Assembly (NCBI RefSeq): GCF_000746025.2
Contig: NZ_CP045798.1
Coordinates: 3,579,501 to 3,643,500 of the forward strand
DNA from: Thermanaerosceptrum fracticalcis
GTDB lineage: Bacteria; Bacillota; Peptococcia; DRI-13
Direction: 5' to 3'
Length of the DNA stretch: 64,000 nucleotides
Position 1 is the stretch's first letter; every line of letters starts with the position of its first letter. A program made the translations under genes and the position numbers. Positions 1 to 64,000 of the stretch are shown piece by piece. Below the pieces are notes generated by a model. That model was not told the DNA's origin and did no database searches. It saw only the letters and a list, made by a program, of their open reading frames with translations.

Positions 1-628
1 ACTGATTAGAGAAATAGCGGCTAAGGTTATCCTAGGCATGCAGCAATCCGTACAAGGACCAAGTAAGGTTTCCGGGGTTAGGAGGTTAACACTCAAAGAA
101 CTGGGTCCGGCCCAACCCAGTACGAAGAGTGATGAAGTCGTGATCGCCCTGTGTCCGGCTTTTGGTGTTCATCAAACGAAGACCATTGTGAACATTCCCC
201 ATGCCGAGGTGTTACGGGAAATCATTGCGGGCATTGAGGAAGAAGGTTTACGGGCCCGGGTGATTAGAGTCCTCAGGACCTCTGATGTGGCTTTTGCTGC
301 CCATGACGGGACCAAACTGTCCGGGTCGGGTATTGCCATTGGCCTCCAGTCCAAGGGAACCACGGTGATCCACCAGAAGGACCTGGCTCCTCTCTCCAAC
401 CTGGAACTGTTTCCCCAGGCACCATTGCTGGATCTGGCCACTTACCGGGCTATCGGCAAGAACGCGGCCAAGTATGCCAAGGGTGAATCACCTAACCCCG
501 TTCCGGTGAGAAATGACCAGATGGCCCGGCCAAAATACCAGGCCCAAGCGGCTGTGCTCCATATTAAGGAGACGGAACACGTAATACCCGGGGCCAAACC
601 TGTAGAATTAGCCGTGGAGTTTAACTAA
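1..628 (+). CDS. pduD: Diol/glycerol dehydratase medium subunit PduD (5' truncated by window)
   Basis: Medium (beta) subunit of adenosylcobalamin-dependent propanediol or glycerol dehydratase, which converts the diol to the aldehyde inside the microcompartment lumen. The reading frame is open from base 2, so the gene starts before the window. The visible N-terminus ([13 protein letters not shown]) is an amphipathic helix of the kind that acts as an encapsulation peptide. Family-typical stretches follow: [45 protein letters not shown] and [12 protein letters not shown]. The large subunit pduC should lie immediately upstream, outside the window. The stop is 14 bases before pduE. Propanediol versus glycerol cannot be decided from this subunit. 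Confidence 0.93.
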
Positions 629-642
629 GGGGGGGTGAAGAG

Positions 643-1155
643 ATGATACAGGAAAAGATGATAGAAGATCTAGTGCGTCAGGTACTACAAAACCTGGTGG
701 TAACACCAGCACCGACTGCCAGTCCGGCCACCGGGAGCCAGGACCTGGACCCGGAGAAAGACTATCCGCTGGCAGTGAAAAGGCCCGAACTGGTTAAGAC
801 TCCCACGGGTAAGGGCTTAAAGGACATTACCCTGGAGAAAGTCATCAATAACGAGATCAAAGCCGAAGACCTGCGGATTACGCCGGAAACCCTGCGCATC
901 CAGGCCCAGATTGCCGAAGGGGTGGGGAGGGTACAGTTTGCCAACAACCTGCGCAGGGCTGCAGAATTGACGGCCGTACCCGACCAGCGTATTTTGGAAA
1001 TCTATAATGCCCTGCGTCCTTACCGTTCTACCAAACAGGAACTCCTGGATATTGCCGATGAACTGGAAAGCCAATACCAGGCTAAAATCAATGCAGCCTT
1101 TGTCAGGGAAGCTGCCGAGGTGTATGCCCGCCGGAACAGGCTGCGTGCAGAGTAA
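643..1155 (+). CDS. pduE: Diol/glycerol dehydratase small subunit PduE
   Basis: Small (gamma) subunit of the B12-dependent diol dehydratase, 170 aa, the usual family length. Residues 1-18 (MIQEKMIEDLVRQVLQNL) form a hydrophobic/charged amphipathic helix, followed by a Pro/Thr/Ala linker to about residue 37, which is the layout of a shell-binding encapsulation peptide. The body holds the family signature DYPLAVKRPELVKTPTG near residues 39-55. A GGGGGGTGAAG ribosome site precedes the ATG. It is co-transcribed with pduD and pduG (11-base gap) and functions only as part of the heterotrimer. Confidence 0.93.
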   Translation: MIQEKMIEDLVRQVLQNLVVTPAPTASPATGSQDLDPEKDYPLAVKRPELVKTPTGKGLKDITLEKVINNEIKAEDLRITPETLRIQAQIAEGVGRVQFANNLRRAAELTAVPDQRILEIYNALRPYRSTKQELLDIADELESQYQAKINAAFVREAAEVYARRNRLRAE

Positions 1156-1166
1156 GGTGAAAAAGA

Positions 1167-2993
1167 ATGACAGTCATTGCCGGTGTGGATATCGGTAATT
1201 CCACTACGGAAGTATGCTTGGCTAGCATTGATCCCGGGGGACAGGTGAACTACCTGGCCAGTTCCACGGTGAAAACCACGGGAATTAAAGGAACCCTGGA
1301 TAACCTGCCGGGGGTGGTTATGGCCATTCAGGAGGCTTTGGAGAAAGCGGGGATACAAGCCAGAGATCTTAGCCTCATCAGGCTAAATGAAGCCACACCC
1401 GTCATCGGCGATGTTGCCATGGAAACCATTACGGAAACCATTATTACCGAGTCAACCATGATAGGCCATAATCCGGCCACACCCGGAGGTATAGGGCTGG
1501 GAACAGGTATAACCACATTAATAAAACACCTGCCCGCTAAAAACAAGGGAGAAGAGGTTATCTGCGTGATTCCCGCCGAAGTGGACTATGAGGAAGCCGC
1601 CGCTCTCATCAATGAAGCTACGGCCCGGGGGATTCAGGTCCGGGGAGCTGTTGCCCAAAATGATGATGCTGTCTTAATTGTCAACAGACTCAAGGGGAAA
1701 ATTCCTGTGGTCGATGAGGTCTCCCAGATTGAACGGGTCCCCCTGGGCATGCCTGCCGCTGTAGAAGTGGCAGAACCGGGTCAGGCCGTCCAGACTTTAG
1801 CCAATCCTTACGGGATTGCTACAGTTTTCAAATTGTCCCCTGAAGAAACGAAGATGGTGGTACCTATAGCCCGGGCCTTGATGGGCAACCGGTCGGCCGT
1901 GGTCATCCGTACACCCCGGGGAGATGTCAAAGAGAGGAAAATTCCGGCCGGGTCCCTCATCATCCAGGGAACTAAACATAAGGAGACGGTGGATATTGAA
2001 GAGGGCAGTGAGGCCATCATGGCCACAGTCAAGAAACTGGCTCCCTTGGCTGATGTCTACGGTGAACCGGGTACCAATGTAGGGGGCATGCTGGAAAAAG
2101 TACGCTCTGTCATGAGTTCGCTTACCGGCCAGGACCGCTCGGAGATGAAAATTCAGGATATCCTGGCGGTAGACACCATCGTCCCCCAAAAGGTCCGGGG
2201 AGGGGTGGCGGGCGAATTTGCCATGGAAAGCGCCATCGGTCTGGCGGCTATGGTCAAGACCAACCGCCTGCCTATGGAGCAAATTGCTGCACAGCTCACC
2301 CGGGAACTGGGAGTCAAGACGGTCATCGCGGGAGTGGAAGCCAATATGGCCTTACAGGGAGCCTTAACCACCCCTGGTACGGCCAAACCCCTGGCCATTC
2401 TGGATTTGGGCGGGGGATCCAGTGATGGGGCCCTCATCACCAGGGATGGCCAGGTTCATGCGGTGCACCTGGCGGGGGCGGGCGATATGGTGACCATGCT
2501 TATTAATTCGGAATTGGGACTGGAGGATCTTAATCTGGCTGAAGAAATTAAAAAATACTCCCTGGGTAAAGTAGAGAGTCTTTTTCACCTGCGCTTGGAG
2601 GACGGAACGGTGAGGTTTTTTGAGAAAAGCCTGCCGCCACAGCTCTTTGCCAGGGTGGTAATCATACGAAACGGCGAGGACATGGTCCCCATACCTGCAC
2701 AGCATTCTCTGGAAAAAATTAGAAACGTGCGACGGGAGGCCAAGAAAAAAGTCTTTGTTACCAATGCCTTAAGGGCTCTGCAAGAAATTACCCCTACCGG
2801 TAACATCAGGCACCTGGAATATGTGGTCCTGGTGGGAGGATCAGCCCTGGATTTTGAGATACCAGGAATGATTTCCGATGCTCTGGCCGAATATGGTATT
2901 GTTTGTGGCCAAGGCAATATCAGGGGGACGGAAGGTCCTAGAAATGCCGTAGCCACAGGCCTGGTACTCTCCTTTTTGGATGGGAAAGGGTGA
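1167..2993 (+). CDS. pduG: Diol dehydratase reactivase large subunit PduG (DdrA)
   Basis: ATP-dependent reactivating factor that exchanges damaged cobalamin for fresh adenosylcobalamin in the diol dehydratase. 608 aa, standard for DdrA/PduG. It has an actin/Hsp70-like fold with two phosphate-binding loops visible, GVDIGNSTTE near residues 6-15 and LDLGGGSSDGAL near 411-422. It partners with the small subunit encoded next (pduH), whose alternative GTG start overlaps this stop codon. Position directly after the dehydratase subunits is the conserved pdu order. Several long antisense open frames across it are compositional shadows. Confidence 0.95.
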   Translation: MTVIAGVDIGNSTTEVCLASIDPGGQVNYLASSTVKTTGIKGTLDNLPGVVMAIQEALEKAGIQARDLSLIRLNEATPVIGDVAMETITETIITESTMIGHNPATPGGIGLGTGITTLIKHLPAKNKGEEVICVIPAEVDYEEAAALINEATARGIQVRGAVAQNDDAVLIVNRLKGKIPVVDEVSQIERVPLGMPAAVEVAEPGQAVQTLANPYGIATVFKLSPEETKMVVPIARALMGNRSAVVIRTPRGDVKERKIPAGSLIIQGTKHKETVDIEEGSEAIMATVKKLAPLADVYGEPGTNVGGMLEKVRSVMSSLTGQDRSEMKIQDILAVDTIVPQKVRGGVAGEFAMESAIGLAAMVKTNRLPMEQIAAQLTRELGVKTVIAGVEANMALQGALTTPGTAKPLAILDLGGGSSDGALITRDGQVHAVHLAGAGDMVTMLINSELGLEDLNLAEEIKKYSLGKVESLFHLRLEDGTVRFFEKSLPPQLFARVVIIRNGEDMVPIPAQHSLEKIRNVRREAKKKVFVTNALRALQEITPTGNIRHLEYVVLVGGSALDFEIPGMISDALAEYGIVCGQGNIRGTEGPRNAVATGLVLSFLDGKG

Positions 2994-2998
2994 ATGAG

Positions 2999-3472
2999 AT
3001 GAGTATACGCGAGAGAGTCCTAAAGCCCCATATTGGCTTGGGGGCCTGGAAGAGTGAGGAAAACAGCGTTATTGCCATGGAACTGCGGGCAGGTATGGAA
3101 GAGGAGAACATACCTTGGGAAGAAAAAGGGCTTCCGGAAGAGGACGCTGTCCGCCTGGCTTACCAGTGCGCTAAAGCCTCGCCTCTGGGGGTAGGGGTGG
3201 CCATTGGCAAGGACGGTTCCGTGGCTATCCACTTCCACCGCTTGCCCGAAAAGGAACCCCTCTTTTATCTTCCCAGACTGCAGGGCAACAGGACTTTATG
3301 GCGGGTTTACGGGTCCCACGCGGCCAGGCTGGTGAAAGGCCTGCCTTTTAAAAATACCCTTGTTCTGGAAGATGAAAGATCCCGGGAGTTGGAAACCCTT
3401 GTAACGTGCATCACTGCGGAAATCATGCGGGTGATGTCTGATTTAGGTTTCAATGAGGAGGTGAAATATTGA
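2999..3472 (+). CDS. pduH: Diol dehydratase reactivase small subunit PduH (DdrB)
   Basis: Small subunit of the dehydratase reactivase; DdrB-like proteins resemble the dehydratase beta subunit and swap with it during reactivation. About 157 aa, longer than the roughly 120 aa of enterobacterial PduH. ATG at 2999 is preferred because GGGTGA sits 5 bases before it; a GTG at 2990 that overlaps the pduG stop is possible and would add three residues. Recognisable parts are [11 protein letters not shown] near the start, [17 protein letters not shown] in the middle, and LYGSHAARL-like residues in the second half. The start of the next gene overlaps its stop (TTGA). Confidence 0.85.
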
Positions 3473-4047
3473 GCAGGGCCTTAGGTCTGATTGAAGCCAT
3501 CGGCCTGCCTGCAGCCATTGAGGCCGCCGATACGGCCGTGAAATCGGCCAATGTAAAGTTAAGCGGATACGAACTAACCCGGGGAGGAGGCCTGGTAGTC
3601 GTTAAACTCACAGGAGATGTGGGTGCCGTTAAAGCTGCTGTAGCCGCCGGTGCCGCCGCAGCGGAAAAGGTAGGTAAGGTCTGGGCTACCCATGTGATTC
3701 CCCGTCCCCATCAGAGTACCGAGGAGATGGTTTATCCTTCCACTCCGGAAACAACCGGCTGTTCTGCCGGTGTTTCCCCTACCGCGGAGATTCCGGTGGA
3801 GGTGCCTGTGAAAGGAGAAAAATTGCCGGAATCTGTCCCAGAGCCTGTTTTCTGGGCCGGGGAGGCAAAAGAGGAGGAGCAAGCCGGAACTATCCCCGCG
3901 GGGGAAGGGGGGAGGGAGAAGCCCTCCGACAGGGTCCTAGGACCCAGGGAGGTGTGCAATCTCTGTGGAGATCCCCTGTGTCCCCGGAAGAAAGGTGAGC
4001 CCAAAATGAATTGTCTTCATTATAAAGATAAGGAGGCTGAAGCATGA
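3469..4047 (+). CDS. pduK: BMC-H shell protein with C-terminal Cys-rich extension (PduK-like)
   Basis: Hexameric microcompartment shell protein with an extra tail. Residues 1-90 are a canonical BMC domain ([37 protein letters not shown]). A low-complexity Pro/Glu-rich linker of about 70 residues follows, then a C-terminal cysteine motif C-x2-C-x4-C-x10-C ([15 protein letters not shown] ... NC). PduK of enteric bacteria has the same layout, and the four cysteines suggest an Fe-S or zinc site. The start is TTG at 3469, overlapping the pduH stop as TTGA, with GAGGAGGTGA upstream. The last four bases overlap the next shell gene (ATGA), so translation is probably coupled. Confidence 0.87.
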
Positions 4048-4322
4048 GAGGAGAAGCGTTGGGTTTAGTTGAGACCAAGGGTTTGGTAGGGGCCATTGAA
4101 GCTGCTGATGCCATGGTAAAGGCGGCCAATGTTAACCTGGTAGGTTATGAAAAGATTGGATCCGGTTTGGTAACGGTCATGGTAAGAGGGGATGTAGGAG
4201 CGGTGAAAGCTGCTACTGATGCCGGTGCCAGTGCCGCCCGGAAAGTGGGAGAAGTTGTTTCCGTCCACGTTATTCCCCGGCCCCATGCCGATGTGGAAAA
4301 AATACTTCCCAAGCTCACTTAG
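4044..4322 (+). CDS. pduJ: BMC-H hexameric shell protein (PduA/PduJ type)
   Basis: Major hexamer-forming facet protein of the microcompartment shell, 92 aa, the standard single-domain BMC length. It shows [20 protein letters not shown], the pore-loop motif KIGSG near residues 35-40 as in Pdu[14 protein letters not shown] and HVIPRPH. PduA and PduJ cannot be separated by sequence alone; PduJ is chosen because it lies inside the operon next to the PduK-like gene. Starts with ATGA overlap from the upstream gene. Likely the pore through which diol enters and aldehyde is retained. Confidence 0.92.
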
Positions 4323-4345
4323 CCTGAGGAGGGAGGCTGGCCTTG

Positions 4346-5014
4346 ATGGATAAGGAACAATTGATCCGGCTCGTTGTAGAAAAGATACAGGAAAAGTTAG
4401 CGTCTAACCCACCATGTATCCCTGCCAGCCCTTCCTACCCGGTCTCCATAGGCATATCAAACCGTCACGTTCATCTTTCCCAGGCCCATGTAGAAGTCCT
4501 TTTTGGACCTGGTTACCAGTTGACTCCCGTCAAGGAATTACAGCCAGGCCAATTTGCTGCCGCCGAAACCTTAACCCTGGTGGGGCCCAAAGGGTCCCTG
4601 GCCAAGGTTAGGGTTTTAGGACCGGCCCGCAGGCTTACCCAGGTAGAGATATCCCGTACCGACGGTTTTACTCTGGGGGTATTTCCCCCTGTTAGGGATT
4701 CGGGGTTTTTGCAGGGGACACCGGGACTGGTGCTGGTGGGCCCTGCAGGATGCCTGAAAATCACAGAAGGTGTGATCTGTGCCGCCCGGCATATCCACTT
4801 TCATCCTGCCGATGCTGAAAGAATGGGGATACGGGATGGTGACAGGCTTGCGGTAAAAATCCAGGGTGACCGGGCCCTGGTTTTTGACAACGTGCTGGCA
4901 AGGGTTAATGAAAATTACCGTTTGGAGATGCACATTGATACGGATGAAGCCAATGCTGCAGGGGTGCGAAACGGCGATACCGGGATCTTACTGTTACGGC
5001 AGGAAGGGAGTTGA
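4346..5014 (+). CDS. pduL: Phosphate propanoyltransferase PduL
   Basis: Microcompartment phosphotransacylase that turns propionyl-CoA (or acetyl-CoA) plus phosphate into acyl phosphate and recycles CoA in the lumen. About 222 aa. The N-terminal helix MDKEQLIRLVVEKIQEKL is an encapsulation peptide. The PduL core follows, with ISNRHVHLSQAHVEVLFG (metal-binding histidines) near residues 36-53, and the second metal-site segment ICAARHIHFHPADAERMG near 147-164. ATG at 4346 follows a GAGGAGGGAGG ribosome site; a TTG one codon earlier is less likely. It ends one base inside a TTGA that could start the next gene, but a better start exists 9 bases on. Confidence 0.94.
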   Translation: MDKEQLIRLVVEKIQEKLASNPPCIPASPSYPVSIGISNRHVHLSQAHVEVLFGPGYQLTPVKELQPGQFAAAETLTLVGPKGSLAKVRVLGPARRLTQVEISRTDGFTLGVFPPVRDSGFLQGTPGLVLVGPAGCLKITEGVICAARHIHFHPADAERMGIRDGDRLAVKIQGDRALVFDNVLARVNENYRLEMHIDTDEANAAGVRNGDTGILLLRQEGS

Positions 5015-5019
5015 CTGCT

Positions 5020-5796
5020 GTGGATATAGATCATTTGGTAAAAATTATCACCCGGGAGGTACTTAAGCAGCTTCAGGCTGAGGAGGGAAGTAGGGAAACC
5101 CATTCTTCTCGTCCCCGGCTCCTGGCTCTCTTTACAGGTGGAAGTATTGGTTTTAAGCAAAGCCTCCGGGAAATGGAAAGACTGGCCCAATGGGCCCAAG
5201 TTCAAGTGGTCCTTTCCCGAACAGCTTCAGAAATTTATCCCGATGAGCAAATCTTTGGCAGTTTCTCCGACCTACCGGTCATTAAAGAGGGTAACAGGGT
5301 TTCCCTGCACAAGTTACTGGATGGTGTAGGGATTGTGACGGTTCCCGTACTTACCTTTAACAGCCTGGCCAAACTGGCGGTGGGCATCTCTGATACCCTT
5401 ATCTTGAATATTGTGATGCACTGCCTGATGTCGGGCACCCCGGTGGTGGCGGCTAAAAACGCAGCCAATCTCCAGGACCAGGAAAGAAAAAGCCTCAGTA
5501 TGTACAGGTGCAGCCCGGGGCTCTTGCAGTTGGCCAACGAGTATTTAAAAAAACTGGAGGTTTTAGGCATCGAGGTAGTGGACGTGAGCCAGCTGGCAGA
5601 GCGGGCTAGGGCCCTCGCGTTCTCCGGAGAGCCGGTTAAACCGGCAGGAGGAGGAAAAAGAGAGGTTATCACCCAGGAGGATATCACCCAGGAGGTCATC
5701 CGGCAAGGAAGTTTACGGGTTCCTGCCAACGCTATACTGACCCCCTTAGCCCAGGACCTGATCCAGTCTCATGGTCTGGTTATTTACCATGAGTAG
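5020..5796 (+). CDS. BMC-associated flavoprotein-family protein in the PduM position
   Basis: Predicted flavoprotein (HFCD/dipicolinate synthase B-like family), about 258 aa. Residues 1-17 (VDIDHLVKIITREVLKQL) look like an encapsulation peptide. The core has LLALFTGGSIGF, a conserved phosphate-loop-like start, and LTFNSLAKLAVGISDTL, which matches the flavoprotein pattern NxxAKxAxGIxDxL. PVVAAKNAANL follows. The C-terminus carries LRVPANAILTPLAQDL, a motif I associate with other BMC-linked proteins. It lies between pduL and pduN, the slot PduM occupies in Salmonella. GTG at 5020 is chosen because GGAAGGGAG is correctly spaced; TTG at 5011 is too close to it. The role is unknown; redox support of the B12 system is a guess. 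Confidence 0.72.
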   Translation: MDIDHLVKIITREVLKQLQAEEGSRETHSSRPRLLALFTGGSIGFKQSLREMERLAQWAQVQVVLSRTASEIYPDEQIFGSFSDLPVIKEGNRVSLHKLLDGVGIVTVPVLTFNSLAKLAVGISDTLILNIVMHCLMSGTPVVAAKNAANLQDQERKSLSMYRCSPGLLQLANEYLKKLEVLGIEVVDVSQLAERARALAFSGEPVKPAGGGKREVITQEDITQEVIRQGSLRVPANAILTPLAQDLIQSHGLVIYHE

Positions 5797-5824
5797 TTGT
5801 TTATCGGGGAAGGGACGTGAAAAG

Positions 5825-6097
5825 ATGTTTATTGCTAAAGTCATTGGCAATGTGGTGGCTACCCAAAAGGATGAGACCCTGGTGGGCAGCAAATTACTGA
5901 TAATCCAGCCCCTGGAGTTATTACCGGGGCAAAAAACAGGTGGTCCCATTATTGCTGTGGATGCCATCGGGGCAGGGGCGGGAGAAACTGTCCTGGTAGC
6001 CACAGGCAGTTCCGCACGTAATGCCACTAAAGCCCACACCGTGGCCGATGCGGCTGTGGTGGGGATAGTGGACGCCATGGAACTGCACCAGGGTTAA
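5825..6097 (+). CDS. pduN: BMC-P pentameric vertex protein (PduN/EutN/CcmL family)
   Basis: Pentamer that caps the vertices of the microcompartment shell, about 90 aa. Family features are MFIAKVIGNVVATQK at the start, GSKLLIIQPL, then AVDAIGAGAGETVLVATGSSAR, the glycine-rich turn of EutN/CcmL proteins. ATG at 5825 is selected because it begins the domain exactly and lies after a GGGAAGGGACGTGAAAAG region; an upstream in-frame start inside the previous gene would add unrelated residues. Position between the flavoprotein gene and pduO fits pdu order. Confidence 0.93.
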   Translation: MFIAKVIGNVVATQKDETLVGSKLLIIQPLELLPGQKTGGPIIAVDAIGAGAGETVLVATGSSARNATKAHTVADAAVVGIVDAMELHQG

Positions 6098-6117
6098 AGG
6101 CCCAGGAGGTGGAACGC

Positions 6118-7107
6118 TTGGTGAAAATTTACACTCGGACCGGAGATGCAGGACAGACCAGCCTTTTAGGCGGGAAGCGCGTTAAAAAGGATCATCCCAG
6201 AGTGGAGACTTACGGGACGGTAGATGAAGCAAATTCGGCTTTAGGGCTGGCCGGAAGTCTCTGCTCCCTCCCTTTTTTGCAGGACATTGCCCGGGAAATT
6301 CAAGAACGGCTTTTGGTGGTGGGGGCTGACCTGGCCCGGGCTGAGGGCAGCACGGTTCCGGTTACACCTGTGGGGGAGGAAGATGTGACCAGGCTGGAAG
6401 AGTTAATCGACCAGTTGGAAGTAAAGAAGCCTAAACAAAAAGGGTTTGTGCTTCCGGGGGGAACGGCAGCGGCAGGCGCTTTTGACCTGGCCAGGACCAT
6501 AGTGCGCCGGGCGGAACGCCTGTGTACCGCCTTGGCCAGGGAAGAAGCCGTAAATCCTTTTGTCTTGAAGTATTTGAATAGATTATCCGACTTACTCTTT
6601 GTCATGGCCCGTGTCGATGAACACGAAGCCTTCATTAAGCAGGTTACCAGGGAGGTGATCAAAAAAATGTCAGGTATATTGGAAAATAAAACACTGGCCT
6701 TAGCCAAAGAACTGGCCCAGGCTGCTGAAGAAGCCGCCCAATCCCTAGGTGTGCCTATGGTCATGGCTGTGGTGGATCAAGGCGGGAACCTGGTCCTCGT
6801 CCACCGCATGGATGAAGCCTTACTGGCCAGTATCGACATTGCCGTGAACAAGGCCTATACGGCGGTGGCCGTCAAGCTTCCCACCCACCAATTGGCAGGT
6901 TTGTCTTTGCCCGGCCAGCCTCTTTATGGCATTGAGGCCACCAACAGGGGCAGGATTGTTATTTTTGGCGGCGGTTATCCCATCTATCAAAATGGTGAGC
7001 TCATAGGCGGACTGGGAGTTTCAGGCGGTACCGTGAAACAGGATATGCAGGTTGCCGAAGCGGCCCTGGCCAAGGCGCTGGGGCTGTTGGAAGGAGGAAT
7101 AAAATGA
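6118..7107 (+). CDS. pduO: PduO: ATP:cob(I)alamin adenosyltransferase fused to GlcG/HbpS-like domain
   Basis: Makes adenosylcobalamin for the dehydratase from cob(I)alamin and ATP. Residues 1-175 are a PduO-type adenosyltransferase (IYTRTGDAGQTSLLGG, VETYGTVDEANSALGLA, FVLPGGT, NRLSDLLFVMAR). Residues from about 190 to the end form the GlcG/HbpS (DUF336) domain (LGVPMVMAVVDQGGNLV, GGYPIYQNGELIGGLGVSGG), which in PduO binds heme. The full two-domain form resembles Salmonella PduO. Start: TTG at 6118 lies 7 bases after AGGAGGT, and GTG at 6121 is an equally possible start; a GTG at 6109 is inside the ribosome site and rejected. Overlaps pduP by four bases. Confidence 0.92.
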   Translation: MVKIYTRTGDAGQTSLLGGKRVKKDHPRVETYGTVDEANSALGLAGSLCSLPFLQDIAREIQERLLVVGADLARAEGSTVPVTPVGEEDVTRLEELIDQLEVKKPKQKGFVLPGGTAAAGAFDLARTIVRRAERLCTALAREEAVNPFVLKYLNRLSDLLFVMARVDEHEAFIKQVTREVIKKMSGILENKTLALAKELAQAAEEAAQSLGVPMVMAVVDQGGNLVLVHRMDEALLASIDIAVNKAYTAVAVKLPTHQLAGLSLPGQPLYGIEATNRGRIVIFGGGYPIYQNGELIGGLGVSGGTVKQDMQVAEAALAKALGLLEGGIK

Positions 7108-8522
7108 ACCTGGCCAATGTAGAGATGGAAAAGCTTGTGGCTGCAGTTGTAAAGGAAGTGTTGAAAAGCAGTGGGACTTCTTCTCCTAACGCCTACGGCG
7201 TGTTCGATTGTATTGTCAGGGCGGTGGAGGACGCTTCCCTTGCGCAAAAACAATTGATGACCTTTTCCTTAGAAAAAAGGGCAGAATTTATTACAGCTAT
7301 GCGGGAAGCGGCCCTAGCCCATGCCGAATTTCTGGCGGAAATGGCGGTGAAAGAAACGGGCATGGGGCGGGTCGCCGACAAAATCATAAAAAATAGGCTC
7401 GCAGCCCTGAAAACGCCGGGAACAGAAGATTTAAAAACAGAGGCTTACACAGGCGATAGAGGGTTAACTATCGTAGAAATGGCGCCTTTTGGGGTCATTG
7501 GGGCGATTACCCCGGTGACAAACCCGGCCGCCACCATCATCAACAACAGTATCGGCATGATTGCTGCGGGCAATTCCGTAGTCTTCTGCCCCCATCCCAG
7601 CGCCCGGGATACTTCTTTAAAAACGGTGGAGATCCTGAATAAAGCCATCATCTCCAGGGGAGGCCCCCAAGACATCCTCTGTACCATCAAAGAACCCAGT
7701 CTGAAAGCGGTCCAGGAGCTCATGAACCATCCCAAGGTTAACCTGCTGGTAGCCACGGGAGGCCCCGATGTGGTCAGGGCTGTGCTGAGCTCGGGGAAAA
7801 AAGCCATTGGCGCTGGCGCAGGTAATCCCCCCGTGGTCGTTGATGAGACGGCAGATATCGAGAAGGCGGCCAAAGACATTGTCGATGGCGGGACTTTTGA
7901 TAACAACTTACCCTGTATTGCCGAAAAGTCTATCATTGTGGTGGGAAGTGTGGCCGATCTGCTCCTGGCCAACATGCAGAAACATGGCGCTTACCTCATA
8001 CAGGGGACGCACCTGAGAGACTTAGAAAAGCTGGTCCTCCAGGAAAAAATAGTTGAACCCGGTAAGAGCAAATATGTGCCCAGTAAGCAGTATGTGGGTA
8101 AGGATGCCAGGTATATCCTGGAGAAAATCGGTATCCGGGCAGGTGAGGAGATCCGGGGGATTGTGGCTCTAGTCGAGGCCCACCATCCTTTTGTCATGGT
8201 AGAGCTGATGATGCCTATCTTACCGCTGGTACAGGTCAAAAACATTGATGAAGCTATAGCCCTGGCTGTCAAGGTGGAGCATGGAAATAGGCATACGGCC
8301 ATTATGCATTCCAAGAATGTGGATCATATGACCCGTTTCGCTAAAGCCATTCAGACCACCATCTTTGTAAAGAATGCTCCTTCTTATGCCGGTATAGGCG
8401 TTGGAGGCGAAGGCTTTACCACCTTCACTATTGCAGGGCCCACGGGCGAAGGGCTTACCTCGGCCCGGACCTTTACCAGGCAGAGGAGATGTGTCCTGGT
8501 TGATGCCTTATCCATTGTATAA
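7104..8522 (+). CDS. pduP: CoA-acylating propionaldehyde dehydrogenase PduP
   Basis: Oxidises propionaldehyde (or 3-hydroxypropionaldehyde) with NAD+ and CoA to acyl-CoA inside the microcompartment. 472 aa. The N-terminus MNLANVEMEKLVAAVVKEVLK is the encapsulation peptide. Aldehyde dehydrogenase features are the cofactor-binding stretch ATGGPDVVRAV and the catalytic Cys271 in DNNLPCIAEKS. MAPFGVIGAITPVTNP and IAGPTGEGLTSAR are typical of the PduP/EutE subfamily. ATGA overlap with pduO implies coupling. No alcohol dehydrogenase PduQ follows, so NADH recycling must be done by a gene elsewhere or by PduS. Confidence 0.94.
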   Translation: MNLANVEMEKLVAAVVKEVLKSSGTSSPNAYGVFDCIVRAVEDASLAQKQLMTFSLEKRAEFITAMREAALAHAEFLAEMAVKETGMGRVADKIIKNRLAALKTPGTEDLKTEAYTGDRGLTIVEMAPFGVIGAITPVTNPAATIINNSIGMIAAGNSVVFCPHPSARDTSLKTVEILNKAIISRGGPQDILCTIKEPSLKAVQELMNHPKVNLLVATGGPDVVRAVLSSGKKAIGAGAGNPPVVVDETADIEKAAKDIVDGGTFDNNLPCIAEKSIIVVGSVADLLLANMQKHGAYLIQGTHLRDLEKLVLQEKIVEPGKSKYVPSKQYVGKDARYILEKIGIRAGEEIRGIVALVEAHHPFVMVELMMPILPLVQVKNIDEAIALAVKVEHGNRHTAIMHSKNVDHMTRFAKAIQTTIFVKNAPSYAGIGVGGEGFTTFTIAGPTGEGLTSARTFTRQRRCVLVDALSIV

Positions 8523-8543
8523 TGCGTAAAGGTGTGAACAAGT

Positions 8544-9860
8544 ATGACTGATTTGCTAGCACAGGTTAAAGAGGCCGGAGTGGTAGGCGCAGGCGGGGCT
8601 GGGTTTCCCACCCACATCAAGCTCAATGCCCGTGTGGAATATGTCCTGGTGAACGGAGCGGAATGCGAGCCCTTATTAAGGGCAAACCAGCAAATGCTGG
8701 CTAAATATGCCCAGGAACTCTGGCAGGCTCTCCGGCTGGTTGTTGAGCATACAGGGGCACGGAAGGGGATTATCGCCCTTAAGATAAAATATGAACAGGC
8801 GCGCGCCGCCCTGGAGAGTTGCCAGCCCAGGGAAGGAGTATACGGGATTCATTTATTGGATGATTTTTATCCCGCAGGTGATGAACACGTACTGGTCCAT
8901 GAAGTCACAGGCCGTATTGTACCGGAGGGCGGGATTCCCCTGAAAGTGGGTTGTGTGGTGATCAATGTGGAAACCCTGCTCAATGTATTAGGGGCTGTCC
9001 GGGGTGTGCCCGTAACCCATAAATTCGTTACTGTTACAGGGGCTGTGAGAAAACCCCTGACTGCCTCCGTTCCTCTCGGAACCAGGATTAGCGCTTTACT
9101 GGAATTGGCGGGGGGATCGTTAATAGAAAAATATGGAATAATCGAGGGCGGCCCCATGATGGGTAAAGCAGTGGCTGCCGGGGATGTGGTAACCAAGACT
9201 ACGGGCGGCGTCATTGTCTTACCTGTCCACCATCCCTTGCTCCAGCATAAAAACGAGAGTGTGCGGCTAAACATTTTAAGGGCCAGGGCTGCCTGCTGCC
9301 AGTGCCGGATTTGTACTGATCTTTGTCCCCGTTATCTTTTAGGCCATGGGCTGGAGCCTCATAAGATTATGCGGGCCCTTGGTGCTGGTTCTTTGACCAA
9401 GGAGCTTACCCAGGCTTTTCTCTGTTCCGAATGCGGGGCCTGTGATAAGTTTGCCTGTCCCATGGGTTTATCTCCCCGGCAGCTCAACAGCATGTTAAAA
9501 CAGGAAATGGGTAAGGCCGGTATCAGAAACCCCCACGGACGCAACGAACTAAAACCGGAAGCCTCCAGGGGCTGGCATAAAATCCCTAGCAACAGGTTAA
9601 TTGCCCGCCTGGGCCTGGAAGCCTATAATGTCCCGGCCCCTTTGCTTGAGATAGAGGTGAATCCCCAGGAAGTTATACTTCCTTTGCAGCAGCACCTGGG
9701 CCAGCCGGCAAGGCCCGTAGTCCAGGCAGGAGAGAAAGTGGATAGGGGACAGTTGATCGGAACCATACCGGACCATAATGCCGTAGGGGCCAATCTTCAT
9801 GCCAGTATTAGAGGGATTGTGGAGTCCGTTACCTCGTCTATAACCATCAAAAGGCTGTAA
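8544..9860 (+). CDS. pduS: Cobalamin reductase PduS (RnfC-like flavin/Fe-S protein)
   Basis: RnfC-like NADH-dependent flavoprotein that reduces cob(II)alamin for adenosylation by PduO. 438 aa. Residues 12-26 contain the glycine-rich GVVGAGGAGFPTHIK, followed by VNGAECEPLL, both hallmarks of RnfC/PduS. Two 4Fe-4S motifs are visible: CCQCRICTDLC around residue 251 and CSECGACDKFACP around residue 294. A C-terminal lipoyl-like/SLBB region (AGEKVDRGQLIGTIP) is present. It sits between pduP and pduT; PduT is the shell protein thought to give it an electron path. Confidence 0.93.
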   Translation: MTDLLAQVKEAGVVGAGGAGFPTHIKLNARVEYVLVNGAECEPLLRANQQMLAKYAQELWQALRLVVEHTGARKGIIALKIKYEQARAALESCQPREGVYGIHLLDDFYPAGDEHVLVHEVTGRIVPEGGIPLKVGCVVINVETLLNVLGAVRGVPVTHKFVTVTGAVRKPLTASVPLGTRISALLELAGGSLIEKYGIIEGGPMMGKAVAAGDVVTKTTGGVIVLPVHHPLLQHKNESVRLNILRARAACCQCRICTDLCPRYLLGHGLEPHKIMRALGAGSLTKELTQAFLCSECGACDKFACPMGLSPRQLNSMLKQEMGKAGIRNPHGRNELKPEASRGWHKIPSNRLIARLGLEAYNVPAPLLEIEVNPQEVILPLQQHLGQPARPVVQAGEKVDRGQLIGTIPDHNAVGANLHASIRGIVESVTSSITIKRL

Positions 9861-9874
9861 AGTTGGTGAAAGTG

Positions 9875-10423
9875 ATGAAAAAAGCCATTGGCATACTGGA
9901 AATTAAAAATATTACGCAGGGCATTTTAGCGGCCGATACCATGCTGAAAGCAAGCCATGTGGAACTTCTGCAAGCTACACCTGTCTGCCCCGGAAAGTTT
10001 ATGATTATCGTGGCCGGTGATGTGGGAGCGGTAAAGAATGCGGTAGAGAGCGGTAGTCAAATTAGTCCTGGAGCAGTCATAGACAAATATGTCATTCCTA
10101 ATGTCAATGAAAATGTCTTTCCTGCCCTGTGCGCCACGAGCCAGGTTAAAGAACTGGGCGCTTTAGGCATAGTGGAAACCTATTCTGTGGCTGCGGCTAT
10201 CATGGCGGCGGATGCGGCAGTCAAATCGGCCTACGTCCAGCTCATTGAGGTTAGATTAGCCCGCGGTATGGGGGGCAAAGCCCTTGTTTCCCTTACTGGG
10301 GATGTGGGTGCCGTGAAAACAGCGGTGGCAGCGGCAAGCCAAATTGCCCAGGATGCGGGAATGCTGGTGGATCAACTGGTCATCCCTGCACCCCACCGGG
10401 ATTTGCAGTCCAGTATTTTATGA
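9875..10423 (+). CDS. pduT: BMC-T shell protein PduT with Fe-S pore cysteine
   Basis: Tandem-domain trimeric shell protein, about 182 aa, with two BMC domains (KKAIGILEIKNITQGILAAD, then LGALGIVETYSVAAAIMAAD). PVCPGKF in the first domain matches the cysteine segment that ligates a 4Fe-4S cluster in the central pore of PduT from enteric bacteria, so electron transfer across the shell with PduS is likely. ATG at 9875 begins the domain; TTG/GTG codons at 9863-9871 could extend it by up to four residues. Last gene of the operon seen here; PduU, PduV, PduW and PduX are not found downstream. Confidence 0.93.
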   Translation: MKKAIGILEIKNITQGILAADTMLKASHVELLQATPVCPGKFMIIVAGDVGAVKNAVESGSQISPGAVIDKYVIPNVNENVFPALCATSQVKELGALGIVETYSVAAAIMAADAAVKSAYVQLIEVRLARGMGGKALVSLTGDVGAVKTAVAAASQIAQDAGMLVDQLVIPAPHRDLQSSIL

Positions 10424-10513
10424 AAGGCCCTGCCGGCGGCCGTAGTGGCCTCTGTTACCGGGAACCTGGTCATAGGGGCCGTCTTTGGCATCCTGGGTGT
10501 TTTACAAGGCTAA
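10424..10513 (+). pseudogene. 29-codon hydrophobic C-terminal remnant behind pduT
   Basis: Directly after the pduT stop, in the same frame, 29 sense codons read KALPAAVVASVTGN then LVIGAVFGILGVLQG and a stop. The stretch is strongly hydrophobic, like the last membrane helix of a transporter such as EutH-type permeases, but no start codon or further coding sequence exists. It may be the tail of a deleted membrane-protein gene, or chance. It ends inside the convergent arsR stop codon region. Confidence 0.3.
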
Positions 10514-10857
10514 ATTTCTTCTAAAGTGGAAGTATCAATGTTACAGCAGATGCTGGGAGCATGTTTTTCTCTGGCCGGATGGTCCTGTAGGTAATCATGC
10601 TGTAAATCCTCCAGCAAATGATGACATTCCTCCCTGTTGAGGGAATAAAAAGTCCATTTGCCTTCTTTGCGGTCATTAATCAGCTCTGCCTGACGGAGAA
10701 TTTTTAAATGATGGGACACCGCAGGCTGGCTTAGATGCAGGCCTTCAATGATTTCACAGACACACATCTCTTCCTGGGATAACATTTTCAGGATTTTTAA
10801 GCGTGTGGGCTCAGCCATGGCTTTAAGTCTCTCTGCGGTTTTTGTATATATATCCAT
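10510..10857 (-). CDS. arsR: ArsR/SmtB-family metal(loid)-responsive repressor
   Basis: Winged-helix repressor, 115 aa. EPTRLKILKMLSQ and the recognition helix LHLSQPAVSHHLKIL are typical of ArsR. The pair of cysteines in EMCVCEI (residues about 31-33) matches the ELCVC motif that binds As(III)/Sb(III) in ArsR, and a second Cys pair (SICCN) lies near the C-terminus. No arsenic resistance gene is next to it, so its target is not visible. It converges on the pdu operon and is transcribed from its own promoter just upstream; it could autoregulate there. Confidence 0.85.
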   Translation of the reverse strand: MDIYTKTAERLKAMAEPTRLKILKMLSQEEMCVCEIIEGLHLSQPAVSHHLKILRQAELINDRKEGKWTFYSLNREECHHLLEDLQHDYLQDHPAREKHAPSICCNIDTSTLEEI

Positions 10858-10893
10858 AAAAACCCCCTAGCAACAAAAAGAAACATTTATTTT

Positions 10894-10923
10894 ATTATAA
10901 TTCCTGCAGCAGCTGGATATCAA
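10894..10923 (-). promoter_or_regulatory. Sigma-A promoter of arsR
   Basis: Read on the minus strand: TTGATA, 18-base spacer, TATAAT. It lies about 37 bases before the arsR ATG. AT-rich imperfect dyad sequence between the -10 box and the start could hold the ArsR operator. Confidence 0.6.
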
Positions 10924-10956
10924 GAAATGTAAATACGTAAAAATAAATCTAAAGTA

Positions 10957-10989
10957 AAACCCCCCTGAAAAATGTGTCCAGGGGGGTTC
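10957..10989 (-). terminator. Intrinsic terminator of the first opp operon
   Basis: A 10-base perfect stem (AACCCCCCTG / CAGGGGGGTT) with an 11-base loop, followed on the minus strand by TTTTACTTTAG. It sits about 65 bases after the oppA stop. Confidence 0.8.
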
Positions 10990-11051
10990 GGTTATTATTT
11001 ATCTCGGTTTCCTTCCCTATAACGGGTAACGGGAAGCGGGTTGTGTCTAAA

Positions 11052-12710
11052 TTACTTCACAATTTCAGCCTTATCAAAGTAGGTGAAGCCGAGAGGAGAC
11101 TTGTGCAGGTTCTTGATGTAAGACTTAATCATGGTGTTTTCGGTGTAGTGGAAAATAGGAATCATGATCACATCATCCAGGAAGAGTTTTTCGGCTTTGT
11201 GGAGAATCTCCATGCGTTCTTTTTCATTAGCTGCTAATCTTGCTTTCTGGATTAACTTGTCAAATTCCTTGTTGCTCCACTGGGCATCATTGTTACCGTT
11301 GCCGGTTGTAAAGAGGTCGATGAAGGTCATGGGGTCGTTATAGTCGCCCAGCCAGCCGTGTCTGGCAATCTGGAAGTCACCTTTTTGCCTGGTGTTCACG
11401 AAGACAGCCCACTCCTGGTTAGTGAGGGTGATATTGCTAATGCCCAAGTTCTTCTTGAACATTTCCAGGGCAGCTTCGGCAATTTTTTTGTGACCTTCGT
11501 TGGTGTTGTAAATAAGAGTAATGGGGGGTAAGCCTTTACCTTCAGGATATCCTGCTTCAGCTAAGAGCTTCTTAGCTTCTTCCGGCTGAGCCTTGATGGG
11601 GAAGAAGGCGCCGCCAACGGTACGGAAGTCCTTGCCGGGTTCGGCATCGGGTACCCCGGGGGGAACGAAGGCCGTAGCAGGAATACCTGATTTTCTAACT
11701 TTATCAACGATATCTTCCCTGTCAATGGCTAGGGCAAAAGCTTTTCTAACTTTCAAGTTATTGAAAGGAGCTTTCTTGACGTTGAAGCAGTAGTAGTAAG
11801 TGCCTAACTGGGGAAGAATCTTAAATTCTTTGGATTCCTTCTTCAGCCTGGGGATCTCTTCGAGAGGTACTTCATCGATGACATCCACTTCGCCTGCTTC
11901 GAAAGCAGACAGCATGGTGCTGGCCTCAGCGATGAAGGTTTCAATATAGCCGTCAATCTTGATGGCATCTTTGTTCCAGTAGTGTTCGTTCTTCACGAAC
12001 TTCATCATGTCCTTGGATTTCCACTCTACCATCTTGAAAGGACCGTTACCAATATAGGATTCAGGGGAGAGGGCCCACTTGTCACCGTACTTGGTAATAA
12101 TGTCTTCCCGAACAGGAGCCAGGGTGGGGAAGGCTGTCAGTTTGAGCCAGAAAGGAGTGGGTGATTTTAATTGGACTTCCAGGGTGTAGTCATCTTTAAC
12201 CTTAATACCTACATCCTCGAAATTGACCTTACCAGTCTTATCAGAGTTGAACTCTTCGGCATTCTTGATGTAGAAAAGCTGGTAAGCATATTCGGCAGCA
12301 GTCTTTGGATTTAAAGCCCGCTTCCAGGCATAGTAGAAGTCATTGGCAGTTACAGGCTTACCATCAGACCATTTGGCGTTTTTCCGTAAGTAGAAGGTGT
12401 ATTTGGTCTTGTCGGGGGAGATATCCCACTTTTCAGCTACGCCAGGGGCTGGGTTATCGTTTTCATCTAAAGTTGTTAAACCTTCAAAAGCAGAGAGAAT
12501 GATGGTACCGCCGTTAACGGTTGTGTTAAGAGCAGGATCAATGGTTTCAGGTTCCTGGCCGTGGTTATGTCTAATAAATTTGCCTTGAACCTGGGATTTC
12601 GGCTGCTCTTTAGGAGCTTCAGCCTGGGGTTTCTTGTCACTGCCGCAGCCGGCTACTAAAGTGACCATGAGAGAAAGGACCAGCACAAAAACTACTAGCT
12701 TGTTCTTCAT
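11052..12710 (-). CDS. oppA: Oligopeptide ABC transporter substrate-binding lipoprotein (OppA)
   Basis: Extracytoplasmic peptide-binding protein, 552 aa, of the SBP family 5. A lipoprotein signal sequence ends in the lipobox LVAGC at about residue 22, so it is anchored to the outer face of the membrane. Family motifs include EPETIDPALNTT, NDFYYAWKRALNP and IGNGPFKMVEWKS. The long insert pattern resembles Gram-positive OppA/MppA more than dipeptide DppA. It is the last gene of a minus-strand operon oppB-oppC-oppD-oppF-oppA, 89 bases after oppF. Peptide uptake is inferred from family. Confidence 0.88.
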   Translation of the reverse strand: MKNKLVVFVLVLSLMVTLVAGCGSDKKPQAEAPKEQPKSQVQGKFIRHNHGQEPETIDPALNTTVNGGTIILSAFEGLTTLDENDNPAPGVAEKWDISPDKTKYTFYLRKNAKWSDGKPVTANDFYYAWKRALNPKTAAEYAYQLFYIKNAEEFNSDKTGKVNFEDVGIKVKDDYTLEVQLKSPTPFWLKLTAFPTLAPVREDIITKYGDKWALSPESYIGNGPFKMVEWKSKDMMKFVKNEHYWNKDAIKIDGYIETFIAEASTMLSAFEAGEVDVIDEVPLEEIPRLKKESKEFKILPQLGTYYYCFNVKKAPFNNLKVRKAFALAIDREDIVDKVRKSGIPATAFVPPGVPDAEPGKDFRTVGGAFFPIKAQPEEAKKLLAEAGYPEGKGLPPITLIYNTNEGHKKIAEAALEMFKKNLGISNITLTNQEWAVFVNTRQKGDFQIARHGWLGDYNDPMTFIDLFTTGNGNNDAQWSNKEFDKLIQKARLAANEKERMEILHKAEKLFLDDVIMIPIFHYTENTMIKSYIKNLHKSPLGFTYFDKAEIVK

Positions 12711-12799
12711 CAGTTCTACCTCCCATAATTTGGATTTGTGATTGACACCACTTCACTTCGCCAAACAACTCTTTTACCTCTTTCTGCACCCCCACAACC

Positions 12800-13789
12800 T
12801 TAATTAATTTTATGGACTAAGTGGCAAGCCACCCAGTGACCGGAAGCTACTTCTCGCAGCTCGGGTACTGTTTCACCGCAGATGGCCTCGGCATAAAGGC
12901 ATCTTGTCCTAAAACGGCACCCGCTGGGAGGATTCATAGGGCTTGGTACGTCACCTTCCAGGATAATCCGCTGTTTCCTATCCGCTGTTTTAGGGTCGGG
13001 AACGGGTATGGCTGATAACAAAGCCTTGGTGTAGGGATGTAAAGGCCTTTTATACAGCTCTCGACTACTGGTCAATTCAGCCAGTTTGCCCAGGTACATG
13101 ACACCCACCCGGTTGGAGATATGCTTCACCATGGACAGGTCATGGGCAATGAAGAGGTAGGTCAAACCCAGGTCATTCTGCAAATCCTCCAGCAGGTTTA
13201 CCACCTGGGCCTGGATGGATACGTCCAGGGCGGATATAGGCTCATCACAGATAATAAATTCGGGCTGTACCGCCAGAGCGCGGGCGATACCAATCCGCTG
13301 CCTTTGACCGCCGCTGAATTCGTGGGGGTACCTGTTGGCATGCTCAGAGTTAAGACCAACTTTACGCAGGAGTTCCTGAATGATTTCTTTACGCTCTTGT
13401 CCCCTGGCGATATCATGGATGTCCAGGGGTTCACCAATGATGTCACCCACAGTCATCCTGGAGTTAAGGGAGGCATAAGGGTCCTGGAAAATCATCTGCA
13501 TTCTCTTACGGTAAGGGAGCATTTCCGTCTGGGAGAGATGGGTAATATCTTTTCCGTCAAAAATAATCCTTCCGTCGGTGGCTTCATACAGCTTGATGAT
13601 GGTGCGGCCGATGGTGGTCTTACCGCAGCCGCTCTCACCCACTAATCCCAGGGTCTCCCCCTTCTTAATGTAAAGACTTACATCATCTACGGCTTTGAGT
13701 ACGGTTTTTTCTCTACCGAAGAAGCCATTGGTCATCTCAAAGTATTTTTTAAGATTGTTTACTTCCAATAAAACTTTACCTTCGGACAC
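12800..13789 (-). CDS. oppF: Oligopeptide ABC transporter ATPase OppF
   Basis: Cytoplasmic ATP-binding subunit, 329 aa. Walker [13 protein letters not shown] near residues 55-66, signature [14 protein letters not shown], Walker [14 protein letters not shown], and the C-terminal oligopeptide-transporter domain with Cys residues in [34 protein letters not shown] at the start is the usual OppF N-terminus. It begins only two bases after oppD ends and pairs with OppD as heterodimeric motor. Confidence 0.92.
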
Positions 13790-13791
13790 GC

Positions 13792-14787
13792 TTAGTTCCC
13801 CCTTTCAACCTTGGGTGAATTGGGGTGCAGAAGCCAGCAGGCAGCCTTATGGACAGGAGACAGATCCGTATATAGGGGGCGCTGCTCCACACAGATTTCC
13901 ATGGCATGTTCACAGCGCGGGTAAAAAGGACAACCTGCGGGTGGTTTAAGTAGATCAGGGGGTTGACCGTCAATGGGAATGAGACGTTCCTTCTTTTCTG
14001 TTTCGATATGGGGGATAGATTTTAAGAGTCCCCAGGTATAGGGATGCTTGGGATTGTAGAAAATATCCTCCCTGGTTCCTTGTTCGACGATGATACCGGC
14101 GTACATGACGATAATCCTGCTGCAGATCTCAGCCACCACGCCCAGGTCATGGGTGATTAAAATAATGGAGGTATTGATTTTTTCTTTCAGTTCTTTCATC
14201 AACTCCATGATTTGGGCCTGGATGGTAACATCCAGGGCTGTTGTTGGCTCGTCGGCGATAAGAAGTTTGGGCTGGCAGCTTAAAGCCATGGCGATCATGG
14301 CCCGCTGTCTCATACCGCCGCTAAACTCGTGGGGATACTGGGCTGCCCTTTTTTCCGGGCTGGGTATACCCACTAAGCGCAGCATCTCAATGGCCTTGGC
14401 TTTGGCTTCCTTACGGCTTAGTTGCTGGTGGCGCATCAGAGGTTCCATGATCTGGTTGCCCACAGTAAAGACGGGGTTCAGGGAAGTCATGGGGTCCTGG
14501 AAAATCATACTGATTTCATTACCCCGGATCTTCTGCATTTCCCGTTCTGACAACTTAACCAGGTCCTTACCTTTGAAGTAAATAGAGCCGCCGATAATCC
14601 GGCCCGGGTAGCTCAACAGCCTCATGATGGACATGGAGGTAACACTTTTACCGCTACCTGATTCGCCAACAATACCGATAGCTTCACCCACCCCTACCTG
14701 AAAGCTAACGCCACCGACGGCTTTAACTTCACCCACATGGGTAAAGAAAGATGTCTGCAGGTTCTCGATTTCTAAGATGTTTTTCAT
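13792..14787 (-). CDS. oppD: Oligopeptide ABC transporter ATPase OppD
   Basis: Second ATPase of the importer, 331 aa. Walker A GESGSGKSVTSMS, signature SGGMRQRAMIAMAL, Walker B LLIADEPTTALDVT and the switch histidine in ILITHDLGVVAE. The C-terminal oligopeptide domain has CPFYPRCEHAMEIC. Order and spacing (10 bases after oppC, 2 before oppF) place it in the same operon. Confidence 0.92.
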   Translation of the reverse strand: MKNILEIENLQTSFFTHVGEVKAVGGVSFQVGVGEAIGIVGESGSGKSVTSMSIMRLLSYPGRIIGGSIYFKGKDLVKLSEREMQKIRGNEISMIFQDPMTSLNPVFTVGNQIMEPLMRHQQLSRKEAKAKAIEMLRLVGIPSPEKRAAQYPHEFSGGMRQRAMIAMALSCQPKLLIADEPTTALDVTIQAQIMELMKELKEKINTSIILITHDLGVVAEICSRIIVMYAGIIVEQGTREDIFYNPKHPYTWGLLKSIPHIETEKKERLIPIDGQPPDLLKPPAGCPFYPRCEHAMEICVEQRPLYTDLSPVHKAACWLLHPNSPKVERGN

Positions 14788-14797
14788 TCTCTTCCTC

Positions 14798-15730
14798 CTA
14801 CTTTCTCAGACGAGGATCTAGGGCGTCTCGCAGGCCATCTCCAAAAAAATTGAAAGCCAGCATGGTGATGGAGATAGCCAGAGCGGGAAAGAAAAGTATA
14901 TGGGGATAGGATCTGATGGCTGGCACAGCGTCGGAAGCTAACATACCCCAGCTGGCCATAGGGGCAGAGACACCGAGGCCGATAAAGCTCAGGAAGGCTT
15001 CCGTAAAAATAGCCCGGGGAATGCTGTTGGTTACGGTGATGATAATGGGGCCCATACAGTTGGGGATGAGATGCCGTAATAAGATGCGCACATTATTGGC
15101 GCCCAGGGTCCGTGCCGCTAGTACGAATTCCTGTTCTTTCAGGCTAAGGACCTGCCCCCTCACGATCCGGGCCATTTCCAACCAGTAAACAGCGCCCAGG
15201 GCAATAAAGATACTTTTTAAACCTGGCCCCACAACCACCATTAGGAGGATTACGTACAAGACCAGGGGCACCGAGTAAAAGATGTCAACAATCCGCATCA
15301 TGATGTTGTCAATTCTTCCGCCAACCAAACCGGAAATACCGCCGTATAAAACTCCTAGGGTAAGGTTGATGAAGCTGGCCACGAAACCCACGGCCAGGGA
15401 AATCCTGGCGCCGTAGAGGACGCGGACAAACATATCACGACCCAGGGTATCGGTACCGAACCAGAATTCGCTGTTGGGGGGTAACCCTTGTTTATCCAGG
15501 AACTGGTCGGAGTAGGAGAATTTCGAGAACATGGGACCAAAGATAGCCAGCAGGATGATAAAGATAATGGTATAAAGACCCAGCATGGCCATTTTGTTCT
15601 CCTTCAGTCTCCGCCAGGCATCTTGCCAGTAAGTCACCGTAGGTCTGACAATTTCGTTGGTTCTTTTCTGGCTGGCGGGCAGGGGACTGAATTTTTCAGG
15701 ACTGATCTTGGAAAGCTGTAAATTTGCCAT
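14798..15730 (-). CDS. oppC: Oligopeptide ABC transporter permease OppC
   Basis: Inner permease subunit, about 310 aa, with an N-terminal membrane segment (MLGLYTIIFIILLAIFG) and the binding-protein-dependent transport domain containing the EAA loop (ARTLGANNVRILLRHLIPN). LDKQGLPPNSEFWFGTDTLGRDMF is typical of OppC/DppC; only parts are quoted as motif. ATG at 15730 is chosen because GGAGGAGGTAGAGAG precedes it; an upstream in-frame start would lie inside oppB. Confidence 0.9.
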   Translation of the reverse strand: MANLQLSKISPEKFSPLPASQKRTNEIVRPTVTYWQDAWRRLKENKMAMLGLYTIIFIILLAIFGPMFSKFSYSDQFLDKQGLPPNSEFWFGTDTLGRDMFVRVLYGARISLAVGFVASFINLTLGVLYGGISGLVGGRIDNIMMRIVDIFYSVPLVLYVILLMVVVGPGLKSIFIALGAVYWLEMARIVRGQVLSLKEQEFVLAARTLGANNVRILLRHLIPNCMGPIIITVTNSIPRAIFTEAFLSFIGLGVSAPMASWGMLASDAVPAIRSYPHILFFPALAISITMLAFNFFGDGLRDALDPRLRK

Positions 15731-15746
15731 TCTCTCTACCTCCTCC

Positions 15747-16667
15747 CTATTTACCAATGCGGATACGGGGGTCGATAAACCCATAAATGATGTCAACGAG
15801 TAGGTTCATAAGAACCATAAAAGTGGCGTAAAAAACGGTGGTACCAAGGATAACGGTGTAATCCCTGTTCCCGATACTGGTGACGAAGTGTTGTCCCAGG
15901 CCGGGAATGGCAAAAATCTTTTCAATGACAAAGGTACCGGTCAAGAGTGTGGCAATCACAGGTCCCAGGTAAGTGATGATAGGGATCAGGGCGTTCTTTA
16001 AAGCATGTTTATAAATAACGACACGTTCGGGCAAACCTTTGGCCCGGGCTGTCCGGATATAGTCCTGCTGGATAATTTCTAAAAAGCTGGAGCGGGTCAA
16101 ACGGGCAATGTAGGCTGTGGAATAACCTGCCAGGGCTATGGCCGGCATAATGGTGCTTTTCCAGGAAACCCAGCGGGAAGTGGGGAGCCACCCCAGTTTC
16201 ACACCAAAGATATAGATGAGGAGGGTAGCCACTACGAAGTTGGGTATGGCCACACCGATGGTGGCCAGGAACATGGCCAGGTGGTCCTGCCACTTGTTTT
16301 GCCTCAGGGCGGAAATGATCCCTGCCGGGATACCTACCACCAGCATGATAACTAGGGTGATTAAACCAAGCTGGGCAGAAACAGGAAAGCCTTTTTTGAT
16401 GATGTCGTTTACCGTAAGACCGGGGTATTTAAAAGAGGGGCCTAAATCACCTTTGGCTAAACTTACTAAATAATCTGTATACTGTTTCCAGAGTGGGTCG
16501 TTGAGATGGTATTTTTCTTCAATTTGTTTCTGCACTTCGGGAGGGAGGGCTTTCTCCCGGGTAAAGGGGCCACCGGGTATGGCATGCATCAATACAAAAG
16601 TGATGGTGACGATAAGGAAAATGGTGATCGCTGATGTCGCTAACCTGTTGAGTATAAATTTGAACAT
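15747..16667 (-). CDS. oppB: Oligopeptide ABC transporter permease OppB
   Basis: First gene of the operon. 306-aa permease with an N-terminal helix (FILNRLATSAITIFLIVTI) and LMHAIPGGPF, the OppB/DppB N-terminal signature. The EAA loop is visible as RTARAKGLPERVVIYKHALKN. ATG at 16667 lies 8 bases after GGAGG; the TTG five codons upstream overlaps that site. Its promoter should lie in the AT-rich region 16.7-16.9 kb on the minus strand, but I see no clean consensus. Confidence 0.9.
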   Translation of the reverse strand: MFKFILNRLATSAITIFLIVTITFVLMHAIPGGPFTREKALPPEVQKQIEEKYHLNDPLWKQYTDYLVSLAKGDLGPSFKYPGLTVNDIIKKGFPVSAQLGLITLVIMLVVGIPAGIISALRQNKWQDHLAMFLATIGVAIPNFVVATLLIYIFGVKLGWLPTSRWVSWKSTIMPAIALAGYSTAYIARLTRSSFLEIIQQDYIRTARAKGLPERVVIYKHALKNALIPIITYLGPVIATLLTGTFVIEKIFAIPGLGQHFVTSIGNRDYTVILGTTVFYATFMVLMNLLVDIIYGFIDPRIRIGK

Positions 16668-17158
16668 TAAACCATCCTCCAATAATTATTTATTATTAAA
16701 GAAAATTTAAAGAAAGCCTAAATATGAGTAAAGAAATATAACCAGGTATTAATTCAATATGTACATGGTATTTCCTTCTTGGTAAAAGAACTTCTTCATA
16801 AAATAATTGGTAAACTCTTAATATTCATAAATATTCTTCAAAAACAATAAATTTGCATTATGTATGGCTAAGCATGACTATTAGTGAATTTATTATTCAT
16901 ATCACATACTTGAGAACCCCTAACTATTATATTACAGTAACTAGATATTTCAATGGAAAATGACACCAGGTGTGTCGCTTTAACATTTTTTAAGATGATA
17001 TAATATATTCTTGCACATATATGTATATTGGAATCAGCCGATTGGGACAGGTTGTCCCAGGTTACTGATCACCGGACACTGTTCACAATAAGTACCGAGT
17101 ACCCTAGTAACGAGTGCCGAGTGGACCTAAAAAATACTGAGAAAATACTCGCGACTCG
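16668..17158. repeat. Intergenic region: AT-rich leader plus degenerate word repeats
   Basis: 491 bases between oppB and a phosphoribosyltransferase gene, no credible gene. 16.68-17.03 kb is AT-rich and probably holds the opp promoter. Short dyads occur: GACACC/GGTGTGTC near 16962 and GGGACA/TGTCCC near 17045. From about 17055 onward the sequence becomes a string of related words (GATCACCGGACACTG, ACCGAGTACCC, AACGAGTGCCGAGT, ACTCGCGACTCGCTACTCGTG) belonging to the repeat family seen at five other loci. Confidence 0.6.
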
Positions 17159-17809
17159 CTACTCGTGACACGTCACTTTTTTATTAGTCTCCTCCAATAT
17201 ATTAAGTACGGCTTCATGGGATATTTCCGAAAAGTCTTCATAGAATTGACCGACAGCTCTAAAATCAATGGGAGCGTGTAAATAAATGAGTTTGTCAACC
17301 AGGGATTCAAAAGAGGAAACTACATCTTCGGGCAAGACAGGGACGGCCAGAATGATAGGATTTGTAGTCTGCTTCCTCAAAGAGGAGAGGGCGGCCTTTA
17401 CGGTGTAGCCTGTGGCAATACCGTCATCTACCAGAATTACCATGTAGTTTTTCAAATCCGGAAGAGTACCCCATTTACCATAGAGATGAGTACGTTTGGC
17501 GATTTCCTGCTTTTCTCGTTGGATCACTTTTTCCATGTCCTGTGGTATGAGGCCTAAATAGTTTAAAAGAGTTTCGTCGTAGGAAACTGTTCCATCAGGT
17601 GCTACTGCTCCTACAGCGTATTCGGGATTAAAGGGAGCGCCTATTTTACGGGGGATAATCACATAAAGTGGTGCTTGGATTCCCCGGGCAATGGGAGAAG
17701 CTACTTCGACACCACCCCGGGGAATGCCGATGACCAGTGGGTTTTTAAGCTGTAGGTCCTGAAGCAAAGGCATCAGCAGGGAACCGGCATGGGTTCTGTT
17801 TTTGAACAT
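17159..17809 (-). CDS. Phosphoribosyltransferase-domain protein
   Basis: Type I phosphoribosyltransferase-like protein, 216 aa. The PRPP loop is clear: VILVDDGIATGYT near residues 121-133. VIGIPRGGVEVASPIA and IPRKIGAPFNPEYAVGAV match the predicted phosphoribosyltransferases related to COG1926, which are often free-standing. The substrate base is unknown. ATG at 17809 is favoured because GGTGG lies before it, while the TTG nine codons upstream precedes that site. It runs divergently from the formate dehydrogenase gene. Confidence 0.75.
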   Translation of the reverse strand: MFKNRTHAGSLLMPLLQDLQLKNPLVIGIPRGGVEVASPIARGIQAPLYVIIPRKIGAPFNPEYAVGAVAPDGTVSYDETLLNYLGLIPQDMEKVIQREKQEIAKRTHLYGKWGTLPDLKNYMVILVDDGIATGYTVKAALSSLRKQTTNPIILAVPVLPEDVVSSFESLVDKLIYLHAPIDFRAVGQFYEDFSEISHEAVLNILEETNKKVTCHE

Positions 17810-17901
17810 AAATCTTTTCGCCACCTTTAAAAACAAAAATAAGACTAATTAAATACATTTTATGCTGGTGACGGAAGCTTTAAACATCTAGGATCAATGA
17901 T

Positions 17902-17930
17902 TTGAATGTTAGAAAGTTGTCTGCTATACT
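17902..17930 (+). promoter_or_regulatory. Sigma-A promoter of formate dehydrogenase gene
   Basis: TTGAAT, 17-base spacer, TATACT, ending about 57 bases before the ATG at 17988, in the divergent intergenic region. Confidence 0.6.
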
Positions 17931-17987
17931 GTTTATTAATTTATATAATTTTCAGTCTGTACTATGATTGAGCTGAGGGGGAAACTG

Positions 17988-20663
17988 ATGGTAACTTTAA
18001 CAATTAACGGGCAAATTGCGCAGGTTAGGGAAGGGTTAACTATCCTGGAAGCTGCCAGGAGTATAGGCATTGAAATCCCCACACTCTGTCACGATCCGCG
18101 TCTCAAGGCCCATGGCTCCTGCCGTATATGTGTTGTAGAAGTGGAAGGAGCCAGGAGCCTGCAGACAGGTTGTTCTACTCCTGTGGCAGAAGGAATGAAA
18201 GTATGGACGGAAAGTGCTGCTGTAGTAGAAGCGAGAAGAGAAATCCTTAAGCTGCTTCTTTCCACCCATGAAGGTGATTGCCTGGTCTGTGAGAAAGCAG
18301 GCAGGTGTTCACTACAGGCTTTATGCAGTAAATATGATGTGAACCAGTCTGCTTATGATGGGGAAAAAAATAAGTACAAAATAGATGATTCCAATCCTTT
18401 TTACTATGTAGACCTTAACAAATGTATACTTTGCCGTAAATGTGTAATGGTTTGCTCCCAGCTCCAGTGTACTGATGCTTTAAGCGTGGCCGACAGGGGA
18501 TTTACTACTCACATTACACCTCCCTTTGAAAAGGATATTAAGAACTCAGCCTGTGTTTCATGCGGCAACTGTGTAGCTGCTTGTCCAGTGGGAGCGCTCA
18601 TGCCCAAGAGGAAAGAAAAATTTAGCTTTTACGAGACTACGGGGGTTAAGACCACCTGTCCTTACTGTGGCGTGGGCTGTCAATTGGAACTCCGTGTGAA
18701 AAACAACAGAATTATGGAAGTCCTGCCGCTCAATGAACCACCCAATGAGGGACTCTTGTGCGTCAAGGGGAGGTTTGGTTTTTCTTTCGTTCACCATCCT
18801 GACAGGCTGAAAAAGCCTTTGATCAGGAAAGAGGGGAAGTTAACGGAGGCAACCTGGGAAGAAGCCTATGAACTTATTGCGTCTAAAATTAAGGAAACTA
18901 AAGAGCAATATGGCAGTGATGCCCTGGCCGGGCTTTCTTCAGCCAGGTGTACCAATGAAGAGAACTATTTAATGCAAAAATTATTTAGAGCTGTCATCGG
19001 CACCAACAATATTGACCACTGCGCCCGGCTGTGTCATGCCTCTACGGTAGCCGGTCTGGCCGCTACCCTGGGGAGCGGTGCCATGACCAACAGCATTGAA
19101 GAGGTTACAGCCGCTGATGTCATCTTTGTTACCGGGTCTAATACTACGGAAACACACCCTGTCATCGGTTCCAAGATCAGGCAGGCCGTACGGTATCATG
19201 GTGCCAGGCTCATTGTGGCAGAGCCGCGAAAAATAGACTTGGCCAGGGATGCCGAAATATTCCTGCAAATCAAACCCGGCACCAATGTGGCTTTAATGAA
19301 CGGGATGATGCACGTTATCCTGGAAGAAGGACTGCAGGACCAGACTTATATCGATGAACGGACGGAAAATTTTGCAGAGTTTAAAAAAGCCCTAACCGGT
19401 TTTACTCCGGAAAAGGCTGCCGAAATATGTGGGGTAGAGGCTGAGGATATCCGGAAGGCGGCCAGGCTGTATGCCAGGGCGGCCAAAGCCAGCATTTATT
19501 ATGCCATGGGTGTCACCCAGCACAGTGCGGGGACCGAGCATGTCATGGCCATCTCCAATCTGGCTCTATTATGCGGACACATCGGTAAGGAAGGAGCAGG
19601 CGTTAACCCTCTCCGGGGTCAGAACAATGTCCAGGGAGCTTGTGATATGGGGGCTTTGCCCAATGTCTTTCCCGGCTACCAGAGAGTGGATGTACCGGAA
19701 ATAGTGGAAAAGTTTGAAAAGGCCTGGGGAGTAAAGCTGCCCCATGAGCAAGGGCTAACGCTGCCCGAAATTCTCGATGCCGCCGAGGCTGGCAACATTA
19801 AATTCCTTTATATCATGGGCGAAAATCCCATGGTTTCCGACCCTGACCTCAATCATGTCAAGAAAGCCCTTTCCAGTGTGGATTTCCTGGTGGTTCAAGA
19901 TATTTTCCTCACGGAAACGGCGGAATTTGCCCATGTAGTGTTACCGGCCGCTTCCGCCGTAGAAAAGGATGGTACTTTTACCAATACGGAGCGGAGGGTG
20001 CAGAGGGTTAGAAAGGCTGTGGAGCCTGTAGGAGAAGCCAAACCGGACTGGATCATTATCACGGAATTGATGAACAGGCTAGGGTATGAGGTGAAATACC
20101 GTCACCCCTATGAAATCATGGAGGAAATCACAAGGGTAACACCCCAGTATGGAGGCATAAATTACTACCGTATTGAACAACAAGGTCTCCAGTGGCCTTG
20201 TCCCAGCAAAGACCACCCGGGCACCAAATTCCTGCATCAAGGCCGGTTTACCAGGGGTAAAGGGCTCTTTATGCCAGTGGTCTACCAGGGACCCGCCGAG
20301 GAAACCGACGTTGAGTATCCTTATCTTTTGACCACGGGCCGGATTCTTTACCAGTATCACACCAGGACCATGACGGGAAGGGTGACAGGACTAAATGAAA
20401 TCGCTCCCGAAAGCTACATGGAGGTACACCCCACAACGGCGGATAAATTAGGTATTAGCGACGGGGAAATAGTGAAAGTTGTGTCCCGGAGAGGTGCTAT
20501 TACCACAAAGGCTAAAGTTGCGGAGAAAGTGAAAGAGGATGTGATCTTTATGCCCTTCCATTACGCCCAAGGGGCAGCCAACGTTTTGACTAACAGGGCT
20601 CTGGATAAAAGCTGCAAGATTCCCGAGCTGAAAATCTGTGCCGTGAGGATTGAGAAGATTTGA
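17988..20663 (+). CDS. fdhA: Formate dehydrogenase catalytic subunit FdhA, Cys type, with NuoG-like N-terminus
   Basis: Molybdopterin (bis-MGD) oxidoreductase of 891 aa that oxidises formate or reduces CO2. Domains in order: 2Fe-2S ferredoxin (CHDPRLKAHGSCRIC), NuoG-type His-Cys cluster (HEGDCLVCEKAGRC), two 4Fe-4S clusters (CILCRKCVMVC; CVSCGNCVAACPVG), the MGD-domain 4Fe-4S (CPYCGVGCQ), and the molybdopterin core. The active-site position, HCARLCHAST, holds Cys349 (TGT) where many homologues have selenocysteine. ATG at 17988 follows GAGGGGGA. No NuoE/F-like or other electron-transfer partner is adjacent, so its acceptor is encoded elsewhere. Cytoplasmic: no Tat signal. Confidence 0.9.
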   Translation: MVTLTINGQIAQVREGLTILEAARSIGIEIPTLCHDPRLKAHGSCRICVVEVEGARSLQTGCSTPVAEGMKVWTESAAVVEARREILKLLLSTHEGDCLVCEKAGRCSLQALCSKYDVNQSAYDGEKNKYKIDDSNPFYYVDLNKCILCRKCVMVCSQLQCTDALSVADRGFTTHITPPFEKDIKNSACVSCGNCVAACPVGALMPKRKEKFSFYETTGVKTTCPYCGVGCQLELRVKNNRIMEVLPLNEPPNEGLLCVKGRFGFSFVHHPDRLKKPLIRKEGKLTEATWEEAYELIASKIKETKEQYGSDALAGLSSARCTNEENYLMQKLFRAVIGTNNIDHCARLCHASTVAGLAATLGSGAMTNSIEEVTAADVIFVTGSNTTETHPVIGSKIRQAVRYHGARLIVAEPRKIDLARDAEIFLQIKPGTNVALMNGMMHVILEEGLQDQTYIDERTENFAEFKKALTGFTPEKAAEICGVEAEDIRKAARLYARAAKASIYYAMGVTQHSAGTEHVMAISNLALLCGHIGKEGAGVNPLRGQNNVQGACDMGALPNVFPGYQRVDVPEIVEKFEKAWGVKLPHEQGLTLPEILDAAEAGNIKFLYIMGENPMVSDPDLNHVKKALSSVDFLVVQDIFLTETAEFAHVVLPAASAVEKDGTFTNTERRVQRVRKAVEPVGEAKPDWIIITELMNRLGYEVKYRHPYEIMEEITRVTPQYGGINYYRIEQQGLQWPCPSKDHPGTKFLHQGRFTRGKGLFMPVVYQGPAEETDVEYPYLLTTGRILYQYHTRTMTGRVTGLNEIAPESYMEVHPTTADKLGISDGEIVKVVSRRGAITTKAKVAEKVKEDVIFMPFHYAQGAANVLTNRALDKSCKIPELKICAVRIEKI

Positions 20664-20672
20664 TACAGTGAT

Positions 20673-20705
20673 GGCTCTTCCCTGAGGGAAGGGCCGTTGT
20701 ATTAT
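20673..20705 (+). terminator. Intrinsic terminator after fdhA
   Basis: Stem GGCTCTTCCC / GGGAAGGGCC with a TGA loop, followed by GTTGTATTATT. Ten bases past the fdhA stop. Confidence 0.65.
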
Positions 20706-21005
20706 TCAGGAAGCATAACTTAGTTGGTTGGTGCCTGGCACCTTCATATTAAGTTATTAGTTACGGTACGCATAGGAGAATATACATTTAAGGTAAAAGG
20801 ATGTGGTTTTCAGGGTTATTTCCAAGCAAGTCAAGCCATAAAAATGGGGTGTAAATTAGATGCGCGAAGCCGTCGTTATTGAGGAAATACGACCGGGAGA
20901 GGGCCGGGCTTCTCATCAGCATTATAAAGGCTTTACTGTTAAATCATCTCCCTATGCTGTGCCCATATATCCAAATGAAAGCCTCGGGTTTTTCTGTTCC
21001 CCTTT
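20706..21005. other. Intergenic stretch with a GGTGCC palindrome
   Basis: No convincing gene. GGTGCCTGGCACC at 20730-20742 is a 13-base palindrome. A short open frame at 20860 begins MREAVVIEEIRPGEGR, reminiscent of a thiolase N-terminus, but soon loses similarity and runs antisense into the phosphoesterase gene; I do not call it. Confidence 0.5.
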
Positions 21006-23693
21006 TTACTGCTTAATATTGCTTTCCACGATCCGTACCAGCAGCACCCCGATTTCCGCCCGGCTGATTTCCTTCTCGGGCTTAAAGAGGTATTTGCCGT
21101 TTTCCGTATAGCCGCCAATGATGCCCTTTTCTTCCAGGGCCATGACGGCGTCCTTGGCCCAGTAGCTGCTGATATCATTGAATTTGGAAACAAAACCGGC
21201 AGAAGGCTTGGTGAGGTTGAGGGCCCTGGCCAGCATGACAATGGCCTCGCCGCGCTTCATCTTACTATCGGGTTTGAAGAGCACGTTACCCCTGGCATCT
21301 TTATAGCCGCCGGCAATGCCCTTTTCCTGCATGGCCGCAATGGCTTGAGCCGCCCAGTGCTTGCTGATGTCGTTGAAGGTTGTTTTATAACCGGGAGAGG
21401 GTTGTTCGTATTGTAAGTATCGGCTGAGAATAGAGGCCATTTGTGCCCGGCTTACCTGCTCATCGGGCCTGAAAGAACCATCCTCATATCCCCGGATCAG
21501 GGCCAGTTTGTGTAACTTGTTTAGGTCCCTTCTCGCCCAGTGGTTTCCCGTATCGCTGAAGGCAGTCAAGAGGGGAAAGGGTTTCGCTTTGGCGCTGGGT
21601 TGCGTGGAAAGACAGTAAAGTTTTCCTTCCAGGGAGCCGATGAATAACAAGTTGTCCTTTACTGCACCGTTAGAGAAAAGATAGGCTTCACCAAGTTTGA
21701 TGCTCCAGCTTTGGGGGGTATTCCCTGTATTTAAGGCGCTGACTTTACCGATGATACCCGGCAGGATCACATCTCCCGCCTGGGCTACGGGGGAGGGAGA
21801 GTAGCTTGCCAAACCGCTTTCCACCTGCCATACCCGCTCCCCCGTTTCCGGGTCCAGGGCATATACAAGGCCGCCAAGAGTGCCGTATAACAGGGCGTCG
21901 TTGAAGAGGACGGGTGTAGAGAGGCCGGAAGATTCCTTGATCTCCCACACGACTTCTCCTGTTTGAGCTTTAAAAGCATAGACGTAAGCGCCGGGGGTAC
22001 TGATATAGATTTTCCCGTTAAGGTAGAGGGGTGTGCTGGCTGCCGGTGCATAATAAGTTTGCGAGCCTAACTCTTTTTTCCACTTTTCTTGGCCTGTGGC
22101 TGCATCCACTGCATAAAATTTGCCGTCCCAGCTCCCGAAGAAAACAGTATCCTCAGCCAAAGTTGCTTGACTGGCAATGGTATTCCCTGTGGCAAAGCGC
22201 CATAACTCTGTTCCTGTCTTTCCATCCAGGGCGTACATATTGTAGTCGCTGGAACCTACATAAACTCTGCCGTTTGCTGTTAAGGGCGGGGCAATGACGG
22301 CCCCCCCTGTCTTGTATTCCCAGATTTTTTTGCCGTCAATGGCTTTAATGGCATAGATCTTACCATCGGCTGAACCCATATAAACCATACCATTGGCATA
22401 GGAGGGGGAACCGATGATGGCCCCTCCCGTTTTAAACTCCCAGACCTTACGGCCTGTCTTTTGGTCCAGTGCATACAACTTACCGCTGTTGTCCCCCATG
22501 TATAAATATTTGTTTCCTAAGGCCGGGGCATGCTGGATACCGCCCCCGGCGTTAAACTCCCACAGGATCTGGGGACCGGTGCCTTTTTGCACTTTGAACT
22601 GAATCCGCGAGAAATATATTTGGCCATCATCAGCCGTTGCCCGTACCCAAATGGCCCTAATGCCATCGTCCACCTCTGTTAAATCAATCTCTTTTTGATA
22701 GGTGGTGCCGACCATGTCTAGAGGTTTCCAGCGATTATCCTCTAACCGGTATTCAACCTGGGGTGGAATAGAGCTTTTCCAGTTTTCTAAGGATACTTTT
22801 AAAAGAAAGCTGCCCTTTTGGCTTTGGTTCCAGGCGGGAGACAGAACTTTCAAGGAGGGAATAGTGGAGGGTTTGGTGAGAGGAACCCGGGCCAGCAGTT
22901 CTTTAATAGGCTGCTCGTTGGCTACTCCCCGGTAGACGGTGAATTCCTGCCTGGTCTTGTCCACTTCCACAATACTAAAACCGGCATCCATAGCGGCGGC
23001 GCTCATAAAGACAGCAGTTCCGTTTGCACGCCAGACTTCGCTTCTATGCCCATGACCCGTAAAAATGGCCGGGACGTTGTAATCCTTAATAATTGTCCAG
23101 AGATCCCATTCATTATCCATAAATTTGCTGTCGGGATGGACCTCGTCGTAAAAAACAGGGTGATGGGTAAAGATGATGACAGGTGTGGTTTTACCTGTTT
23201 TAGCCAGGTCTCCCTTCAGCCACTCCAGCATCTGTTTCTCAAAATGCCCGTGCTGGCCGTTGGCCATGGAGGAATCCAGAGCCACAAAATGAATGCCTTG
23301 ATAATTCCAGGAATGATAAGGCATACCAAAATACTTTTTAAAATAGCTCTTCCCGGCATCTATCCAGCGGCTTTCGTGGTTGCCGGGAGTATGATAAAGG
23401 GGCATCTGAAAAGGAGCCATTAATTCTTTATAATACGCATACTGGTCGGGGGTCCCCAGTTCGGTAAGATCGCCCCCATGCACCAGGAAAGCGGCATCTT
23501 GATAACTTTTGAGCAGCTCTTGCAGGACTTTGGGGGTGTTCTTGTTACCTACGGCAGAACCTACATGGGTATCGGTAATATGTATAAAGGTAAAAGCGTT
23601 GGATGCAGGGTCGATGCCTTTGGCCGGCAGGGGTAATAAGTTGCCGAAGATGAAGACAAATAGTAAGAGACAGGTGAGAAGTCTTTTTTTCAT
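21006..23693 (-). CDS. SLH-anchored metallophosphoesterase with PQQ-like beta-propeller
   Basis: Secreted cell-surface protein, 895 aa. Signal peptide at 1-26 (ending LPAKG). A calcineurin-like phosphoesterase domain covers about 33-265 with its metal ligands in HITDTHVG, HGGDL, GNHESRW, HHPVF and GHGHRSEV. An Ig/fibronectin-like stretch follows to about 380. Then come PQQ-type propeller blades (repeats such as YALDQKTGRKVWEFKTGG, YAIKAIDGKKIWEYKTGG, YALDGKTGTELWRFATG) to about 690. Three SLH domains (about 710-890, each with SxHWA then GIxGGY) bind secondary cell-wall polymer. GGAGG precedes the ATG. Substrate unknown; extracellular phosphate scavenging or wall remodelling is plausible. Confidence 0.88.
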   Translation of the reverse strand: MKKRLLTCLLLFVFIFGNLLPLPAKGIDPASNAFTFIHITDTHVGSAVGNKNTPKVLQELLKSYQDAAFLVHGGDLTELGTPDQYAYYKELMAPFQMPLYHTPGNHESRWIDAGKSYFKKYFGMPYHSWNYQGIHFVALDSSMANGQHGHFEKQMLEWLKGDLAKTGKTTPVIIFTHHPVFYDEVHPDSKFMDNEWDLWTIIKDYNVPAIFTGHGHRSEVWRANGTAVFMSAAAMDAGFSIVEVDKTRQEFTVYRGVANEQPIKELLARVPLTKPSTIPSLKVLSPAWNQSQKGSFLLKVSLENWKSSIPPQVEYRLEDNRWKPLDMVGTTYQKEIDLTEVDDGIRAIWVRATADDGQIYFSRIQFKVQKGTGPQILWEFNAGGGIQHAPALGNKYLYMGDNSGKLYALDQKTGRKVWEFKTGGAIIGSPSYANGMVYMGSADGKIYAIKAIDGKKIWEYKTGGAVIAPPLTANGRVYVGSSDYNMYALDGKTGTELWRFATGNTIASQATLAEDTVFFGSWDGKFYAVDAATGQEKWKKELGSQTYYAPAASTPLYLNGKIYISTPGAYVYAFKAQTGEVVWEIKESSGLSTPVLFNDALLYGTLGGLVYALDPETGERVWQVESGLASYSPSPVAQAGDVILPGIIGKVSALNTGNTPQSWSIKLGEAYLFSNGAVKDNLLFIGSLEGKLYCLSTQPSAKAKPFPLLTAFSDTGNHWARRDLNKLHKLALIRGYEDGSFRPDEQVSRAQMASILSRYLQYEQPSPGYKTTFNDISKHWAAQAIAAMQEKGIAGGYKDARGNVLFKPDSKMKRGEAIVMLARALNLTKPSAGFVSKFNDISSYWAKDAVMALEEKGIIGGYTENGKYLFKPEKEISRAEIGVLLVRIVESNIKQ

Positions 23694-23731
23694 TGATGTA
23701 CCTCCTGCATGTATTTCTTTTTACGACTTCC

Positions 23732-23835
23732 GATATCCGCTTTCCGATATCCGATGTCGGTAATCGGTGGTCGGAAGTCGTCCAATCGAAATTCGGTTTA
23801 CGGTTAACATTCAACAGGTAGCGGCTAACGTTTAA
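23732..23835. repeat. Degenerate CCGATATCCG-type inverted word repeat
   Basis: Begins with CGACTTCCGATATCCGC and closes with GGTGGTCGGAAGTCG, giving a perfect 10-base inverted pair (CGACTTCCGA / TCGGAAGTCG) enclosing further CCGATATCCGATGTCGG words. GGTTTACGGTTAAC words follow. Same family as at 17.1, 26.85, 32.7, 36.0 and 39.5 kb. Confidence 0.7.
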
Positions 23836-23978
23836 AATGAAAGGTTGGTGATGCTTTCTTAATTTAGACGAAATAGGCGGAGAAAAGTTCCCTTAGTATT
23901 ACCTTTTCTTTGGGAACTGCTAGGCAATTTTTGCTAAAATATAAAGGAGCAACATGCAAGGAGAGAAAGGAGTATTTT

Positions 23979-25127
23979 GTGAGGCAGTTTCTTTTTGTTT
24001 TTAGTATCATTCTCTTGGTCTATGGGTGCCTCAATTATTACATCGGTCGGCGTCTCTGGCAAACCCTTAGTTTTTATGTCTCTTTAAATCATTCGCTTTA
24101 CTGGCTAATTTTTTGGTCCGTAGCCTTGTCTTATCTTATGGGAAGAATGGGGGAAAAATATCTCCCTGCCGGTGTAAGTACACTGTTATCCCTGGTGGGG
24201 TCTTACTGGCTGGGTGCCATGTTTTATTTTCTTCAGATTTTGGTGGTCATGGATTTAATAAGGGCTCTAATGAACGTATTAAAACTATGGCCTGGCGGCG
24301 TAAAGGGATTCCCCCCGGCAGCTGGCCTGACCGCCTTGCTTTTGGTGATAGTTATCCTGGGCTATGGCTTCTGGAATGCCCGGAACCCCCAGGTAGTGCA
24401 TTACGATATTACTATCCCCAAGAAGGCAGGGCAGCTAGACAAGCTTCATGTGGTCATGGTTTCCGACCTTCATTTGGGCAAGATTATGGATAACCGACGG
24501 CTGGAGAAGATGGTGGAAATAGTTAATGCCCTTAATCCCGACCTGATTTTGCTCCCGGGTGATGTGATTGATGAAAATGTAGGGCTTTTTGTTGAACAGA
24601 ATATGATGGCTACTTTTCGCAGGCTCAACCCCAAATACGGTAAATTTGCGGCTTTGGGTAACCATGAGTACATTGGCCGCAAAGTGGAAGAGGCTATACA
24701 CTATTTGGAGGAGTCGGGAATCCAAGTCCTCCGGGATAGCTATATCAAGGTAGAAGACAGTTTTTATGTAGTGGGCCGGGACGAGCGGGCCAGTGAACGT
24801 TTTAGCGGTAGAAAACGTAAGAGTCTCGCTGAGGTAATGACAGGCATAGACTATTCCCTGCCCATCATATTGTTAAATCACCAGCCTGTGGAATTGGAAG
24901 AAGCCAAAAAAGAAGGGGTGGACCTGCAGCTCTCAGGCCACACCCATCGGGGACAGTTGTTTCCTAACCAGTTAATTACCTCGAGGATTTTCGAAAAGGA
25001 TTGGGGTTATCTCCGTAAAGAGGAGCTCCAGGTCATCGTTTCTTCCGGGTTCGGCACCTGGGGGCCTCCCATCCGGGTAGGAAACAGGCCCGAAGTTGTG
25101 GATATTGTTATTCATTTTAGTCCTTAG
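23979..25127 (+). CDS. Membrane-anchored metallophosphoesterase (YkuE-like)
   Basis: Calcineurin-like phosphoesterase with a membrane N-terminus, 382 aa. Residues 1-150 hold about four to five hydrophobic helices (FLFVFSIILLVYGCLNYY, YWLGAMFYFLQILVVMDL, LTALLLVIVILGYGFW). The catalytic domain follows with VMVSDLHLG, LLPGDVIDE, ALGNHEYIG, ILLNHQP and LSGHTHRGQ. The layout matches the YkuE/YaeI-type group, some of which act on UDP-activated or lipid-linked phosphates. GTG at 23979 is selected because GAAAGGAG lies 6 bases before it and the hydrophobic segment starts there. Confidence 0.85.
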   Translation: MRQFLFVFSIILLVYGCLNYYIGRRLWQTLSFYVSLNHSLYWLIFWSVALSYLMGRMGEKYLPAGVSTLLSLVGSYWLGAMFYFLQILVVMDLIRALMNVLKLWPGGVKGFPPAAGLTALLLVIVILGYGFWNARNPQVVHYDITIPKKAGQLDKLHVVMVSDLHLGKIMDNRRLEKMVEIVNALNPDLILLPGDVIDENVGLFVEQNMMATFRRLNPKYGKFAALGNHEYIGRKVEEAIHYLEESGIQVLRDSYIKVEDSFYVVGRDERASERFSGRKRKSLAEVMTGIDYSLPIILLNHQPVELEEAKKEGVDLQLSGHTHRGQLFPNQLITSRIFEKDWGYLRKEELQVIVSSGFGTWGPPIRVGNRPEVVDIVIHFSP

Positions 25128-25181
25128 AAAAGCCTTAAAGGCTCGTTAAAAATAACACAAATAAATGATTGATAAAGAATA

Positions 25182-25211
25182 AGCTCTCACCAGGCTGTTG
25201 AGAGCTTTTTA
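25182..25211 (+). terminator. Terminator between convergent genes
   Basis: AGCTCTCA / TGAGAGCT stem with a 9-base loop followed by TTTTAAT. It ends the phosphoesterase transcript and overlaps the stop of the converging permease gene. Confidence 0.75.
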
Positions 25212-25952
25212 ATACTTTGTCCATTTACAGAAACGGTTTTCAATTAAATCCACAAGGGCGTACGTGATAACACCCAGTAAGCCCATGGCCAAGATTCCCG
25301 CATACATTGCGGGGTATTCTTTTCTTTCCATTGCATCCAGGATAAAATAGCCCAGCCCATCGGTGGAAGCAAAGGTTTCAGCCAGGAAAAGCACAGCAAT
25401 GGCCGTACCCAGGCTTACCCGCAGTGAGGTCAAAATTTTGGGCAGGCAGTAGGGCCAAACCAGGTGACGGTAGGTCTGCCAGGTGGTGGCATGGAGAGAT
25501 TTTAGGGAAAGCAGGCTTTGCAGGGGAATATTCCTGGCAGCATCACGGGCGGTAACGACAATTTGAAAGAAAACAATCAAACAAATCAGGACGATTTTGG
25601 GCAAGTTACCCAGGCCCAGGAACACAACGATAATGGGTAAAAATACACTCTTGGGCAGAGGATATAAAACGTAGATGACAGGGGCAGCTATCCTGTCCAG
25701 GGCGGGGGTTCTGCCCATGACCAGACCCAGGGGAACAGCAAGCAAAAAAGAAATGGCGAGACTTAAAAAGACCCGGTAAGAACTGATTAGGAAATGGGAA
25801 AGGAGTTGACCTTTTATCAACAGAAGAGAAAACTCCTGGATTACAGCCAGAGGAGTAGGCAGAAAAGGCTTGGCCATGATTGAAGAACCAAGGTGCCAGC
25901 TGCCAAAGATGACAACCAGGGCTAACAAATAATCGCGCATTTTTCCTAACAT
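25209..25952 (-). CDS. ABC transporter permease, nitrate/sulfonate/taurine family (SsuC/TauC-like)
   Basis: Inner-membrane permease, about 247 aa with five to six hydrophobic segments and the EAA loop (LSLKSLHATTWQTYRHLVWPYCLPKILTSL region, quoted here only by position about 155-185). GTAIAVLFLAETF and GLGYFILDAM near the C-terminus are typical of SsuC/TauC/ThiX permeases. ATG at 25952 overlaps the ATPase stop codon by seven bases, so translation is coupled. Substrate is not determined by sequence; sulfonate, taurine, nitrate or a thiamine precursor are all possible. Confidence 0.83.
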   Translation of the reverse strand: MLGKMRDYLLALVVIFGSWHLGSSIMAKPFLPTPLAVIQEFSLLLIKGQLLSHFLISSYRVFLSLAISFLLAVPLGLVMGRTPALDRIAAPVIYVLYPLPKSVFLPIIVVFLGLGNLPKIVLICLIVFFQIVVTARDAARNIPLQSLLSLKSLHATTWQTYRHLVWPYCLPKILTSLRVSLGTAIAVLFLAETFASTDGLGYFILDAMERKEYPAMYAGILAMGLLGVITYALVDLIENRFCKWTKY

Positions 25953-26710
25953 GATCCTGGCTTGTTCCCCCCTTCCAAAAGGGAGCGTACCCGGGAGCAC
26001 TGCCGGTAAAATTCGGGGGAATTACGGGACAGGGGCTCTTCTGAAGTAGTATTATCAAGGATTTTTATGATTTTTCCCGGAGCAGGGGAGAAGACGGCAA
26101 TTTTGCCGCCTAAGAAGACAGCTTCTTCGATGCTGTGGGTGACTAAAATCATGGTGAACCCCAGGGATTTCCATAACTCAAAGACCATGGCCTGCAACTG
26201 CTCCCGTGTCAGGGCGTCCAGGGCGGAAAAAGGCTCGTCCATTAAAAGGTATTTAGGCTCCAGGGCCAGGGCTCTGGCGATGGCTACACGCTGTCTTTGA
26301 CCGCCGGATAACTGCGTGGGATATTTGTCTTTTTGCTCTCCGATGCCTAAAGAGGTAAGGATGCCTAATGCTTTCTTCCTGGCAGCAGGTTTGGGTACTT
26401 TTTGTAAGACGAGCCCCAGCATGGCGTTTTCCAGGACAGTCTTCCAGGGAAAGAGACCATGGTCTTGTAAGATGAGGGCTATTTCAGGCTGTGGTTTTTG
26501 GAAAGGCTTATTATTTAACTTAATTTCTCCCGAAGTGGGGGATAAGAGCCCTGCCAGGAGCAGGAGGAGAGAACTTTTCCCGCAGCCTGAAGGACCAATC
26601 ACAGCCCAGCGTTCCCCGGGAACGAAAGAGAGGTTAACATTCTGCAGCGCCTCTGTTTCCAATCCATTATGGGGTTGATAAGAGAGAGATACGTTATCTA
26701 ATGACAGCAA
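25946..26710 (-). CDS. ABC transporter ATPase, nitrate/sulfonate/taurine family (SsuB/TauB-like)
   Basis: ATP-binding subunit, 254 aa. Walker A GPSGCGKSSLLLLLAG near residues 38-53, Q-loop LILQDHGLFPWKTVLEN (the FPWKTVxEN form is typical of SsuB/TauB/ThiZ), signature LSGGQRQRVAIARAL, Walker B YLLMDEPFSALD and switch LVTHSIEEAVFLG. The start is a TTG at 26710 with GGGGGT six bases upstream. Forms one importer with the permease (overlapping) and the lipoprotein encoded 200 bases upstream. Confidence 0.88.
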   Translation of the reverse strand: MLSLDNVSLSYQPHNGLETEALQNVNLSFVPGERWAVIGPSGCGKSSLLLLLAGLLSPTSGEIKLNNKPFQKPQPEIALILQDHGLFPWKTVLENAMLGLVLQKVPKPAARKKALGILTSLGIGEQKDKYPTQLSGGQRQRVAIARALALEPKYLLMDEPFSALDALTREQLQAMVFELWKSLGFTMILVTHSIEEAVFLGGKIAVFSPAPGKIIKILDNTTSEEPLSRNSPEFYRQCSRVRSLLEGGNKPGSC

Positions 26711-26849
26711 GCTTTTACCCCCTACATGGGAAAATGAGATTGGTTATTTTGCTTACCTTAAAATTGTATCATATTTTTACTTCGCCAGTGTTAGAAAAAC
26801 AAAAATGAGACACTTTAGGTGTCCCATGATGTAACCAGGTTTTTGGTAT

Positions 26850-26893
26850 CTGATATTGAATGTCGGAAGTCGGATGTCGGATAGCGGAAATCG
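26850..26893. repeat. Degenerate TCGGAAGTCGGATGTCGG word repeat
   Basis: Tandem related words (AATGTCGGAAGTCGGATG, TCGGATAGCGGAAATCG) in the gap between the binding-protein and ATPase genes of the same transporter. A GACACTTTAGGTGTC dyad lies just before at about 26808. Confidence 0.65.
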
Positions 26894-26909
26894 AGGTGTT
26901 CAGCCCAAT

Positions 26910-27869
26910 TTATCTTTGCAGATAACCGGGGGCTACAATCTCTTCATAACTGTAGGCTTTGTCAATTAATCCTTTGTTTTGCATCCAGTTCATCACCCTC
27001 TCCACCATAGCCTTGGTGGGTAAAACCAGGGGTGAATATTTGGGGATGGTGTAGGAATTTTCCAATGGTTTAGGAATACGCGCTTTTTCGATAATTAATT
27101 CTTTATATTTTTCCGGGGACTCGTTTAATTTACCTGCCGCTTCTTCATAAGCCTGGAGGATTCTTTTTACGGATTCGGGATATTTCTTAAGGGTATCTTC
27201 ACGGAAAAGGATTACTGTTTGGGAAAGGTTATTCTTTAGTTTAGCATCATCTACTACTACGACAGCGCCGGATTTTTCCGCCAGGGTGGCCAAGGGGTCC
27301 GGTAAGAGAGCAGCTTTCACGTCTTTTCCGGCCAGCAAAGCATCCAGCCGGATTTTCATGTCGGGAATACTTTGAAAGTTTAGCTCACTGGGAGCAATAC
27401 CTACTTCTTTTAACATTTCTTCAGCCAGGTAATGGATAATGGTGTTTTGAGAAATAGCGATAGGTATGCCTTTTAATTGCTGGGGAGTGGTGATACCGCT
27501 CCCGGGAGAGGAGAGAATGGCAAAACGGCCTTCCTGGGGCGTGGCTCCTAAGCCCAGGGACACAACTTTAACGGGAGTTCCGCCTTTTTTAAAGAGAGCT
27601 GCCGCCAGGAGGTCAGCCAATTCACCTTGTATTTCGCCGGCCTCCAGAGCAATATCTCTATCCCTGGCACTGTTGAAGGGGATTAATTGCACCTCTATAC
27701 CGTGTTTGGCAAATAAACCTTCCTTTTCCGCTACAAAAAAGGGAAGGTTATCTTCGATACTCAGCAGGCCTAACTTAAGAGAGACCTTTTTATTATTCCC
27801 AGCTTTACTACAGCCGAGGATGGAAAACAGTAAAAGAACGATGAGGAGGGAACCAATAAGCTTCTTCAT
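26910..27869 (-). CDS. ABC transporter substrate-binding lipoprotein (NMT1/SsuA-like)
   Basis: Extracellular binding protein, about 319 aa, anchored through the lipobox SILGC (near residue 20). The mature part shows GLLSIEDNLPFFVAEKEGLF, IPFNSARDRDIALEAGEIQG and GSGITTPQQLKGIPIAIS, the layout of NMT1/THI5 and SsuA family proteins that bind nitrate, sulfonates or pyrimidine precursors. First gene of the minus-strand importer set, 199 bases before the ATPase with a repeat element in that gap. ATG at 27869 follows GGGGTGAG. Confidence 0.85.
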   Translation of the reverse strand: MKKLIGSLLIVLLLFSILGCSKAGNNKKVSLKLGLLSIEDNLPFFVAEKEGLFAKHGIEVQLIPFNSARDRDIALEAGEIQGELADLLAAALFKKGGTPVKVVSLGLGATPQEGRFAILSSPGSGITTPQQLKGIPIAISQNTIIHYLAEEMLKEVGIAPSELNFQSIPDMKIRLDALLAGKDVKAALLPDPLATLAEKSGAVVVVDDAKLKNNLSQTVILFREDTLKKYPESVKRILQAYEEAAGKLNESPEKYKELIIEKARIPKPLENSYTIPKYSPLVLPTKAMVERVMNWMQNKGLIDKAYSYEEIVAPGYLQR

Positions 27870-27963
27870 AATTCTCACCCCACGATGTTAGATAAGTAAC
27901 CGTAAAGATTGTACCATATTATTAAATATTACGGAATCTGTAATCTAACCGGGGTGAAGATGG

Positions 27964-29373
27964 TTAGTTTTCTGTGGCGGGTTCAGCACTTATCTCCTGC
28001 TCAAAGGCAGGACCTTTCACCACGGCAAATTTTTTCCACCTGCCCGTGCGGTAATAAAGATAATTGATAATTAATCCCGTATAAATACTGATGACAATGG
28101 CTAGCCAGATTCCCTTTACACCCAGGTAGGGATTGACTGAGAGATAGGCGGCCAGAGGAACTCTAATCACCCAAAGGGAGATAAGTGTTAGCAGCATGGC
28201 AGTGACGGTATCCCCTGCCCCCCTTAAAACACCTCCCAGGGTAAACATCAGGGCGAAGGGTATATAGGCATAGCCCAGGTAGCGCAGGTACAGGGCGCCA
28301 GCCTCTAAAACCCCGGTGTCTTTGGTAAAAGGGGCCAGGAGCAGGGTAGGAATAAAAAGGATAGCCAAAGAGACCACAAAGTTAATGGCAATGGCCAAAA
28401 TACCGCTCCACTTTACTGAATCCTTCACCCGTTCTTCTTTTTGTGCTCCCAGGTTTTGGCCTACTAAGGCTGAGACGGCCAAACTGATACTCATGGCAGG
28501 CATAAAGGCGAACTGTTCGATACGGGCGGCAGCCCCAAAGCCGGCGACTACTGTACTGCCAAAACGGTTAACCATAGCGCCTACAGCTAAGGAGCTTAAG
28601 GAAACAAGGGTATGCTGAAGACCTGCGGGTAAACCAATTTTAAAGATTAAACCAATGAGGGACCAGTCTATAATCCAGAATTCTTTGTTAAGTGTTACCA
28701 GACCGGAGGATTGAAAAAGATATCTTAAGGCCAGTAGTGAGGATATTCCCTGGGCAATAACGGTAGCCAGGGCAGCTCCTTTTACACCCATGGCCGGGAG
28801 AGGACCCAGGCCAAAGATCAGGAGGGGGTCGAGAACGATGTTAATCACAGTGGCATACGCCAAAAATTTCAAAGGAGTTCGCGAATCGCCTAAACCCCGT
28901 AGGATAGCACTAATCCCGTTATACCAGAACATACCTATCAATCCGCTGAGGAACACGCCCAGATACCCTGAAGCCTGTTCCATGATGTCAGGGGGTGTAT
29001 TGATCAGTGAAAGCAATTCCCCCCGGTATACTACCCCGATGACGGAGACAATAAGGCCGAGGACAGTTAAAGTAATCAGGGAGTTTCCTATGGTTTTTAC
29101 CACCATGTCCTGCCTTTTGGCGCCGTAATACTGGGAGACCAAAGTGGTCATGGCCATCGCTGCTCCCATAATCAGTGCCACCAGAGCAAAGATGACGGGA
29201 AACCCTACGGAGACTGCGGCTAGGGCCTGGGGCCCCAGAAACCTTCCCACCCAAATACTGTCTACGGTATTGTAAAGGGCTTGCAGGAGATTCCCTAAAA
29301 ACATGGGGATGGAAAACATTATTAAATGGCGGGGAATACTATCCCGGGTAAAGTCGATAGTTTTTTTCTCCAT
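27964..29373 (-). CDS. MATE-family multidrug efflux transporter
   Basis: Twelve-helix cation-coupled exporter, 469 aa, of the NorM/DinF-related group. IPMFLGNLLQALYNTVDSIWVG at the N-terminus (in part), AVSVGFPVIFALVALIMG, and the internally repeated second half (PLGAQKEERVKDSVKW-type loop; ALMFTLGGVLRGAGDT) are characteristic. Monocistronic, with its own promoter on the minus strand. Substrate not predictable. Confidence 0.9.
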   Translation of the reverse strand: MEKKTIDFTRDSIPRHLIMFSIPMFLGNLLQALYNTVDSIWVGRFLGPQALAAVSVGFPVIFALVALIMGAAMAMTTLVSQYYGAKRQDMVVKTIGNSLITLTVLGLIVSVIGVVYRGELLSLINTPPDIMEQASGYLGVFLSGLIGMFWYNGISAILRGLGDSRTPLKFLAYATVINIVLDPLLIFGLGPLPAMGVKGAALATVIAQGISSLLALRYLFQSSGLVTLNKEFWIIDWSLIGLIFKIGLPAGLQHTLVSLSSLAVGAMVNRFGSTVVAGFGAAARIEQFAFMPAMSISLAVSALVGQNLGAQKEERVKDSVKWSGILAIAINFVVSLAILFIPTLLLAPFTKDTGVLEAGALYLRYLGYAYIPFALMFTLGGVLRGAGDTVTAMLLTLISLWVIRVPLAAYLSVNPYLGVKGIWLAIVISIYTGLIINYLYYRTGRWKKFAVVKGPAFEQEISAEPATEN

Positions 29374-29409
29374 GGTTCTGCTCCCGTATTTAAGATAAAT
29401 TTCTTACAT

Positions 29410-29439
29410 AGTGTACCATTTACTTTATCATTGTATCAA
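29410..29439 (-). promoter_or_regulatory. Sigma-A promoter of the MATE gene
   Basis: On the minus strand: TTGATA, 18-base spacer, TACACT, ending about 37 bases before the ATG. Confidence 0.55.
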
Positions 29440-29541
29440 CTTTAGTTTGCAGAGTTACATAATTAAAGCCGGATAATTTATGAATACTGTGCGGGTTTAA
29501 TGGAAATTATTCTAATAGATATTCATAAGTCGAGGTAATTT

Positions 29542-30234
29542 ATGGAAAAAATGGCTCTGGTGCAACATAAATTCAAAAGGATTCCCCGTCACATCGGTGT
29601 GATACCCGATGGCAACAGGAGATGGGCACAGCAGCGGGGATTACCCAAAGAAGCGGGCTATCATTATGGCATAGATCCCGGTTTCGCCTTATACAGGCAA
29701 TGCCTGGAACTGGGGATAGAAGAGATAACTTTCTATGGCTTTACCCAGGATAATACCAAACGGCCCCATGAACAATGCCGCGCCTTCCAGAAGGCCTGTG
29801 TGGATGCCGTCATGAAATTGACCGAGGGTGATGCTGCCCTGTTGGTGGTGGGTAATACCGAATCTCCCCTCTTTCCCCGGGAGTTACTGCCATTTACCCC
29901 AAAACGGGTAATTTTTGGCAGGGGTCTGATGAAGATTAATTTCCTTGTCAACTATAGCTGGCAGTGGGATTTAAGTACGGCTTTAAAAAAACTCGGATTG
30001 GAGGGAACATTTAACAAGTCAAGCTTTCCGGAAAATATTGCCTCGGCTGATATCTCCCGTATCGACTTAATTATCCGCTGGGGAGGAAGAAGAAGGCTGA
30101 GCGGCTTTTTACCGGTGCAGACAATCTATGCAGACTTTTATATCCTGGAGGATTTGTGGCCGGATTTTCTGCCGGAGCATTTGTACCAGGCTCTCCACTG
30201 GTATGAAGAACAGGATATCACCCTGGGGGGGTAA
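29542..30234 (+). CDS. Divergent cis-prenyltransferase (undecaprenyl diphosphate synthase-like)
   Basis: 230 aa, clearly related to UppS. HIGVIPDGNRRWAQQRG near residues 18-34 replaces the canonical IMDGNGRWA, and FYGFTQDNTKRP near 66-77 replaces FSTENWKRP. IDLIIRWGG ... LSGFLPVQ and WPDFLPEHL match the C-terminal substrate-binding region, although RTGGEQR has become RWGGRRR. The catalytic Asp and the diphosphate-binding Arg are retained. The changes suggest a paralogue with a different prenyl product or acceptor, not the housekeeping enzyme. Monocistronic, terminator directly behind. Confidence 0.75.
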   Translation: MEKMALVQHKFKRIPRHIGVIPDGNRRWAQQRGLPKEAGYHYGIDPGFALYRQCLELGIEEITFYGFTQDNTKRPHEQCRAFQKACVDAVMKLTEGDAALLVVGNTESPLFPRELLPFTPKRVIFGRGLMKINFLVNYSWQWDLSTALKKLGLEGTFNKSSFPENIASADISRIDLIIRWGGRRRLSGFLPVQTIYADFYILEDLWPDFLPEHLYQALHWYEEQDITLGG

Positions 30235-30245
30235 GGAATTTTTTA

Positions 30246-30273
30246 GGTTGGCAAAAGCCAGCCTTTTGTTTTT
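30246..30273 (+). terminator. Intrinsic terminator after the prenyltransferase gene
   Basis: GGTTGGC / GCCAGCC stem with an AAAA loop followed by TTTTGTTTTT. Confidence 0.85.
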
Positions 30274-30365
30274 ACATAGTGAACTTATGATAAAATAGAT
30301 ATGGTCTAATACCTTCTTTCTCGGAGGGGGGTCTCTTTAAAACAGCAGCGGAAGGAGTGTATGAC

Positions 30366-30809
30366 ATGAATGTTCCCTTTTTTCTTACTCCCAAACAAGA
30401 CGTTGTGGTCTTACCCCATCGTGCCACCATGCGCCAGGCCTTAGAAAAAATGGAGTATCATCGATATTCGGCAGTGCCCTTGATAGACGAAGAAGGGAAA
30501 TATGTGGGTACAATTACAGAAGGTGACCTGCTCTGGAAAATTAAAAACACCCCGGGTTTAAGTTTCGAAAATACCCATAAGATTTTCTTAACAGAAGTAC
30601 CCCAGCACATGCAAAATAAACCGGTTCATATCCAGGCTAAAATGGAAGACCTGATCAGCCTGGCTACGACACAAAATTTTGTTCCTGTTATTGATGATGA
30701 GGGTGTTTTTATCGGGATTGTAAAAAGAAGCGATATTATTGATTACTGTGCCAGGCTATTGGAAGAATGCAAAACAGGAAAAATCGTGCCCGAAATAAAT
30801 TCGCTGTAA
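30366..30809 (+). CDS. Tandem CBS-domain protein
   Basis: Stand-alone protein of about 147 aa made of two CBS domains (first about 8-65: MRQALEKMEYHRYSAVPLID ... GTITEGDLLW; second about 78-140: FVPVIDDEGVFIGIVKRSDIIDY). Such pairs bind adenine nucleotides and act as energy or ligand sensors. No enzymatic domain is attached and no partner gene is nearby. ATG at 30366 is taken because it follows GAAGGAG; a GTG three codons earlier lies inside that site. Confidence 0.85.
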   Translation: MNVPFFLTPKQDVVVLPHRATMRQALEKMEYHRYSAVPLIDEEGKYVGTITEGDLLWKIKNTPGLSFENTHKIFLTEVPQHMQNKPVHIQAKMEDLISLATTQNFVPVIDDEGVFIGIVKRSDIIDYCARLLEECKTGKIVPEINSL

Positions 30810-30814
30810 TAAGT

Positions 30815-30840
30815 AAAACCCCGCGTGAGGGTTTTGTTCT
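30815..30840 (+). terminator. Bidirectional terminator between CBS gene and DMT transporter
   Basis: AAAACCC / GGGTTTT stem with a 7-base loop between two converging genes; T-rich on both strands. Confidence 0.65.
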
Positions 30841-30843
30841 GGA

Positions 30844-31794
30844 CTATTCTTCCGCTTTTACCGGTTTTTCCTTTAGGTTTACTTTCTTACTCAACAGCTC
30901 TATTAATACCGGACTGTTGGTAACCAGTATAACACCGGTAAAGATCAGTATCCCACCGGTAAAATGATATAACATTAGATGTTCCCCTAGAAAGAGTATA
31001 GATATTAATGTGGTAAAGACGGGAGAAAAATTTAAAAAGATAGCGGCTTGATTGGAACTTACCTTCAGGAGTGCCTTATTCCACAGGAAAAAGGCCAGTA
31101 ATGAAGGAAAAATATTAAGGATGACAATGCTTAAAAACAAATTCTTATCCATTTGTGGGAGCCAGGACCAGTTGGACTGCCGGTTTTCCCACAGGGAAAA
31201 GGGAAGGGTAAGAAGAACACCACTTAACATCATCAGGGTGAACAGGGAGTTGGAGGAGAGGGCATGTACTCTTTTTTTAAAGACAAGGGAGTGAATGGCC
31301 CAGCTAACGACACTGATGAGCATCAGCATATCCCCTATATTGGGCTTTAGGTTTACAAAACCTCTGACCTCACCCTTGAAAACGATCCAAAAAACACCAA
31401 ATATTGAAAATATAATGCCGACGCCTTGCAGCGGGGAGATTTTGTCTTTATAAAATATGTAGGAAAAGAGAGCAAAGATAGCGGGGCTGAAGGAGGCAAG
31501 TAAAGAAGCATTGATTGCCGTGGTATAGCGGACAGAGTAATAAACGGATATGGTGTTCAGGAAATAACCCGTAGCGCCAAGCAATAAGAGTAAAGGCCAG
31601 TTTGCTAAATAGAGGGATATGTTTTTTCTTAGGTCTTTCCAGGTTAATAAAAGGAATAAAGCGACAGGTATAATCCAACGCAACAGGTTTAGGGTAATGG
31701 GCGGAATAACGGTGACGATGGTTTTGCCGATTACAAAATTAAAACTCCAGAAAAAAGGAGCCAGGATTAATAACCAATAGTGTGCCCGTTTCAT
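30844..31794 (-). CDS. EamA/DMT-family transporter
   Basis: Ten-helix drug/metabolite transporter, 316 aa, with two EamA repeats (first about 8-140, second about 155-295). WSFNFVIGKTIVTVIPPI and WAIHSLVFKK begin the two repeats; FLGEHLMLYHFTGGILIFTGV is the typical last pair of helices. Monocistronic; substrate (amino acid, metabolite or drug) unknown. Confidence 0.85.
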   Translation of the reverse strand: MKRAHYWLLILAPFFWSFNFVIGKTIVTVIPPITLNLLRWIIPVALFLLLTWKDLRKNISLYLANWPLLLLLGATGYFLNTISVYYSVRYTTAINASLLASFSPAIFALFSYIFYKDKISPLQGVGIIFSIFGVFWIVFKGEVRGFVNLKPNIGDMLMLISVVSWAIHSLVFKKRVHALSSNSLFTLMMLSGVLLTLPFSLWENRQSNWSWLPQMDKNLFLSIVILNIFPSLLAFFLWNKALLKVSSNQAAIFLNFSPVFTTLISILFLGEHLMLYHFTGGILIFTGVILVTNSPVLIELLSKKVNLKEKPVKAEE

Positions 31795-31941
31795 CTTTGT
31801 TTCTTCCCGTCATCAGTATATTTGTTTAATATTTTATTTACTATTTATTATACTTTTTTTATTACGAGTAGGAAACTATATTCTTCCTTAATTTATTAGT
31901 TTCCGTTACGAGTGATAAGGGTGGGTAAATTAAAAAAGGGT

Positions 31942-31969
31942 TTGACAATATGAGCTGTTATAATATACT
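31942..31969 (+). promoter_or_regulatory. Sigma-A promoter of GntR gene
   Basis: TTGACA, 16-base spacer, TATACT, about 48 bases before the ATG at 32018. Confidence 0.65.
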
Positions 31970-32017
31970 TTAGTTTAATAGGAATTGTTTCATACAAGTA
32001 TGATTGGAGGGAAATTC

Positions 32018-32698
32018 ATGGCGGAACGTACTCTCTTGCGTATCAGACTGGACAATTTCCGGCCCCTGGGGGAAATGGTATATGAATCTTTAAGGGATGC
32101 TATTATAAACCAGGTTTTAAAGCCTGGCGAAAGATTGATGGAAACTGAACTGGCGGAAGAAATGGGGGTCAGCAGAACACCTGTAAGAGAAGCCATCAGA
32201 AAATTAGAACAGGAAGGTTATGTCGTAATGATCCCCCGTAAGGGAGCTTACGTGGCAGGACTCTCCATTAAAGATATTCATGAAGTCTTTGAGATAAGAG
32301 GAGCCTTGGAATCATTGGCTGCCGGGCTTGCGGCCGAAAGAGCCACACAGGAAGAAATTGAAGAGATGGAACGCAATATTGTTTTGGAAGCCAGTCACTT
32401 CGAAAGCAATGATCTGATTAAAACCATCGAAGTCGATACTAAATTTCACGAGCTTATTTTTAAAGCGTCCAAAAACGACCGTTTATTAGGGATGATCAGC
32501 AATTTGCGGGAACAGGTCCAAAGATTCCGGACTACTACCCTGGCTGTGTCCGGAAGACTAAAATTCGCTTTGGAAGAGCATAGAAGGATTGTGGAAGCAA
32601 TAGCCGCCAGGGATGTGCAGTTAGCCCAGCAGATGGCCAAAGATCACATTGAGAGTGCGGAAAATGCTTTGTTGGAAGTGATTAGCTACCAGAAGTAG
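32018..32698 (+). CDS. GntR-family regulator, FadR/FCD subfamily
   Basis: Transcription factor of 226 aa. N-terminal winged helix (YESLRDAIINQVLKPGERL, ELAEEMGVSRTPVREAIRKLEQEG at about residues 20-68) and all-helical C-terminal FCD ligand domain (DIHEVFEIRGALESLAAGLAAERA, then DTKFHELIFKASKN with metal-ligand Asp/His, and EHRRIVEAIAARD). FCD regulators sense organic acids or other metabolites. ATG at 32018 follows GGAGGG. No co-transcribed target is seen; repeats follow directly. Confidence 0.88.
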   Translation: MAERTLLRIRLDNFRPLGEMVYESLRDAIINQVLKPGERLMETELAEEMGVSRTPVREAIRKLEQEGYVVMIPRKGAYVAGLSIKDIHEVFEIRGALESLAAGLAAERATQEEIEEMERNIVLEASHFESNDLIKTIEVDTKFHELIFKASKNDRLLGMISNLREQVQRFRTTTLAVSGRLKFALEEHRRIVEAIAARDVQLAQQMAKDHIESAENALLEVISYQK

Positions 32699-32895
32699 TT
32701 GGTAGTTGGTATTTGGTATTTGGTAGTTGGTAGTTGGTAGTTGTTAGTAATTCTTAACGTGAACCGTTAACTGTTAACCGTGAACCGTAAATATGAAACA
32801 CCAGGAAATTATAAAAAACGGTCGACTTTTCACGGTTTGCGGTTTACGAATAGGGACACTGGTCTCTGGTCACTAATTCGGACTTCGGAAGTCGT
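32699..32895. repeat. TTGGTAG / GGTTAAC / CACTGGTCTCTGG degenerate word repeats
   Basis: Starts with about eight tandem variants of TTGGTAGTTGGTAG, then GTGAACCGTTAACTGTTAACC words, their reverse complement around 32830 (CACGGTTTGCGGTTTACG), then GGACACTGGTCTCTGGTCAC and GGACTTCGGAAGTCG. No gene in the 342 bases before ccdA. Confidence 0.75.
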
Positions 32896-32897
32896 AG

Positions 32898-32926
32898 AAC
32901 TCCTTCGTTTGAGGGAGTTTTTTTAT
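32898..32926 (+). terminator. Intrinsic terminator downstream of the GntR gene
   Basis: AACTCC / GGAGTT stem followed by TTTTTTATT, about 200 bases after the gene, behind the repeat block. Confidence 0.65.
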
Positions 32927-32976
32927 TACTAAAAATTACCTGGATTTTGGATAAGAAAAGGTTATATTTAGCATCT

Positions 32977-33005
32977 TTACTTACCCCCTAGGGGTATAGT
33001 ACAAT
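32977..33005 (+). promoter_or_regulatory. ccdA promoter with embedded CsoR-family-type operator
   Basis: TTACTT, 17-base spacer, TACAAT. The spacer holds TACCCCCTAGGGGTA (32982-32996), a GC-tract palindrome of the type bound by CsoR (copper) and CstR (persulfide) repressors. Operator position between -35 and -10 implies repression by promoter occlusion. Confidence 0.65.
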
Positions 33006-33040
33006 ATAATCACAACTATAAAATATGAGGACGTTGCAGG

Positions 33041-33670
33041 ATGGATTTGTCATTAAGTTTTATGGGTGGGTTGATAGCGAGCCTAACCCCCTGCAGTTTG
33101 GCAGGTTTTCCCTTGATTATCGGCTATATCGGTGCCCAGAAAAATGATGATATCAAACGATCATTGCTGTTAACCATTTTCTTTGTTTTGGGTATGTCTC
33201 TGACCTTTGCCGTTTTGGGTCTTACCGCGGTACTCCTGGGAACAATTTTCGGCAGCAGCATCGGTCCGGTTTGGCGCTACATTTTAGCCACCTTCATTAT
33301 TCTGATGGGCCTCAATCTCCTGGAGTTATTACCTATACCCCATGTGCAATTAAATATGAAAATGCCAAAAGCGACAGGCTTAAGTGGGGCGCTCTTGGTG
33401 GGAATGATTTACGGTATCATGGCCTCTCCTTGTTCTACACCTATTTTGGCCAGTATTTTAGGTTATGCCTCCTTACAGGGGAATTTATTGAAAGGTGCAG
33501 CCATGCTCCTTGTTTACGGCCTGGGTCACGGAATCCTTTTATTACTGCTGGGTATTTCCACGGGTTTTGTTAAAACTTTACAGGTGCTGCGGCGTTACAG
33601 TACTTATCTACAGAAGATATCCGGTTTCCTTTTAATTGGAGCCGGTATCTATATGTTTTGGACCATATGA
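33041..33670 (+). CDS. ccdA: CcdA-like thiol-disulfide electron transfer membrane protein
   Basis: Six-helix membrane protein of 209 aa that carries reducing equivalents from cytoplasmic thioredoxin to the outer face. The two redox cysteines lie in SLTPCSLAGFP (residue about 18) and MASPCSTPIL (residue about 129), one at the start of each three-helix repeat. It is followed 17 bases later by a membrane-anchored thioredoxin, its probable partner. Under control of the CsoR-type operator, so probably induced by copper or reactive sulfur. Cytochrome c maturation genes are not nearby. Confidence 0.88.
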   Translation: MDLSLSFMGGLIASLTPCSLAGFPLIIGYIGAQKNDDIKRSLLLTIFFVLGMSLTFAVLGLTAVLLGTIFGSSIGPVWRYILATFIILMGLNLLELLPIPHVQLNMKMPKATGLSGALLVGMIYGIMASPCSTPILASILGYASLQGNLLKGAAMLLVYGLGHGILLLLLGISTGFVKTLQVLRRYSTYLQKISGFLLIGAGIYMFWTI

Positions 33671-33687
33671 TAAAGGGGTTGTTAGAT

Positions 33688-34107
33688 ATGAAAAAGTGGC
33701 TGCCTGTCCTGTTAATTGGTGCTCTTCTCTTGGGAGGGTTTGTCTGGAAAAAGACCCAGGTGAAAAATGATGGACCTGTGGAGACGGCCAATCCCCTCCA
33801 GGTAATGAATGAGATTTTAGGAAAAAAGCCTATCTTTGTAGAATTTACTTCGGATGATTGTCCCTATTGTGTAAAGATGAAGCCTATCATTAAAGAATTA
33901 CAGGATAAATATGGCGAACAGATCCAATTTGTTATCGCCAATACCGGGAATAATGAAGAAGCAAGAAAACTGGCGCTGTTTTACCGGGTCCGGGGGATTC
34001 CGGCAGTGTTTATTCACGATCAGGAAGGTAAGATCATTGAGAAATATGAAGGTTTTACAACTAAGGAAACTCTGGAAAAAGGGATCAATAAAGTTATAAA
34101 GCCGTAA
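33688..34107 (+). CDS. Membrane-anchored thioredoxin-like protein
   Basis: Extracytoplasmic thioredoxin, 139 aa: N-terminal membrane anchor (WLPVLLIGALLLGGFVW) and a thioredoxin domain with active site DDCPYCVKMKP (residues about 57-67) and the cis-proline segment VRGIPAVFIHD. The CPYC rather than CGPC active site suggests a more oxidising or specialised partner. Co-transcribed with ccdA, which would keep it reduced. ATG at 33688 follows AAAGGGG; an earlier in-frame start overlaps the ccdA end and lacks a ribosome site. Confidence 0.88.
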   Translation: MKKWLPVLLIGALLLGGFVWKKTQVKNDGPVETANPLQVMNEILGKKPIFVEFTSDDCPYCVKMKPIIKELQDKYGEQIQFVIANTGNNEEARKLALFYRVRGIPAVFIHDQEGKIIEKYEGFTTKETLEKGINKVIKP

Positions 34108-34147
34108 AACTGGCCAGGAAACTGGCAAAAATAGAAGAATAAAAAAA

Positions 34148-34180
34148 ACAAGGCACTGTACCCACAGTGCCTTGTTTTTT
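34148..34180 (+). terminator. Strong bidirectional terminator
   Basis: CAAGGCACTGT / ACAGTGCCTTG stem with an ACCC loop, eight T after it on the + strand and A-run before it, serving ccdA-trx and the converging GntR gene. Confidence 0.9.
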
Positions 34181-34194
34181 TTAGATTTACTTTA

Positions 34195-34866
34195 TTATTT
34201 TTTAGCTCGATGACTCATGATATTTAAATAGGCCTGTTTCACGTGTTCAGTTAAAGCCTTTTCCGCTTTATCAGGATTTTTTTCCAGAAAAGCATTTAAT
34301 ACTGCCCTGTGTTCTGCCAGGGTATTTTCGATACGGTGGGGAACTTTCAGTGATTCTACCCGGGATAATTGTACGAACTGGTGGAGGTTACTTAAGGTCA
34401 GGTTTAATATTTTACTGCCGGAGGCTTCGTAGATGATTTCATGAAACTTTGTATCAAGACTGGCTACCTCTTCCTGATCCCCTTTTTGGGAATAAAACTC
34501 CATAAGGTCAGTCAGTTTTTGCAGTTCTTTGATTTCGGCCGGGCTAATTTTTTCTGCGGCCCAGCGTGCGGCCAGCCCTTCCACGAGTTGACGGATAGCG
34601 TAGATATCTTCAACGTCTTTAGAGGAGATCCCCAAAACGATGGCACCTTTATTAGGGGTAGTCTCCACCAGTCCTTCTACCTCTAAAAGCCGGATGGCTT
34701 CACGAATAGGGGTACGGCTTACCTTTAATTCTTCCGCTAGTTTTGACTCCACCAAGTTTTCCCCCGGGCTGTAAACACCGTTGATGATTTGTGATTTTAC
34801 ATATTTGAAAACTTTAGTGCGCAGTGATGCATCGTTGGTGGAAGAAAGTTCGAAGTCTTTGGCCAT
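34195..34866 (-). CDS. GntR-family regulator (FCD) of the citrate/homocitrate cluster
   Basis: FadR-type regulator of 223 aa: winged helix (SQIINGVYSPGENLVESKL, ELKVSRTPIREAIRLLEVEG about residues 26-66) and FCD domain (DVEDIYAIRQLVEGLAARWAAE; DTKFHEIIYEASG; EHRAVLNAFLE). It lies 80 bases after the isocitrate dehydrogenase gene on the same strand and has its own promoter, whose -10 box carries the palindrome TTGTATTACAA. A matching palindrome covers the -10 box of the first gene of the cluster, so it probably represses both. The ligand is perhaps a tricarboxylate. Confidence 0.87.
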   Translation of the reverse strand: MAKDFELSSTNDASLRTKVFKYVKSQIINGVYSPGENLVESKLAEELKVSRTPIREAIRLLEVEGLVETTPNKGAIVLGISSKDVEDIYAIRQLVEGLAARWAAEKISPAEIKELQKLTDLMEFYSQKGDQEEVASLDTKFHEIIYEASGSKILNLTLSNLHQFVQLSRVESLKVPHRIENTLAEHRAVLNAFLEKNPDKAEKALTEHVKQAYLNIMSHRAKK

Positions 34867-34904
34867 GCTGTTCCCTCCTGTAAGGAGATTTCAAATTCGT
34901 ACAT

Positions 34905-34933
34905 ATTGTATTACAACTCTCTTCCAAAAACAA
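34905..34933 (-). promoter_or_regulatory. gntR promoter with palindromic operator
   Basis: Minus strand: TTGTTT, 17-base spacer, TACAAT. The palindrome TTGTATTACAA (34906-34916) overlaps the -10 box, an arrangement typical of GntR autoregulation. Confidence 0.6.
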
Positions 34934-34946
34934 GCACCTTTCTGAT

Positions 34947-35945
34947 TTAAACAATTGCCCGGCAAATGGCTTCCGTAAATTCCCGGGTGCTGCTTGACCC
35001 TCCCAGGTCACGGGTTAAAGCGATTTTTTCTTCTATGACCTGCTCTATTCCCCTGCGGATTTTCTCGGCGGCAGTCGTTTCTCCCAATTGGTCCAGGAGC
35101 ATGGCCGCACAAAGCATGAGGGCAGTGGGATTGGCTATTCCTTTACCCGCGATATCAGGGGCACTTCCATGTACAGCTTCAAAGACGGCTCCTTCCGTAC
35201 CGATGTTGGCACCGGGCACCAGGCCCAGACCCCCCACCAGACCTGCACACAAGTCGGAGACGATATCGCCGTAGAGGTTGGGGAGTACTAGAACATCGTA
35301 TTTATGGGGGGCAAGCACCAGATCCATACACAGGGCGTCAATAATCCTGTCGGAGAATTCAATGTCGGGGTAATCCCGGGCTGCTGCCTGGCAGGTATTG
35401 AGAAATAAACCGTCGCTTAGTTTGAGGATATTTGCTTTATGAACTGCGGTAACTTTCTTACGCCGATGTTCCAGGGCATACTGGAAGGCAAAACGGGCAA
35501 TCCTGTTGCTTGCCTCTTTAGTAATTATTTTTACGGCCTCGGCTGCCACATTACCGATATTATGTTCTACTCCGGCGTAAAGGTCTTCCGTATTTTCTCT
35601 GACTACTACTAAATCAACGGAAGAGAAGGGAGAGGGGATACCCGGAAAGCTTTTTACAGGACGGAGATTGGCGTATAGATTTAAGGCCTGGCGCAGCCCC
35701 ACATTCACACTGCGAAAACCCTTTCCTACGGGAGTAGTGACAGGACCTTTGAGGGCAAATTTATTCTTCTTTACTGAAGCAATGGCCTCATCAGGCAGGG
35801 GTGTACCGTATTTCTCCAGGGCTGTTATCCCCATGTCTGCTATTTCCCAGTTTATTTTTATCCCGGCTGCGGCAATAACCTCTACGGCGGCAGCGGTAAC
35901 TTCCGGACCGATGCCGTCGCCAGGGATGAGTGTTACGGTATGCAT
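34947..35945 (-). CDS. NAD-type isocitrate dehydrogenase (isocitrate/isopropylmalate family)
   Basis: Beta-decarboxylating dehydrogenase, 332 aa. LIPGDGIGPEVT begins the fold. SVNVGLRQALNLYANLRP and VRENTEDLYAGVEH are the substrate-binding signatures of isocitrate (and homoisocitrate) dehydrogenases rather than 3-isopropylmalate enzymes. VHKANILKLSDGLF, NLYGDIVSDLCAGL and HGSAPDIAGKGIANP (NAD site) complete it. Clustered with aconitase and a citrate/homocitrate-type synthase, it makes 2-oxoglutarate, or 2-oxoadipate if the pathway is homocitrate-based. Confidence 0.85.
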   Translation of the reverse strand: MHTVTLIPGDGIGPEVTAAAVEVIAAAGIKINWEIADMGITALEKYGTPLPDEAIASVKKNKFALKGPVTTPVGKGFRSVNVGLRQALNLYANLRPVKSFPGIPSPFSSVDLVVVRENTEDLYAGVEHNIGNVAAEAVKIITKEASNRIARFAFQYALEHRRKKVTAVHKANILKLSDGLFLNTCQAAARDYPDIEFSDRIIDALCMDLVLAPHKYDVLVLPNLYGDIVSDLCAGLVGGLGLVPGANIGTEGAVFEAVHGSAPDIAGKGIANPTALMLCAAMLLDQLGETTAAEKIRRGIEQVIEEKIALTRDLGGSSSTREFTEAICRAIV

Positions 35946-35957
35946 AAGATGGCTCCT

Positions 35958-36158
35958 TTCGTGTTAGTTGGTAGTTGGTAGTTGTTAGTTGGTGGTTGTT
36001 TTGTGACCGGTGACCAGTGATCAGAGAACGGGTACCCTGGACTTCGTACTCTTAAAACTGGACTCTGTATACTGGTCACCGGACTCCGGACAACGGTCAC
36101 TGATCACAAATACTGAAAGTCGGATGTCGGAAATCGGAAAGTGGATTGTCGAAGCAAA
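35958..36158. repeat. Degenerate word-repeat block between acn and idh
   Basis: GTTGGTAGTTGGTAGTTG words, then GTGACCGGTGACCAGTGATC, CTGGACTCTGTATACTGGTC, CCGGACTCCGGACAACGG and GTCGGATGTCGGAAATCGG words. No gene. It interrupts an otherwise tight minus-strand cluster. Confidence 0.7.
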
Positions 36159-38084
36159 TCAGTGTGCCGTCCCTTTGGTATATGGCAGCAGCCCGCCAGC
36201 CAGGAGGATATGCCTCAAGCGCTCAGATACATCCAGTCTTACCTTGAAAGAGAAATTCTGGGTTATATTTTTAACTGCTATTGTATTACCGCTAAGAACC
36301 TGGTTATGCAGGTCATCTATCACCAGTTCATCTTCCAGGGAAATGCGCTCATAATCTTCCTTATGGACAAAGGTCAGGGGTAAGATCCCGGAGTTAATGA
36401 GGTTAGCCATGTGAATGCGGGCAAAGGAGAGAGCGATGACTCCCTTGATACCCAGGTAGAGGGGGACCAGGGCGGCGTGTTCCCTGCTGGAACCCTGGCC
36501 ATAGTTTTCACCGGCTACGAGGAAGCCTCCCTTAAAGTTACGCGCCCGGTTGGGAAACTCTTTGTCCACGGGGGTGAGGCAGTGGTCAGAGAGGGCCGGG
36601 ATATTGGAACGGAGGGGTAAAAGCCAGGCAGGAGAGGGCATGATATGGTCCGTCGTGATATGGTCGCCCATTTTTAAGAGAACGCGTCCCTTGATGACTT
36701 CAGGGAGCCTGGTGTTCTGGGGAAAGGGTTTGATGTTGGGCCCCAAAATGACTTCCACTTCTTCCCCGGGACGGGCAGGCGGCACAATAAGATTGTCATT
36801 AATATGATACGAGAAGGGCATTTCTACGGAAACAGGGGGGTAACTGCGGGGGTCGGTGATATGGCCCGTAAGGGCTGAGATGGCTGCCACCTCAGGACTG
36901 CACAAATACACCTGGGCGCTGGCTGTCCCGCTTCTTCCCTGGTAGTTGCGGTTAAAGGTTCTTAAGGATACACCATCGGTAACAGGGGCCTGCCCCATGC
37001 CGATACAGGGGCCGCAGGCACATTCCAGAATCCGGGCTCCGGCCTGAATAAGGGAGCTTAAGACGCCATTTTCCGCCAGCATGGTAAAGACCTGTTTAGA
37101 TCCCGGGGCAATGACCAGGCTGACAGAGGGATGGACAGTATGGCCTTCCAGGATTTTGGCTACTTTCATCAAATCCATATAAGAGGAATTGGTACAACTG
37201 CCGATACAGACCTGATTCAGTTTGATATGTTCTACCGACTTCACGGGTACCACGTTATCGGGGCTGTGGGGACAGGCCACCAGGGGTTCCAGCTGGGAAA
37301 GATCAATGGTGACTTTCTCATCATAGCAGGCACCTTGATCCGGTAATAGTTCCCGCCAGTCTTCCACCCTGTTTTGGGCTTTAAGGAATTCGTAAGTCAC
37401 ATGGTCACTGGGAAAGATGGAGGTGGTTGCCCCTAATTCCGCGCCCATGTTGGCAATGGTAGCCCGTTCGGGAACGGAGAGAGAAGTGATCCCTTCACCG
37501 GTGTATTCAAAGATTTTTCCCACACCGCCCTTTACCGTGAGCCTGCGCAGTACTTCTAAAATGATGTCTTTGGCTGTAACCCAGGGGGGCAGTTTACCCA
37601 GGAGCTCAATGTTAACAATTTTGGGCATGGTCAGATAATAGGCACCGCCACCCATGGCTACGGCCACATCCAATCCCCCGGCGCCTATGGCCAGCATGCC
37701 AAGTCCGCCGCAGGTGGGGGTATGGCTGTCAGAACCCAGCAGGGTTTCGCCGGGTTTGCCGAAACGTTCCAGGTGGACTTGATGGCAGATGCCGTTGCCG
37801 GGGCGGGAGAAATAAATCCCATGTTTGGCGGCTACCGTCTGGATGTAGCGGTGGTCATCGGCGTTTTCAAAACCTACCTGCAGGGTATTATGGTCAATAT
37901 AGGCTACGGACCTTTTAGTCTTGACCTTGGGAAAACCCAGGGCCTGAAACTGGAGATAGGTCATGGTACCCGTTGTATCCTGGGTCAGGGTCTGGTCAAT
38001 TTTGAGTGCTATCTCTTCACCGGCCACAGGTTTTCCAGATAAAAGGTGCTGTTCAATAATTTTTACGGCAAGACTTTTGGACAT
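36159..38084 (-). CDS. Aconitate hydratase
   Basis: 4Fe-4S dehydratase, 641 aa, of the short mitochondrial-type/anaerobe aconitase group that also includes homoaconitase-like enzymes. Cluster ligands lie in IGSCTNSSYMD and CACGPCIGMGQ. Substrate and swivel-domain motifs are GSDSHTPTCGGLGMLAIGAGG, RSGTASAQVYL and GENYGQGSSREHAALVPLYLG (partial). Eleven bases after the synthase gene, so co-transcribed. Converts citrate to isocitrate, or homocitrate to homoisocitrate. Confidence 0.9.
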   Translation of the reverse strand: MSKSLAVKIIEQHLLSGKPVAGEEIALKIDQTLTQDTTGTMTYLQFQALGFPKVKTKRSVAYIDHNTLQVGFENADDHRYIQTVAAKHGIYFSRPGNGICHQVHLERFGKPGETLLGSDSHTPTCGGLGMLAIGAGGLDVAVAMGGGAYYLTMPKIVNIELLGKLPPWVTAKDIILEVLRRLTVKGGVGKIFEYTGEGITSLSVPERATIANMGAELGATTSIFPSDHVTYEFLKAQNRVEDWRELLPDQGACYDEKVTIDLSQLEPLVACPHSPDNVVPVKSVEHIKLNQVCIGSCTNSSYMDLMKVAKILEGHTVHPSVSLVIAPGSKQVFTMLAENGVLSSLIQAGARILECACGPCIGMGQAPVTDGVSLRTFNRNYQGRSGTASAQVYLCSPEVAAISALTGHITDPRSYPPVSVEMPFSYHINDNLIVPPARPGEEVEVILGPNIKPFPQNTRLPEVIKGRVLLKMGDHITTDHIMPSPAWLLPLRSNIPALSDHCLTPVDKEFPNRARNFKGGFLVAGENYGQGSSREHAALVPLYLGIKGVIALSFARIHMANLINSGILPLTFVHKEDYERISLEDELVIDDLHNQVLSGNTIAVKNITQNFSFKVRLDVSERLRHILLAGGLLPYTKGTAH

Positions 38085-38095
38085 GGGTTTCCCCC

Positions 38096-39232
38096 CTAAC
38101 CTTGATAGAGTTGGATCAGCTCCTTATCAAATAAGGGGCGTTTTAATTCCACGGCCAGTTTGCGGACTTTATTTAAGATCTCATTGGCTTTTTCATTGTC
38201 CAGTTCAATACCGAATTCACTGAATTTCTTAATAATAGAAGCTGATCCCGAGTGTTTTCCGATAATAATCTGGCGTACCAGTCCCACTTCCTCTGGTTCA
38301 AAGGCTTCGTAAGTCTTGGGATTTTTATAGGCGCCATCGGCATGGATGCCTGATTCGTGGGCAAACATATTGGAACCTACAATGGGCTTGCTGACATGCA
38401 GCTTACGGTTGGAGGCCTTGGCTACGTACTGGGATAACTCCAGGAATCCCTTGGTGTCCATAACGAGATTGTAACCCATGACGTGTTTCAGGGCCATGGC
38501 TACCTCCTCCAGGGCTGCGTTGCCGGCCCTTTCTCCCAGGCCGTTTACCGTAACCCCGGCATAGTTGGCGCCTGCTTTAATACCGGCCAGGGTGTTAGCT
38601 GTGGCCATGCCAAAATCGTTGTGAGTATGCATTTCAATATCGATATCCACTTTGTCCCTAAGAGTCTTTACTTTTTCATAAGTCGTGAAGGGCTCGAGGA
38701 CTCCGACGGTATCACAGTAGCGCAGGCGGTTAGCCCCGGCTTCTTTGGCTGTCTTGGCGAAAAGGACCAGGAAATCTTCATCAGAACGGGAGGCATCTTC
38801 GGCATTAACGGAAATGTACAGGCCGTGTTTCTTGGCAAATTCCACTGCCTTAACCATTTGCTCCAGGACGCGCTCACGGGTTGACTGGAGTTTATGTTTA
38901 ATATGAATGTCGGAGGTAGAAATGGAAATGGCCACGGCGTCTACGCCGCAATCGATGGAGGATTCCAGGTCAGAAATTACAGCCCGGTTCCAGGCCATGA
39001 TACTGGATTTCAAGTTAGCCTTGACGATAGCCTTGAGGGCTTCTTTTTCGTCCCCGCCCATGACAGGTATCCCTGCTTCAATCTGATCAACGCCCAGGTC
39101 GGAGAGCATTTTGGCAATAGTGATTTTCTCCTGGTTAGCAAAAACCACACCGGCTGTTTGTTCACCGTCCCGTAATGTTGTGTCCACGATATAAACCTTC
39201 TTTTTTTCCTTGACTAATTCGGCAGCTGCCAT
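38096..39232 (-). CDS. Homocitrate synthase / Re-citrate synthase-like enzyme (NifV family)
   Basis: Acyltransferase of the isopropylmalate/homocitrate synthase superfamily, 378 aa. VDTTLRDGEQTAGVVF (catalytic Arg-Asp), EMHTHNDFGMA (metal His pair) and NGLGERAGNAALEEV are family motifs; GKHSGSASI closes the barrel. Joined to aconitase and isocitrate dehydrogenase it could be an anaerobe-type Re-citrate synthase that feeds 2-oxoglutarate synthesis, since such enzymes belong to this family, or a true homocitrate synthase. No nitrogenase genes are visible. ATG at 39232 follows GAGGTGA; a GTG three codons upstream lies in the ribosome site. Confidence 0.78.
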   Translation of the reverse strand: MAAAELVKEKKKVYIVDTTLRDGEQTAGVVFANQEKITIAKMLSDLGVDQIEAGIPVMGGDEKEALKAIVKANLKSSIMAWNRAVISDLESSIDCGVDAVAISISTSDIHIKHKLQSTRERVLEQMVKAVEFAKKHGLYISVNAEDASRSDEDFLVLFAKTAKEAGANRLRYCDTVGVLEPFTTYEKVKTLRDKVDIDIEMHTHNDFGMATANTLAGIKAGANYAGVTVNGLGERAGNAALEEVAMALKHVMGYNLVMDTKGFLELSQYVAKASNRKLHVSKPIVGSNMFAHESGIHADGAYKNPKTYEAFEPEEVGLVRQIIIGKHSGSASIIKKFSEFGIELDNEKANEILNKVRKLAVELKRPLFDKELIQLYQG

Positions 39233-39267
39233 ATAAATCACCTCTTGAATGTAAGTATATAAGTATC

Positions 39268-39295
39268 ATTGTATACAATAATACGTTTCATGCAA
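39268..39295 (-). promoter_or_regulatory. Promoter of the synthase-aconitase operon with ATTGTATACAAT operator
   Basis: Minus strand: TTGCAT, 16-base spacer, TACAAT. The perfect 12-base palindrome ATTGTATACAAT (39268-39279) overlaps the -10 box and resembles the palindrome at the gntR promoter. Confidence 0.62.
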
Positions 39296-39328
39296 CAGGT
39301 TTTATGAAAATATTATGTATACTTGGTG

Positions 39329-39357
39329 TTGAGCTTGTAAAAAAAATCACATATAAT
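39329..39357 (+). promoter_or_regulatory. Strong sigma-A promoter for a small RNA or leader
   Basis: TTGAGC, 17-base spacer, TATAAT; transcription would start near 39364, divergent to the synthase operon. Confidence 0.7.
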
Positions 39358-39363
39358 ATAAAC

Positions 39364-39534
39364 AGAAATACCTGACTGACCGGGAGATTGTCCTGGTGGA
39401 AGGGTAGGCATAAGTGAATAATTGTTCACCTGAATCCAAGGGATAGTCTGAGGAAATAGGGGTAAGCAATAACGTCCTAACACGAAAAGTATAGGCCCGT
39501 TTGTACCTATTTCCAGGTGCTGACGGGCCTTTTT
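39364..39534 (+). ncRNA. Candidate structured RNA or riboswitch-like leader
   Basis: About 170 nt from a strong promoter to a strong terminator. Hairpins visible: ACCGGGA / TCCTGGT (39379-39397 region), GTGAA / TTCAC (about 39414-39429) and the terminator AGGCCCGT ... ACGGGCCT (39493-39530) with inner GTACCT/AGGTGC pairing and TTTT. GGAAATAGG at 39452-39460 is complementary to CCTATTTCC at 39506-39514 inside the terminator, so an alternative, antiterminating fold is possible. I do not recognise a known class; 6S RNA is possible by size only. The hydrogenase maturation operon begins 340 bases downstream. Confidence 0.5.
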
Positions 39535-39860
39535 AGTTGGTAGTTGGTAGTTGTTAGTTGTTAGTTGTTAGTAACCGGCGCTTCCCGCTTACCGAAACCC
39601 GACATCCGATATCCGTTTTTCGATATCCCACGTCTTTTTTGGCGAATACAGCTTCGCCTCCCGATATCCGATATCACTTTTATACGACTTCCGATATCCG
39701 CTTTCCGATTTCCGAATTAATGTGTATTATCTTTGCAGCATTTGTTATTACTCTCGGAGTCGGTGTCGGATGTCGGTAGTCGGAAATCGAAAAGCGGAAT
39801 TCGGTTCACGGTTAACGGTTTCCGGACACCGGACACTGGTCACTGGTCACCAAAAAAGGG
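39535..39860. repeat. Longest degenerate word-repeat block
   Basis: TTGGTAGTTGGTAGTTGTTAG words, then CCGACATCCGATATCCG, TCGATATCCC, CCGATATCCGATATC and CGACTTCCGATATCCGC words on one strand, and GTCGGATGTCGGTAGTCGG, GGAAATCGAAAAGCGG on the other, so the two halves can pair. It closes with GGTTCACGGTTAACGG and CCGGACACTGGTCACTGGTCACC-type words (given in part). No gene. Confidence 0.75.
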
Positions 39861-39873
39861 AGGTCGTTAAGCA

Positions 39874-40131
39874 ATGGAAAAGAGAATTGGTGTGGTGGGC
39901 ATTGTTGTGGAGGATAGACAGCATGTGCCCAGGTTGAATCAAATTTTGAGTGAACATGGGGATTTGATTGTGGGCAGGATGGGAATACCCCGCAGAGGCT
40001 CTGTGAGTGTTATTGCTTTGATTGTGGAAGGGAGCAATGAGGAAGTTGGCGCTCTTACTGGCAAACTGGGAAGCCTGAAAGGGGTAAAAGTCCGTTCGGC
40101 CTTAACCAGTCATACTGTCGGGGAGGAATAG
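39874..40131 (+). CDS. TM1266-family iron-only hydrogenase system regulator
   Basis: Small ACT/NikR-C-like protein, 85 aa (GVVGIVVEDRQHVPRLNQIL, HGDLIVGRMGIPRRGSVSVI, LGSLKGVKVRSAL). The family is known as a putative regulator accompanying hydE/hydG/hydF. It has no DNA-binding domain, so ligand sensing or protein contact is more likely than direct DNA binding. First gene of the maturation operon; GGGAGG precedes the ATG and hydE follows after one base. Confidence 0.88.
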   Translation: MEKRIGVVGIVVEDRQHVPRLNQILSEHGDLIVGRMGIPRRGSVSVIALIVEGSNEEVGALTGKLGSLKGVKVRSALTSHTVGEE

Positions 40132-40132
40132 G

Positions 40133-41185
40133 ATGAGGAGCATTTTTATTGACACTTTAGCCAAGGCCCAGGCTCAAGAGGAACTGAATAAAGATGATCT
40201 TAAAGTCCTCCTGTCTGCTGATGGGGAAGAAGCTTCCTTATTATTCAAACATGCCGATGCCGTGAGGGAAAAATACCTGGGTAAGGAAGTTCATCTGCGG
40301 GGTATTATCGAATTGACAAATTACTGTAAGCAAAACTGTCATTACTGCGGGCTGCGCAGGGGAAACGAACAACTCTCACGCTACCGTTTAACTTACAGGG
40401 AGATTCTGACTACAGCGGAGCAAGCGGTGGCCCTGGGCTATAAAACCCTGGTTTTGCAGGGAGGAGAAGATTCGTATTTTTCCGCCCGGGATATCTATGA
40501 GCTGGTAAAAGAAATCAAAAAAATGGATGTGGCCGTGACCCTTTCCCTGGGGGAACACGACTTTGACACATACAAACTCTGGCGTGAGGCCGGATCAGAC
40601 CGCTACCTTATTAAGCATGAGACAGCAGATCCCCATTTATATGAACATCTTAGACCGGGGAAGAGACTAAAGCAGCGTTTGCAGTGTCAAAGCTGGTTGA
40701 AAGAGCTGGGGTATGAATTGGGTTCCGGGTGTATGGTTGGGCTGCCTGGACAAACCCTGGATACCTTAGCGGAAGACCTCCTGTTACTGAAAAAAATGGA
40801 TGTGGACATGGCAGGCATCGGTCCTTTCATCCCCCATCCCCAAACCCCTCTGGCTTCGGCCCAGCAGGGGACCCTGGAAATGACCTTAAAAATGGTGGCT
40901 CTGGCCCGCATTATCATGCCCCTGGTCCATTTGCCCGCCACTACGGCTCTGGGTACCATCCATCCTGAAGGACGGGAGAAGGCTCTCCAGGCTGGAGCCA
41001 ATGTGGTGATGCCTAATGTAAGTCCCTCGGAGTATAGAGCTTTGTATCAAATTTATCCCAATAAAATCTGTATCCGGGATGAACCGGTCCACTGCCGCAG
41101 TTGTATTACGGGGAAAATAAAAGCCTTAGGGCGGGTGGTGAGTACTACCCGGGGGCATAGTCCGAAAGGAGGAATTACACGTTGA
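40133..41185 (+). CDS. hydE: [FeFe]-hydrogenase maturase HydE
   Basis: Radical SAM enzyme, 350 aa, which processes the Fe(CO)2(CN)Cys synthon from HydG during H-cluster assembly. The SAM-cluster motif is C65-x3-C69-x2-C72 (CKQNCHYC), followed by GLRRGNEQLSRYRLT. LQGGEDSYF and GLPGQTLDTLAEDLL are typical of HydE. Stop overlaps the hydG TTG start (TTGA). Confidence 0.95.
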   Translation: MRSIFIDTLAKAQAQEELNKDDLKVLLSADGEEASLLFKHADAVREKYLGKEVHLRGIIELTNYCKQNCHYCGLRRGNEQLSRYRLTYREILTTAEQAVALGYKTLVLQGGEDSYFSARDIYELVKEIKKMDVAVTLSLGEHDFDTYKLWREAGSDRYLIKHETADPHLYEHLRPGKRLKQRLQCQSWLKELGYELGSGCMVGLPGQTLDTLAEDLLLLKKMDVDMAGIGPFIPHPQTPLASAQQGTLEMTLKMVALARIIMPLVHLPATTALGTIHPEGREKALQAGANVVMPNVSPSEYRALYQIYPNKICIRDEPVHCRSCITGKIKALGRVVSTTRGHSPKGGITR

Positions 41186-42579
41186 AAACCGTTGATTTTA
41201 TCAAGGTGGAAGAGATCAATTTCCAGTTGGAGCAGGCTCAAAAAGCCACCGGGGAACAGGTGGAGGGCATTATTGCCAAAGCCCGGCAGGCCAGGGGCCT
41301 CACGCTCCAGGAAGCTGCTATACTTTTAGAAGTGTCCGATCCCAGACTGCAGGAACAAATTTTCCGTGCAGCCAAAGAAATCAAAGAAAAAATTTATGGC
41401 AAACGCATCGTCATTTTCGCCCCTTTATATTTAAGCAATTACTGTGTCAACAACTGTCTTTACTGCGGCTACCGTCATGATAATGAGATAAGCCGCAGGA
41501 GGCTGTCGCCCCAGGAAATAGTTGAAGAAGTAAAAATATTGGAAAGAATGGGACATAAACGGCTAGCCATTGAGGCCGGTGAAGACCCGGTCAATTGTCC
41601 CCTTGACTATGTGCTGGAAGCCATGCAAACCATCTATGATACTACAGAAGAAAAGGGGAACATTCGCAGGGTAAATGTCAACATTGCGGCTACCGGTGTG
41701 GAGGAATACAGGAAGTTAAAGGAGGCAGGGATAGGAACCTATATCTTGTTCCAGGAAACCTACCACCCTGAGACTTACCGGATGATGCATCCAGCCGGGC
41801 CTAAAGCGTCATATTACTATCACACTACAGCTATGGACAGGGCTATGGAAGCCGGTATTGATGATGTGGGTTTTGGTGTACTGTTTGGCCTCTATCATTA
41901 CAAATTTGAGGTGCTGGCCTTATTGCACCATGCGCAACATCTGGAAGAGGCTTTCGGTGTAGGGCCCCATACCATTTCCGTACCCAGGCTGAGACCGGCC
42001 ACGGGAGTAAGTTTAAACAATTTTCCCTATCTGGTAAGCGACCAAGATTTTAAGATGATTGTTGCGGTTTTAAGGCTGGCAGTCCCTTATACAGGTATCA
42101 TTCTTTCAACCAGGGAAGAAGCCCGGTTTCGTGATGAAGTTATAGCTTTGGGGGTATCCCAGATCAGCGCCGGTTCTTGTACGGGGGTGGGGGCCTATAA
42201 GGAAGAATACGGCCAGAAGTCGGCCCGTACCACTTCGCAATTTGAGGTGGGTGACCACCGGACACCCGATGATATCCTGGCCCAGTTGTGCTGTGACGGG
42301 TATCTGCCTAGCTACTGCACAGCCTGTTACCGTCAGGGCAGGACTGGCGACAGGTTCATGGAACTGGCTAAAACGGGGAGAATAGCCAATGTCTGTCAAC
42401 CCAATGCCATTTTAACTTTACAGGAATACTTGCTGGATTATGCCTCTCTGGCCACACGCAGGCTGGGAGAAGAAGCCATCCAAAAACACCTGGAACTCAT
42501 ACCTGATGAGAAAATAAGAAAGTTGACCCTTCAATACCTGGAAAGGATTAAGCAGGGCGAAAGGGATTTATATTTGTAA
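41182..42579 (+). CDS. hydG: [FeFe]-hydrogenase maturase HydG (tyrosine lyase)
   Basis: Radical SAM tyrosine lyase, 465 aa, that makes CO and CN- ligands for the H-cluster. SAM cluster C88-x3-C92-x2-C95 (CVNNCLYC). The C-terminal auxiliary cluster is C379-x2-C382-x22-C405 (CTAC ... ANVC), the HydG hallmark that separates it from ThiH. TTG start at 41182 with AAAGGAGGAATT upstream. Confidence 0.96.
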   Translation: MKTVDFIKVEEINFQLEQAQKATGEQVEGIIAKARQARGLTLQEAAILLEVSDPRLQEQIFRAAKEIKEKIYGKRIVIFAPLYLSNYCVNNCLYCGYRHDNEISRRRLSPQEIVEEVKILERMGHKRLAIEAGEDPVNCPLDYVLEAMQTIYDTTEEKGNIRRVNVNIAATGVEEYRKLKEAGIGTYILFQETYHPETYRMMHPAGPKASYYYHTTAMDRAMEAGIDDVGFGVLFGLYHYKFEVLALLHHAQHLEEAFGVGPHTISVPRLRPATGVSLNNFPYLVSDQDFKMIVAVLRLAVPYTGIILSTREEARFRDEVIALGVSQISAGSCTGVGAYKEEYGQKSARTTSQFEVGDHRTPDDILAQLCCDGYLPSYCTACYRQGRTGDRFMELAKTGRIANVCQPNAILTLQEYLLDYASLATRRLGEEAIQKHLELIPDEKIRKLTLQYLERIKQGERDLYL

Positions 42580-42591
42580 GGTGGCCTGGGA

Positions 42592-44013
42592 ATGAGAACA
42601 GAAAAAGACTTTTTAGGTGAAAAAGAGGTTAATAAAGAGGCTTATTGGGGAATTCATACCCAGCGGGCGCTGGACAATTTTCCTCTTTCCGGCCAGCGGG
42701 TTCATCCCCAGTTGATTAAAGCCCTGGCCCTGGTAAAAGTGGCGGCCGCCCAGGCTAATCTTGAACTGGGCTACCTGGAAGAAGAAAAAGCTCTGGCCAT
42801 TATAGAAGCAGGAATGGAGATTGCGGCAGGCAAATTATTAGACCAGTTTCCCCTTGATGCCCTGCAAGGAGGAGCAGGCACCTCCACGAACATGAATGTT
42901 AATGAGGTCCTGGCCAACCGGGCTACGGAATTACTGGGCGGGCAGAAAGGGACATATCTGGTAGATTCCTGTAATGACGTTAATATGCATCAATCTACTA
43001 ATGATGTGTTTCCCACCGCCTTAAGGATTGCTGCCATTCAACTGCTGTTACCTTTAAGCCAGGCCATGGCTGAATTGCAGAATGCCCTGCAGGAGAAAGA
43101 GGCTGAGTTTGCGGGGATCATTAAGCCCGGGAGGACTCAACTGCAAGATGCTGTGCCTATTACCTTGGGGCAAGAGTTCAGCGCTTATGCCCAGGCCATA
43201 GCCCGGGACCGCTGGCGACTCTACAAGGTTGAGGAAAGACTGCGACAGGTAAACCTGGGGGGGACCGCCGTTGGAACGGGCATCAATACGCCTAAGGAGT
43301 ATATTTATCTGGTGATAGAAAAGTTAAGACAGTATACCTCCCTGGGCTTAGCCAGGGCGGAAAATATGATAGACCTGACCCAGAATGCTGATGTCTTTGT
43401 GGAAGTTTCAGGGCTCTTGAAGGCAGCAGCCGTCAACCTGGGGAAAATAGCCTCTGACCTGCGGTTGTTATCTTCCGGTCCCCATACAGGTTTAGGCGAA
43501 ATTCAACTTCCTGAAGTCCAGGCTGGGTCCAGTATCATGCCGGGAAAAGTAAACCCTGTGATACCGGAAGCCGTTAACCAGGCAGCTTTTCAGGTGATTG
43601 CTCACGACCTGGCCGTTACGCTGGCTTGCCAGAGCGGGCAACTGGAATTAAATGCTTTTTTACCTCTGGTAGCTCATCATCTTTTGCATGCTATTGAGCT
43701 TTTAACAAACAGCGCACAGGTCTTGGCGGAAAAATGTGTGAGGGGTATTAGAGCCAATAAAGATCACTGCCAGCTCTTAGTGGAAAACAGTTTGATCATG
43801 GCTCCCGCTCTTCTACCCTATTTGGGGTATGAGAAAACTGCCGCCATAGTCAGGGAAGCCAGGCAAAAAAACATACCGATTCGCTCGGCTCTCCTCGAAT
43901 CACAGCTTATGACAGAAGAGGAAGCCGAGAGACTTTTGGATTATCGTGAGCTTACCCGTCCTGGGGTAGCCTATCATAAATTAAAAATGAAGTCTCTAGG
44001 TGGTGAAGTGTAA
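42592..44013 (+). CDS. aspA: Aspartate ammonia-lyase in the hydrogenase maturation operon
   Basis: Aspartase/fumarase superfamily enzyme, 473 aa, that splits aspartate to fumarate and ammonia. The signature loop GSSIMPGKVNP is at about residues 313-323; GAGTSTNMNVNEVLANRA and HQSTNDVFPTALRIAA are the other active-site segments. Overall similarity is to aspartase rather than class II fumarase (MRTEKDFLGEKEV start), but this was judged by eye. It lies between hydG and hydF with a stop/start overlap (TAATG), so it is fully embedded in the operon. It may supply ammonium for the bridging dithiolate ligand of the H-cluster. Confidence 0.88.
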   Translation: MRTEKDFLGEKEVNKEAYWGIHTQRALDNFPLSGQRVHPQLIKALALVKVAAAQANLELGYLEEEKALAIIEAGMEIAAGKLLDQFPLDALQGGAGTSTNMNVNEVLANRATELLGGQKGTYLVDSCNDVNMHQSTNDVFPTALRIAAIQLLLPLSQAMAELQNALQEKEAEFAGIIKPGRTQLQDAVPITLGQEFSAYAQAIARDRWRLYKVEERLRQVNLGGTAVGTGINTPKEYIYLVIEKLRQYTSLGLARAENMIDLTQNADVFVEVSGLLKAAAVNLGKIASDLRLLSSGPHTGLGEIQLPEVQAGSSIMPGKVNPVIPEAVNQAAFQVIAHDLAVTLACQSGQLELNAFLPLVAHHLLHAIELLTNSAQVLAEKCVRGIRANKDHCQLLVENSLIMAPALLPYLGYEKTAAIVREARQKNIPIRSALLESQLMTEEEAERLLDYRELTRPGVAYHKLKMKSLGGEV

Positions 44014-45242
44014 TGCAGAGTACTTCCAAGGGAACCCGGCTTCATATCGCTTTATTGGGGCGTCGCAATGCGGGCAAATCGACTTTACTTAATGCCTTAA
44101 CCAACCAGGAAGTTGCCCTGGTTTCGGAAATACCGGGAACTACCACGGATCCCGTCTATAAAGCTATGGAATTATTGCCGCTTGGCCCGGTGTTGTTTAT
44201 TGATACGGCAGGTATTGATGACGAGGGTATTCTCGGTAGCATGAGAGTGCAGAAGACTTATGAAGTTTTAGACAAGACGGATGTTGCCCTTTTGGTTATC
44301 GATGCAGTTCAGGGTATGAGTGAATACGAAAACAGTCTGTTAAAAATTTGTAAGGAGAAGGCCATACCCCTTCTTTTGGTGTTAAATAAAGAAGATCTTT
44401 TCAACGATGCTGCAAAGGAAACTTTCTTACAGGAGTATCAAAAGGATATTGGTGATACTCCCTGCTACTGGGTTAGTGCGGCCACTAAAAAAGGTATACC
44501 CCAGTTAAAACAGCACCTCCTGAAAATCAGCCCGGGTGATTGGGTGGCTCCGGCCATTGTCGGGGATTTGTTGCAGCCCGGGGACCTGGTGGTACTGGTG
44601 GTCCCTATTGACATGGCTGCTCCCAAGGGACGTCTGATCTTACCTCAAGTACAAACTATTCGGGATATCCTGGACCACGATTGTTTTACCTTGGTCTGTA
44701 AAGAGCACGAACTGAAGAAAGCTTTACAGGAACTGAAAGCACCGCCCAAACTGGTAGTTACCGATTCTCAGGTCTTTATGAAGGTGGCAGCAGACACTCC
44801 CCCTGATGTAAGTCTGACATCTTTTTCCATTCTAATGGCCAGGTATAAAGGGGATTTGCTTACTTTAGCCCAGGGGGCCAAGGCGATCGATCATTTAAAG
44901 CCGGGAGACAAAATCCTTATCGCGGAAGCCTGCACCCATCATCAACAGCCCGATGATATTGGCAAGGTGAAGATTCCCCGCTGGCTGAGGCAAACGGTAG
45001 GTGGAGAATTAACAATAGATTTTTCCCAGGGTACGGAGTTTCCCAAAAACTTGAGCGAGTATAATCTTATTGTCCACTGCGGCGGGTGTATGTTAAACCG
45101 TAAGGAAATGCTTAACCGCATCAGAAAAGTACAGGAGGCTGGTAAGCCTATTGTTAATTACGGAGTGTTAATTGCCCATATCCACGGTATTTTACCCAGG
45201 GCTTTGGCTCCTTTTGGTATTGACTTTTCAGCATTAGCTTGA
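44013..45242 (+). CDS. hydF: [FeFe]-hydrogenase maturation GTPase HydF
   Basis: GTPase scaffold on which the 2Fe subcluster is assembled and handed to HydA, 409 aa. P-loop GRRNAGKSTLLNAL near residues 16-29, switch PGTTTDP, DTAGID and NKED. C-terminal Fe-S ligands are C307 (ACTHHQ), C356 and C359 (HCGGCML), as in other HydF proteins. Last gene of the operon. The hydrogenase structural gene itself is not in the window. Confidence 0.95.
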   Translation: MQSTSKGTRLHIALLGRRNAGKSTLLNALTNQEVALVSEIPGTTTDPVYKAMELLPLGPVLFIDTAGIDDEGILGSMRVQKTYEVLDKTDVALLVIDAVQGMSEYENSLLKICKEKAIPLLLVLNKEDLFNDAAKETFLQEYQKDIGDTPCYWVSAATKKGIPQLKQHLLKISPGDWVAPAIVGDLLQPGDLVVLVVPIDMAAPKGRLILPQVQTIRDILDHDCFTLVCKEHELKKALQELKAPPKLVVTDSQVFMKVAADTPPDVSLTSFSILMARYKGDLLTLAQGAKAIDHLKPGDKILIAEACTHHQQPDDIGKVKIPRWLRQTVGGELTIDFSQGTEFPKNLSEYNLIVHCGGCMLNRKEMLNRIRKVQEAGKPIVNYGVLIAHIHGILPRALAPFGIDFSALA

Positions 45243-45243
45243 T

Positions 45244-45299
45244 GTATACAATATTTTTTGCCCAAAACAGTAGCAAAACACTAACCCCGGTGCTATACT
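45244..45299 (+). promoter_or_regulatory. Promoter/operator region of micro-gene 1
   Basis: GTATACAAT at 45244 and an extended -10 box TGCTATACT (45291-45299), exactly 37 bases before the ATG. The layout is duplicated for micro-gene 2. Confidence 0.55.
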
Positions 45300-45335
45300 A
45301 TACACAAATAACAGTATGACTGGGGGCAGGAAAAC

Positions 45336-45443
45336 ATGTATACAATTACACATAAAGATGTAATTGCTGCTGATAGAGAGCATGAGCTGATGTGGGAACT
45401 AATGCTGGCAGAAATGGAACGCTGCCTGGGAGCAGAGCACTAA
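45336..45443 (+). CDS. Micro-protein 1 (35 aa), tandem paralogue
   Basis: Short gene preceded by GGGGGCAGG and an extended -10 promoter, followed by its own terminator. The peptide starts MYTITHKDVI and ends LMLAEMERCLGAEH; it shares MYTI at the start and LAEMER-x-L-x-AEH at the end with the next micro-gene. The second half should form an acidic amphipathic helix. No signal peptide or membrane segment. I do not recognise the family. The duplicated gene structure, not the length, argues that it is real. Confidence 0.62.
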   Translation: MYTITHKDVIAADREHELMWELMLAEMERCLGAEH

Positions 45444-45467
45444 AACTAAATGGTTAATTGAGGAGTT

Positions 45468-45497
45468 AGTCCGGTCACTGCCGGACTTTAATTTTTG
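45468..45497 (+). terminator. Terminator of micro-gene 1
   Basis: AGTCCGG / CCGGACT stem, 6-base loop, followed by TTAATTTTT. Confidence 0.75.
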
Positions 45498-45515
45498 AAA
45501 AGTTATTGTAAACAC

Positions 45516-45570
45516 GTATACAATATTTTTGCGAAAGAACCTGGTAAAAATGAAATTATGGTGTTATACT
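45516..45570 (+). promoter_or_regulatory. Promoter/operator region of micro-gene 2
   Basis: GTATACAAT at 45516 and extended -10 box TGTTATACT (45562-45570), again exactly 37 bases before the ATG. Confidence 0.55.
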
Positions 45571-45606
45571 ATACATAAATCACTGTATGACGGGAGGCAA
45601 TAAAAC

Positions 45607-45708
45607 ATGTATACAATTATGCAAAACGCCGATGAACACAGTTTCAATGAAGTGATGGAAGAAATTTACCTGGCGGAAATGGAGCGGAATCTTGTTGCCG
45701 AACATTAA
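45607..45708 (+). CDS. Micro-protein 2 (33 aa), tandem paralogue
   Basis: Second copy of the micro-gene: ribosome site CGGGAGG, ATG within TGTATACA, peptide MYTIMQNADEHSF at the start and YLAEMERNLVAEH at the end. Middle parts of the two peptides have diverged while both ends and all upstream spacing are kept. Its own terminator follows. Function unknown; monocistronic, acidic, cytoplasmic. Confidence 0.62.
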   Translation: MYTIMQNADEHSFNEVMEEIYLAEMERNLVAEH

Positions 45709-45732
45709 ACTGAATAGGGTACCTTGCGCATA

Positions 45733-45766
45733 AAAAGACTCCGGCTTAGAGGCACGGAGTCTTTTG
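45733..45766 (+). terminator. Terminator of micro-gene 2
   Basis: AAAAGACTCCG / CGGAGTCTTTT stem with an 11-base loop and a T-run. Confidence 0.85.
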
Positions 45767-45771
45767 CATTT

Positions 45772-45862
45772 GCGACAATGGGGACGGTTCTATTTTGTCG
45801 CAGTGAACATTTTTGCGACAATGGGGACGGTTCTATTTTGTCGCAGTGAACATTTGCGATAA
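45772..45862. repeat. Two tandem REP-like palindromes (GCGACAA...TTGTCGC)
   Basis: Two identical 30-base units at 45772-45801 and 45815-45844, each starting GCGACAATGGGGACGG and ending TATTTTGTCGC, separated by AGTGAACATTTTT, with a partial third (AGTGAACATTTGCGA). Related elements lie at 53.8, 54.07 and 61.9-62.06 kb. They resemble repeats mobilised by REP-associated Y1 transposases, but no transposase is in the window. Confidence 0.8.
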
Positions 45863-45909
45863 GCATTTTATTTTAGAAAGAGGGAAGTGCGAGGTGGCAT
45901 AACCCGTAT

Positions 45910-47085
45910 TCAGGGTTTGTGTCTTGTTACAAATTCACCCATGCGTCGGGCGGCTTCCCGTATTTTTTCCCCTTCCTGTACCAGGCCAATACGAATATAG
46001 CCCTCACCGCACTGGCCGAAAGCAATTCCGGGAACCACCGCTACCCCTGCTTCCCGTAACAAATCCATGGCGAATTTCTCCGAAGAATTGAAAAATGAGG
46101 GCAGTTTAGCCCAGGCGAACATGGAGGCTTTGGGTTTATTGATTTTCCAGCCGTATTTCGCCAGCTCTTCCACCAAGACATCTCTCCTGTGTTCATAAGC
46201 TTTGGCATTAGCCCTGACACATTCCTGGGAACCCGAGAGCGCTTCTACTGCCGCTAATTGCACCGGGCGGAAGATACCATAGTCGATGTTGCTTTTTACC
46301 AGACGCAGGGCATCAATGACGGCGGCATTCCCCACGATGAAACCTAAACGGCAGCCTGCCAGGTTATAAGTCTTGGAAATGGAATGAAATTCAACGCCAA
46401 CTTCTTTAGCGCCGGGAACCTCTAAAAAGCTTACATTTTTAAAGCCGTCATAAGAGAGCTCAGAATAAGCAAAATCGTGGCACACGATAATATCATGCTG
46501 CCTGGCGAAGGATACGACACCGGCAAAAAAGTCTTTATTAGCTGTGGCAGCCAGGGGATTGCTGGGATAGTTCAGGATCATGATTTTGGCTTTTTGGCAA
46601 ATGTCCTGGGGAATTTCACTTAAATCCGGCAGAAAATTATTTTCTTCCCTGAGAGGCATGGGATAGAGAATTCCTCCCGCCAATAAAGCCCCACTCTGGT
46701 AGATGGGGTAGCCAGGATCAGGTACGAGAACTATATCGCCCGGGTCTACGGCAGCCCAGAAGATGTGGGCTAAACCATCCTGGGAACCCATCAACGATAA
46801 AATTTCTTTATCCGGATCAAGGTTAACCTGGTAATAGGTTTTATACCAATTTGCTATAGTTTGTTTTAAAGAAGGTATGCCTTCCGTTAAGGTATACCCA
46901 TAGTTCTTATCGTTTTCTGCTGCTTCAATCAGGGCTTTTTTGACATGGGGAGGAGGAGGCATATCGGGGCTGCCCACGCTTAAGTCAATCACATCTTTAC
47001 CGGACTGGAGAACCTGCGTTTTCACTTCGCTGATTTTTGAAAAAATACCGGGCTGCAGTTTGTTAAGTCTGGAAGCACCAATCAT
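45910..47085 (-). CDS. PLP aminotransferase, LL-diaminopimelate aminotransferase-like
   Basis: Class I/II aminotransferase, 391 aa. DLSVGSPDMPPPPHV, NYGYTLTEGIPSLKQTIANWY (in part), VPDPGYPIYQSG and the PLP lysine in SISKTYNLAGCRLGF are seen; RIGLVQ carries the substrate Arg. The sequence style is that of DapL-type LL-diaminopimelate aminotransferases common in Clostridia, but substrate assignment by eye is uncertain and alanine or aspartate aminotransferase is possible. ATG at 47085 follows AAGGAG; the ORF could extend upstream only past this ribosome site. Confidence 0.78.
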   Translation of the reverse strand: MIGASRLNKLQPGIFSKISEVKTQVLQSGKDVIDLSVGSPDMPPPPHVKKALIEAAENDKNYGYTLTEGIPSLKQTIANWYKTYYQVNLDPDKEILSLMGSQDGLAHIFWAAVDPGDIVLVPDPGYPIYQSGALLAGGILYPMPLREENNFLPDLSEIPQDICQKAKIMILNYPSNPLAATANKDFFAGVVSFARQHDIIVCHDFAYSELSYDGFKNVSFLEVPGAKEVGVEFHSISKTYNLAGCRLGFIVGNAAVIDALRLVKSNIDYGIFRPVQLAAVEALSGSQECVRANAKAYEHRRDVLVEELAKYGWKINKPKASMFAWAKLPSFFNSSEKFAMDLLREAGVAVVPGIAFGQCGEGYIRIGLVQEGEKIREAARRMGEFVTRHKP

Positions 47086-47306
47086 TTCTTTCCGCTCCTT
47101 AACCAAATTATTCAATTAACCTTTCTACTTTTATGTGTTGAATTCCTTTTTCCTCTGTAAAATTTCAGTTGTTGGAGGAGTGAAAATATTTTATATTATA
47201 AAATTTAACTAAAATAGAGGAATACGGAAAATGGTGTAGAAAAATGTAATTAATGGTAGTATATAGCAGTGGCGTTATGGAGCATGTAGAAATATGGGGG
47301 ATAAAA

Positions 47307-48875
47307 ATGAACTGGTTTAGTATAGTACAAGCCTTTGTCAGCAGTATACTTTTTGTCATTGTTTTCGGAGCCGCAGGCGGCTTTATCGTACTATACTGCC
47401 CACGAAAGTTTGCTGTCTGGATATGGGGTCTCATTTTTGGTTTGACGGCCATCTTTGTTTTCAATAACAAGATAGGTGTTGGAAACCGCTTGTTTTTTGA
47501 TTTTACTTACCTGATCATGTTTCTTTCAGGTTATTGGGGCGGATGGATGACCGTTCTCGTAACCGGTCTGATTGCCGGGGGTTACGGACTGGGACAGGAA
47601 ACCCTTTCATCTTATGAGTTTATCCTATTGTTTCTCTTTGGTCTAGGTGGAACTGTGCTGCGGAAGTTTTATCCGGAAATCAGGAAATGGCCTCCGGGGC
47701 TTTGGCTGGGGTTCACAGTCATTCAGGCCATTGTTCTTCTGCAAATCCGGTGGGATAATTACAGGCAAATGGGCCCGGCCCAGATCAGCTATGTCATTCT
47801 TTTAATTTTTCTGGGTTTCTATCTTAGTCTTAAATTTTTCTTTTATGTACAGGAAAAACTGTGCAGGGTGTTTTTTTTAGATGAGTCTTTAAAAAAGAGT
47901 AATCTTTATCTGGCTGTCTTCGATGACCGGGGGCGACCGCTTTTTTTGAGCGAAAATCTCAAGGAGAATAACAGCGTGAAAGAAGCTGTGAAGGAACAGC
48001 TTTTTCCGGAGACGGGAAATTTCCCCCTCGAAATACATAGGAGAGGAATGCATATTAATCGAGAACTTAATATTTTAACGGTGGAAGGTAAGCGTACCCT
48101 CTCCCTGGATGCCCAGGCAACCGCCTTACCCCGCGGGGATATGGGAGTTATGGCCGTTTTATTTGATATTACTGAACGAAAGCAGATAGAAAGAGACGAC
48201 CTCTATTTAGAGCGTGTTAATTTAGTGGGAGAGATGGCTGCCGGTATCGCTCATGAAATTAGAAATCCCATGACGACGATTGCCGGTTTCTTACAATTCT
48301 TGAAAACCAAACCGGAATTCAAAGGTTATCAAAACAATTTTGAATTGATGTTACAAGAAATAAAAAGGATTAACCTGATTATTAATGATTTTCTTGCCTG
48401 TGCCCGGCATAAGCCTGTTGATTTCAAGGTACAGAACCTTAACGCCATCGTGGCGGCAGTAGCTCCCCTCATCCAGGTGGAAGCGGTATTTAGCAATAAA
48501 TATCTGAAGGTTGAATTGGGTGATATTCCCGACCTTACCTTAGATGAGAATGAAATCCGGGAGCTAATTTTTAACCTGGCCCGCAATGGTTTGGAAGCTA
48601 TGGAGGCAGGGGGCAACCTTACCATAAAAACTTTCCGTGATGAAGGGGAGGTTGTCCTGGTAATCCAGGATGAAGGGCCTGGTATGGCCCCGGAGATTAT
48701 GGAGAAACTGGGAACTCCTTTTCTAACTACCAAGGATGGACGTACGGGACTGGGGTTAGCCTTATGTTACAGCATAGCTGGCCGCCACAACGCTACAATT
48801 CGCGTGGAAACCTCTGCCAGTGGGACAATCTTTTATGTCAGGTTCCCTTTTAATGGTTCTTATAAGTTTTCTTAA
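47307..48875 (+). CDS. Membrane sensor histidine kinase (sporulation-kinase-like)
   Basis: Sensor kinase, 522 aa. Residues 1-185 contain about six hydrophobic helices of the LytS/5TM type (FVIVFGAAGGFIVLYCP, LIMFLSGYWGGWMTVLVTGLIAGGYGLG in part). A degenerate PAS domain ends in VLFDITERKQIERD. The phosphoacceptor is His316 in AGIAHEIRNPMTTIAGFLQFL (in part), the form found in KinA-E-type kinases that feed Spo0A. ATPase boxes are NLARNGLEAM, DEGPGMAPEIMEKLGTPF and GLGLALCYSIAGRH. No response regulator is adjacent, which is normal for orphan sporulation kinases. Confidence 0.88.
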   Translation: MNWFSIVQAFVSSILFVIVFGAAGGFIVLYCPRKFAVWIWGLIFGLTAIFVFNNKIGVGNRLFFDFTYLIMFLSGYWGGWMTVLVTGLIAGGYGLGQETLSSYEFILLFLFGLGGTVLRKFYPEIRKWPPGLWLGFTVIQAIVLLQIRWDNYRQMGPAQISYVILLIFLGFYLSLKFFFYVQEKLCRVFFLDESLKKSNLYLAVFDDRGRPLFLSENLKENNSVKEAVKEQLFPETGNFPLEIHRRGMHINRELNILTVEGKRTLSLDAQATALPRGDMGVMAVLFDITERKQIERDDLYLERVNLVGEMAAGIAHEIRNPMTTIAGFLQFLKTKPEFKGYQNNFELMLQEIKRINLIINDFLACARHKPVDFKVQNLNAIVAAVAPLIQVEAVFSNKYLKVELGDIPDLTLDENEIRELIFNLARNGLEAMEAGGNLTIKTFRDEGEVVLVIQDEGPGMAPEIMEKLGTPFLTTKDGRTGLGLALCYSIAGRHNATIRVETSASGTIFYVRFPFNGSYKFS

Positions 48876-48939
48876 TAGGAATGTTTTGTGTGATATGTTA
48901 TGATATTTTTATTATACTGTTTTGTATGGTGGTGGGGAA

Positions 48940-49644
48940 ATGTCCAACAAGGAATTCAGTACAGGGATGAAAGCGGCAGTTCCTGTCGTTTTAGGCTATG
49001 TCCCTATAGGATTAGCGTTCGGTGTTTTAGCGGCCCAGGGCGGTCTTTCTCCCTGGGATGTGTTTTTTATGTCTTTGCTTGTCTATGCCGGTTCTTCCCA
49101 GTTTATCGCCGTGGGCTTAATAGGGGCGGGAGCATCCTGGGGGACCATTGTCTTCACAACTTTTCTCGTTAATTCCCGGCATATCTTAATGAGCGCATCC
49201 TTAGTACCATATCTTAAAAAGTTTACCAGCCCTATTCTGTCGGTTATCGGTTTTGGTATTACCGATGAAACTTTTGCTGTGGCCATGGGTGATCTTGTGA
49301 AAGAAAGCAAAGGTCCCAGCTATTTCCTGGGTTTGAATCTTGCTTCACAGTTAGCCTGGATTGTAAGCACCGTTTCCGGCGCTGTAGTGGGTAATGTTAT
49401 TCCCAACCCCGAAGCCTTCGGTTTTAATTTTGCTTTACCGGCCATGTTTATCGGTTTACTGGTGATGCAGATGCGTGAGCGAATCAGCAGTGTCATTGCT
49501 GTCATTGCCATCATTTTATCCCTTTATTTTAAGTATCTTATACCAGGCAACTGGAATGTCATTTTAGCTACAGTCATTACGGCAACGATAGGAGTGATTA
49601 TAGAAGAATGGATACTAAAGTCTTCGCAATCATCCTCGGCATGA
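48940..49644 (+). CDS. azlC: Branched-chain amino acid exporter large subunit AzlC
   Basis: Membrane protein of 234 aa, AzlC/LIV-E family. VVLGYVPIGLAFGVLAAQGG, SLLVYAGSSQFIAVGLI and SRHILMSASLVPYL are characteristic. Exports branched-chain amino acids (and analogues such as azaleucine) with AzlD. ATG at 48940 follows GGTGGGG. Overlaps azlD by 37 bases. Confidence 0.92.
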   Translation: MSNKEFSTGMKAAVPVVLGYVPIGLAFGVLAAQGGLSPWDVFFMSLLVYAGSSQFIAVGLIGAGASWGTIVFTTFLVNSRHILMSASLVPYLKKFTSPILSVIGFGITDETFAVAMGDLVKESKGPSYFLGLNLASQLAWIVSTVSGAVVGNVIPNPEAFGFNFALPAMFIGLLVMQMRERISSVIAVIAIILSLYFKYLIPGNWNVILATVITATIGVIIEEWILKSSQSSSA

Positions 49645-49934
49645 TGTTAGTCACCTATATTCCCCGTATGCTTCCCCTGGTTGTGCTCTCTAAATGTGAC
49701 ATCCCGCCTCTTGTGTTAAGGTGGCTTAAATTTATCCCGGTGGCTGTGTTAGCCTCCCTCTTGGGACCGGAAATCCTCCTTGCAGATAATACCCTAAATC
49801 TATCTTTAAATAACACTTATCTTCTGGCTGCTTTACCATCTTTACTGGTGGCCGCAACCAGCAAAAATCTTTTTTTAACTGTTTTTACCGGCATGGGTGC
49901 TATGGTTATACTTACCAGGTTTATATTTCAATAG
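49608..49934 (+). CDS. azlD: Branched-chain amino acid exporter small subunit AzlD
   Basis: Small four-helix membrane partner of AzlC, 108 aa. VTYIPRMLPLVVL and LRWLKFIPVAVLASLLGPEIL are family hallmarks. The 37-base overlap with azlC implies translational coupling. A terminator follows directly. Confidence 0.92.
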   Translation: MDTKVFAIILGMMLVTYIPRMLPLVVLSKCDIPPLVLRWLKFIPVAVLASLLGPEILLADNTLNLSLNNTYLLAALPSLLVAATSKNLFLTVFTGMGAMVILTRFIFQ

Positions 49935-49944
49935 AGATTTTCAA

Positions 49945-49976
49945 AGAGCCATCTTTTTAGGGAGGGCTCTTTTTTA
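49945..49976 (+). terminator. Terminator of azlCD
   Basis: AGAGCC / GGCTCT stem followed by TTTTTTAA. Confidence 0.8.
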
Positions 49977-50093
49977 ATGGAATTTCTATGAAAAAAATTC
50001 ATAATGCCTATTCCAATTATAATATATTGTTATTTGACGTATACCCGGAACTGTCTGACAATAGTATTGTTAAAAGGCAAGGGGGGAGCAAAA

Positions 50094-51233
50094 TTGCTCT
50101 ATTTTGATAATGCGGCTACCACCTGGCCCAAACCGGAGGAGGTATACCGGGCCCATGACCAGGCATTAAGGCAGGGCGGCAATGCGGGAAGAGGAGTCCA
50201 CCAGGCTTCCCTGGCTGCAAGCCGGACACTTTTTCGTACCCGGGATAGCCTGGCCCGGCTGTTTAAGATCAAAGAGCGAGACAGGATTATCTTTACCCAA
50301 AATGTCACCGAGTCTTTAAATCTGGCTCTCCAGGGGATCTTAAACCCCGGTGACCATGTCCTGGTTAGCTCCCTGGAACATAATGCGGTGATTCGTCCCC
50401 TGGAATACTTGAAAAGCCGGGGGGTTAGTTATTCCGTAGTACCCTGTTCACCCGAGGGTGAACTGGATTTGCAAGTATGCGAGCAATACATAAAGCCTAA
50501 AACGAAACTGATGTGTTTTACCCATGCTTCCAATGTCCTGGGCACCATTCTCCCGGTTCGTGAATTAGGCCGGTTCGCCAGAAAGCATGAACTGTTGTTC
50601 ATGGTGGATGCGGCCCAGAGCGCAGGGGTTATTCCCATTGATGTAGAGGAGATGAACATTGACCTGCTGGCGTTTACGGGTCATAAAGGACTTTTGGGAC
50701 CGCCGGGTACCGGAGGCTTGTTTGTGCGGGAAGGAATTGTCTTGCGGCCTTTAATTTACGGGGGAACGGGAACCCATTCCGCTTCTTTGTCCCAGCCTGA
50801 ATTGTGGCCTGAAGGGTTGGAAAGCGGCACAAGAAACGTACCGGGTTTAGCCGGGCTCAATGCAGGTGTGGAGTACATTCTTGAGCGGGGAATAGCTTCC
50901 CTTCGCCGGCATGAGCTGGAACTAATGAATTTACTGCTGTCTGGACTGGAGAGTATCCCCGGTATCAGGATATTAGGACCCCGGGAGCCTGAAAAACGGG
51001 TAGGTCTGGTTTCCTGTGTCTTTTTGTGCCATTCTGCTGATAAGATTGCTTCCTTGCTGGATAGAAAGTATGGCATTATTACCCGGGCAGGATTACATTG
51101 TGCGCCCCTGGCCCACAAAACAGCAGGAACTGATACGCAGGGAGCCCTGCGGATCAGTCTGGGGATCTACCATACCGAGGAAGATATAAAGACCCTACTG
51201 GCTGCCCTTGAGGAATTATTAAGGGGGGAATAG
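50094..51233 (+). CDS. Cysteine desulfurase-like PLP enzyme of the selenium-associated group
   Basis: Class V aminotransferase, 379 aa, cysteine desulfurase fold. YFDNAATTWPKPEEV start, SLEHNAVIRPL, PLP Lys198 in TGHKGLLGPPGTGG, GTRNVPG and catalytic Cys336 in RAGLHCAPLAH. The short GLHCAP active-site loop belongs to the subgroup that accompanies DUF3343 and YedF, thought to handle sulfur or selenium rather than bulk Fe-S assembly. TTG at 50094 is chosen because GGGGGAG lies 6 bases upstream. One base separates it from the DUF3343 gene. Confidence 0.85.
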   Translation: MLYFDNAATTWPKPEEVYRAHDQALRQGGNAGRGVHQASLAASRTLFRTRDSLARLFKIKERDRIIFTQNVTESLNLALQGILNPGDHVLVSSLEHNAVIRPLEYLKSRGVSYSVVPCSPEGELDLQVCEQYIKPKTKLMCFTHASNVLGTILPVRELGRFARKHELLFMVDAAQSAGVIPIDVEEMNIDLLAFTGHKGLLGPPGTGGLFVREGIVLRPLIYGGTGTHSASLSQPELWPEGLESGTRNVPGLAGLNAGVEYILERGIASLRRHELELMNLLLSGLESIPGIRILGPREPEKRVGLVSCVFLCHSADKIASLLDRKYGIITRAGLHCAPLAHKTAGTDTQGALRISLGIYHTEEDIKTLLAALEELLRGE

Positions 51234-51234
51234 G

Positions 51235-51453
51235 GTGAAAGATGTTATCCTGATATTCTCTTCGGTTCACCATACCCTTGGTGCAGAGGAACAGTTGATG
51301 AAAACAACCTGGCATTTTTTGGTGGTTCCTGTGCCGCCTCATATTAACGAAGGCTGTGGTCTGGGAATTCAAATAGAAGAAAACGAGGTGGTAGCAGTTC
51401 TTCAATATTTGGAGGAAAAAGGGTTCTCTCCGGTGAAAGTCGTCAATCTTTAG
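51235..51453 (+). CDS. DUF3343 putative Se/S carrier protein
   Basis: 72-aa protein starting with GTG. Phe/Ser-rich beta start (VILIFSSVHHTLGAEEQL), VPVPPHINEGCGLGIQI with the single conserved Cys, and a C-terminal helix. DUF3343 proteins recur beside the TIGR01977-type desulfurase and YedF and are proposed to carry persulfide or selenide on that Cys. Tight spacing (1 base before, 18 after) supports one operon. Confidence 0.85.
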   Translation: MKDVILIFSSVHHTLGAEEQLMKTTWHFLVVPVPPHINEGCGLGIQIEENEVVAVLQYLEEKGFSPVKVVNL

Positions 51454-51471
51454 AAAGCGGGGAAAGTAAGT

Positions 51472-51816
51472 ATGAATAAAGATTATGTCCTTTTGATCAC
51501 CAGTCCAGGCATTGGCAAAGGTGAGGAAAAACTGGGGAAAAAACTCATGACTTCCTATCTCCACTGTCTCAATGAGGGTGAGGATTTACCCAGCCATATT
51601 CTCTTTCTCCATGAAGGGGTGAAACTGGTAGTGGAGGAAACGCCTGTCCTCACTCTCTTGCAAAGTTTAGCTGCCAAGGGTGTAAAAATCCTGGCCTGCG
51701 GCACCTGCCTGGACTATTTCCAGATTAAAGACCAGGTCAAAGTAGGCGAGATAGGCAATATGTACGGTACCCGTGATATCCTGGCCTGGGCGGGAAAAGT
51801 GATTACTATAGGATAG
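51472..51816 (+). CDS. yedF: YedF-like DsrE-domain sulfurtransferase (selenium metabolism type)
   Basis: 114-aa DsrE-like protein equal to the C-terminal half of YedF of selenium-utilising bacteria. SPGIGKGEEKLGKKLMTSYL, FLHEGVKLVVEETPVL and the redox pair in LACGTCLDYF are seen. The usual N-terminal TusA-like domain is missing; no frameshifted copy of it precedes the gene, so this is a single-domain version. Function inferred as selenium or sulfur relay with the preceding two genes. Confidence 0.8.
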   Translation: MNKDYVLLITSPGIGKGEEKLGKKLMTSYLHCLNEGEDLPSHILFLHEGVKLVVEETPVLTLLQSLAAKGVKILACGTCLDYFQIKDQVKVGEIGNMYGTRDILAWAGKVITIG

Positions 51817-51824
51817 GTGAGAAA

Positions 51825-52604
51825 ATGACTTGGTCCATTGGCATAGATGTAGGTTCAGTATCGGCCAAAGGAGTAATTTTTAATGGTGAAAAGTGGGATT
51901 ACGTTGTTATTCCCACAGGCTGGATGCCTCGCCAGGCAGGTAAAGAAGTTTTAGACCAGTTATTAAGGAAGGCAGATATTGGTCTTGATAATGTGGGTAT
52001 AATTGTGGGTACCGGTTATGGTCGGGTTAACCTGGATTTTACCCATAAAACTTTCAGTGAAATTGTCTGTCATGCCAGGGGTGCCCACTATTTGTTTCCC
52101 CAGACTCAGGGGATTATTGATATTGGGGGGCAGGACAGCAAGGCTATTGCCATTGATTCTGAGGGAAAGGTAAAAGATTTTATTCTTAATGATAAATGTG
52201 CCGCCGGGACAGGAAGATTCCTGCAGGTAATGGCCCAGGTTTTAGGTTATGAGGTATCTGAACTGGGGGAAAGGTGTGGAACGACGGAGCCTGTGGAAAT
52301 TGGCAGCATGTGTGCCGTTTTTGCCGAGTCGGAAATTATTGGTCTTCTGGCCCAAGGTGTTTCCCAGGAACGAATCGTAGCCGGAGTTCTTCTCTCTATA
52401 GCCAGGCGGGTGGGTACCATGGCGACTAAACTAAACCTGGGGCCTCATGTTACCTTCTGCGGAGGTGTGGCCCAAAACCAGATTTTACAACGTTTTTTAA
52501 AAGAACAAACAGGCTGGGAGATGGAAGCCCCCGAAAAACCCCAACTGGTAGGAGCTCTAGGAGCGGCCATTATTGGTTATGAATTATGTGGAGGAGGTAA
52601 ATAA
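51825..52604 (+). CDS. ATP-dependent activator of a 2-hydroxyacyl-CoA dehydratase-like protein (HgdC/BadF family)
   Basis: ASKHA-fold ATPase, 259 aa, that injects a low-potential electron into its partner. GIDVGSVSAKGV start (phosphate loop), DIGGQDSKAIAID, and the two cluster cysteines Cys125 (NDKCAAGTGRF) and Cys163 (GSMCAVFAESE) that bridge a homodimeric 4Fe-4S. FCGGVAQNQ forms the second nucleotide site. It overlaps the partner gene by one base (TAATG), indicating a dedicated pair. Confidence 0.92.
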   Translation: MTWSIGIDVGSVSAKGVIFNGEKWDYVVIPTGWMPRQAGKEVLDQLLRKADIGLDNVGIIVGTGYGRVNLDFTHKTFSEIVCHARGAHYLFPQTQGIIDIGGQDSKAIAIDSEGKVKDFILNDKCAAGTGRFLQVMAQVLGYEVSELGERCGTTEPVEIGSMCAVFAESEIIGLLAQGVSQERIVAGVLLSIARRVGTMATKLNLGPHVTFCGGVAQNQILQRFLKEQTGWEMEAPEKPQLVGALGAAIIGYELCGGGK

Positions 52605-53749
52605 TGCGCGCAAAAACTATGGAGTATTTTGACCAGCTTATTCCCAAAGGAATGGTCCTGGCTAAGGAAGCCAAAGAGCAGGGCAAACCTGTGGTAGGTT
52701 ACTACTGTGTTTTTTCACCCATTGAACTCATTGAAGCGGCAGGGGCCATCCCTGTGGGTTTATGTGCCACCAAACAGGAACCTATCGCCGAGGCGGAAAA
52801 AATTCTGCCCAGAAACCTGTGTCCCCTGGTGAAATCAAGCTTTGGCTTTGCCATCAGCGGCAAATGTCCCTTTTTCCATTTTTCTGATTTTGTCCTGGCC
52901 GAAACCACCTGTGACGGCAAGAAAAAAATGTATGAACTATTAAGCGAACATAAGCCCATGATTGTCCTGGATATACCCAATTCTGCAACATTAGAGGATC
53001 TGAATGAACACTGGTTAAAGCAAATTTACCGGGCCAAAGAGTATTTCGAGAAGAACCTGGGTACAGAGATTTCCCGGGAAAAATTAAGGGAAGTGATTAA
53101 GGTTTACAATGAGGAGCGCAAGCTCATCATGGAACTGGTGAGTCTTAATAAACATCATCCCACGCCCATTACAGGAACGGATTTATTGAAAGTGCTGTGG
53201 GGCAGGTCCTTCCAGTTCAACCGCCAGGAGTTTCTTGACCAGGTGAAAACATTGATCACTGAGCTTAAAGAGATGGTGGCCAATGGACAGTTTAGCTGTT
53301 CTCCTGACAGTCCCCGTATCCTGGTGACAGGATGTCCCACGGGGGTAGGTCAGGAGAAGGTCATGGGCATTATCCAGGAATGCGGGGGTGCAGTAGTCCT
53401 CCAGGAGTCTTGCAGCGGCATCAAGGGCTTTGTAGACCTGGTGGACGAAGCAAAAGATCCCTTCCTGGCCCTGGCTGAGAAATACAATAAGATCCCCTGT
53501 GCCTGTGTTTCACCCAATAAAGGCCGGCTGTCCCTCTTAAGCAAGCTGGTGGAAGATTTCCGGGTTGACGGGGTGGTGGATATTACTTTGCAGGCCTGTC
53601 ATACTTATAATATTGAATCCTACAGCGTGAAGGAGCACCTGCGCAAAAACCATAACATACCCCTTTTGCAGATTGAAACGGATTACAGCGAGTCCGATAC
53701 TGAACAGATCAAGCTGCGGGTGGAAGCATTTTTGGAAATGCTTAAGTAA
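52604..53749 (+). CDS. 2-hydroxyacyl-CoA dehydratase-like / double-cubane cluster protein
   Basis: Single-chain HgdB/HgdA-family protein, 381 aa. YYCVFSPIELIEAAGAIPVGLC, NLCPLVKSSFGFA, ETTCDGKKKMYELL and LQACHTYNIES contain the conserved cysteines. True 2-hydroxyacyl-CoA dehydratases are heterodimers, while here there is one subunit plus the activator, the layout of double-cubane cluster proteins (DCCP) that reduce small molecules and whose physiological substrate is unknown. Linkage with the selenium/sulfur-handling genes upstream is close (9 bases). Confidence 0.83.
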   Translation: MRAKTMEYFDQLIPKGMVLAKEAKEQGKPVVGYYCVFSPIELIEAAGAIPVGLCATKQEPIAEAEKILPRNLCPLVKSSFGFAISGKCPFFHFSDFVLAETTCDGKKKMYELLSEHKPMIVLDIPNSATLEDLNEHWLKQIYRAKEYFEKNLGTEISREKLREVIKVYNEERKLIMELVSLNKHHPTPITGTDLLKVLWGRSFQFNRQEFLDQVKTLITELKEMVANGQFSCSPDSPRILVTGCPTGVGQEKVMGIIQECGGAVVLQESCSGIKGFVDLVDEAKDPFLALAEKYNKIPCACVSPNKGRLSLLSKLVEDFRVDGVVDITLQACHTYNIESYSVKEHLRKNHNIPLLQIETDYSESDTEQIKLRVEAFLEMLK

Positions 53750-53795
53750 AATCATTGATACCAAATTAACCTGAAAATAGTACTTGAAATGGGTA

Positions 53796-53832
53796 TTTGC
53801 GACAGAAGGGGACGGTTCCCCCTTGTCGCAAA
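53796..53832. repeat. REP-like palindrome (GCGACA...TGTCGC)
   Basis: TTTGCGACA and TTGTCGCAAA arms around GGGGACGGTTCCCCC. Behind the dehydratase-like gene; no other feature in 53750-54060. Confidence 0.75.
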
Positions 53833-54065
53833 TCTTTTTCTATACCCTAAGATTTACAACCGTTCGGGAAAAATTAAAGGCTAGTCCACCCGTTATGTTA
53901 GCCAGGCTAAGGAATTTACCAGGGGTTAGCAAAAAAAGTGATGATTTTGAGCAATTTCAAATTGGGGGTTGCCGGCACCGAGTGGGATTTTTTCAATAAT
54001 GAATCTTTGTTTTTGTATATTTTTGTATAATAGAGATGGGCGCTTTTTCGTTTCTTTCTAGATTA

Positions 54066-54096
54066 TGCGACAACAAGAACCGTCCCCCTGTGTCGC
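54066..54096. repeat. REP-like palindrome, inverted orientation
   Basis: TGCGACAACAAGAACC and GTCCCCCTGTGTCGCA, the reverse orientation (AAGAACCGTCCCC) of the unit at 53.8 kb. It ends 16 bases before the lysR -35 box. Confidence 0.75.
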
Positions 54097-54111
54097 ATGT
54101 TCAGAAAAAAT

Positions 54112-54140
54112 TTGTCCTGGAAAATTGTGTAGCTTATAAT
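54112..54140 (+). promoter_or_regulatory. Sigma-A promoter of lysR gene
   Basis: TTGTCC, 17-base spacer, TATAAT; start predicted near 54147, only about 15 bases before the ATG. It rules out the longer reading frame that begins at 54036. Confidence 0.7.
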
Positions 54141-54161
54141 GGGGCGAAAGTTGGTGAAGTT

Positions 54162-55043
54162 ATGATCGGCATGAAGCACCTGCAGGCCTTTGTGACGGTA
54201 GTACGGGAAAAAAGTTTTTCCCGGGCTGCGGAGGTCCTCTATCAAACCCAGCCTGCCCTCAGTAAACAGGTTAAAGCCCTGGAGAATTATTTGGGTGCAG
54301 TTCTCCTGGACAGGAGCGAGAAAGAGGTAACTCTCACCGATGCAGGGGCACTTTTTTATCCAGAGGCCAAAAGGATACTGGATACCTTAACCCAGGCCAA
54401 AGGGGCCATTGCAGAACTGCAAGGCCTTAAAAGAGGAAAACTGTCTTTAGGGGCCAGTACGCTCCCGGGCGAATACCTGCTGCCTGCCCTGGTGGGTAAA
54501 TTTCGTAAAATATACCCGGGTATCGATGTGGAAATCAAAGTGGCAGATACCCGGGAGATTATCAATGCCCTGAAGTCCGGTGAAGTCCAGATAGGTTTTT
54601 TGGGCGCTCCTCCCGTTGAACCCATCTTTGAGGCCTACCCTTTTAGTGAAGACAGGATTATCCTCATAGCGCCGCCCCACTATCCCGACAGGGTCACAGA
54701 CCTTTCCTGGGATCAGCTGATCCTCAGGGAAAAAGGTTCAGGGACCAGGCAGGTAGTGGAGGAGTTCTTTAAACAGCAGGGAAGAAGTGTTGAGAAAACT
54801 GCCGGGGCCATGGAAATCGGCAGTACCAGAGCCATTATCAACGCTGTGGCCGCCGGGTGGGGGTTTAGTTTTGTTTCCCATTGGGCCGCAGAAGAAGCCC
54901 TACTGCTGGGTAAGGTGAAAGAGATTCCCTATGTGGCGCAAGGGATTCAACGCTTGATCTACTGTGCCAGGGTGTTAAACCACTACCATGGATGTACTGC
55001 CCAGGCCTTCTGGGAGTTTGCTAAGGATAATAGCCAAAAATAG
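54162..55043 (+). CDS. LysR-family regulator (selenium-metabolism-associated type)
   Basis: LTTR of about 293 aa. HTH: FVTVVREKSFSRAAEVLYQTQPALSKQVKALE (residues about 10-41, quoted in part as SFSRAAEVLYQTQPALS). The effector domain shows LSLGASTLPGEYLLP, EVQIGFLGAPP and GWGFSFVS. The sequence style resembles CysL/CbbR-like LysR proteins annotated near selenium genes, which fits the desulfurase/DUF3343/YedF neighbourhood. ATG 54162 is preferred, 54171 possible. A terminator separates it from the opp genes, so it is its own unit. Confidence 0.82.
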   Translation: MIGMKHLQAFVTVVREKSFSRAAEVLYQTQPALSKQVKALENYLGAVLLDRSEKEVTLTDAGALFYPEAKRILDTLTQAKGAIAELQGLKRGKLSLGASTLPGEYLLPALVGKFRKIYPGIDVEIKVADTREIINALKSGEVQIGFLGAPPVEPIFEAYPFSEDRIILIAPPHYPDRVTDLSWDQLILREKGSGTRQVVEEFFKQQGRSVEKTAGAMEIGSTRAIINAVAAGWGFSFVSHWAAEEALLLGKVKEIPYVAQGIQRLIYCARVLNHYHGCTAQAFWEFAKDNSQK

Positions 55044-55118
55044 CTAAAAGCTGTTTTTCCTGATGAGTGGTTAACCTTTTGGGAAATGCCTTTTTTGCAT
55101 AACATAAGTATTCAATTG

Positions 55119-55160
55119 AAAACCTGCATGACCAGTACATACTGGGCCTGCAGGTTTTTT
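55119..55160 (+). terminator. Terminator after lysR
   Basis: AAAACCTGCA / TGCAGGTTTT stem with an inner CCAGTA/TACTGG pairing and six T. Confidence 0.85.
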
Positions 55161-55221
55161 CATATCTACAGGTCGGGAGACGTATAAATATACCGTAACC
55201 TTTGCAAGGAGTGATTGCTTC

Positions 55222-56262
55222 ATGGGACTGGCACAGGCAGCAGAAGACAAGAACATTATTCTTAAGGTGCAAAACTTATCCACCCATTTTTTTACCAGGG
55301 AAGGAGAAGTAAAAGCGGTAGACGGGGTCACTTTCCGGGTGGAGAAAGGAGAGACCCTGGCTATTGTGGGGGAAAGCGGCAGTGGAAAAACAGTGACGGC
55401 CCTTTCCATGTTGCGCCTGCTTAAATCACCGCCCGGTAAAATCATTTCCGGAGAAGTACTGCTGAATGGCAAAGATATTTTAAAGATGAAAAACCATGAG
55501 CTGCAGAAAGTACGGGGTTCAGGTATTGCCATGGTTTTACAGGAACCCATGTCTTCCCTCAATCCTTCTCACACCATTGGGCAGCAAATCATGGAGGCTG
55601 TGGAGATAAACCAGGGGCTGAAAGGAGAAGTCGCCAGGAAAAAAGCCCTGGAGATGTTAGAACTGGTACGGATACCGGCGCCGGAAAAGCGCTTCTATAA
55701 CTATCCCCATGAACTCTCCGGCGGTATGAAGCAGCGGGTTATGATTGCCATAGCCCTCTCTTGTCGCCCGCAAATATTAATCGCCGATGAACCCACCTGT
55801 TCCCTGGATGTGACGATCCAGGCCCAAATTATGGAACTGATGAAACAGTTAAAAAAAGAGATCGGTACCACAGTAATCTTGATTACCCACGACCTGGGGG
55901 TAGTGGCGGAAATGGCCGACAGGGTCGCCGTGATGTATGCAGGACAAATGGTAGAAACAGCAGATGTCTTTGAGCTTTACCGTAATCCTGCCCATCCCTA
56001 TACCAGGGGTATTATAGGGTCAATTATGGATATGAAGGGAGGGAAGAGGCTGGGAGTCATACCCGGAGATCCGCCAAATCTCTTGAACCCGCCCAAGGGC
56101 TGCCGCTTTTACCCCCGGTGTTTTCAGGTTCAGGAGATTTGCGCCCAAAAAGAACCTGTTTATACAAACATACCGGGGTCTGCAGGGAGATGGGTGAAAT
56201 GTCATTTTCCCCTCACAGATGAACAAAAGCACGTACGTACTTGCTCTAACACCCCTGTTTAG
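55222..56262 (+). CDS. Peptide/nickel ABC transporter ATPase (OppD/DppD-like)
   Basis: First gene of a second dipeptide/nickel-family importer, 346 aa. Walker A GESGSGKTVTALS, Q-loop MVLQEPMSSLNP, signature LSGGMKQRVMIAIAL, Walker B ILIADEPTCSLDVT, switch ILITHDLGVVAEM. The C-terminal domain has GCRFYPRCFQVQEIC. AAGGAGTG precedes the ATG. Gene order D-A-B-C-F differs from the first opp cluster (B-C-D-F-A) and the proteins are not recent copies of it. Confidence 0.9.
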   Translation: MGLAQAAEDKNIILKVQNLSTHFFTREGEVKAVDGVTFRVEKGETLAIVGESGSGKTVTALSMLRLLKSPPGKIISGEVLLNGKDILKMKNHELQKVRGSGIAMVLQEPMSSLNPSHTIGQQIMEAVEINQGLKGEVARKKALEMLELVRIPAPEKRFYNYPHELSGGMKQRVMIAIALSCRPQILIADEPTCSLDVTIQAQIMELMKQLKKEIGTTVILITHDLGVVAEMADRVAVMYAGQMVETADVFELYRNPAHPYTRGIIGSIMDMKGGKRLGVIPGDPPNLLNPPKGCRFYPRCFQVQEICAQKEPVYTNIPGSAGRWVKCHFPLTDEQKHVRTCSNTPV

Positions 56263-56315
56263 GGAATTTATAATTTTCTAAACAAGACAATTTAACTTTG
56301 AGAAAGGATGAGATG

Positions 56316-57860
56316 ATGATGAAGCGTTTCCTGACGGTATTGCTGGTCTGTATGTTGATGTTTACACTGGTACTCTCCGGATGTGGTGCCAGGAAAGAAG
56401 AGCCCAAACCGGCACCAGCCCCTGCCCCTGCCCCGGCCAAAGTTAGAGATACTGTAATTATTGCCTTACAGGGGGAACCCACTACTCTGGATCCACAATT
56501 TCCCGATGACGGCAATATGAGGGCGGTAACAGATAACGTCTTTGAAAGACTGCTGGAATTTGACGGCAAGACACTCCAGCCCAAGCCCGGTTTGGCTACA
56601 GACATTAAAAAGATCAATGACACCACCTGGGAACTAACCATCCGTGATGGTGTAAAATTTCATAACGGTGACTCCTTTACTGCGGAAGACGCCGTATTCT
56701 CTATTAAGAGAATCATTGACCCGGCTTATAAATCACAGCAGGTAAGTTATTTTTCCACTATCAAAGATGCTAAAGTGGTAGCGCCAAACAAAATCCAGGT
56801 CGCTACTGATGGTTTTGATGCCCTCTTCCCCAAGCGGATGGCCAGGCTGGATATGGTCAGCAAAAAATATGTAGAAGCCAACAAGGACAAAGTGAATACC
56901 CAGCCGGTAGGGACTGGTCCCTATAAGGTAATAGCTTGGAACCGCGGTGTGGATATTCAGGCCACCGCTTTTGACGGCTACTGGGGTAAAAAACCCGCCA
57001 TTAAGAACGTCAAATACCGTTTTATCCAGGAAGGTTCCACCCGGTTGGCCGCCCTGAAGGCCGGGGAAATTGATTTTGCCGTTAACATGCTGCCTGAATA
57101 CATGAAGGATATCCCCAATGTCAAAATGGAAACAGGAGCGGAAACCTACTGGATCAGGTTTAACCAGTTGCGCGGGCCTATGGTGAAGAAAGAGATGCGC
57201 CTGGCCGCCAACTATGCCATTGACCGGAAGGCCCTGGCCGAAGCCCTCTTCTTAGGTGCTGCCAGCCCGGCCCAAGGACAGATGGGAAAAGAAGGATATT
57301 TTGGTTACAGCAGCAAGGTAAAAACCTATCCCTATGACAAGGAAAAAGCCAAAGAACTCCTCAAAAAAGCCGGTTACAACGGTGAGGTTATTGAACTGGT
57401 TTCTGAGCGCGGCCGCTGGCTGAAAGACGGTGAGGTCACAGAAGCTGTTGCCGCCATGCTTACTGATGCCGGATTTAATGTGAAGATTAAGTTCTTAAGC
57501 TGGCAGGAATGGCTGGATACCCTCTTCACCCAGGCCAAGGCCCCTGCTCTCCAGTTCAGTTCCAACGGAAACGGTTTCTTTGATATCGGACTCATGTATA
57601 ACACCATCGTACATTCCAAAGGCTCCCAGTCTGTGATGAAGAATCCGGAGATGGATAAGAAGATTGAAGCTGCCAGAAAAGAGCCCGATCCTGCCAAGCG
57701 CCAGGCTATGTATGATGAATTAGCCCTTTACTTCTATGACGATCCCTTTGCCATTCCTCTTTTGACCCTCAAGGATATTTATGGTTTGGCCAAAGACCTG
57801 GAATGGACTCCCAGGCAAGACTCCATGATTACTGTTTATGAGATGTCCTTCAAGAGTTAA
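56316..57860 (+). CDS. Peptide/nickel ABC transporter substrate-binding lipoprotein
   Basis: SBP family 5 binding protein, about 514 aa. Signal sequence with lipobox VLSGC, then a Pro-Ala tether (KPAPAPAPAPAK). LQGEPTTLDPQFPDD, FTAEDAVFSIKRIIDP and GTGPYKVIAWNRG are typical of DppA/NikA-like proteins, shorter in type than the first cluster's OppA. Ligand could be dipeptide, glutathione, nickel or a metallophore; a NiCo-riboswitch-controlled exporter gene lies next to the operon. ATG at 56316 is chosen for spacing to GAAAGGA; 56313 and 56319 are also possible. Confidence 0.88.
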   Translation: MMKRFLTVLLVCMLMFTLVLSGCGARKEEPKPAPAPAPAPAKVRDTVIIALQGEPTTLDPQFPDDGNMRAVTDNVFERLLEFDGKTLQPKPGLATDIKKINDTTWELTIRDGVKFHNGDSFTAEDAVFSIKRIIDPAYKSQQVSYFSTIKDAKVVAPNKIQVATDGFDALFPKRMARLDMVSKKYVEANKDKVNTQPVGTGPYKVIAWNRGVDIQATAFDGYWGKKPAIKNVKYRFIQEGSTRLAALKAGEIDFAVNMLPEYMKDIPNVKMETGAETYWIRFNQLRGPMVKKEMRLAANYAIDRKALAEALFLGAASPAQGQMGKEGYFGYSSKVKTYPYDKEKAKELLKKAGYNGEVIELVSERGRWLKDGEVTEAVAAMLTDAGFNVKIKFLSWQEWLDTLFTQAKAPALQFSSNGNGFFDIGLMYNTIVHSKGSQSVMKNPEMDKKIEAARKEPDPAKRQAMYDELALYFYDDPFAIPLLTLKDIYGLAKDLEWTPRQDSMITVYEMSFKS

Positions 57861-57924
57861 TGCTCTTTTTGTGCAAAAGCCTGGAGGACAGCAATGTCCT
57901 CCAGGGATTGGAGGTTATTAACCT

Positions 57925-58842
57925 ATGCTCAAATACGTCATTCAGCGGCTCTTATTCACCGTTGTGGTAATATTTGGCGTTTCCATACTGGTTTTTGTCA
58001 TTACCCATCTGATCGGTGACCCCGTTAAAGCCATGCTGCCTCTCCAGGCTACCGATGCCCAGCGGGCCCAGTTAGCCCATCAACTGGGCCTGGATAAGCC
58101 TATTTGGGAACAGCTGACGGAGTTTCTGGGAAACATGATCCGCCTGGATTTCGGCGTGTCCTGGTGGCAGCAGGTATCCTGCCTGTCCATTGTCTTGTCA
58201 AAAATACCCACAACCCTGGTATTGGTAGGCGCCAGTTTTGTCATTGCCATTATTATCGCCTTTCCCATGGGTATTATTGCTGCTTATAAGCCTGATTCCC
58301 TCTTAGACAGGATACTCACGACGGCTTCCTTAATAGGCATTTGCTTGCCCTCCTTCTGGGTAGCCCTGATGCTGGTGCTGTTTTTTGCGGTAAAACTGGG
58401 CTGGTTTTATACTTCGGGCTATGGAACCATCAGGCATCTTGTTTTACCGGCAGTTACCCTGGCTGTGGTGCCTGCCGGCCATATCGCCCAGATTGTCCGT
58501 TTTTCCATGGCGGAACAGCTCAATGCTCAGTATGCTGTCACAGCCAGGGCCAAAGGAGTTAAAGAAAGTGCCGTGCTTTTAAAACATGCGCTCAAGAATA
58601 TTATGACAGCTGTCCTAACCATTGGCGGCATGGATCTGGCCATGTACCTGGCGGGTGAAGCGGCTGCCGTGGAGGTCGTATTTGGCTGGCCTGGTTTTGG
58701 GAGCCTGGTGGTGGATACCATCAGCCGCCAGGATTTTCCACTGCTGCAGGCCGAGATTTTTGTGGTGGCTGTAATTATCTGTTTAATCAACCTGATTGTT
58801 GATTTGCTTTATGCTTACTTCGATCCAAGAATTACCTATTAG
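57925..58842 (+). CDS. Peptide/nickel ABC transporter permease (DppB/NikB-like)
   Basis: 305-aa permease. N-terminal helix (YVIQRLLFTVVVIFGVSILVF in part) and the HLIGDPVKAML motif, EAA loop VTARAKGVKESAVLLKHALKN. VVEVVFGWPGFGSLV-like end segment. Follows the binding protein by 64 bases and is followed by its partner permease 16 bases later. Confidence 0.9.
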   Translation: MLKYVIQRLLFTVVVIFGVSILVFVITHLIGDPVKAMLPLQATDAQRAQLAHQLGLDKPIWEQLTEFLGNMIRLDFGVSWWQQVSCLSIVLSKIPTTLVLVGASFVIAIIIAFPMGIIAAYKPDSLLDRILTTASLIGICLPSFWVALMLVLFFAVKLGWFYTSGYGTIRHLVLPAVTLAVVPAGHIAQIVRFSMAEQLNAQYAVTARAKGVKESAVLLKHALKNIMTAVLTIGGMDLAMYLAGEAAAVEVVFGWPGFGSLVVDTISRQDFPLLQAEIFVVAVIICLINLIVDLLYAYFDPRITY

Positions 58843-58858
58843 TTAAGGGGGAAGAGAA

Positions 58859-59788
58859 ATGAGTGAAACCGGGCTACAGGACTTAAAGCCAATGCCTTCC
58901 CCCGGACGGCAGATTTATAAACCCAAGGGTATAATAAGATTTTTTGCCCGTTTTGAATATAATAAAATTGCCCTGGTTGCTTTAATCATTTTAATAGTCA
59001 TTTTTGCCATCAGTATTTTTGCCCCCTATATCGCTCCCTACGACCCCGCCAAGGGCGTATTGACTGAACGATTAAGGCCTCCTACCCTGGAAAGGCCCGC
59101 CGGCGGCGGTTTTCCCCATATTTTCGGTACGGACCAGCAGGGGCGGGACGTTTTGACCAGGATCATGTACGGCGGGCGCGTCTCTTTAACCGTAGCCTTT
59201 ACTGTGGTAGGTATCTGTTTCATCTTTGGGACGGTGCTGGGGCTCATCTCCGGTTATTTTGGGGGCTGGGTGGATATGGTCCTGATGAGAGTGGTGGACG
59301 TTGTTTCCTCATTTCCGGGGCTTTTAGTTGCTTTGGCTTTTGTGATGGTCTTGGGGCCCAGTGAACGTAACCTGATTATTGCCCTGACGGTTAACGGGTG
59401 GATGATTCATGCCCGGATGGCCCGCAGCCAGGTCCTTGCTTTACGGGAATCGGCCATGGTGGAGTCGGCAAGGGCTATTGGTGTGAGTGTACCGGGTATG
59501 GTTTTTGGTCATATTTTACCCAACATCATTTCTCCTTTGATTACCGTATTTGTACTGGATTTAGGTCACCAGATTGCAGCCGAAGCCAACATGAGCTTTT
59601 TGGGCTTTGGCGTTCAGCCTCCCAAATCCTCCTGGGGATTAATGATTGGCGAAGGCCGGCAATATATTGCTTCGGCCTGGTGGCTTGTCACCTTCCCCGG
59701 CATCATGATTGGTCTTACCCTGTTATGCTTGAACCTCTTCGGTAATTGGGTCAGAGAGGAATTTGACCCCCTTTCCAGGAAACATTAG
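58859..59788 (+). CDS. Peptide/nickel ABC transporter permease (DppC/NikC-like)
   Basis: 309-aa permease. N-terminal cytoplasmic segment then LVALIILIVIFAISIFAPYIAPYDP (in part), IFGTDQQGRDVLTRIMYGGRVSL (in part), EAA loop ESARAIGVSVPGMVFGHILPN and NMSFLGFGVQPPKSSWG near the end. Heterodimer with the preceding permease. Confidence 0.9.
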   Translation: MSETGLQDLKPMPSPGRQIYKPKGIIRFFARFEYNKIALVALIILIVIFAISIFAPYIAPYDPAKGVLTERLRPPTLERPAGGGFPHIFGTDQQGRDVLTRIMYGGRVSLTVAFTVVGICFIFGTVLGLISGYFGGWVDMVLMRVVDVVSSFPGLLVALAFVMVLGPSERNLIIALTVNGWMIHARMARSQVLALRESAMVESARAIGVSVPGMVFGHILPNIISPLITVFVLDLGHQIAAEANMSFLGFGVQPPKSSWGLMIGEGRQYIASAWWLVTFPGIMIGLTLLCLNLFGNWVREEFDPLSRKH

Positions 59789-59801
59789 AGGAGGGAAGAG
59801 T

Positions 59802-60797
59802 ATGATACAGAATAAAAACCTGGTGGTAGTGAGAAATTTAAGAAAGTTATTTCCTGTGAAAGCGGGCTTTTTCGGTAAGCCTAAGTCCTTCGTTCATGCT
59901 GTGGACGATGTAAGCTTTAGTATTAAAAAAGGACAGACTATGGGTTTAGTGGGGGAAAGCGGCTGTGGCAAGACCACCATAGGCCGTTTGGTTCTGCGCC
60001 TGTTAGAAAAAACTTCAGGAGAAGTGGAGTATAAAGGAAAAAATATTTTTAATTTCAATAAGCTGGAACAGAAACAGTTTCGCCGGGAAGCTCAGCTTAT
60101 TTTCCAGGATGCCTTTAGTTCCTTCGATCTGCGCAAGTGCGTAGGAGATATTGTGGGAGAACCCTTAAAAGTCCATGGCCTCGCTTCCGGTTCGGAACTT
60201 ACCGACAGAGTAGCAGACCTTTTGAAAACCGTAGGGTTGAAACCTGAGCTGATGAGGGAATTTCCCCACACTTTATCCAGCGGGCAAAAACAATGTGTGG
60301 GGATGGCCCGTTCTATTGCTTTAAATTCGGAATTCGTGGTGGCCGATGAACCCATTTCCTCCTTGGACGTTTCTGTGAGGGCTCAGGTCCTTAATTTGCT
60401 GAAAGACCTCCAGGAAGAAAAGGACCTGACCTATCTTTTCATCTCTCATGACATCAGGGTGGTGCGCTGGTTAGCCACCCATATTGCTGTTATGTACCTG
60501 GGAAAACTGGTAGAATACGCAGAAACAGAGGAACTCTTTGTCCACAGGTATCATCCCTATACAGAAGCCTTGTTGAATGCCGTCCCTGTGGAAGACCCTT
60601 TCAAGAGACGGGAGAGGAAAATTCTCCTGGGTGAAGTTCCTTCTCCTGTGGATCCGGCGCCGGGCTGCCGTTTCCAGCCCCGGTGTGAGTACGCTGTGGA
60701 CCAGTGCCGGTTGGAAACACCGCCCTTGGTAGAAAAATCACCGGGACACTGGGTAGCATGTTTCGTAGATTTTCATGGGGCTGGGAATTTCAGTTAA
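59802..60797 (+). CDS. Peptide/nickel ABC transporter ATPase (OppF/DppF-like)
   Basis: 331-aa ATPase. Walker [17 protein letters not shown]-loop LIFQDAFSSFDLR, Walker B FVVADEPISSLDVS. The signature reads LSSGQKQCVGMAR, with Ser for the first Gly and Cys for the usual Arg, an unusual variant that may alter but need not abolish activity. C-terminal GCRFQPRCEYAVDQC. ATG at 59802 follows GAGGAGGGA; an earlier in-frame start lies inside the permease gene. Confidence 0.9.
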   Translation: MIQNKNLVVVRNLRKLFPVKAGFFGKPKSFVHAVDDVSFSIKKGQTMGLVGESGCGKTTIGRLVLRLLEKTSGEVEYKGKNIFNFNKLEQKQFRREAQLIFQDAFSSFDLRKCVGDIVGEPLKVHGLASGSELTDRVADLLKTVGLKPELMREFPHTLSSGQKQCVGMARSIALNSEFVVADEPISSLDVSVRAQVLNLLKDLQEEKDLTYLFISHDIRVVRWLATHIAVMYLGKLVEYAETEELFVHRYHPYTEALLNAVPVEDPFKRRERKILLGEVPSPVDPAPGCRFQPRCEYAVDQCRLETPPLVEKSPGHWVACFVDFHGAGNFS

Positions 60798-60821
60798 TTT
60801 TATAAGTTCTCATCGTTAGGT

Positions 60822-60851
60822 TTGACATTTCTTTATAGTTTTGTGTATAAT
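60822..60851 (+). promoter_or_regulatory. Sigma-A promoter of riboswitch-controlled transporter
   Basis: TTGACA, 18-base spacer, TATAAT. Transcription start near 60858, giving a 165-base leader. Confidence 0.75.
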
Positions 60852-60891
60852 ACAAAGGAAGTAAAAACTGATAATTTTCTTGCTTTTTGAT

Positions 60892-60991
60892 GAAGAGCAG
60901 GCGATCACCGGATGTGGCTGTCCGGTGGTGGGGCTGGGCATTACGCAGCAGGCAAAAGCCTGTGGGACTTCTAAGAGTCCCGCAGGCTTTT
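60892..60991 (+). promoter_or_regulatory. NiCo (czcD) riboswitch with overlapping terminator
   Basis: Aptamer 60892-60971: closing helix GAAG/CTTC, GAGCAGGC at the 5' side, hairpin CACCGGA...TCCGGTG, GGGGCTGGGCATTACGCAGC, hairpin GCAGGCaaaaGCCTGT and the conserved GTGGGAC at the 3' side. This is the four-helix-junction pattern of the NiCo (czcD) RNA. The 3' part (AAAAGCCTGTGGGACT, 60954-60969) also pairs perfectly with AGTCCCGCAGGCTTTT (60976-60991) to form a terminator, so metal binding to the aptamer should prevent termination and switch the exporter on. Confidence 0.88.
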
Positions 60992-61024
60992 ATCTTTGGC
61001 TAAAAAGTAAAGGGGCAATGCATA

Positions 61025-61912
61025 ATGAGTTTATCAAAAAAACAAAAAGTCGCGGCGCTGTCGATAGCTTCGAATATTACTTTAATTATCCTTAAAGTAA
61101 TCGCGGGCATTATGAGCGGTTCCGTAAGTATTATTTCCGAGGCCATTCACTCAGGGATGGATTTACTGGCAAGCTTTATAGCCTACATCTCTGTCAGCAT
61201 TTCCGGAAAACCGGCCGACGATAGTCACCCTTATGGCCATGGAAAAATTGAGAATATCTCCGGCGTGGTAGAAGGAGTGCTGATCTTTATTGCGGCAGGG
61301 CTAATCATTAAAGAAGCTGTGGAGAGGATTTTGCATCCTGTTCCCATTGATGACACGGTTTTGGGTATGGGCGTTATGCTCTTTTCCGCTGTATTAAATT
61401 CTTTTGTGGCTTACCGGTTATATAAAATCGCGAAAGAGGAAGATTCAGTGGCCCTGGAAGCTGATGCTCTCCATCTCAAAACCGATGTTTACACTTCTTT
61501 AGGTGTTGCTGTGGGGTTATTGGCTATCAGGCTTACGGGAATACAGGTTCTTGATCCCCTGATTGCCATCCTTGTAGCTTTATTAATTATTAAGGAAGCC
61601 TGGCACCTCTGTATTGTTGCCTTTAGTCCCTTGTTGGACTCCCGGTTGGATAAGGATGAAGAGTCTCCTATCCAGGAGGTTCTTGAAAATTATGGAAGAG
61701 ACAAAAGCCTGCAAATAAAGTATTTTAAGACGAGGAAAGCAGGGAACCAGCGGTTCATAGATTTTCACCTCTGTCTTTCCCCTGATACCACCATCAAAGA
61801 AGGTAACGAACTGGCTCGGGAAATTAAAGAGAAAATCTATGAAGTCTATGCCGATGCCCATATTCACATCAACCTGGAAGTAATGGACAGGGGAGGCGGT
61901 ACGTCAGCGTGA
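61025..61912 (+). CDS. Cation diffusion facilitator (Ni2+/Co2+ efflux predicted)
   Basis: CDF-family metal/proton antiporter, 295 aa. Six-helix domain with the metal site HSGMDLLAS (helix 2, His/Asp) and ADALHLKTDVYTS (helix 5, HxxxD), plus the HPYGHGKIENISG loop. The C-terminal cytoplasmic metallochaperone-like domain ends in AHIHINLEVMD. The riboswitch in its leader makes nickel or cobalt the most likely substrate. A terminator follows within the repeat region. Confidence 0.92.
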   Translation: MSLSKKQKVAALSIASNITLIILKVIAGIMSGSVSIISEAIHSGMDLLASFIAYISVSISGKPADDSHPYGHGKIENISGVVEGVLIFIAAGLIIKEAVERILHPVPIDDTVLGMGVMLFSAVLNSFVAYRLYKIAKEEDSVALEADALHLKTDVYTSLGVAVGLLAIRLTGIQVLDPLIAILVALLIIKEAWHLCIVAFSPLLDSRLDKDEESPIQEVLENYGRDKSLQIKYFKTRKAGNQRFIDFHLCLSPDTTIKEGNELAREIKEKIYEVYADAHIHINLEVMDRGGGTSA

Positions 61913-61918
61913 GACATA

Positions 61919-62092
61919 GGGGACGGTTCTGGGGCCATCGAAAATTTTGTCAGTAGGAATATCGGTATAATGATGGCTCATCAATTAGCTCTATATGGTT
62001 GTTGAGCCTTTTTTGCACGCAAAACTTCCGATTGACCCCTTCAAGAACCGTCCCCGTCGACTCTCTTAGGTTAGGGGACGGAGTCCCCTAAA
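61919..62092. repeat. Inverted GGGGACGGTTCT / AAGAACCGTCCCC pair with internal terminator
   Basis: GGGGACGGTTCT at 61919-61930 and AAGAACCGTCCCC at 62043-62055 bracket about 110 bases; these are the arms seen in the REP-like palindromes but split apart. A second small hairpin TTAGGGGAC/GTCCCCTAA follows at 62071-62091. No gene from 61913 to 62263; the rest is AT-rich leader of the GntR gene. Confidence 0.7.
61975..62014 (+). terminator. Terminator of the CDF gene
   Basis: GGCTCA / TGAGCC stem with a 22-base loop and six T, about 60 bases after the stop. Confidence 0.65.
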
Positions 62093-62263
62093 TTAGATAA
62101 GGAGATTATAGAGGGAGATGATTCGGTAAGAGGGAAAGGTTTGTTAACTACTGTTATGCTTGAAAAAAGAATCGGAAAAAGGATAATTTTAAATTAGAGC
62201 GAATTAATTAAAAATAAACTCTTATATTATCACCTGGTTACATGAGAAAGGAAACGATGCAAG

Positions 62264-62953
62264 TTGAAAAGTATTAAACGAACAAAACTTTATGAAGAAG
62301 TTATGCTGCAAATTGAAGAAATGATTAGAGCAAACGGCATGAAGGAAGGAGATAGGCTGCAATCGGAAAAAGAACTTGCAACTCTTTTCGGTGTAAGCAG
62401 AATGGCCATAAGGGAGGCCTTAAGTGCTCTTCAGTCAGTGGGTTTACTCGAGGTTAGACATGGTTCGGGTATCTATATTAGGGATATCAATGAGAACTTG
62501 ACGAATCCAATAACATTAAAACTATTAACCGGAAAGGAGAACCTTTTAAATATTTTGGAACTGCGTATGGGTCTGGAAACAGAAGCAGCGTATCTTTCTG
62601 CTATCCGTTCCGGGAAGGAAGATATTGCCAAAATGGAAGATGTATTAGAAAAAATGAGTTTTGAAGTAGAGTCCGGCGGTACTGCTGCTAATGAAGATTT
62701 TCAATTCCATCATGTTCTTGTCCAATCTACTCGTAATCCACTTTTTATAAAGGTGTTTGAAACCATAGCTAATGTGTTTCACGAAGGATTAAGGTCCAGC
62801 CACCAGATTTTCAGAGCCAGTTACGGGCCTAGATTAGTAGTTCTAGAGGAGCACCGCCTGATTTATGAACATATCAAAAATAGAGAAGCTGAAGCGGCAC
62901 GTGAGGCTATGAGGAAACATCTCGATAATGTAAAAATGCGAGGACTTCTCTAG
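62264..62953 (+). CDS. GntR-family regulator, FadR/FCD subfamily
   Basis: 229-aa regulator. HTH segment SEKELATLFGVSRMAIREALSALQ (in part) with VRHGSGIYI wing at residues about 30-75; FCD domain with LELRMGLETEAAYLSAIRSG, DFQFHHVLVQSTRNP (metal ligands) and EEHRLIYEHI. Belongs to the group of organic-acid (lactate, glycolate type) regulators. TTG start at 62264 with GAAAGGAAAC upstream. The LarA-like gene converging at the window end is a possible relative in function. Confidence 0.86.
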   Translation: MKSIKRTKLYEEVMLQIEEMIRANGMKEGDRLQSEKELATLFGVSRMAIREALSALQSVGLLEVRHGSGIYIRDINENLTNPITLKLLTGKENLLNILELRMGLETEAAYLSAIRSGKEDIAKMEDVLEKMSFEVESGGTAANEDFQFHHVLVQSTRNPLFIKVFETIANVFHEGLRSSHQIFRASYGPRLVVLEEHRLIYEHIKNREAEAAREAMRKHLDNVKMRGLL

Positions 62954-62971
62954 GCGCATTAGGGTAGTAGA

Positions 62972-63037
62972 GTACAAATTGATCAGGTAGTGTGAGGCAA
63001 TAGATAAAACTGTTGTGTCACACTACACTATTTGTAC
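62972..63037. repeat. 66-base interrupted inverted repeat
   Basis: GTACAAAT ... GTAGTGTGA on the left and TCACACTAC ... ATTTGTAC on the right, arms of about 24 bases with a short unpaired interruption and a 22-base loop. Not followed by a T-run, so a terminator is unlikely; it could be a MITE-like remnant or a regulator site. Confidence 0.65.
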
Positions 63038-63073
63038 CTTTAGACTGTTGGTTGAGTTAATTAATTAAGGTAG

Positions 63074-63253
63074 TGTTCTTGTGTTACTCAAAAAGTTGTA
63101 CCAGCAAAAATTAAGGCCGTGGAAAACCTCCAAGTCCAATACCTTGCCACCGGTGGCCACACTTGCATGATGCAGTTGTCTCATACTTTTAGCGAGGCTG
63201 GTTTACCCACTGAAGTGGTTCATACCATCGAGCTTCTGGGGATGACCTATTAG
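63074..63253 (+). pseudogene. Fragment of an unidentified gene (59 codons, no start)
   Basis: Open frame from just after a stop at 63071 to TAG at 63251. It reads AKIKAVENLQVQYLATGGHT, then CMMQLSHTFSEAGLPTEVVH and TIELLGMTY. The composition and periodicity look like real coding sequence, and the end looks like a natural C-terminus, but there is no ribosome site or start. I cannot identify the family. It directly follows the inverted repeat, so an element insertion or deletion may have removed the 5' part. Confidence 0.4.
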
Positions 63254-63276
63254 AAAAATAGCATAGTTTCTGTATG

Positions 63277-63317
63277 AAAAAAGAGGTCCTGGGCTGCACA
63301 GCCCAGGACCTCTTTCC
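63277..63317 (-). terminator. Terminator of the LarA-like gene
   Basis: Near-perfect 17-base stem (AAAGAGGTCCTGGGCTG and its complement, CA at the centre) followed on the minus strand by a T-run (TTTTTT). About 20 bases after the gene's stop. Confidence 0.9.
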
Positions 63318-63337
63318 ATCAGTAATTAATATTAGTT

Positions 63338-64000
63338 TCAATCTACAATGTACCCTTCTTCATCAAACTTAAGTTCAAATGGACCCGTTAGTATTTCAAT
63401 GTTAGGATTGACCTTTGCTTCCGGCAAAAGGTTTTCGGAAATATAGATTTCTTCAATTTTTAAAGTATTTTTGATACGGACTATTCTGGCATCGTTCAAA
63501 TTGAGTAGATTACATGTCTTCATAGCCGCTTTGATCGCGTAATAATCATTGCGCATCACCATAGGCAGGAGACCATTTATGGTTAGGGTTGAAGTAATAC
63601 AATTGATATATGTTTTTGCCAGGTCAAATTTATCATAAAGCCTTTGGGTAACAAAATCAGCCTGTCCCATACCGACGGCACTTCCTTCGGTTTCAGGGGT
63701 AAGATCTCGTATGACTATGCGCCGGGGCGGTGTGAAGTCAGCTTTTTTATGTTCTGAGGTAAATTTACCTGTCACGTTAGGGTCTGCTCCGCTGCCGCTG
63801 ATATTTTTCCCGATTTCATCAACAATCAGGACATCGAGGGGGTTGAAGAGAATTCTCGGCATATACGATTTTGCTTTCTCCAAAAGTACGGGCTCTATCT
63901 CTTCAACTTTTTCCGCGGGCACACAGTGTATTTCCGCAGTTTCATCATAAGGGTTTTCAATGAGGGCTACGCCAAAAACAATAGGGACTGTCTTGAAAAC
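63338..64000 (-). CDS. LarA-like / DUF2088-family protein, 5' truncated by window end
   Basis: C-terminal 221 codons are visible; the frame stays open to the window edge (upstream residues VFKTVPIVFGVALIENPYDE), so the GTG at 63922 is not the true start. VLIVDEIGKNISGSGADPNV and EGSAVGMGQADFVT are, to my recollection, conserved in lactate-racemase-domain (LarA/DUF2088) paralogues. The active LarA carries a nickel-pincer cofactor, so nickel dependence is conceivable given the nickel-related genes nearby, but the cofactor-binding part lies outside. Gene end set by TAA-type stop at 63338 and the strong terminator. Confidence 0.7.
   Translation of the reverse strand, partial: VFKTVPIVFGVALIENPYDETAEIHCVPAEKVEEIEPVLLEKAKSYMPRILFNPLDVLIVDEIGKNISGSGADPNVTGKFTSEHKKADFTPPRRIVIRDLTPETEGSAVGMGQADFVTQRLYDKFDLAKTYINCITSTLTINGLLPMVMRNDYYAIKAAMKTCNLLNLNDARIVRIKNTLKIEEIYISENLLPEAKVNPNIEILTGPFELKFDEEGYIVD

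Follow-up and report, generated by a model that had tools for sequence, protein, structure and literature searches.

Background

Regulators of the FCD subfamily of GntR proteins have short palindromic operators, an example being the B. subtilis GntR site with TTGTATACAA. Very small proteins that modulate nitrogen enzymes form a second described group, in which the cyanobacterial factors IF7 and IF17 inactivate glutamine synthetase and archaeal small proteins bind glutamine synthetase or GlnK. A locus of Thermanaerosceptrum fracticalcis DRI-13 has features of both. Like the FCD-GntR systems it has a palindrome (TGTATACA), GntR genes with the palindrome in their own promoters and targets in central metabolism, but here the putative operator also covers the start codon in microprotein genes. 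The microproteins are very small and charged like the IF7/IF17-type modulators, and apparently co-controlled with the 2-oxoglutarate/glutamate node, but they are about half the length of IF7, and the likeness is one of functional analogy. Dual-function small RNAs and leader peptides also share the short monocistronic transcript, the small open reading frame (ORF) and the terminator, whereas in this locus no gene follows and it is the C-terminus of the peptide that is conserved. No account of such a regulon turned up in the literature searched. The family is new but of a known general type, that of microproteins encoded within a regulon, and its arrangement, with the start codon inside the putative operator, is unusual.

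Sequence and search scope

The window, meaning the whole stretch of 64,000 nucleotides that was analysed, corresponds to positions 3,579,501-3,643,500 of the T. fracticalcis DRI-13 genome. Homologues were located by fetching and reading the DNA around TGTATACAAT sites in genomes of the same order. Members were thus first chosen by the box, so that its conservation within the family partly reflects this choice. The spread recorded for the other families is to be read as a minimum. Leave-out profiles were searched over about 910,000 six-frame residues.

Architecture of the tandem units

Two tandem monocistronic units are located with hydE-hydG-aspA-hydF as 5' neighbours and an aminotransferase gene on the opposite strand as 3' neighbour. 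Each unit consists of a GTATACAATATTTTT box (at 45244 in unit 1 and 45516 in unit 2), an extended -10 element, a ribosome site, an ORF of 35 or 33 codons and a terminator (Table 1), and all of the parts listed in a preliminary description of the locus are present in the sequence. The extended -10 element is TGCTATACT in unit 1 and TGTTATACT in unit 2, with the hexamers at 45294-45299 and 45565-45570, a gap of 36 bases between hexamer and ATG in both units, and 49-50 bases between the box and the extended -10. The start codon of each unit lies inside TGTATACA, as had been described, with TGTATACAAT at 45337 and 45608. The units are identical at 39 of the 48 bases before the ATG. The expected transcripts are short, about 150-180 nt, and each has its own terminator. 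Beyond the units, at 45780-45860, the window contains two direct copies of GCGACAATGGGGACGGTTCTATTTTGTCGCAGTGAACATTT; one is present in the nearest relative (genome G001), so the copy number differs between these species.

Table 1 Coordinates of features within the window
Feature	Position	Strand	Support
Second FCD-type GntR regulator, candidate box reader	31985..32698	+	Closer than the other candidate to the box-flanked GntRs in G010-G012
FCD-type GntR regulator, candidate box reader	34195..34866	-	GntR 6e-18, FCD 2e-30
Perfect palindrome ATTGTATACAAT, box in likely operator form	39268..39279	.	5' of homocitrate/Re-citrate-type synthase, aconitase, IDH, GntR series
Unit 1 upstream box, TGTATACAATATTTTT	45243..45258	+	Sequence; genome-wide motif TGTATACAAT, 14 vs 1 control
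Unit 1 extended -10, TGC-TATACT	45291..45299	+	Sequence, promoter comparison
Unit 1 ribosome site, GGGGG	45322..45326	+	Sequence
Microprotein gene 1, MYTITHKDVIAADREHELMWELMLAEMERCLGAEH, 35 aa	45336..45443	+	Homologues, third-position bias
Unit 1 start-codon box TGTATACAAT, 94 bp from upstream box	45337..45346	+	Sequence, genome-wide motif
Unit 1 intrinsic terminator	about 45468..45497	+	
Unit 2 upstream box, CGTATACAATATTTT	45515..45529	+	Sequence
Unit 2 extended -10, TGT-TATACT	45562..45570	+	Sequence, promoter comparison
Unit 2 ribosome site, GGGAGG	45592..45597	+	Sequence
Microprotein gene 2, MYTIMQNADEHSFNEVMEEIYLAEMERNLVAEH, 33 aa	45607..45708	+	Homologues, third-position bias, AlphaFold helix
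Unit 2 start-codon box TGTATACAAT, 93 bp from upstream box	45608..45617	+	Sequence, genome-wide motif
Unit 2 intrinsic terminator, AAAAGACTCCG...CGGAGTCTTTT	about 45732..45766	+	Sequence, folding

Homologues and their distribution

Homologues of 31-37 aa occur in four further families of the order, giving five with that of the window. The homologue of G009 is MYTIIQQDKKPDYEIMEEIISDTERALTSEY, those of G011 and G012 are MSKSTH[H/L]EAPMDNMELMQELIDEIERSLISEH, G013 has two copies 4 kb apart (MDALLTYNTLADQDDLAEILSEFEGCLMAEH and MDTLLSYIASTDQDDLAEILLCEFEGCLMAEH), and that of G014, with a TTG start, is MYTSLRKDNVSLTNVIEREIMEDLLALETEKSLIAEH. The signature E/D-hydrophobic-M-x-E ... E-x-x-L-x-x-E-H/Y is found at the stop codon, with the M replaced in both G013 copies, and in all members it ends E-x-E-x-x-L-x-x-E-H/Y. 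The promoter box lies 45-50 bp before the -10 element, and all units except the G011/G012 pair have a second box at the start site, 90-95 bp further downstream; this regularity bears out the earlier proposal of selection on regulation, and the absence from the G011/G012 units means that the second site is not universal. The arrangement exceeds chance, since it is kept in the near-identical species G001 and homologues of the four other families match it in box, -10 and start spacing.

In G009, G011, G012 and G014, which belong to three families, the gene follows tyrS (in G011 with a transposon-type ORF between), and this looks like the ancestral place of the microprotein gene. No small ORFs of this type were found after hydF in the other genomes examined, so that this location is peculiar to this genus. 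The nearest relative, the metagenome-assembled genome (MAG) Peptococcaceae bacterium M1_7_4_bin.22 (G001), contains both units, and in its unit 2 a 26-bp deletion takes out most of the conserved C-terminus, implying either that one copy is dispensable or an error in the MAG. The deleted unit is also the most divergent stretch of a contig that is otherwise about 98-99 % identical, as it might be if the units were recent, decaying duplicates without function and their ORFs due to chance, but the frames are intact across five taxonomic families and the position after tyrS is kept in three, which makes such decay highly improbable.

A profile made from the two window peptides only recovered the homologues of G009 (5e-4), G014 (0.004), the second G013 copy (G013b, 0.006) and G011 (0.09), and one made from G009 and G014 only recovered the window peptides (4e-6 and 1e-4) and G011/G012 (3e-4), these E-values being modest because the peptides are short. 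For the same reason ordinary peptide searches do not reveal the family: in 46 genomes of the class the 33-aa peptide, and in 398 genomes of the phylum a profile built from the peptides of the window and of G001, gave only matches in the own genus and chance matches inside longer ORFs. Nothing was obtained by tblastn against phages and plasmids. A viral contig matched the two-box pattern inside a coding-looking stretch that encodes no family member, and was set aside as a chance match. Searches of the window peptides and the family against Pfam, NCBIfam, PHROG and PDB profiles gave isolated weak matches of single members (best E 0.0096, RTP1_C2), none of them convincing, in agreement with the initial view that no such family had been described.

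Protein-level selection and the N-terminus

Over the last 13 codons, genes 1 and 2 differ at one first, two second and nine third codon positions (P about 0.004 for position 3), and seven of the nine changed codons are synonymous. Together with the same C-terminus in other families, this substantiates the selection on the peptide that had been suggested. Absence of in-frame homologues and an even spread of substitutions over codon positions had been named beforehand as outcomes that would count against the preliminary description; both were looked for, and neither was found. The two peptides do share the MYTI start and the LAEMER-x-L-x-AEH end that it gave as their only common parts, but E-[L/V]-M-x-E preceding LAEMER is also common to both. 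AlphaFold models the product of gene 2 as one helix spanning residues 2-32 (mean pLDDT 83.8).

The first 13 nucleotides of both ORFs are identical, though third positions elsewhere have diverged. In G013 the start-site box is still 93 bp from the upstream box, yet TGTATACA lies just before the ATG and the proteins start MDA or MDT; in G014 the start-site box is over the TTG start, and the upstream box 90 bp away, GTATATTTTTT, is degenerate. Because the box keeps its spacing of about 93 bp even where the reading frame starts elsewhere, MYTI can be regarded as a consequence of the DNA element. As judged from these comparisons, the C-terminus is under protein-level selection and the MYTI start reflects the DNA box, so that of the two peptide ends first thought to be conserved the C-terminal one stands as peptide and MYTI is kept as DNA.

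If the transcript itself acted, as a regulatory leader or small RNA, the ORF would be a by-product or a leader peptide. The short, separately terminated transcripts would suit this, as would a stretch resembling TGTATgATTGGaGG located 5' of the start in several members and a box-promoter at locus L119 that drives a terminator-ended transcript without an evident ORF. The third-position bias and synonymous changes of the C-terminal block argue against it, as does a C-terminal peptide that is the same in five families despite nucleotide divergence; moreover, there is no gene 3' of the ORF in the same transcript to attenuate, and an Rfam search gave nothing above gathering scores. Folding of the leader was weak and AT-rich, without a shared stable hairpin. 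A leader or small RNA is accordingly considered quite improbable, and the microprotein genes are very probably real.

The box as a genome-wide motif

The box-to--10 offset is 45-50 in all six promoters measured, the -10-to-start distance is 36-38 in five and 44 in the remaining one, and five have the TGn extended -10. Genome-wide there are 14 TGTATACAAT sites against one for the reversed-word control, two perfect palindromes being counted twice so that the sites represent 12 places, and some lie inside genes; in G001 the numbers are 18 and 2. GTATACA followed by TATAAT or TATACT after 32-58 bases was found 21 times against 5 in the control, with a cluster at the micro-gene spacing. Genes 3' of the box include the amino-acid carrier gene agcS, pyruvate carboxylase A and B, 2-oxoacid oxidoreductase alpha, a branched-chain amino-acid binding protein, a glutamate synthase-like amidotransferase of class II, and a NifV-type synthase-aconitase-isocitrate dehydrogenase-GntR series, which is likely the core operon of the regulon. 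In relatives the box lies 5' of glutamate dehydrogenase, citrate synthase, hisS and FCD-GntR genes, 5' of aconitase in G011/G012 and 5' of the synthase in G013; in G010-G012 the promoters of the GntR/FCD genes themselves contain several ATTGTATACAAT palindromes. The literature search brought up no paper that connects the box with GntR, and GTATAC methylation is not mentioned in the methylome paper.

Several further stretches were recorded. At 39268-39323 of the window, ATTGTATACAAT and ATGTATACTT lie 5' of the NifV-type synthase, aconitase, isocitrate dehydrogenase and GntR genes, and at 39540-39860 dense short-word repeats (CCGATATCCG, GTTAGTTGTTAGT, CACTGGTCACTGGTCACC) precede a hydrogenase-regulator gene. 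A box-driven micro-ORF, MNAPILANIEEALEKLAALEEKREELKKTPCSPWGE, with the same box-to--10 spacing of 50, is located at L118:1643-1753 (G000:C1 about 2987322) and at L156 in G001, where its peptide, which is unrelated to the microproteins, has three amino-acid substitutions. On the minus strand at L113:1322-1465 (G000:C1 about 1483300) a box-driven 48-aa ORF, MLNYLTGDKFVQNRVKKEMDRYKKELGKKMGQYKLWKAELIENLYTRR, encodes another unrelated peptide; its box-to-start distance of 91 and box-to--10 distance of 50 are like those of the micro-gene family, and behind it lie a terminator-like hairpin and a transposase-like ORF. The same promoter type (GTATACATTATTTT, TGCTATACT) at L119:1500-1700 (G000:C1 about 2998840) precedes the short terminator-ended transcript noted above, possibly a small RNA of the same regulon.

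Candidate regulators

FCD-GntR is the leading candidate for the binder because the box precedes GntR/FCD genes, with several palindromes, and related metabolic genes; the box is common to GntR/FCD genes or operons and functionally related genes, as would be expected of an FCD-GntR regulon. Identity between the two GntRs of the window and the box-flanked ones of G010-G012 is only 29-34 %, and so the comparison does not pin down the binder. On these sequence associations, binding of the box by an FCD-GntR protein is judged slightly more probable than its contrary. The boxes might instead be operators of another regulator or mainly UP-like AT-rich elements, and the start-codon palindrome a signal for translation or RNA structure: an A/T tract adjoins the upstream box at the distance of an UP element, the upstream box of G014 is degenerate, and the regulator is still a candidate only. 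Such an explanation is rather unlikely given the full ATTGTATACAAT palindromes before GntR/FCD genes and a GntR-containing operon, the motif enrichment over the control, and the G013 start box, which persists upstream of the ATG at an unchanged distance. That the box is a regulatory site common to this metabolic group is considered likely.

Proposed mechanism and significance

The preferred reading, held to be fairly probable as a whole, is that of translated helical microproteins in an FCD-GntR regulon with upstream and start-codon operators. Each unit would be a short monocistronic gene with a translated, acidic, all-helical product of 31-37 aa, the conserved C-terminal half of which would be functional. 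A regulator recognising TGTATACA(AT), most likely an FCD-family GntR, may act at two putative sites, the first with its centre about 59 bp 5' of the expected transcription start, in an activator-like position adjoining the A/T tract, and the second about 93 bp beyond it and overlapping the start codon; with both occupied, the gene would be switched or loop-repressed. The same box marks genes feeding and draining the oxaloacetate/citrate/2-oxoglutarate/glutamate node, so that the microprotein is likely to be produced along with this regulon. It may bind, as a helix, a pathway protein or its regulator, and an enzyme or regulator of the citrate/2-oxoglutarate/glutamate node as its target is speculative. 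More broadly, and only tentatively, this order-wide family of helical microproteins of about 33 aa could be the protein output of an FCD-GntR citrate/2-oxoglutarate/glutamate regulon in anaerobic Clostridia, with a start codon that is part of the operator, one DNA word then serving both to bind the regulator and to encode the N-terminus, and with the microprotein tuning an enzyme or that regulator itself post-translationally.

The microprotein family was previously unnamed, being too small and divergent for ordinary protein searches, and was revealed only through conserved regulatory DNA. It is linked with a candidate regulon for the route from citrate to glutamate in anaerobic Clostridia, and provides a clear case of a gene whose first codons are conserved for DNA reasons and whose end is conserved for protein reasons.
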